In this document: positions 1 to 21,965 of the stretch, piece after piece
How positions within the stretch are numbered: position 1 is the first letter of the stretch
Layout of the letters: every line of letters starts with the position of its first letter
IMG/VR virus record: IMGVR_UViG_3300031669_003044
Span: 1 to 21,965 of that record
Length of the DNA stretch: 21,965 nt
Reading direction: 5' to 3' (one strand)
From: a virus
Program-made: the position numbers and the translations under genes
Notes under the pieces: generated by a model
Seen by the model: only the letters and a program-made list of their open reading frames with translations
Told to the model about the DNA's origin: nothing
Database searches by the model: none

Positions 1-1
1 T

Positions 2-112
2 AGAAAAAAGTTACCGAAATCTGTTGTGAGTAAGGCTGCTGCTCATGCAAAGAAGAGAATTAAGGAAGGTAAAAGCCCATTTTTTGACTCTCGAAAAGAT
101 AGGAAGAAATAA
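2..112 (+). CDS. C-terminal end of an upstream phage gene (5' truncated by window edge)
   Basis: An open frame runs from the window edge to a TAA at 110-112 and shows 36 residues. The visible tail is strongly basic (many Lys and Arg, ending in DRKK) and contains an alanine-rich helix-like stretch. Its stop overlaps the next start by one base (TAATG), the same junction type used throughout this cluster, which supports it being a real coding end in the same operon. By position, upstream of the scaffold and coat genes, it could be the tail of a portal, a portal-associated protein or another small basic protein. The visible part does not allow a choice. Confidence 0.55.
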   Translation, partial: RKKLPKSVVSKAAAHAKKRIKEGKSPFFDSRKDRKK

Positions 113-681
113 TGCCCTATAAGCCAGGAACACTTAAAAAAGCAGGAGAGGCTTTAGCTAAAGCTAACCCCAAGCTCCCAATATACAACCCAGATAAAAT
201 TAATGCTGGGGGTGCTTCGGCACTATCTCGATTAAGAAGATCAGAACCAGAAAATGTTGCTGAAGCAAATAGAGAACGTCGTTATAAAAGAAGATTTAAT
301 CAAGATAAAGCTTCTAGAGCGCGAGTGGATAAATTTCATAGGGAACATCAAAGAGATATTCCAGCTTCTAAAACTGTGCAGGTTACCGCAGAACCAGATC
401 CTAAACTTGAAAGATTCCAAAGAGCTAGAGATAGAGCGGAGAAGAGGCATAACGCATCGGTTAAACAATCAGCTAGACCCGAAAGCAATAGAACCCCCCA
501 ATACACAAGATATGCTAGAGGTCTTTCTCGTGCAGCCTCTAGAGTTGGTAAGGGTCTAAAAGGTTTAGGCGGTATTGGCCTCTTCAGTGAATTTAAAGAC
601 TTTCAATCACAAATGCGGAAGTCTAAAAAAACTAGAGAAGATTATAAAAAGAAGGGTCTACTACCCGGAGGTTCTACATAA
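112..681 (+). CDS. Small basic protein with the shared C-terminal tail (paralogue of the 220-aa protein at 7433)
   Basis: 189 residues, very rich in Arg and Lys, low in hydrophobics, with charged helix-like segments (for example SRLRRSEPENVAEANRERR near residues 38-57) and no membrane segment. I do not recognise a family. The last roughly 32 residues, beginning FSEFKDFQSQMRKSKK and ending GLLPGGST, match the end of the protein at 7433-8095 almost residue for residue, including an identical 24-base stretch at 594-617 and 8008-8031. The rest of the two proteins shows no obvious similarity, so the tail behaves as a transferable module. The gene starts at a TAATG junction and ends at another. Codons for the two glycines near the end form a GGAGG at 667-671 that serves as ribosome site for the next gene. 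A DNA-associated or virion-packaged role is plausible from charge and neighbours, but this is inference. Confidence 0.75.
   Translation: MPYKPGTLKKAGEALAKANPKLPIYNPDKINAGGASALSRLRRSEPENVAEANRERRYKRRFNQDKASRARVDKFHREHQRDIPASKTVQVTAEPDPKLERFQRARDRAEKRHNASVKQSARPESNRTPQYTRYARGLSRAASRVGKGLKGLGGIGLFSEFKDFQSQMRKSKKTREDYKKKGLLPGGST
594..617 (+). repeat. 24-nt direct repeat, copy 1 (in shared C-terminal module)
   Basis: The 24 bases from TAAAGAC through AAATGCG are identical to 8008-8031, more than 7 kb away. Both copies encode the KDFQSQMR segment in the same reading phase. Silent differences accumulate on either side, so this reads as a duplicated or recombined gene end rather than a regulatory repeat. 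Confidence 0.8.
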
Positions 682-971
682 TGGCTGAACAATCACCCGT
701 AGATCCCCCAGCATCCGGTATTCTGGGGATGAATGATAAATTAGGAATTTTAAAGAAACCTATTAAAAAGGTTCCTTTCCGTCGGCCGGGGTTTGGGACA
801 GTCCCACCTCTACCTCAATTACCAGATATTGCTCTACAACAGCGAAAATCTAACAATGAAATAGCTCCCGGTGGGGCAGATAACCCCATAACTGGTCCTG
901 GTAGTCCTATAGATAAAATGAAAAATAAAGTTGCCCGAGGCCGCTTGGGTGGACGCAAGGAGATAATTTAA
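681..971 (+). CDS. Short proline-rich basic protein, unknown function
   Basis: 96 residues, rich in Pro, Gly, Lys and Arg and probably largely disordered: a KKPIKKVPFRRPGFG segment near residues 25-39, a PPLPQLPDI segment after it, and a basic ending (ARGRLGGRKEII). No membrane segment, cysteine cluster or known catalytic motif is visible. The ATG overlaps the previous stop (TAATG) and is preceded by GGAGG at 667-671, nine bases upstream, so the start is well supported. The 3' end carries AAGGAG for the following gene. Its position in a chain of basic mini-genes ahead of the scaffold suggests a head- or DNA-associated role, without direct evidence. Confidence 0.65.
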   Translation: MAEQSPVDPPASGILGMNDKLGILKKPIKKVPFRRPGFGTVPPLPQLPDIALQQRKSNNEIAPGGADNPITGPGSPIDKMKNKVARGRLGGRKEII

Positions 972-1192
972 TGCCTGAATATAAGCCTATGACTTTGGAA
1001 GAAAAGAAGATGCTTAGGGAAAAGCTAGATAGAATTAGTAAAAGATTAACTACTTTTAGTAAAAAATATCCAGATATGGAAAAGTCTGCTCCGAAGATTC
1101 CCAAGAAGAAGCCTCTCTTAAAAAGAAAAGAAAGCATTGTAAATAAGAATGCACGGCCGCAACTTGAGCAATTAGAAAAAGAAGGGTATTAA
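971..1192 (+). CDS. Short lysine-rich helical protein, unknown function
   Basis: 73 residues with a long amphipathic, highly charged helix in the first half (LEEKKMLREKLDRISKRL, about residues 9-26), a Lys/Pro-rich middle (PKIPKKKPLLKRKES) and an ending RPQLEQLEKEGY. The ending resembles that of the 58-aa protein at 1357-1533 (RKQLEELGYLD). The start lies in a TAATG overlap and is preceded by AAGGAG at 957-962, a good ribosome site. No known family is recognised. The composition fits a nucleic-acid-binding or capsid-lumen protein, but that is inferred from charge and location only. Confidence 0.65.
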   Translation: MPEYKPMTLEEKKMLREKLDRISKRLTTFSKKYPDMEKSAPKIPKKKPLLKRKESIVNKNARPQLEQLEKEGY

Positions 1193-1357
1193 ATGTCTAC
1201 TATAATTGAACAAATGAAAAAAAGAAACAAAAAGGTTAAGGAGTTGTTAAGTAAGATTTATGAGACTGGAATATTTTCAGGTAAAAAACCTACTCCTATT
1301 CATATCCCACCCCCTAAAGCAAGAACCACCATTTTAGAAAGAAATAAAAAAAACTAA
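1193..1357 (+). CDS. 54-aa basic mini-protein; possible upstream partner of a -1 frameshift fusion
   Basis: An ATG directly after the previous stop opens a 54-codon frame with a GAAGGG ribosome-site-like sequence at 1181-1186. The product is Lys/Pro-rich (helix-like KKRNKKVKELLSKIYETG near residues 9-26, then HIPPPKARTTILERNKKN). The last three sense codons before the TAA are AAA AAA AAC. They contain the heptamer A-AAA-AAC in the correct phase for -1 slippage (1348-1354), and the -1 frame leads directly into the ATG of the next gene. Tight packing with no gap on either side and composition like its neighbours support it as a real gene despite the length. Function unknown. Confidence 0.6.
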   Translation: MSTIIEQMKKRNKKVKELLSKIYETGIFSGKKPTPIHIPPPKARTTILERNKKN

Positions 1358-1533
1358 TGCCAGAAGTTAAAATTACTCCAAAGAAGCCGGTTGAGCCCAA
1401 ACCCCCTTTTAGTCTCCCTGAAGTTATTAAAAAATTCTTTACAATTGATAAAAAACCCAAGCATAAGTTACCTCGGGGTATTCTTAACGAAGGCCAGAGA
1501 AAACAACTTGAAGAGCTAGGTTACTTAGATTAA
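1357..1533 (+). CDS. 58-aa Lys/Pro-rich mini-protein with GYLD ending
   Basis: A 58-codon frame starts at the TAATG overlap with the previous gene and ends at a TAA at 1531-1533, about 35 bases before a strong terminator, as expected for the last gene of this transcription unit. The N-terminal half is rich in Lys and Pro (ITPKKPVEPKPP), a short helix follows (LPEVIKKFF), and the C-terminus (NEGQRKQLEELGYLD) resembles the end of the 73-aa protein and more loosely the R-x-x-Y-K-K-x-G-L/I-L endings of the larger basic proteins. There is no clear independent ribosome site, so translation is probably coupled to the upstream gene or reached by -1 frameshifting. Function unknown. Confidence 0.6.
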   Translation: MPEVKITPKKPVEPKPPFSLPEVIKKFFTIDKKPKHKLPRGILNEGQRKQLEELGYLD

Positions 1534-1567
1534 TTTAGAATAAATACTGTTTGCCCATCCCGGGCAG

Positions 1568-1610
1568 CCCCGGAACCGTTTTCCCCCTCCCACGGTTCCG
1601 GGGTTTTTTT
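1568..1610 (+). terminator. Strong intrinsic terminator closing the small-gene cluster
   Basis: A perfect 12-bp GC-rich stem (1568-1579 with 1592-1603; CCCCGGAACCGT and its complement), a 12-nt pyrimidine loop and seven consecutive T at 1604-1610. This is a canonical rho-independent terminator. It is followed 11 bases later by a promoter, so it separates the basic mini-gene operon from the capsid operon. Confidence 0.93.
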
Positions 1611-1621
1611 AATTATAATCC

Positions 1622-1650
1622 TTGACAAATACTAATTTAAAGCAGATAAT
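1622..1650 (+). promoter_or_regulatory. sigma70-type promoter of the scaffold/capsid operon
   Basis: TTGACA at 1622-1627, a 17-bp AT-rich spacer and GATAAT at 1645-1650. The -35 is a perfect consensus, the -10 is a 5/6 match, and the spacing is optimal. Transcription would start near 1656-1658, leaving a leader of about 100 nt before the scaffold ATG. Its position just after a strong terminator supports function. It implies that host RNA polymerase with its housekeeping sigma factor reads the virion genes. Confidence 0.85.
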
Positions 1651-1655
1651 TAAAT

Positions 1656-1722
1656 AGAAGCGAAGAATAACCTTCCGTAGTTACGTGCGTTTTGGCTCGC
1701 TTCTCCATGTAAAGTGTTATTC
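1656..1722 (+). promoter_or_regulatory. Structured 5' leader (stem-loop, possible H-type pseudoknot)
   Basis: Right at the predicted transcript 5' end, AGAAGCGA (1656-1663) is complementary to TCGCTTCT (1697-1704). One base further in, GAATAAC (1665-1671) is complementary to GTTATTC (1716-1722). The two helices interlock rather than nest, so together they would be a pseudoknot (8 bp and 7 bp, linkers of 1, 25 and 11 nt). Alternatively only the first helix forms and acts as a 5' mRNA stabiliser. Base pairing is seen directly; the function is inference. Confidence 0.45.
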
Positions 1723-1759
1723 ATATCCGGCAATCATCAGCCGAAGGGAGGACAAAAAG

Positions 1760-2677
1760 ATGGATAATGAAACAGGCGCAGATATTTCAGCAAAACTAGA
1801 GCAAGCAATCGCTGGGGATGTTGAAACAGTAGAATCGCCATCTACTGAAACTGGAACAGAGACATACGAAACCACAAAAGAGGGTAAAAAGGGACCAAAT
1901 ACGGTACCTTATTCACGTTTTAAGGAAGTTAATGATTCTAAACGAGAACTTCAGGAACAGTACACTGAACTTGAAGCTTCTTTAAGAGATCAGACATCAT
2001 CCTTAACGAGACTTACCGAAATGCTGGACGAAACCAAAGAAGATGCGGACCTCGTTCGCGAGATTCGTGCATTAGCAAATGATCCCAAAATGCTACCCCA
2101 TATTCGGGCTCTTGATAACAAGATTAAAGGCATTGAAGAAGAAATTGAGGAAACAGGTGAAGTTAGTACTAAAACACTTGACAAAACCCGTCAATTCCTT
2201 GAAAGTAAACAGAGTGAACTTGCTGAAGAAATGGCTGACCAGCGACTAGAGATAATCACACAGAGAGCCGATGCGTTTGCTGTAAAGTGGTTAGATCAAC
2301 TGCCAGAAGAATACACGGAACAAGATAGAGAGATTATCGGAAAACTATGGGCCGATGCCGTAGATATGGACAATCTCGCACAAGACCCCAGTCAACTTCA
2401 TGAGGTCTTGAGAACAACGTTCCAAGAAACAATTGATTATTTTGGCGTACCTCGCGGTGGTTTAATAGATCCTGCTGATCCAGATAGTTACGAAGTTGAA
2501 ATCGAAGAAAAGCCTACCCTAACTCCTCAAGAGGAGCTACAACAAATCATTCAAGGCAAAAACTACGGTGGATTTAAGGAAGTCGAAGTTGGAGGTCGAA
2601 AGATTCTTCAATCTGAAATTTCTGATGATGAATTCGCCGCAGATATGGGCCGAGCAATGAAAGTTGGCAGGAAATAA
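1760..2677 (+). CDS. Capsid scaffolding protein (predicted)
   Basis: 305 residues from the ATG at 1760, which has a strong AGGGAGG 8 bases upstream (1745-1751). An in-frame GTG at 1685 would add 25 residues without a ribosome site, and it would overlap the leader structure, so it was not chosen. The product is very acidic, nearly cysteine-free and helix-rich. It has an N-terminal low-complexity Ser/Thr/Glu region, a PNTVPYSRFKEVND segment that I associate with phage scaffold-like proteins, then heptad-like coiled coil (SKRELQEQYTELEASL, and a Glu-rich KIKGIEEEIEE stretch). The C-terminus is short and basic (MGRAMKVGRK), as in scaffolds that contact coat protein with a positively charged tail. 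It lies immediately upstream of the coat gene, the usual place. Alternative: another acidic head-morphogenesis protein. Confidence 0.78.
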   Translation: MDNETGADISAKLEQAIAGDVETVESPSTETGTETYETTKEGKKGPNTVPYSRFKEVNDSKRELQEQYTELEASLRDQTSSLTRLTEMLDETKEDADLVREIRALANDPKMLPHIRALDNKIKGIEEEIEETGEVSTKTLDKTRQFLESKQSELAEEMADQRLEIITQRADAFAVKWLDQLPEEYTEQDREIIGKLWADAVDMDNLAQDPSQLHEVLRTTFQETIDYFGVPRGGLIDPADPDSYEVEIEEKPTLTPQEELQQIIQGKNYGGFKEVEVGGRKILQSEISDDEFAADMGRAMKVGRK

Positions 2678-2730
2678 TTAAAGTTTAATTAGATCTGATG
2701 GGAATGGCGGAATATTGGAGACAACATTAA

Positions 2731-3942
2731 ATGATTACCTTTGAAACTCTAGGTGATATGTTACTCCGTCGATATGTGGTTGATTATATTGCTCAAATGC
2801 AGCAACTCTCTGCGCCTATTTATACTAGACTTAGAGAAAATCCACGTTTCGTACCTACGGGTGACGGAGCTTATTTCCCAATCAGAATCGACGGAAATGA
2901 ATCAGGTGGTGGTTGGCGTGGAACAGACGACAACTCACTCCCTACAGCCGGTAACGAACGCATCAAGCAGGCTCGTGTACGTCCTAAGAAGTACTACCAC
3001 GTAGTAACCTTCTCTGGTCTTGCAGAAGCCGTATCCCGTAAGGGTGGTGAAGATGCTTTCGCTTCGGGCATTACCGACGCTATTTCACAATCTGTGAAAA
3101 GAGCTGGTGCAAACTTCGAAACCGTATTCCTTCGCGGAGACGGTACAGGACGTTTGACAAATGAATCAGGCGGTTCATCAGGTGACACAGTAGTTGGAGT
3201 TGACGATGCTCGTCCATTCCGTTCTGGTCAGGTTGTTGAATTCCTGAATAACACTACTGGTCTACGACAGGCTGGCCCTGTTACAGTGCTAGCTAGAGAC
3301 GTTGCTAACTCAACAATTACAGTATCAAGTGCTGTAACTGCTACAAGTGGTGATGGTATCTATATTGCTGGTGAACAGAGTGGTTCAAGCGCACCTCAGG
3401 AAGTAACAGCTCTTGGTCTTCCAGCCATCGTATCTGCTACAGGTACAATCTATAACCTAAGCCGTACAACATACCCTGTTCTACAGTCTAAGGTTATTCC
3501 GGCTGGATCTACAGCCCTTGATGAGTCTCTCCTAAGACGACTCCGCAAGCGGCTAATGGTTGAAACTGACACCGCAGCAATGGACGGCTTCGTAATGATT
3601 TCTAACTGGGATCAGTACGACCGTTACACTGAAATTGCTCTACCTTTCCGTCGTTTTAACGACATGAAGCTAGAACTTGGTGCTCAGCAAGAACTTACTA
3701 CATTCGAAGGTCGTCCTTGGTTAATCTCTTGGGCAGCCCTACCGGATCAAGTATACCAGATCAACCTGGGAGCAGTCGAAAGAGGCGTTGTACGTCCACT
3801 AAGTATTGACGAAAGAGTTAACATGGCTTGGGTACCAGGCACAGACTCATTCACAGTACTGTTGAAGTACTACGGCGAAAACGTTGCTCGTATGCTTAAC
3901 CAAACAGCAAAGATTACTGGTCTAACAGTACCTACTTACTAA
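2731..3942 (+). CDS. Major capsid protein (HK97-fold predicted, with beta insertion)
   Basis: 403 residues, preceded by GGAG at 2717-2720. The N-terminal part contains the pattern expected of a coat protein: an amphipathic helix (LLRRYVVDYIAQMQQL, residues 11-26), a Gly/Arg-rich loop, and a long helix region SGLAEAVSRKGGEDAF followed by ITDAISQSVKRAGANFETVFLRGDGTG. Residues about 150-215 form a Gly/Thr/Val-rich beta insertion (SGQVVEFLNNTTG, NSTITVSSAVTATSGDGIYI) like the insertion domains of several podoviral and siphoviral coats. The C-terminal part returns to the core (DGFVMISNWDQYDRY, a final beta-rich segment). Size, place directly after the scaffold, and a codon pattern richer in AAC, TTC and CGT than its neighbours all suit the most abundant virion protein. 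I cannot assign the coat lineage precisely. Confidence 0.85.
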   Translation: MITFETLGDMLLRRYVVDYIAQMQQLSAPIYTRLRENPRFVPTGDGAYFPIRIDGNESGGGWRGTDDNSLPTAGNERIKQARVRPKKYYHVVTFSGLAEAVSRKGGEDAFASGITDAISQSVKRAGANFETVFLRGDGTGRLTNESGGSSGDTVVGVDDARPFRSGQVVEFLNNTTGLRQAGPVTVLARDVANSTITVSSAVTATSGDGIYIAGEQSGSSAPQEVTALGLPAIVSATGTIYNLSRTTYPVLQSKVIPAGSTALDESLLRRLRKRLMVETDTAAMDGFVMISNWDQYDRYTEIALPFRRFNDMKLELGAQQELTTFEGRPWLISWAALPDQVYQINLGAVERGVVRPLSIDERVNMAWVPGTDSFTVLLKYYGENVARMLNQTAKITGLTVPTY

Positions 3943-3976
3943 ACCTAAGTCGGCTAGTTAAAACAGTATCAATACA

Positions 3977-4010
3977 GAGGAGGGTTCGGTATAAACCCCG
4001 GGCCCTCCTC
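3977..4010 (+). terminator. Hairpin after the capsid gene, likely leaky terminator or processing site
   Basis: GAGGAGGG at 3977-3984 pairs perfectly with CCCTCCTC at 4003-4010 around an 18-nt loop in which CGG and CCG can add further pairs. The 3' side is TATTTTATAATAAG, a weak T-tract. Such a hairpin just after the coat gene would set a high coat-to-downstream expression ratio by partial termination or by protecting the coat mRNA end. No second promoter is visible before 4035, so complete termination is unlikely. Confidence 0.6.
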
Positions 4011-4034
4011 TATTTTATAATAAGGAGATTTACT

Positions 4035-4445
4035 ATGGCTGACGCAGTAGTAACACCCACAAATAGTCTAGTAGTAGATGATAGAGCGGGCAATTCTTAT
4101 ATTATTTTCGATGTGAGCCACACTTCAGGAAATGATACTAGAGTTGTTGTTCCTGATTCCGCGGTATCCGTTGCAGAACTTCCTGGCACACACGCAATTC
4201 AGACTTTGAATGCTGTTGCTGGAAGTGCGACTTCAGAAGTTGCTGTGACTACAAATCAAATGGCAGTTGGTAACAATACAAGCCTTGCTGCAACTACTAC
4301 GGGACTTGGGTTCGCTTTTCAGACCGATGATGGTGTAAAGCAGGTTCATATTGATACTCTATCAACAACAGGCACTTATAAGCTTGTAGTTCGATGTATC
4401 GGAAATGCAGCAGGTTCTGGTTCTACCGGCGCTGCTGGCCTATAA
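4035..4445 (+). CDS. Beta-rich head decoration-type protein (predicted)
   Basis: 136 residues with AAGGAG at 4022-4027. The sequence alternates hydrophobic and small polar residues (NSYIIFDVSHTSGNDTRVVVP, then TSEVAVTTNQMAV, then TYKLVVRCIGN), typical of an all-beta fold, and ends in a flexible Gly/Ser/Ala tail. There is no signal peptide or membrane segment. It is the first gene after the coat and its hairpin, and is followed by further small beta-rich genes in the same direction, so a capsid-binding (cement or decoration) role is the best guess. I do not recognise the family; a small tail or head-fibre component is also possible. Confidence 0.55.
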   Translation: MADAVVTPTNSLVVDDRAGNSYIIFDVSHTSGNDTRVVVPDSAVSVAELPGTHAIQTLNAVAGSATSEVAVTTNQMAVGNNTSLAATTTGLGFAFQTDDGVKQVHIDTLSTTGTYKLVVRCIGNAAGSGSTGAAGL

Positions 4446-4457
4446 GGAGATAATTTA

Positions 4458-4742
4458 ATGCCTAAACTATTTCCATCAAGACAAGAGTTCGTAGATCTAC
4501 GAAACGGCGAACAGGTTGTAGTTACTAAAGTAACTATCGTCAGTTCTGCCGACTTCGTATCTATACCAACCGCTCTGGACGCATCTATCTTACAATCAGC
4601 TAAGGCAACGGCCGATCCTACTTTCTACCTAACAGGTAGAGACACCGTTTTCAATATTGATGGTGCCACAGTCGGAGATGAACTAATTGTTACATCTAGA
4701 CACACTGGTATGCTCAACTTTGATAAGGGAGATTCGGCTTAA
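4458..4742 (+). CDS. Small head-region protein, unknown function
   Basis: 94 residues with a strong AAGGAG at 4444-4449. It begins MPKLFPSRQEFVDLRNGEQVVVTKVTIV and continues with alternating strand-like segments (PTFYLTGRDTVFNIDG, GDELIVTSRHTG). No cysteines, catalytic motifs or membrane segments are visible. The gene lies 12 bp after the preceding beta protein and its stop overlaps the next start (TAATG), so it is translated as part of the same head-gene run. A decoration or minor capsid role follows from position only. Confidence 0.55.
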   Translation: MPKLFPSRQEFVDLRNGEQVVVTKVTIVSSADFVSIPTALDASILQSAKATADPTFYLTGRDTVFNIDGATVGDELIVTSRHTGMLNFDKGDSA

Positions 4743-4957
4743 TGCGAAGAGGTGCAATACTCATTGCATTAGTTGTCGGCGTAAGTTGTGCTTCGGCCGC
4801 AGGGATTGGGACATTTTGTCTCAACCCCGACGGGTCGGCCACACAGTGGTTAAATGAAAAAGGACAAAACCCAACATTCACAATCTATACAGAATTTGTA
4901 AAGAATCAAGTGTTTGGTGTTTGTCCAGTAATAGCTTCCGAAGTGGAAGCGGAATAA
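4742..4957 (+). CDS. Secreted or membrane-anchored mini-protein with N-terminal signal sequence
   Basis: 71 residues. The N-terminus is a classic Sec signal: two arginines (residues 2-3), a hydrophobic core AILIALVVGVS and small residues SCASAAG, giving a plausible signal-peptidase I site near residues 19-20. Cys16 is not in a good lipobox (GVSC), so a lipoprotein is less likely. The predicted mature part of about 51 residues has two cysteines (26 and 61) that could form a disulfide in the periplasm, and an acidic end (SEVEAE). It starts at a TAATG overlap, with AGGGAG at 4727-4732. A signal sequence is unusual among head-decoration genes. Possible roles are periplasmic superinfection exclusion or a lysis accessory; an uncleaved membrane anchor is the alternative. 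No family recognised. Confidence 0.6.
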   Translation: MRRGAILIALVVGVSCASAAGIGTFCLNPDGSATQWLNEKGQNPTFTIYTEFVKNQVFGVCPVIASEVEAE

Positions 4958-4972
4958 TTTAAGGAGAATAAA

Positions 4973-5368
4973 ATGGCAAATGGTGATATTACTCACGTAA
5001 AGGTCCAAGGACGTTTCACACTTCCGGGGACTGGAAGCTCTTTAACTGGTACATCTAAGAACAATAAAGAAATTGTTTGGGGTGAACTTTCAGCAACATG
5101 GGCCGATACAACAGGGTTAGACCTAAACGAGTCAGGAGGCCCTAAGGCTTTTGGACTAGAAACACTTGACTTTGTTTCATTTAATGTTAAATCAGTTAAT
5201 GGTGTATTTAACATCGACGAAGGAATTTGGACTGCTGAATATAACACAAGTACTCAAAAAGTATATGTAGTTCTTGACGGTCTAACAAATCCGACATCCG
5301 AAGGACATGTTTGTGTAATGGGATTCCTCGCTATCGGCGACAGCGCCTCTACAGCAAGCTTAACATAA
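4973..5368 (+). CDS. Beta-rich virion protein, decoration-type (predicted)
   Basis: 131 residues with AAGGAG at 4961-4966, 7 bases before the ATG at 4973. Glycine-, threonine- and serine-rich strands dominate: ITHVKVQGRFTLPGTG, a long loop, FNVKSVNGVFNIDEGIWT, KVYVVLDGL, HVCVMGFLAIGDS. The alternating beta pattern and absence of signal peptide suggest a virion surface protein like that at 4035, though I see no clear sequence identity between the two. It is followed by a hairpin at 5385-5408. Head decoration is the most economical role, with moderate certainty only. Confidence 0.55.
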   Translation: MANGDITHVKVQGRFTLPGTGSSLTGTSKNNKEIVWGELSATWADTTGLDLNESGGPKAFGLETLDFVSFNVKSVNGVFNIDEGIWTAEYNTSTQKVYVVLDGLTNPTSEGHVCVMGFLAIGDSASTASLT

Positions 5369-5384
5369 TAGGCTAACGAGTTAA

Positions 5385-5408
5385 GGGACTGGGCTTCGGC
5401 CCAGCCCC
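5385..5408 (+). terminator. UUCG-capped hairpin between head genes (weak terminator or RNA stabiliser)
   Basis: CTGGGC (5389-5394), loop TTCG and GCCCAG (5399-5404), extended by GGG/CCC (5385-5387 with 5406-5408) across one A/C mismatch. The C(UUCG)G cap is an exceptionally stable tetraloop. There is no T-tract after it, so it more likely blocks 3' exonucleases or pauses polymerase than terminates. It lies 9 bases before the next ATG and leaves that gene without a visible ribosome site. Confidence 0.55.
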
Positions 5409-5417
5409 TATTCTCAT

Positions 5418-5576
5418 ATGAATTTACGTTGTGCAGATTGCGGTGCTTCTATTCAAAGGAAGAGTCATAGGGGCAAACCCCCTAAGTACTGTCTTTCGTG
5501 TAGAGAAAAAAGGCAAGAGCCTTATGCAAAGGCCGCGCGGGAACGTAGAAAAGAAGAACCTTACAAAAGGAGATAA
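5418..5576 (+). CDS. 52-aa zinc-ribbon/zinc-finger mini-protein
   Basis: An ATG at 5418 opens a 52-codon frame ending at TAA 5574-5576. It contains CADC (residues 5-8) and CLSC (residues 25-28) separated by 16 residues, a Cys4 zinc-binding arrangement, flanked by basic residues, and a highly charged tail (REKRQEP, RERRKEEPYKRR). The end of the gene (AAAAGGAGATAATA) supplies the ribosome site of the next gene. No ribosome site is visible upstream because a stable hairpin sits there, so expression may be low or may need read-through ribosomes. The two CxxC pairs make chance unlikely. A nucleic-acid-binding role is inferred; no specific family recognised. Confidence 0.65.
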   Translation: MNLRCADCGASIQRKSHRGKPPKYCLSCREKRQEPYAKAARERRKEEPYKRR

Positions 5577-5578
5577 TA

Positions 5579-5935
5579 ATGGCAGAAAGAACACTGGCTG
5601 AAGTTGCAACTGCGGCTGGACCTTCTATGGTTGCTGGAACAGAAGAAGAAGCGTTTGTTCGTTTTATTGATGTTCGTGGACCATATAAAGTAGAAACTTT
5701 GTATTTTCAACAAGCTGCTTTAAATGATTTTAAAGCTGCGGACACATTCAAGAGTCAATTAGCACATCCACTATTTGCAGAAATCACCCCCGTTCAAGAT
5801 CTTGATGGGACTGCATTAATTGGTTCTGTAGATTTGACTTCTGATGAATCAAACACAAACTTTAAACAACTTACAATTAATGATTGTGAGGGAATTAACG
5901 GTCTTGGTATTTTAATTAAAGTATACGGATTCTAA
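5579..5935 (+). CDS. Small head-region protein, unknown function
   Basis: 118 residues, start supported by AAAGGAG at 5566-5572, 6 bases before the ATG. The sequence mixes short helices (TLAEVATAAG, LNDFKAADTFKSQLAHP) with strand-like parts (EEAFVRFIDVRGPYKVETLYFQ, GLGILIKVYGF). There is no signal peptide, zinc motif or known catalytic signature. It lies between the zinc-ribbon mini-gene and the 227-aa gene, all in one direction with short gaps. A head-completion or minor capsid protein is possible. I do not recognise it. Confidence 0.55.
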   Translation: MAERTLAEVATAAGPSMVAGTEEEAFVRFIDVRGPYKVETLYFQQAALNDFKAADTFKSQLAHPLFAEITPVQDLDGTALIGSVDLTSDESNTNFKQLTINDCEGINGLGILIKVYGF

Positions 5936-5958
5936 ACAAGCTTAAAGGAGGGGAAATC

Positions 5959-6642
5959 TTGGTTAGGCTACCTAATAGAATGAGGCCGCGGGGAAAATAT
6001 CGTAAATTTTCCCCCGGTCTTGATCTACCATCTTGGTTTTATTATGATCTTAAAGGAATAGATGAGAAATTTTTTCTTGTTTATCACAAACACAACGTCA
6101 TGTGGGAAGATATTCTTAATGAATATGAAGGCGAACTTGACAATACTAGATTTATTATTAATCATAAATTTGGTGAATTAAACTTCGGCCTTGTGACGAG
6201 CAGCAATGGAGATGGGAAACCAGATCCAGATAATCATTGGCATCTATGGAGAATGTGTGACCCGCACGGGTGGGCTCATATTGTAAAAATAGAAGACGAT
6301 CACGGTGAATATTTAAATCTTCTCGTTCGTAGACTCTACCTACAGGCTAAATTTGCTGATAAGTACGGACACCTTGCGTGGAATCGAAAACTCGAAGACG
6401 ATCAAGACGCTGTTCGAATTCAAATGCAAAATGATAGAGATGATCTACAAAATCAAATTCAAAATGAAAATAAATGGCTTGTAAAAAGAGCCAAAGAGAA
6501 TTATGATCGAGGAATTATTAATCCGACCCGACCCCAAAAAGACATCATTTTCAGTGGCGGAGGTGTTAATACTAAACGCTCTAAGATTACTAGAGATATT
6601 ACTGATAAAGAAGGTGGGTTGATTACAGGTATAAATGAATAA
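5959..6642 (+). CDS. Conserved-looking 227-aa head-region protein with TTG start, unknown function
   Basis: 227 residues beginning at TTG 5959, chosen because a near-perfect AAAGGAGG (5944-5951) stands 7 bases upstream. The first in-frame ATG (5980) would be too far from it. The N-terminal third is aromatic and charged (LDLPSWFYYDLKGIDEKFF, VYHKHNVMWEDILNEYEGE), the middle is rich in Trp and His (DNHWHLWRMCDPHGWAH), and residues about 148-182 form a Gln/Asn-rich coiled coil (QMQNDRDDLQNQIQNENKW). A Gly-rich linker and basic tail follow. There is no signal sequence. Its place just before the adaptor suggests a head-completion or head-to-tail assembly role. I cannot name a family. Initiation at TTG may lower its yield. 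Confidence 0.6.
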   Translation: MVRLPNRMRPRGKYRKFSPGLDLPSWFYYDLKGIDEKFFLVYHKHNVMWEDILNEYEGELDNTRFIINHKFGELNFGLVTSSNGDGKPDPDNHWHLWRMCDPHGWAHIVKIEDDHGEYLNLLVRRLYLQAKFADKYGHLAWNRKLEDDQDAVRIQMQNDRDDLQNQIQNENKWLVKRAKENYDRGIINPTRPQKDIIFSGGGVNTKRSKITRDITDKEGGLITGINE

Positions 6643-6697
6643 GAAAACTTGTCCAAGTTGTGACGATACTTACCCAACTACAGAAGAATATTCTTAA
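6635..6697 (+). CDS. Possible 20-aa CxxC micro-protein
   Basis: An ATG inside the last codons of the previous gene (8-base overlap) opens a 20-codon frame with CPSC at residues 6-9 and ends at TAA 6695-6697. The CPSCDDTYP pattern looks like one zinc knuckle, reminiscent of the 52-aa protein at 5418. It fills half of an otherwise empty 91-base gap. Against it: very short, only one CxxC pair, and no clear ribosome site of its own. It may equally be the decayed start of a lost zinc-ribbon gene. Confidence 0.3.
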   Translation: MNKKTCPSCDDTYPTTEEYS

Positions 6698-6733
6698 AGA
6701 GGGCTATTTCTTATTTAGAAAAGGAGTAAATAA

Positions 6734-7432
6734 ATGGCTGCACAATTAACGGGTACATTTTCGAATTTTCTTATTAGAGTACGACGCTATCTTAATGAAG
6801 ATACAGCTGAGAAAAGTCGTTGGAGTCAGGAGTTCTTAAAACACCTTTTTAACACCCAATATCGAGTTCGGTCTGCTGAGTTAGAAATGGCCCACGAAGG
6901 TTATTTTACAATTGTAGCAACACGCGATATTGTAGCAAATCAAAATAGATATGCTTGGCCCTCAAGTTTTCAACGACTTTTCAAAATGGAAATCGTTAGA
7001 GCTGACGGTCGGCGCGTTCCTATACAAAGAGAAGAAAGACACTTTGCCAGTCTTAACATCCCCAGTGCTGGGGGTGATGAATGGTTGCCCGACTACCGTC
7101 CGGTAGGTTCGGGTTTTATGTTAGAGCCTGCTTCAACTCAGAGTATTACAAACGGTCTACGTATTGAGTATACTGGTATTCCTGAAGAGTTAATTGATGA
7201 TGGGGACACCCTTCATTCGGATTTTCCTGCGATGCTAGATGAAATATTGGTACTTGATACGGTCGTTGTGGCAATGGACGCGGAAAGATATCTAGAATCT
7301 AGTCCTGGTCAAATGGATAGTGTACAACGACAGCGTATGGAGTGGCAAGTGAAGTGGGAACGTTTTATAGACGGTAGAATGGTATCCACTCAGAAAGTAA
7401 TCCCATTTATTCCTTCTTATTTGGATGCATAA
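6734..7432 (+). CDS. Head-to-tail adaptor protein (podoviral gp4/gp11-like, predicted)
   Basis: 232 residues with AAAAGGAG at 6719-6726. The N-terminal helices (FSNFLIRVRRYLNEDTAEKSRW and QEFLKHLFNTQYRVRSAE), the beta central part (GYFTIVATRDIVANQNRYAWPSSF, FKMEIVRADGRRVPI) and the C-terminal helix pair (LDEILVLDTVVVAMDAERYL and a Gln-rich helix) follow the plan of podoviral adaptor rings such as P22 gp4 or T7 gp11, which bind the portal and receive the nozzle. Length is in the expected range. The neighbourhood, adaptor then nozzle with one small gene between, agrees. Fold family inferred by pattern; the exact subfamily is not determined. Confidence 0.72.
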   Translation: MAAQLTGTFSNFLIRVRRYLNEDTAEKSRWSQEFLKHLFNTQYRVRSAELEMAHEGYFTIVATRDIVANQNRYAWPSSFQRLFKMEIVRADGRRVPIQREERHFASLNIPSAGGDEWLPDYRPVGSGFMLEPASTQSITNGLRIEYTGIPEELIDDGDTLHSDFPAMLDEILVLDTVVVAMDAERYLESSPGQMDSVQRQRMEWQVKWERFIDGRMVSTQKVIPFIPSYLDA

Positions 7433-8095
7433 ATGTCTTCGATTAAAGACCTAGAAGGTGTTTATAGTCCAACCCAAAAGGCACGTATCTCGCGTAAGCT
7501 ATCCCAGCGGGCTGCTGATCTTCTCGAAACTAGGGTTAAAACAACCCCCCTTAAGGGTGGAGTAGATGATTTTGATCGACAGTTATTAGGACGTTCACCA
7601 TTTAAATTTAAGGCTTCTAGAGGATCCCAGAGCGTAGAGGGGATCGGTGCGTATTCCAAGCCTCAAAATAATTTCAAAGGAAATATTGAAATTGAAGGGG
7701 TTGTAAGCACCCCACATGCAGAGGCCGCTCGCCGAAAGGGAGATTCCGGTGCATTCGAAGAAGTGCATAAAGTAGCTAAAAATAAGGCGATGGACCCGAA
7801 ATTTGTAAAAGAAGCAGCCGTCGCTCTTAGTAAACCCTATCCTAAAGCTGATATAGTACACGGGCATCGAGTTACCGGGATGAGATCTCGATCAAATCCA
7901 TTTCAAAGTATTGATTTAAAAAAAGCCAAAGCCGTTGCTGAACGGGCTGGGCGCATCGGGCGCCGGTCGGCCGGTAAATTAAGTGTGCTTGGAACTCTTG
8001 CGGATTATAAAGACTTTCAATCACAAATGCGCGCAGCAAAGAAAATTAGAGATGATTATAAAAATAAAGGACTACTCCCTGGAGGATCAACGTAA
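7433..8095 (+). CDS. Basic 220-aa protein with the shared C-terminal tail (paralogue of the gene at 112)
   Basis: 220 residues, strongly basic, starting at an ATG directly after the adaptor stop, with only a weak ribosome site (probable coupling). The N-terminal two thirds are Arg/Lys/Ser-rich and poorly hydrophobic (KARISRKLSQRAADLLETR; FKFKASRGSQS) with no recognised domain. The C-terminal region (about 170-220) carries RAGRIGRRSAGKLSVLGTLADYKDFQSQMR and then the DYKNKGLLPGGST ending seen in the 189-aa protein at 112-681. The final codons contain GGAGG (8081-8085), which is the only ribosome site for the nozzle gene 13 bases downstream. Its place between adaptor and nozzle suggests a virion protein, perhaps tail-lumen or ejected. 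Function unknown; the link between the two proteins is seen, the role is inference. Confidence 0.7.
   Translation: MSSIKDLEGVYSPTQKARISRKLSQRAADLLETRVKTTPLKGGVDDFDRQLLGRSPFKFKASRGSQSVEGIGAYSKPQNNFKGNIEIEGVVSTPHAEAARRKGDSGAFEEVHKVAKNKAMDPKFVKEAAVALSKPYPKADIVHGHRVTGMRSRSNPFQSIDLKKAKAVAERAGRIGRRSAGKLSVLGTLADYKDFQSQMRAAKKIRDDYKNKGLLPGGST
8008..8031 (+). repeat. 24-nt direct repeat, copy 2 (in shared C-terminal module)
   Basis: Identical to 594-617 and in the same coding phase (KDFQSQMR). It marks the best-conserved part of the transferable C-terminal module. No flanking mobile-element ends are visible. Confidence 0.8.
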
Positions 8096-8098
8096 TTA

Positions 8099-10582
8099 AT
8101 GGGCCTTCCCACATTACCATATATTGATCTTTTAAACTTTAAAGGTCTATTTACAAAGTCTAGTCCTGATATTCTTCAGGCTGAACAACTTCGTATTGCC
8201 GAAAATTGTGATCTCTTTGAAACTTATGGTGCCCTAACAAAAGTTAAGGGCAACACTCGAATATTATCTACACAGTACGCGGAAAATGGTGTAATTCAAA
8301 AAATTCCGTGGATTGATTTTTACAAAACTTCAGATCTCGATGGTCAGATCCTTCGTCATACTTTAGTCGCAGCAGGTACGATTCTTGGTAGAATCGACGG
8401 TAGTAGTATTACTACGCTGAAGACGGGTAGGACGGCGGATCTTTTTCATTCATCAGACCAGCACGAAAAATTCACATATATTACAAATCAAAATCCAGAT
8501 CTAGTAGGACAGGGGGATGATCTTGTAAAATACGACGGTGCGGTAATTACCAATTGGGGCCTTACAGCTCCGGGCGGCACTCAAACAGTTCGAGAATCCT
8601 TCAATACGTCTTCTACTTTTCAGACTAAACCAGCCAGTCAAATGACTGTTACGGATGATAGTACTATTACATGGGACGGTGCATCTACTAGAATTGATAA
8701 AGATGTAGCGGGTTCTAGATTATTCTATATTGAAAAGAAGTTAGACAACCAATTTTATGCAAGCTCCGACGCTAGACCCTCGCAGTATACTGCGGCTAAT
8801 AGAGTGAGCTTCTTCACATACATCCCAAGAGGACAATTAACGGCCGACAGCATCGACCCTAGTTCATTTAATACTGGAGAAGCTGCGATGGCTGTTTGGG
8901 TTAGCCCAGATGGTGACACCGTTGAAAATAACCACTGGAAGTTCTACTTCGCTATTGGTGAATTAGTTGAGGGGTGGAATAAACTAAACCTCGACTTCAG
9001 TGGGGCCCCTGTTGGTCCAAGGGGACACTTTTATCCTGAAGATCAAACTATTAAGAGGGTGCGTTGGGACTTCAGACTTAATGATGAGACTCACACGCGC
9101 ACGGGAATTCGTCTAGATAGATTCCATAGTTTGGACGAGGGTAACCCTATTGCAACCGTTTCTGGGGTTGGGACGCAAACAGGGGTTTATCAGTATGTTG
9201 TAACCTATGTTTCCAAGTATGGACAGGAATCTAACGCCGGTCCTGCCAGTGCTGCGGTTACAGCCGCCAGCCATGCACAAATTGATTTAACAAATATCCC
9301 CGTATCTGAGGATCTTCAGGTTACTGCGAGACAAATTTATAGAACTGTAGCCGGAGGTAGTTTATTCTTATTCTTAGATCGAATTGAAAACAACTCAGCG
9401 ACTACCTATACAGATATCATTCCTGACGGCAGTCTAGGAACGTCTACCCCACCACAGGTTGGGGATTTCTCTGATGATAACAGCCCCCCACCTAAAGTAG
9501 GAATTTTCAAGGTATGGAAGGATACTGGTTTCATGGCCGGAGATCCGCAGAACCCCAATTCTCTATATTATAGTGAAGTTAATGAACTAGAAAGCTGGCC
9601 TCTACTTAATGAGTTCCAACTAGATGATAAAATTACCGCGATTTATGAAACATATTCTACCTTAATTGTGGAAACAGAAACAGGAAAGTGGCAAGTTATG
9701 GGGGATAACCCCGATTTCGCTGTAGACAAGCTTGTTGATAATATGGGATGTGTAGGTCGGAGGGCCGCAGGAAAGAGTCGTATGGTTGGTTATGCGGTTG
9801 ACAAAGATGGGCTTCGTCTGTTTGATGGTAATAATACAGAAAAAATTAGTGAACCGATTAGAGATAAGTATGACGCATTACCAAAGAAAAATATTGATTT
9901 AATGCACACAACCCACAGTAAAAGAAGAAATGTTATCCTCCAGTTTAACCCAGATACTACATCGCCGATTCCTGAATATGATAGTATTTTTTCATATCAA
10001 TACTCTATTGATGATGTAACAAAAGGTTATTGGACTACATTAAATATTCCTTCAGATATAAATATTCTAGATACCGTTGAAATTGAAGACACGAATAGTG
10101 ATTTCCATCTATATGCTTCGGACGATTCTGGTATGGTTTATGAGTTCTTTACCGAAGGCCAACTTAACTGGACGGGTCCGACCGGATCTTCAACCCCTAT
10201 TAAAACTAAATTCCAGACCCCTTATCTACGTTTGGGTGGGCCCCTCGGTCAAGAAGGAGGTTTCTCGGGTCGAGTACAACCACGCTATATTGAAATACGT
10301 GTAGAAAATAATACAGCAATTAACTGGACGGTAACGGTTGAATCTGCTGAGGGCTCCTCGCAGGTTCAAGCTCTTGATTCTCAAGATGTGGTTATGACAT
10401 TTGGGACAAATAACTCACTTATCCGACAATCCCTTAAGCCTAATTTTCACCCTGGAGAGTTTGTAAGAATTACAGTTGAGAACAATGAAGCCGATGTAGA
10501 TTGTCGAATTACTGGCATTCGAATCGCTGCTCAACTTCACCCATTCCCAGGGCAGGTAATTAATGTTAAAAGTGTTACATAA
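8099..10582 (+). CDS. Tail nozzle / stabilisation protein (podoviral gp10/gp12-like beta-propeller, predicted)
   Basis: 827 residues. The opening (NFKGLFTKSSPDILQAEQLRIAENCDL followed by GALTKVKGNTRI) is the usual start of podoviral nozzle proteins, which list their virion contacts with a GxL-x-K-x-x-G signature. Residues about 345-455 form an FnIII-like insertion (GVYQYVVTYVSKYGQESNAGP, then RQIYRTVAGG). The propeller-like part follows: GDPQNPNSLYYSEVNELESWP, TAIYETYSTLIVETETGKW, GCVGRRAAGKSRMVGYAVDKDG with LRLFDGNNTEKIS. The C-terminus is beta-rich. Position directly after the adaptor and basic protein fits P22 gp10 or T7 gp12, which form the tube between adaptor and needle or fibres. Its stop overlaps the next start (TAATG), linking it with the fibre-like genes. 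Confidence 0.75.
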   Translation: MGLPTLPYIDLLNFKGLFTKSSPDILQAEQLRIAENCDLFETYGALTKVKGNTRILSTQYAENGVIQKIPWIDFYKTSDLDGQILRHTLVAAGTILGRIDGSSITTLKTGRTADLFHSSDQHEKFTYITNQNPDLVGQGDDLVKYDGAVITNWGLTAPGGTQTVRESFNTSSTFQTKPASQMTVTDDSTITWDGASTRIDKDVAGSRLFYIEKKLDNQFYASSDARPSQYTAANRVSFFTYIPRGQLTADSIDPSSFNTGEAAMAVWVSPDGDTVENNHWKFYFAIGELVEGWNKLNLDFSGAPVGPRGHFYPEDQTIKRVRWDFRLNDETHTRTGIRLDRFHSLDEGNPIATVSGVGTQTGVYQYVVTYVSKYGQESNAGPASAAVTAASHAQIDLTNIPVSEDLQVTARQIYRTVAGGSLFLFLDRIENNSATTYTDIIPDGSLGTSTPPQVGDFSDDNSPPPKVGIFKVWKDTGFMAGDPQNPNSLYYSEVNELESWPLLNEFQLDDKITAIYETYSTLIVETETGKWQVMGDNPDFAVDKLVDNMGCVGRRAAGKSRMVGYAVDKDGLRLFDGNNTEKISEPIRDKYDALPKKNIDLMHTTHSKRRNVILQFNPDTTSPIPEYDSIFSYQYSIDDVTKGYWTTLNIPSDINILDTVEIEDTNSDFHLYASDDSGMVYEFFTEGQLNWTGPTGSSTPIKTKFQTPYLRLGGPLGQEGGFSGRVQPRYIEIRVENNTAINWTVTVESAEGSSQVQALDSQDVVMTFGTNNSLIRQSLKPNFHPGEFVRITVENNEADVDCRITGIRIAAQLHPFPGQVINVKSVT

Positions 10583-11622
10583 TGTCCGAATACAGACGAG
10601 CATTTCCAAACCAAGAGACTAATAACCTTAAAGAGTGGACACCCGGTCGTCACTCTCAGTTAAGATTATTTGTTGCTCATCTTGAAAATGCATTCAATTC
10701 TAGTCTCGCTGCTCAGGTTTCTCAATCTAATAAAAGAGTGTTCTCTCCATTCATACCAAAGATTCCAGATCAGGATATTAATTCTGAGGTAGAGTATCGA
10801 GAAATCCGATTAGCATGGGCCGCGCCCAAAGGACTCAAACAATTTTTATTTTATGAAACCCAAATTAGTGAGACACCAAATTTCGCAAATTTAGATTCAT
10901 TTGTTACATCCGATCCTTTCTATGTGTTCCCAAACTTATTAGATGGACGAACCTATTATATACGGATCCGAGTTGTTACAAAAAATCAATTATTCGGCCC
11001 CTGGTCTAATAATATTGTAGCGGTTGTTCCATTCTCACAGGCGTATGGATATTTTGATGGGTCAGCGTTTACGGCGCCTATCTTTCTATCAGAGGAATTC
11101 CAGCCTATTTTTGAAATAGACTATAATGCAATTGGAGGGAGAGCGTATTACTCTATAGATTATGAAATCTCTATTAATGTAACTGGGAGTCCAATATATA
11201 ATGTTGAATGGACGGACGTAGAACTTCAATGGATTGTAGAAGATAACCAAGTTGGACAAAATTTTTTTGTTACATCTTATGGGACAAATAATACCGCAGC
11301 GTTCCCTCTCGGGTCTATTCTAGAAGTAAAAACAGCGGATATCGGGGACTTTACGACGCCCGATTCCTTACTTATGACTGGCCCATTTAAATTAATTCGT
11401 AGGGGAGCGTTTGTACAAAAACTTTCAACTTTAGTTGCAGGCTCTAACGTAATTCAATTAAAGGCCCGGGTTATTAATTGGCACCCCGAGCCTAATGACT
11501 GGATTTTTAATGATACTCCGGCGGACTCAGACGATGCCGACCCAATTTCTTCTGTGGTTTATGGCTCTCCAGCAACAATTACAACAAAGAATTTTAATAT
11601 TTTTGAAGTATTAACGAGTTAA
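10582..11622 (+). CDS. FnIII-domain tail fibre/appendage protein 1
   Basis: 346 residues. An N-terminal amphipathic helix (SQLRLFVAHLENAFNSSLAAQ, about 25-45) is followed by a fibronectin type III-like domain at about 60-150 (EIRLAWAAPKGLKQFLFYETQIS, then DGRTYYIRIRVVTKNQLFGPWS), with the conserved Trp, Tyr-rich strand and final SN/VV ending of that fold. Residues 155-346 form a beta-rich, jelly-roll-like C-terminal part (YYSIDYEISINVTG, AFVQKLSTLVAGSNVIQLKA). There is no signal peptide. It is the first of three consecutive proteins with this layout, so it is likely one ring or segment of a tail-attached appendage. The start overlaps the nozzle stop (TAATG) without an independent ribosome site. 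Adhesin identity is inferred. Confidence 0.62.
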   Translation: MSEYRRAFPNQETNNLKEWTPGRHSQLRLFVAHLENAFNSSLAAQVSQSNKRVFSPFIPKIPDQDINSEVEYREIRLAWAAPKGLKQFLFYETQISETPNFANLDSFVTSDPFYVFPNLLDGRTYYIRIRVVTKNQLFGPWSNNIVAVVPFSQAYGYFDGSAFTAPIFLSEEFQPIFEIDYNAIGGRAYYSIDYEISINVTGSPIYNVEWTDVELQWIVEDNQVGQNFFVTSYGTNNTAAFPLGSILEVKTADIGDFTTPDSLLMTGPFKLIRRGAFVQKLSTLVAGSNVIQLKARVINWHPEPNDWIFNDTPADSDDADPISSVVYGSPATITTKNFNIFEVLTS

Positions 11623-11624
11623 AC

Positions 11625-12503
11625 ATGGCCGGAACGGACTTTTTAAGAACATTCGCGAAACGATTTACAAACTTCACACACAGCCAGCAACAGGAGTTTG
11701 AACGTGCATTATTAGAAATGCAGGACTCAAAAGAACTATCAAGTTTAGAGTCTTCATTATCTTTACTAAAACGAAAAGTAGACCAAACTTTACCTATTCC
11801 TGTTTTAACTGTACGCGCAACAATTCGTGGGGCAGTTATTGAATGGGATCCCCTACCAGACCAGAGAATTAATTTCTATGAGGTAGATGTTTCTACAACA
11901 CAAAATTTTAGTACTTTTGACACTTTTCCTACTTTCGGTATAATTACAGTACTTGATGGGTTAACCGCTACAACCTTTGTAAGAGTACGAGGAATTAGAA
12001 AAGACGGTACAACAACCCCATACTCAGAAAAATTAGGAGTGACTCCTAGTCTATTTGATATTACAACTCACACACAAGAAGATTTCTATGTAAATATTAT
12101 TGGAACAGATCCAGTAGTTGTTCTGGGGGGGTCAGAATTAGATTATACCCCAATTAACTCAAATGGAAATTCAATGGTGTGGGGGTTCATTTCACTTTAT
12201 GCAGATCCGGCTGTTGGTTTATTTGGGATAGATCAAATTACTGGAAGTGTGGTCGTTAAAGTTATTGATACGGATGGGATTTCATTGGTTGCAGAAGGAA
12301 CAGAATGGTTGGAGACGTTTGGAGAATTTCATAATTCTTTTGCTATTGGACCATTCATATTAGAACACCCCCTATTAGGTCAGTCTCTCAACGTAAGATT
12401 AGAAGTACAAGATACAACGACTCTTAATGATGGGTCTGCGCGGGCGGCCGATAGTACAGTGGTGTGGTGGGCGCACCTTAACGTTTTGGAGCTTGGCATT
12501 TAA
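11625..12503 (+). CDS. FnIII-domain tail fibre/appendage protein 2
   Basis: 292 residues with the same order as its upstream neighbour: N-terminal helical/coiled part (TDFLRTFAKRFTNF, then Ser/Glu-rich LESSLSLLKRKVDQ up to about 54), FnIII-like domain at about 58-140 (RGAVIEWDPLPDQRINFYEVDVS, then TATTFVRVRGIRKDGTTTPYS), and a beta-rich C-terminal domain (YVNIIGTDPVVVLGG, GSVVVKVIDTDG, LNVRLEVQDTT). The ATG is two bases after the previous stop and has no strong ribosome site, so translation is probably coupled. A run of seven G at 12125-12131 lies in the coding region and would truncate the protein after a slip. Likely a middle piece of a composite appendage; the exact role is unknown. Confidence 0.62.
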   Translation: MAGTDFLRTFAKRFTNFTHSQQQEFERALLEMQDSKELSSLESSLSLLKRKVDQTLPIPVLTVRATIRGAVIEWDPLPDQRINFYEVDVSTTQNFSTFDTFPTFGIITVLDGLTATTFVRVRGIRKDGTTTPYSEKLGVTPSLFDITTHTQEDFYVNIIGTDPVVVLGGSELDYTPINSNGNSMVWGFISLYADPAVGLFGIDQITGSVVVKVIDTDGISLVAEGTEWLETFGEFHNSFAIGPFILEHPLLGQSLNVRLEVQDTTTLNDGSARAADSTVVWWAHLNVLELGI

Positions 12504-12507
12504 TATA

Positions 12508-14550
12508 ATGGCTAGACGAAGATCATATTTTGCTAAACGCATTCAACGAATGCAAGGGCTACCCACGGATGAAAAAAGTCTGCTCCTTAGGGTGGGTGAA
12601 TTAATTGATGCGGCCATTAACAATAGAACCCCCACTAATCCAAATACAAAAGGTCGCACCCGTATAGATAGAAAGCTTCCCCCTCCTTCTGTTATTACAC
12701 ATGAAACCGGCATACGAAGTGCAAAGCTTACGTGGCCCGCTGTAAATAGTTCAATTTTACTTCACTATAAAATTGTTGTTACTAATATGGACGGGGAGGG
12801 GACCACAGAAACCTTCATATCTTATACTAATACATTTTTCTTTAAGGGACGCAAGGGTGGAAACTATAAGGCTCTGATTCACTCTGTTGGAAGAAATGAT
12901 ACACAGTCCCCCCCAGTGTCTATTGATTTTTATGTAACAGAAGACGTGATGCTTCTGGAAGGTGCCCGGAACGACTTTAATACAATCGGTACACTGGTTA
13001 ATCACACAATTTATCATAATACAGGGCATGTTATTTTTGCGTGGTGTTCCTTTACTCTAGACCGATTAATTGGCGCTGCAAGTACTGGAAATAATTCCTG
13101 CACGGCTAACTTATATCGGGCGGACCCCAAGAAGCCGTTTAGTTCGGCTGTACTTCTACAGTCTGTCCCCCTGTTTCAGGCAACCGAATCGGCAACTAAT
13201 TTAGATAATACTGCTTTGGGTGTAGGGATTATACGGCCCGGTCTTGACCCCCCCGCATCTACTGATTTAGATTATGCCAGAGGTACGACATTTGAAACTT
13301 GTTTTGCTTTTATGTTTGCCCCAATTCCTGTAACAACTGAAACAGCGGAAAAAAATCTTACATATTGGTTAGAAATTGTAGGTCGAGAAGTAGAAAATGA
13401 CGTAGCGAGTCTTTCTCTTCCGATGTGGAGTGCTAACGAAGGCGAATCAGATCAGATCCCCAGTAATATTCCCGACGCTTCTGAGCCAGCGGTTGTTGAA
13501 TTTGATAATAGAGCAGTTGAAATGCACTTAAGTACAATCGGGCAAGGGCAATCGAATATAGCAGATGAGTATTTACGGGGACGAGTTCCCGCAAACTTTA
13601 GATCTATTTCAGATCATTGGACTTTTGCTTGCTGGATCAAGTGGCTCGCGTGGCCCGAGATTGGTCAAACTTCTACTATTTTTAATAGTTTTTCTCCACA
13701 ACAAGATATTAACAACCGTAGCTTTAATGCGATTAATATTATTTTACAGAGAAATACTGGAGCCTCAGGATTGCTTCTAACTCGTGTGAGCATCGGCGGC
13801 GGCAGAACAGATCCATCTGACCTCGCACCCGCTACAGGAGCATGGGCCAAAAATGATTTTTATCAGAATCAAAATCCTAGTCAATTAGATGATATTGATC
13901 TTGCAGATTGGAACGCAGGCTCCCAAAATGTTATTTGGCCTCTTGGATTAGATGAATGGTACTTTTTTATTTGTGATTATGATAATGTAAATGGAATTAA
14001 TGTATATAATCCACAAAACGGTTTTAATACTTTTACTCCAAACTCCAATAGTACGATCGGACTTGATCCCCCTCCAAATCTTAAAGATCCGAGAGATGTT
14101 GTATTTGGTTGTGACGCTAATGCTTTGTATTTTACAACCGGGGATCGTTCTCTGTATAGAGGCCCCACGTCGAAGGGGAATCAACCGGCTGTCTGTAGAA
14201 TACACTCAGCAGGAATGTGGAATGCAAGACTCACACAAACTGAAATGAGTTATTTATATAACGGACTAGACGGAGTTAAAGGCCCAGCGGGTACAATTCA
14301 TTGGTTAAATAATTCACTTGGTGGCCCCCATACATATGAAAAAGGTCAAAATTTAATACATTATTGGCAAATGGGGATTGTTAGCTCGGAGTTGAAATAT
14401 GTTGCCCGAGACACTGGATTTAATCAATTAGGAAGTGGTGGGGTACCGGGGGGTGGAGATATTGATTGTTCTGAAGATGGTGAAATTAACACCGACTTCA
14501 CAGTTGTACAAAATGTGGTCGCGGACTTTCCTAACGGCCCGGGATCTTAA
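12508..14550 (+). CDS. FnIII + LamG-like tail fibre / receptor-binding candidate
   Basis: 680 residues from ATG 12508, five bases after the previous stop. The frame is open further upstream (ATG 12427), but that would overlap the preceding gene by 77 bases and remove the basic start MARRRSYFAKRIQRMQG that matches the helical N-termini of the two upstream proteins. The FnIII-like domain is at about 58-141 (RSAKLTWPAVNSSILLHYKIV). A beta domain follows to about 320, then a concanavalin/LamG-like region at about 330-590: a DHWTFACWIKW strand, a Gly-rich loop, LDEWYFFICDYDN and SAGMWNARLTQTEMSYLYNG, all characteristic of LamG-type lectin folds in phage fibres. Two C7 runs (12908-12914, 13248-13254) are potential slippage sites. 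Carbohydrate binding on the host surface is a reasonable inference. Confidence 0.68.
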   Translation: MARRRSYFAKRIQRMQGLPTDEKSLLLRVGELIDAAINNRTPTNPNTKGRTRIDRKLPPPSVITHETGIRSAKLTWPAVNSSILLHYKIVVTNMDGEGTTETFISYTNTFFFKGRKGGNYKALIHSVGRNDTQSPPVSIDFYVTEDVMLLEGARNDFNTIGTLVNHTIYHNTGHVIFAWCSFTLDRLIGAASTGNNSCTANLYRADPKKPFSSAVLLQSVPLFQATESATNLDNTALGVGIIRPGLDPPASTDLDYARGTTFETCFAFMFAPIPVTTETAEKNLTYWLEIVGREVENDVASLSLPMWSANEGESDQIPSNIPDASEPAVVEFDNRAVEMHLSTIGQGQSNIADEYLRGRVPANFRSISDHWTFACWIKWLAWPEIGQTSTIFNSFSPQQDINNRSFNAINIILQRNTGASGLLLTRVSIGGGRTDPSDLAPATGAWAKNDFYQNQNPSQLDDIDLADWNAGSQNVIWPLGLDEWYFFICDYDNVNGINVYNPQNGFNTFTPNSNSTIGLDPPPNLKDPRDVVFGCDANALYFTTGDRSLYRGPTSKGNQPAVCRIHSAGMWNARLTQTEMSYLYNGLDGVKGPAGTIHWLNNSLGGPHTYEKGQNLIHYWQMGIVSSELKYVARDTGFNQLGSGGVPGGGDIDCSEDGEINTDFTVVQNVVADFPNGPGS

Positions 14551-14552
14551 AA

Positions 14553-14581
14553 TTGATATTTTCATTAAATATTCAGATAAT
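14553..14581 (+). promoter_or_regulatory. Second sigma70-like promoter, upstream of the ejection protein genes
   Basis: TTGATA at 14553-14558, 17 bp, then GATAAT at 14576-14581, in the only 46-base gap of this region. The -10 context CAGATAATTAA is identical to that of the capsid-operon promoter at 1644-1654. The start of transcription would fall near 14587-14590, within or just before the AGGAG ribosome site, giving a leader of only about 8-10 nt. That is unusual and lowers confidence. Confidence 0.45.
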
Positions 14582-14596
14582 TAATTAGGAGTAAAA

Positions 14597-15808
14597 ATGG
14601 CTATTTTTTCAAAAGCAAAAGAAAAACAGCGAGCACGTAATGAGGCTGCTCGCCAAGGGCTACTAAGTTACATGGCTGTTGAGTCGGTTGAGGCTGAAAA
14701 GTCTCGAACAATGGCAGCCGAACAAGCCCGCGGTAATGTATTTAACATGTTGGGAGCCCCTGGAACATATGATCTTCCAGGCACCGCTGGTAGTACAGGG
14801 ACACCGGGCACGTATGATGATGTTTATAAAACCGATGAACAACATTCGGCACAAGCCAAAGGATTATTACAGTATAAACTATCTGGAGGTGTGGGCAAAA
14901 AAGGCATAGGAAGCTCTGCGGCTCAAGATGAAATTGATGATGTGCGAAAAGGCATTCTAGATCCTAAGAAGTTTGCAGCTCAGGCATCTCAATCGGCCTC
15001 TTTCCGCATTCAGAGTAGACAAACTGCCGAATCTGAGCAATTGTTAGCTCAACAGGGCCCCGCTTGGGAAAAACTAAGCCAAAGTACTTTAGGTCAAATT
15101 CACGAAGGCGCAGCAACAGCGATGAAAGAAACAATGCGGGATCTTAAAAATAGATCTGCTAAGGGCGGGACAGCTAGGCGTGCCGCGATGTCAGAAGCTA
15201 CAGAAATTCGTGCTAAGCACGATGTTGCATTTCAGAGAGTGAATGAAACTTGGAATGCCAACCTTCAATTACATGATTATATTAGACAAAATGCTGAACG
15301 AGTGTCAATGGGGAATCAAAGATTCCTCGATGGGCTCCCAGGTATTAGAGATAATTATCAACAAACAATGAATAGTTTAGCTAATTCTATGACTGCGGCC
15401 ACACAGGCTGCTAGTTCTATGTCCCAAGCAGGATATCAGGCTCGGGCTGCCGTCGGAGATAGTAAGTTTGTAGAACAACTTATTATTGGTGCCGTTGGGG
15501 TAGTCGCAGGATACGCAACTGGAGGCGCTACAAACGCAATGTTCACTTCTGGTGGAGCATTTGGTAATATGGCTGGTAACTCTGCTGTTCCTGGTGCTGC
15601 CAGTTCTAGTGGTGGTTCTGGTTTCTTTAATGCTGGAGGAATAGGTGGACTGATGAGTGGTGCTGGTAATCTATTAAATGCTGGAAGAGAGTTCTTTACG
15701 CCCGGAACTGCGACAGAGGGGGGCGCAGCGGTCGTCGCCCCAGGAGTAACGCCGTCGGGATCACGACTTCCTAGTATGCCAAGCGGCGTAGTTGGAGGAA
15801 ACCTATAA
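14597..15808 (+). CDS. Internal virion / ejection protein 1 (predicted)
   Basis: 403 residues with AGGAG at 14587-14591. The N-terminal 45 residues are an Ala/Glu/Arg-rich helix, then comes a Gly/Pro/Thr linker with a repeated GTYD motif (APGTYDLPG and TPGTYDDVY, about residues 55-77), and long polar helices to about 285. From about 290 a hydrophobic, glycine-rich stretch (QLIIGAVGVVAGYATGG) could insert into a membrane, followed by a Gly/Ser/Ala-rich disordered end. There are no signal peptide or enzyme motifs. The combination of soluble helices plus a late glycine-zipper segment, in a row of three such genes after the fibres, matches podoviral ejection proteins (T7 gp14-like position). Assignment by architecture and order. 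Confidence 0.58.
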   Translation: MAIFSKAKEKQRARNEAARQGLLSYMAVESVEAEKSRTMAAEQARGNVFNMLGAPGTYDLPGTAGSTGTPGTYDDVYKTDEQHSAQAKGLLQYKLSGGVGKKGIGSSAAQDEIDDVRKGILDPKKFAAQASQSASFRIQSRQTAESEQLLAQQGPAWEKLSQSTLGQIHEGAATAMKETMRDLKNRSAKGGTARRAAMSEATEIRAKHDVAFQRVNETWNANLQLHDYIRQNAERVSMGNQRFLDGLPGIRDNYQQTMNSLANSMTAATQAASSMSQAGYQARAAVGDSKFVEQLIIGAVGVVAGYATGGATNAMFTSGGAFGNMAGNSAVPGAASSSGGSGFFNAGGIGGLMSGAGNLLNAGREFFTPGTATEGGAAVVAPGVTPSGSRLPSMPSGVVGGNL

Positions 15809-17274
15809 TGGCACAACCAAATCAAAAAATGCCAGTACAAACACCTCAACAACCGGCTAGAAATCCTGATGAGGTTTTACCTCCCGCTAACCCACAACAG
15901 CAACAGCAACAGCAACAGCCTCCGGGTGAGATGCAACGAACAATTAGCACGGGTCTTACAAATATGGGGTTTGCGTTCTTAGGTTCTGCGTTCGCGCAAG
16001 AATTTAATAACCCTGCTCTTGCTAAGCCATTTGAACAAATGGGTGCAAATATTACTAATACTCTTCACGATAGATGGTGGAAAGCAGAGTATGATAATTT
16101 TATTTCACAAAATGGAAGACCTTATCAAGATAAAATGATGGCAATTAGAACAAAAATGTCCGATACAATGAGTATGATTAATCGAGGGGTATATACTGAT
16201 GCCAACGGTGTAACACAAAATCTTGATTTAGATTCTCCTGCTGGGAAAGAAAGAGTAAGTTTATTAAGACAAGAAGCTTTTACTTCAAGTCTTTCGGGAA
16301 TTAGTAATCTTACAGACCAGTATGCTCAGTCTGCTGGTAAGTATGCAAACAACCCATATATTAATAAAGAAATTGAGGGTGTGGTAACAAGACAAAGTGA
16401 ATCAATTTCTCAACAATTTGGACCAACTATGGTTCAAGCAAATGAAGCATCTAGAGCCCAAACAAGACTCATGGACAGTCAGGCTCACAAAGAAGACAGA
16501 TTGCCAGCCGACAGAAGTAAAGGTTCCGAGACTGATAAGCTTAAGAATGCTACAATCGGTGACCTTATTCAGAATAAGGGAATAGATTGGACTGCCGATT
16601 ATCTACCTAATACCCCACAAGGTAGAGAAAAGATAGCAGCATTCATTGGTGGAGCTAGAGCAGAAGTTACACAACAAATTATTGAAACACAAAAAAAGCC
16701 AGACGGAACTCCATACAGTGAAACCAATGATGCAGAAGAATTAGGAAGAATGGTTGATACTCTGAATCCTAGAGTGATGAGAATTGCTACTGGTCGTGCC
16801 CTTAAACAAGTACGCCCCGATTTAGCTACTCCCTGGTCAGAGAACAACCCCACGTTCTTCCCTCATAAGGATATTGAAAAGGACTCTAGACCTCTTAATA
16901 GAAAAAACACCGAAATCAGACAGAAAGACTACGTGGCAAACGCCATTCAAGTTATGGATGATATCGTTTATAACGAAAATCCAACTTCGTTTGATGGAAC
17001 AGTTGATGCTGTTATGGCAGAAATCAACCGACAGCTTACAGAAGAGTTTGGCCTTTCTACCAGTACAGATATAACAAAGAAAAAGATTAGAACAGAAGTT
17101 ATAAATACAATTAATAATATGTCTAAGTTAAAGACGCTTAATCCAAATATTTATAACCACTTTAGTAAATCTGGTAAGGTGTCTACTGGACGCAGGGGCT
17201 CGCCGATGAGGGGGAGATCTGCGCGGCAGCGTGAGCGGTATAAGAAAGCAGGAATTTTAGTAGATGGCAGTTAG
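15808..17274 (+). CDS. Internal virion / ejection protein 2 with polyglutamine tract and C-terminal tag
   Basis: 488 residues. The start overlaps the previous stop (TAATG) with GGAGG at 15794-15798. A Pro/Gln-rich leader contains eight consecutive Gln (about residues 30-37) encoded by four CAACAG units. A helix with small hydrophobics (TISTGLTNMGFAFLGSAFAQEF) follows, then long Gln/Asn/Lys-rich helices typical of internal virion proteins. Tryptophans (DRWWKAEYDNF) lie near residue 90. The C-terminus becomes Arg/Gly/Ser-rich and ends RERYKKAGILVDGS, resembling the endings of the basic proteins at 112 and 7433. The last 11 bases overlap the large downstream gene. A role in the ejection complex is inferred from order and composition; no enzymatic domain is seen. 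Confidence 0.58.
   Translation: MAQPNQKMPVQTPQQPARNPDEVLPPANPQQQQQQQQPPGEMQRTISTGLTNMGFAFLGSAFAQEFNNPALAKPFEQMGANITNTLHDRWWKAEYDNFISQNGRPYQDKMMAIRTKMSDTMSMINRGVYTDANGVTQNLDLDSPAGKERVSLLRQEAFTSSLSGISNLTDQYAQSAGKYANNPYINKEIEGVVTRQSESISQQFGPTMVQANEASRAQTRLMDSQAHKEDRLPADRSKGSETDKLKNATIGDLIQNKGIDWTADYLPNTPQGREKIAAFIGGARAEVTQQIIETQKKPDGTPYSETNDAEELGRMVDTLNPRVMRIATGRALKQVRPDLATPWSENNPTFFPHKDIEKDSRPLNRKNTEIRQKDYVANAIQVMDDIVYNENPTSFDGTVDAVMAEINRQLTEEFGLSTSTDITKKKIRTEVINTINNMSKLKTLNPNIYNHFSKSGKVSTGRRGSPMRGRSARQRERYKKAGILVDGS
15895..15918 (+). repeat. (CAACAG)x4 hexanucleotide microsatellite
   Basis: Four perfect tandem copies of CAACAG encode eight glutamines. Because the unit is six bases, copy-number change would vary the tract length by two residues without a frameshift. 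Confidence 0.85.
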
Positions 17275-20200
17275 AAATAAAGCAAATTTACTCGATGAAG
17301 AAGAACTTATACACCCTCAGGGTGACGAGGCCCCTGCGTATGATACAAATCTTACTGGGCTAAAGAAGAGAACGTCCGACGCGAAAGATATTCGAGATCG
17401 TGGTGCTCGAAAAAGTAGAAACAATAATACAAATTTGCTTGAATCTCCTGACGCGCAGGATAGAATACTTACCCGTTCGCCCCAAGAAAAAAGAGAAAAA
17501 TATGATCTTATTCATAGAAAGAATAGAACCGATCTTCTAGAACCAACAAATCTTCCTAGAGAATTAAGTCTTGTTACTACGCCAAATGCTGGGCGAGAGG
17601 TTGATATAGAAGAAGATCAAGGTCTTGATGTTGATGTTATGGACTTTCTATTCGGTGGTGAAATGGCCGTTGTTGGACTCAAATACGATAACAGCGGTTT
17701 TCATCACGATTGGGAAAGCGCGAAGCAACAATGGAGTGAAGAACCTCTTTGGTTAAATCTTCTTAATACTACATCACTGGTCGGGGGGATGGCTTTTCCT
17801 CTAGGCCGAGCAGCCTGGGCGTTTAAGAATGTTGGCAGGGGAGCTAGTTTATTAAAGAGAACGGCAGGAATAACTAAAGCTGACGAAGTTGCTAGGTTTA
17901 AAAACTTAGGATTGTTACATGAGGCTGAAAAAATAGAGGATGTTGGAGAATCCGGGTTAAAAAGACTTAGAAACCTAGAAATTTCACAAAATAAAACTCA
18001 AGATTTAGCTGAAAAATTAAATAAGAATATGCTTGGCGAAACTGAAGATTTTACCCTAATGGATAAAGTTAAAATGCAGTTTGCAAGTCGATTCACTAAC
18101 AATTATTTTAAATTAACTTCAGAGGTTGCTGATGGTGGTGAAACTGCTACAAAAGCATTCCACAACAATCTTGATTCATTATTTAAAGCAGAGAATTTTG
18201 GGAAGTTTTTTTCGGAAGCTCCCGATGCTGCTGCTGGTAAAAAGATCTATGCTCACTGGGTGAATAAGATGCGCCCTGGGCTTATTAAGGGCGCCGCGTC
18301 GCTCACACCCTCAGAATTAAAATGGGCCGACGGCATGGAATTAGCCATGCGATCCCACCAAGCAGATGCTTTAAAGCACGGCCTCATTACCGACGATACA
18401 ATTAAGAAAGTCGGCGAACTCCACATTCCAGCATTGGACATAAAAACCCCCAGACCAGACGTGTCTGTAAGTCGGAAGTATGTCCCACTTGGGCACAAAG
18501 ACGGTGAAACGTTTTTGCGTGCATTTGATATGCCCAGACTTGATAGTAAATCATTAAAGCCTAGAGGGAAGGATCTCCCTGAGGTAGCACAACGATTAAT
18601 GAACGGGGAACTAATTACAGACCCAACAGAGTTAACAACTCGGGGTCTTATTATGGACCGTTTACTGTTAAATAATTATAAGACAGTACGAGATATTGCA
18701 ACCAATAGTGAATTCGCCGTTTCTGCTAGAGACGTTATGTTTAAATATGGAAGTATTCGGAAGGCCGAAGCCGCTGGATTTGTTAGCTTAGAAACATTAG
18801 AGCCTGGGATTGCTACAACTCTTAAGCGTATGATTAAAAAGAGTAAGCCCGATTGGCTAGATGATGCCGATGAGCTTCCTATGATTAAGAAATCCGTATT
18901 CGAAGATCTATTTGCTCCAGAAGGAATCTTCGGACAAACACAGATGGCCGCAAATGCGTTCGATGTTGCTACTGCGATTTTCAAGACTGCAAAGACGGCT
19001 TTATCACCCCCAACTCATCTTCAGAATCTCGCATCTAACTTTGTAATGCTAAGCCAGGCGGGATTCAATCCTCTTAAGCCTAGAAATATCCGACTTCAAA
19101 GTAAGATGGCTGGTGCCTTTGAAAAAATTGCGATTGGGGAAAAGCTTCGCAAAGAAGGTGGGGTTGGTAAAAAAGGAATTGAAAATCTTGGGATCAACCT
19201 TGGAAAAATTGATATAGATGGAAAAGTCTTTAATCTTAATGATGAGATTTTTGATCCTGAGGTATTAAAGCTTCTAGAAGAATCCGCTTTTGAGTCGGTA
19301 GAAGGTTTTTCTAATCTAAAGAATATGGTAGATAGTCTAAGACCAGAACAAAGAGCCACTAAAGCCCTTGGTGAAGGATTCCTTAAAGCTAAAAAAGCCC
19401 TTCAGCTTGGAGATAAAGAAGGCTTCCGTTGGTTCGACCAAATGACAAAAGCCTATCTTGCTGAAGATATGGTTCCTAAAATGTCCTATTACATGAGTCT
19501 CCGGGCAGAAGGGCTTACAAAGAAAGCCGCTATCCTTGAAGTAGGTAGACGACTTCCTATGTATCAAACAGTAGGATCCTCTATTAGACAGGGCCGAAAG
19601 TGGGCGTTTCCTTGGTTAACGTTCCCCACCGAAGCTGTAAGAATTACTAAAAATAATCTAATGGATCATCCTCTTAGAATGATGCCTTGGTTACAAATGC
19701 CCGATATTATTCAATCTGCTTTAACACTATCTGGACAAGCCCCAGGTGCAGACGACGTTGAAGAAACAAAGCGTCAGCTTCCTATGTGGGCCCAAAAAAG
19801 TGAAACAGTGGTTGCTGGAGAACACAGTGGAGCGATTGGCGGGGGTATAACTGGTGCTCTTGTTGGTGGAGTAGCCGGAGCCATTAAGGGTGGGGGAGCT
19901 GGTGGCGCCGCAATCGGAGCTGGTTTAGGTGCTGCTGCCGGTGCAGGATTTGGATTTGCAACAGAAACAGACGACGATAGACTACGAGGAACAGTATTAG
20001 ACTGGCTTCCTCATGCAGCCTTTATGCTAGGTTCTACAAGCCCTGAAATGGGTGGAGATATTCTTCCGTTCAAAGATATTGGTGGGGCACTAGAGCAGTC
20101 GCCCGCGGCCCCATTTGCTATCTTAAAGCCCTTAATTGAAATCATGGAAGGTAAAACTTCTTGGGGTACAGATATTGGTGTGGAAGATACCGGAGACTAT

Positions 20201-20884
20201 TTCTCTAAAGCCCTTGCTGGGTATATTGGATTCGTATCCCCTCCTATAATTCAGAAGTATGGATTTAAAACAACAACTCCTGATGTTTCAGCGTCTCTTG
20301 CTTTAACTGGAAAATCTGCCCCGGGAGATATTACAAATATTTCTAGATTACTCGTTGATTCGGGTATTGCAGTTGATCCAATTTCAGGTAAACCCGGAAA
20401 CCTTTCAACAGATCTTTTCTTAAAGAACTTTGGTATTTGGAAGTCTTGGGCTGCTGATCCGGCTCAACGTCTGGCTAATGAAGAAACAACCGAACGACAC
20501 TTCCAAAAAATAAGGTCAACAGTTTCTAAGAACCTTGCCTACCATCTTGAGAATGGAAATGACAAGGAATCTAAAAGACTATTGACCGTAGTGTTTTCTA
20601 CTTTTGCGAAACAACACACAGATAATCCGCGAGAAGCACAAGCAAAATACTCTAAGTGGGTTGAAAGTAAAATGAACTCTATTGGTAAACACCCCAGATT
20701 AAGGGGATGGTCGGAAGCAGAATTAAAGGCTCGACACGCAGAAGCATCCCGGTTTGCCGGGAAGGAACGTGGTCGTGCGCGAGAAGAGATGCTTGACTTC
20801 TTAGGTAAGCAAGTTGAACAACGACAAGTGACTAGAGCGCAAGCAGAACGAATGAAAGCCTCCCAGAAGAAGGATCTTCTCTAA
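17264..20884 (+). CDS. Large internal virion / ejection protein with glycine-zipper segment (predicted)
   Basis: 1206 residues, the largest gene here, overlapping the previous gene by 11 bases. The N-terminal 100 residues are disordered and carry three copies of an Arg/Asn-rich LL motif (RNKANLLDE 4-12, RNNNTNLLES 52-61, RKNRTDLLEP 85-94). The body is helical. Residues about 570-600 (ALSPPTHLQNLASNFVMLSQAG) and 770-800 (KWAFPWLTFPTEAVRITKNN) resemble segments of large phage-ejected proteins. A glycine-zipper of about 50 residues (851-901; GAIGGGITGALVGGVAGAI and a second Gly/Ala run) is a likely membrane-spanning, pore-forming region. The C-terminus is charged and helical (RAQAERMKASQKKDLL). 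No lysozyme or transglycosylase motif was recognised. Its stop interlocks with that of the convergent gene. Likely the T7 gp16-like position in an envelope conduit. Confidence 0.62.
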   Translation: MAVRNKANLLDEEELIHPQGDEAPAYDTNLTGLKKRTSDAKDIRDRGARKSRNNNTNLLESPDAQDRILTRSPQEKREKYDLIHRKNRTDLLEPTNLPRELSLVTTPNAGREVDIEEDQGLDVDVMDFLFGGEMAVVGLKYDNSGFHHDWESAKQQWSEEPLWLNLLNTTSLVGGMAFPLGRAAWAFKNVGRGASLLKRTAGITKADEVARFKNLGLLHEAEKIEDVGESGLKRLRNLEISQNKTQDLAEKLNKNMLGETEDFTLMDKVKMQFASRFTNNYFKLTSEVADGGETATKAFHNNLDSLFKAENFGKFFSEAPDAAAGKKIYAHWVNKMRPGLIKGAASLTPSELKWADGMELAMRSHQADALKHGLITDDTIKKVGELHIPALDIKTPRPDVSVSRKYVPLGHKDGETFLRAFDMPRLDSKSLKPRGKDLPEVAQRLMNGELITDPTELTTRGLIMDRLLLNNYKTVRDIATNSEFAVSARDVMFKYGSIRKAEAAGFVSLETLEPGIATTLKRMIKKSKPDWLDDADELPMIKKSVFEDLFAPEGIFGQTQMAANAFDVATAIFKTAKTALSPPTHLQNLASNFVMLSQAGFNPLKPRNIRLQSKMAGAFEKIAIGEKLRKEGGVGKKGIENLGINLGKIDIDGKVFNLNDEIFDPEVLKLLEESAFESVEGFSNLKNMVDSLRPEQRATKALGEGFLKAKKALQLGDKEGFRWFDQMTKAYLAEDMVPKMSYYMSLRAEGLTKKAAILEVGRRLPMYQTVGSSIRQGRKWAFPWLTFPTEAVRITKNNLMDHPLRMMPWLQMPDIIQSALTLSGQAPGADDVEETKRQLPMWAQKSETVVAGEHSGAIGGGITGALVGGVAGAIKGGGAGGAAIGAGLGAAAGAGFGFATETDDDRLRGTVLDWLPHAAFMLGSTSPEMGGDILPFKDIGGALEQSPAAPFAILKPLIEIMEGKTSWGTDIGVEDTGDYFSKALAGYIGFVSPPIIQKYGFKTTTPDVSASLALTGKSAPGDITNISRLLVDSGIAVDPISGKPGNLSTDLFLKNFGIWKSWAADPAQRLANEETTERHFQKIRSTVSKNLAYHLENGNDKESKRLLTVVFSTFAKQHTDNPREAQAKYSKWVESKMNSIGKHPRLRGWSEAELKARHAEASRFAGKERGRAREEMLDFLGKQVEQRQVTRAQAERMKASQKKDLL

Positions 20885-21066
20885 TCTTCTAATATTTCAT
20901 TACCTTCCTCATCTAATTGAACTTCATGGAAGCCGTGTTCCCCGTATTCTCCGGGGAGTGCGGCTTCATCTTTTTCTGCGTCTTCTGTAAAAAGCATAGA
21001 GGTGCGACAAAATGTACACGTTAAACCATAAGATGTATTGCGTCCGCATTTGCATTTAATAATCAT
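20881..21066 (-). CDS. 61-aa zinc-ribbon mini-protein with acidic tail
   Basis: 61 residues on the minus strand. The N-terminus has CKC (Cys5, Cys7) and CTFC (Cys17, Cys20) with basic residues between, a compact Cys4 zinc-binding motif. Residues 26-61 are acidic (TEDAEKDEAALPGE, ending EGNEILED) and likely disordered. The ATG lies inside the end of the glycosyltransferase gene (11-base overlap), so the two are co-translated. The TAG stop shares the four bases CTAA (20881-20884) with the TAA of the convergent ejection gene. Its distal part is antisense to the plus-strand terminator hairpin, which imposes the codons of residues 34-46. A transcription- or nucleic-acid-related role is plausible but unproven. 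Confidence 0.68.
   Translation of the reverse strand: MIIKCKCGRNTSYGLTCTFCRTSMLFTEDAEKDEAALPGEYGEHGFHEVQLDEEGNEILED
20929..20975 (+). terminator. Plus-strand late-operon terminator embedded in the convergent gene
   Basis: Continuous 16-bp stem in plus-strand RNA: GAAGCCG (20929-20935) with CGGCTTC (20961-20967), then U-G, G-U, U-G and U-A pairs, then CCCCG (20940-20944) with CGGGG (20952-20956), around a 7-nt loop. It is followed by ATCTTTTTC. In minus-strand RNA the three wobble pairs become A/C mismatches and no T-tract follows, so termination should be one-directional. Confidence 0.78.
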
Positions 21067-21814
21067 GTTGTAACTTTTCTAATTCAGGGTTCACTGGAAA
21101 ATTTGCTATGGGTTTCCTTAAGATAGGGAGTACATCTAACAAATTATAAGGAATCAACTGCCCTGGTTTATAGGTTGACTTCCCCTTTCGACGTTCACGA
21201 CTAGGAACATCTTTTTCTAATGGTGACCGTAGGGTGTTGTGAAAGTGGTAGCAGGTTATCGCGTCGAGATAAAATTCTCTAGAGGTGTTTTGGTTAAATA
21301 CTGGTTCTTCTCCGGGGTGTGTTCCTTTCCAAATTGCTGTTTGATGATAAAGTCTATGATGAGATCTTAATTCACTATATCTTGTTTGTAGATCGGTGCC
21401 TATTTCAATTCGTTTAACAACACCGTAGATTTTATCAATAGAATATTCTGCAAAAAATGATTTATAGGCAAATTGTGTCCACTTACTATCAGCAATATAA
21501 TTAATATCATCTTCGTTATACACCTCATCGCCGTCAATTATAAGATACCACTCTGATAGCGATTCAGCTATCATAGAGTTGCGAAATATCCCCTGGATCT
21601 GTGGGTGAGGTGTTTCTGTAAATGATCTGATATAGAATTCCGCTCCGCGTTTCTTTTCAAGTTCAACAAATCTATCTATAATATTAGGGGTTTCGTCTTT
21701 ACTCCCAACATCGTAAATTACATAGCGATTAAACTTTCCCCTAAGACACTCTAATGAATAAGGAAGCCAATATTGGTCGTTAAGAACTAGAATATGAGGA
21801 ACTATTTGGTGCAT
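21056..21814 (-). CDS. Family 2 (GT-A) glycosyltransferase
   Basis: 252 residues on the minus strand. Near residue 33 is VIYDVGSKDETPNIID, the nucleotide-binding start of GT2 enzymes (invariant Asp, then D-x-G-S-x-D-x-T). At 78-97 are RNSMIAESLSEWYLIIDGDE, with DGD as the DxD metal/nucleotide-sugar motif and the flanking acidic residue. Downstream, HHRLYHQTAIWKGTHPGEEP and CYHFHNTLRSP resemble the acceptor-side motifs of short phage and bacterial GT2 proteins. There are no membrane segments or signal peptide, so it is a soluble cytoplasmic enzyme. The ATG overlaps the upstream stop (TGATG), preceded by AAAAGGAAA. Substrate is unknown: host surface glycan, virion protein or modified DNA base are options. 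It lies in a strand-switched cassette beyond the virion genes. Confidence 0.82.
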   Translation of the reverse strand: MHQIVPHILVLNDQYWLPYSLECLRGKFNRYVIYDVGSKDETPNIIDRFVELEKKRGAEFYIRSFTETPHPQIQGIFRNSMIAESLSEWYLIIDGDEVYNEDDINYIADSKWTQFAYKSFFAEYSIDKIYGVVKRIEIGTDLQTRYSELRSHHRLYHQTAIWKGTHPGEEPVFNQNTSREFYLDAITCYHFHNTLRSPLEKDVPSRERRKGKSTYKPGQLIPYNLLDVLPILRKPIANFPVNPELEKLQHDY

Positions 21815-21963
21815 CAGTTATAATTTCCTTTTAAGGCTTCCGTTGTGGCCTTGATAACCAGCGTCATGGCCTCGTTCTCGGCCTCAAGCCGCTCCGCGTA
21901 CTCCATCGTGTCTACGCAGACTTCGGGGTTGTGGGTGGCGTCGAGCGCCGCGAGCCTTCTGTA
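21814..21963 (-). CDS. C-terminal part of a GC-rich gene (5' end outside window)
   Basis: A minus-strand frame enters from the right edge, shows 49 residues and stops at a TGA that overlaps the glycosyltransferase ATG (TGATG). The visible part is helical and charged (DTMEYAERLEAENEAMTL) with no recognisable domain and one Cys. Codons strongly favour G or C in the third position (GCG, CTC, GAC, GCC, ACC). The 125 bases from 21841 onward are about 62 percent GC, against about 30 percent in the glycosyltransferase stretch sampled. This marks a change of origin at the gene junction. Function cannot be called from the visible part. Confidence 0.5.
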   Translation of the reverse strand, partial: YRRLAALDATHNPEVCVDTMEYAERLEAENEAMTLVIKATTEALKGNYN

Positions 21964-21965
21964 CT

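Follow-up and report, generated by a model that had tools for sequence, protein, structure and literature searches.

The 21,965-base stretch analysed here, which we call the window, is a fragment of an uncultured phage record. The view of it was extended upstream through contigs of the same phage (>99.9% identical), on which small basic proteins follow the 696-aa gene and lead into the window. The genes and features discussed below are collected in Table 1, in which ‘carrier’ designates a protein ending in the tail that is the subject of this article.

Table 1. Features of the window phage. Positions are those of the window, except for the three genes upstream of it, which are placed on contig L007.
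Feature	Position	Strand	Basis and remarks
P22-type portal	L007:1646-3862		PF16510, 1.2e-10; upstream of the window
Cyclic-phosphate receiver-like protein	L007:4239-4625		PF20274; between portal and 696-aa gene
Third carrier, 696-aa Pro/Ala/Lys-rich protein	L007:4629-6719		Two-tail profile; immediately 5' of the window
Carrier 1, 189-aa basic protein	112..681	+	ORF; pI 10.8, net charge +27
Carrier 1 C-terminal module, ARGLSRAASRVGKGLKGLGGIGLFSEFKDFQSQMRKSKKTREDYKKKGLLPGGST	514..678	+	BLASTP to carrier 2, 2e-16
24-base identical core TAAAGACTTTCAATCACAAATGCG, copies 1 and 2	594..617 and 8008..8031	+	
Probable scaffold gene	1760..2677	+	Position, directly 5' of the capsid gene
Major capsid protein	2731..3942	+	phrog_14242, 1.1e-18
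SU10-type adaptor	6734..7432	+	PF24175, 6.6e-11
Carrier 2, 220-aa basic protein	7433..8095	+	ORF; between adaptor and tail genes; pI 10.2, net charge +21
Carrier 2 C-terminal module, AKAVAERAGRIGRRSAGKLSVLGTLADYKDFQSQMRAAKKIRDDYKNKGLLPGGST	7925..8092	+	BLASTP to carrier 1
Tail/internal virion protein	8099..10582	+	phrog_511, 2.3e-28
403-aa protein, possible ejection trio member 1	14597..15808	+	Inferred from order and size
Probable carrier, 488-aa protein	15808..17274	+	Position like that of an internal/ejection protein
Last 24 residues of the 488-aa protein, SPMRGRSARQRERYKKAGILVDGS	17200..17271	+	Resembling SQMRKSKKTREDYKKKGLLPGGS
1206-aa protein, last of the possible ejection trio	17264..20884	+	Order and size; glycine-zipper-like segment

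The assignment of the phage to the podoviruses in the preliminary description is no more than plausible from the P22-type portal and the short-tail-like gene set. A search of INPHARED gave no relative of the capsid protein, and no cultured member was found. The 403-, 488- and 1206-aa proteins possibly form an ejection trio, a proposal based on order and size that profile searches did not confirm. PHROG and PDB searches with the 403-aa protein were without match, and the 1206-aa protein has a weak match to the SlyB glycine zipper (E 0.0099). Relatives keep the three genes in the same order. Among the remaining genes, the receiver-like protein (PF20274) recurs 3' of the portal clade-wide, where it is odd company for head genes, and similar-looking open reading frames (ORFs) are found at L018, L019, L020, L021, L061, L063, and L094.

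The common C-terminal tail

Both ORFs and the 24-base core that first drew attention to this locus are present and, in the case of the core, identical in its two copies. The 189-aa ORF has AGGAAG before its start, and its stop overlaps the next start (TAATG). BLASTP aligns residues 135-189 of the 189-aa protein with residues 165-220 of the 220-aa protein (30/56 identical [54%], 41/56 similar, E 2e-16), and both proteins finish with the identical end GLLPGGST. Outside the tail, BLASTP gives chance alignments only (E 2.2 or worse). Likewise, comparison with shuffles gives z=22 to 25 for the C-terminal 60 residues of the pair and z=1.2 to 1.8 for everything before them. The remainders thus have no detectable similarity, in line with the preliminary description, and full-length paralogy is not seen for this pair. 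By these comparisons, the common tail is almost certainly real and can be regarded as detachable; its length, previously put at about 30 residues, is about 55 by the BLASTP alignment.

The description of the two carriers as small, highly charged basic proteins of a virion module also holds (pI 10.2-10.8, encoded among portal, scaffold, and capsid genes), and all carriers examined, in this phage and in its relatives, are very basic (pI 9.8-11.4). Neither the 189-aa nor the 220-aa protein has a Pfam or PHROG match, and the 220-aa protein has no relative among PDB sequences and no significant relative among the annotated phages of INPHARED. Overall, PHROGs, Pfam, and PDB sequence searches of the carriers returned nothing usable, and enzyme or effector domains could be recognised in none of them.

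A profile made from the two tails finds a third carrier, the 696-aa protein (E 3.4e-9), which ends in the related stretch GIGTFFMWKAFQDEMRAAKARRDERRKKG followed by TITTTSGLI, and thus without GLLPGGST. Within this Pro/Ala/Lys-rich protein, an internal tandem repeat of ~27 residues around PTARQPDARAPARAQES differs between two contigs of the window phage (L005:3-2000 vs L007:4629-6719).

The 488-aa protein probably carries the last 24 residues of the tail. Its ending is the top non-carrier among 3396 ORF C-termini, with a score of 47 vs 26 for the next unrelated ORF. Against the 189-aa tail, 0/5000 shuffles reach its score (z=8), and against the 220-aa tail, 3/5000 do (z=5). We grade the protein as only a probable carrier because its HMM E-value is only 0.81. 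Homologues of the 488-aa protein in other phages end differently, without the tail.

Single-sequence AlphaFold2 models, which are of low confidence (mean pLDDT 55 and 72) and moderate for the helices only, place helices at residues 131-148, 155-170, and 175-181 of the 189-aa protein and at residues 162-179 and 187-211 of the 220-aa protein (the second with pLDDT of about 80), the last 9 residues of the latter being non-helical. The tail is therefore modelled as a helix, a break at a glycine-rich stretch, more helix, and a non-helical end. In the tails, a hydrophobic glycine-rich segment precedes the basic helix (GGIGLFSEF, GPIGAYLTF, GIYGAIKGAL). Comparison of the tail with the scaffold, capsid protein, and portal of the same phage revealed no resemblance in the four genomes tested and hence no direct pointer to a partner.

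Tails of related phages

A scan of viral contigs with a profile of three tails, akin to the profile search proposed in the preliminary description, recovered only the window phage itself. Relatives were therefore sought with the capsid protein and the portal as queries, and several dozen were gathered in this way. Six further phages (L018, L043, L049, L061, L094, and a 121-kb phage) have a tail of their own on two to five portal-proximal proteins; these relatives have a homologous major capsid protein and a P22-type portal. The C-terminal arrangement thus recurs in relatives, with different tails. Ends that are identical within one or another of the other phages are SPEERGT, KKEQERSARGI, and KKGLIES.

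In the interval between portal and capsid genes, C-terminal-only sharing is found at 6/31 loci (L017, i.e. the window phage, L018, L043, L049, L061, and L094), an approximate fraction given that a few loci are near-duplicate or partial. N-terminal-only sharing is found at 1/31 loci (L055), and L019 and L032 have repeated small genes that are alike at both ends. At the threshold used, 25/31 loci have no C-terminal-only pair in this interval.

In the 121-kb phage (L101 record, G004), five proteins of 124-169 aa are carriers; their genes lie around the terminase gene and before the portal gene, and all five proteins end in KKEQERSARGI. Three of the five also share an N-terminal KLPKGAQSLSDIAKMRGRGGQ-like segment, and ordinary gene duplication therefore contributes in this phage. 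A search of 26 other records did not turn up its tail, and a profile-profile comparison with the window tail gave a probability of 10%.

Scores between tails range from 73 to 222 within one phage and have a median of 25 between phages. The highest between-phage scores are those of L094 with a single L020 protein (141) and of the window 189-aa protein with a 635-aa protein of L018 (79). The 189-aa tail scores 76 against the 696-aa tail of its own phage; from its likeness to the L018 tail, together with the 696-aa end that is without GLLPGGST, it follows that homogeneity within a phage is not strict. These scores make it probable that the window-phage and L018 tails are homologous, although they differ today. 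The two phages are 87% identical in the capsid protein, 76% in the portal, 62% in the receiver-like protein, and 50% in the scaffold, and their 635-aa and 696-aa carriers align in an internal 30-residue stretch only.

Separate from the carrier tail, many small genes of the 83-121 kb relatives have in common a C-terminal end resembling a CxxC zinc ribbon (G004, L110-L116; G011, L117-L122; G012, L123-L128; G013, L139-L142), and another gene set of G004 ends in a LWNKELIRLFGFIPDFM-like sequence. Comparison of MSMTMATLGEQVMRKYP with MATTFTTLGDMLLRRYV gave z values of 9.9 and 7.1.

In its final 30 codons, the window pair has 23 identical residues, a pS of 0.58, a Ks of ~1.1, and a Ka/Ks of 0.11; all of these values come from 30 codons and are rough. 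Ka/Ks is 0.15 for the L094 tails and 0.09 to 0.22 for the five copies of the 121-kb phage (finite-Ks pairs only). The window tails are old at silent sites, which are near saturation, and their amino acids have been kept by purifying selection; a Ka/Ks of 0.11 with a Ks of ~1.1 means that the tails are kept alike through selection, not merely through fresh copying. Recent gene conversion was considered for the window pair and is ruled out by the same Ks. At L043:6916-8405, both carriers share 44 C-terminal codons with Ks=0, a very recent copy event, and recent gene conversion is possible for that pair.

A putative docking tag and its alternatives

The reading that we favour, with confidence somewhat short of even, is that the tail serves internal virion proteins as a C-terminal docking (encapsidation) tag, specific to each phage and read most plausibly by the scaffold; virion location, partner, and loading are what we infer. 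Basic, partly disordered head proteins that accompany the DNA would bear the tag, which would consist of a glycine-rich hydrophobic or amphipathic helix and, after it, a short end peptide of exact sequence (KxKGLLPGGST in the window phage). During procapsid assembly, the tag would bind one common partner, most plausibly the scaffold, and this binding would gather several unrelated proteins into the head. If the partner evolves fast, the carriers of each phage would keep one tag that differs from the tags of its relatives. We prefer the scaffold as the partner for two reasons: it diverges faster here than the capsid protein and the portal, and in P22, whose portal type (PF16510) the window phage shares, the assembly of ejection proteins may depend on the scaffold, the column of which has been proposed as their docking site (PMC12005531).

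A docking tag is favoured by the C-terminal-only sharing itself, which in the window phage involves three carriers and one probable carrier, and by the 488-aa family, which sits in an ejection-like cluster and whose homologues lack the tail ending. Further points for it are the purifying selection on the tails, the recurrence of the arrangement in relatives, the higher tail scores within than between phages, the basic character of all carriers, the identical ends within several phages, and the divergence from L018, which is far greater in the carriers than in the capsid protein. It also fits the loci of the carriers, which flank the terminase, portal, scaffold, and capsid genes, apart from one that follows the adaptor gene and a probable one in the ejection-like cluster. 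Against it stand the 25/31 loci without a pair, the Ks of 0 at L043, the N-terminal sharing in the 121-kb phage, the absence of likeness to head proteins, the carriers' want of a recognisable enzyme or effector domain, and the imperfect homogeneity of tails within the window phage. Moreover, an oligomerisation helix, or paralogy with drifting remainders, covers much of the same data.

Paralogy is somewhat unlikely in our estimation, and it is the first alternative to be weighed. The carriers would then have arisen by repeated duplication from a single small, basic protein, internal or DNA-binding, and the tail would be no address label: only the C-terminal helices would be constrained, by binding to DNA, membrane, or one another, and the disordered rest would drift past recognition. 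The carriers are indeed adjacent in L018, L043, L061, L094, and the 121-kb phage, and both the L043 tails without synonymous change and the N-terminal segment common to three carriers of the 121-kb phage are as duplication would have it. The window phage is harder to accommodate, however, as its carriers of 189, 220, and 696 aa are spread over >8 kb and are alike in the tail only, and its probable fourth carrier comes from a separate family whose homologues are without the tail ending.

Alternatively, the tail could be a shared oligomerisation module, its helix pairing with itself so that the carriers co-assemble into an internal core or ejection complex whose location in the head is due to one member. 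We consider this unlikely. Tails predicted as two helices are compatible with such a module, like tails on several members of a single complex are in keeping with self-recognition, which would also account for the likeness within a phage without an outside partner. Yet the best conserved residues include the end GLLPGGST, which the low-confidence models predict to be non-helical and which is more like a partner-bound peptide. Very improbable is a membrane-active segment, with the glycine-rich hydrophobic stretch entering the host envelope at ejection and the carriers serving as conduit components: such a stretch does precede the basic helix in the tails, and a glycine-zipper-like segment is present in the nearby 1206-aa protein, but the stretches are short and broken by charges, and insertion needs no phage-specific identical C-terminus.

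Extending the docking-tag reading from the window phage to its relatives, we tentatively suggest, as a possibility well short of even, that this uncultured clade uses a modular C-terminal encapsidation code. Two to five putative internal proteins per phage would be addressed by it, and co-evolution of the tail with its procapsid reader would be so rapid that the tails differ even between relatives whose capsid proteins are 87% identical.

Comparison with known systems

To our knowledge, how phages choose the proteins borne in their heads is understood in few cases only, with N-terminal signals in T4 and P1, and we know of no shared tail on the ejection proteins of P22. The cargo proteins of crAss001 were considered as a precedent, and the part of the source available to us describes no shared tail on them.

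The T4 capsid-targeting sequence (CTS) is a short conserved terminal module on the very diverse internal head proteins and Alt (PMC3012670), and the tail resembles it in being one terminal module on otherwise unrelated proteins, here putative head proteins. The CTS is N-terminal, 10-20 residues long, and removed by the prohead protease (PMC5694885), whereas the module described here, known from sequence, is C-terminal in every carrier and ~55 residues long. By position, therefore, the tail is not in the T4 CTS family, and we claim no membership in the other systems. In P1, an N-terminal segment of DarB is enough for a reporter to enter the capsid (PMC9024508); the signal of the Dar proteins is N-terminal, and no shared consensus has been found among them, whereas the carriers here have a C-terminal and shared one.

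Two C-terminal systems were likened to the tail by description. For the N4 virion RNA polymerase, encapsidation requires a C-terminal domain, according to unpublished data cited in PMC4496689 (ref. 78); it is a domain on one large podovirus protein, whereas here a short tail is found on several. Encapsulins load cargo into HK97-fold shells by means of short C-terminal peptides (PMC8346489). The likeness lies in a conserved peptide at the extreme C-terminus, identical in two window carriers (here putative cargo); the difference is that encapsulins are bacterial compartments, whereas the tail here has predicted helices and varies from phage to phage. A test for an encapsulin shell gene beside the carriers was negative: the adjoining shell gene matches a phage major head protein family and lies near portal and adaptor genes.

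A C-terminal cargo tag in a podovirus had been thought new. That view has to be narrowed in light of the N4 polymerase domain (PMC4496689) and the encapsulin peptides (PMC8346489), which are C-terminal.

Should the docking-tag reading be correct, such a C-terminal, shared, and fast-diverging tail would allow the head cargo of uncultured phages to be listed from sequence alone, via within-genome C-terminal sharing near the portal, and work on packaging proteins into laboratory phage shells would gain one more loading tag. As to the phages themselves, the only host hint is that relative L061 (contig JAJFLM010000335.1, 119,592 bases) was binned in a Deltaproteobacteria MAG, and the contigs of three other relatives, at 119.5-121 kb, suggest the size of the genome.
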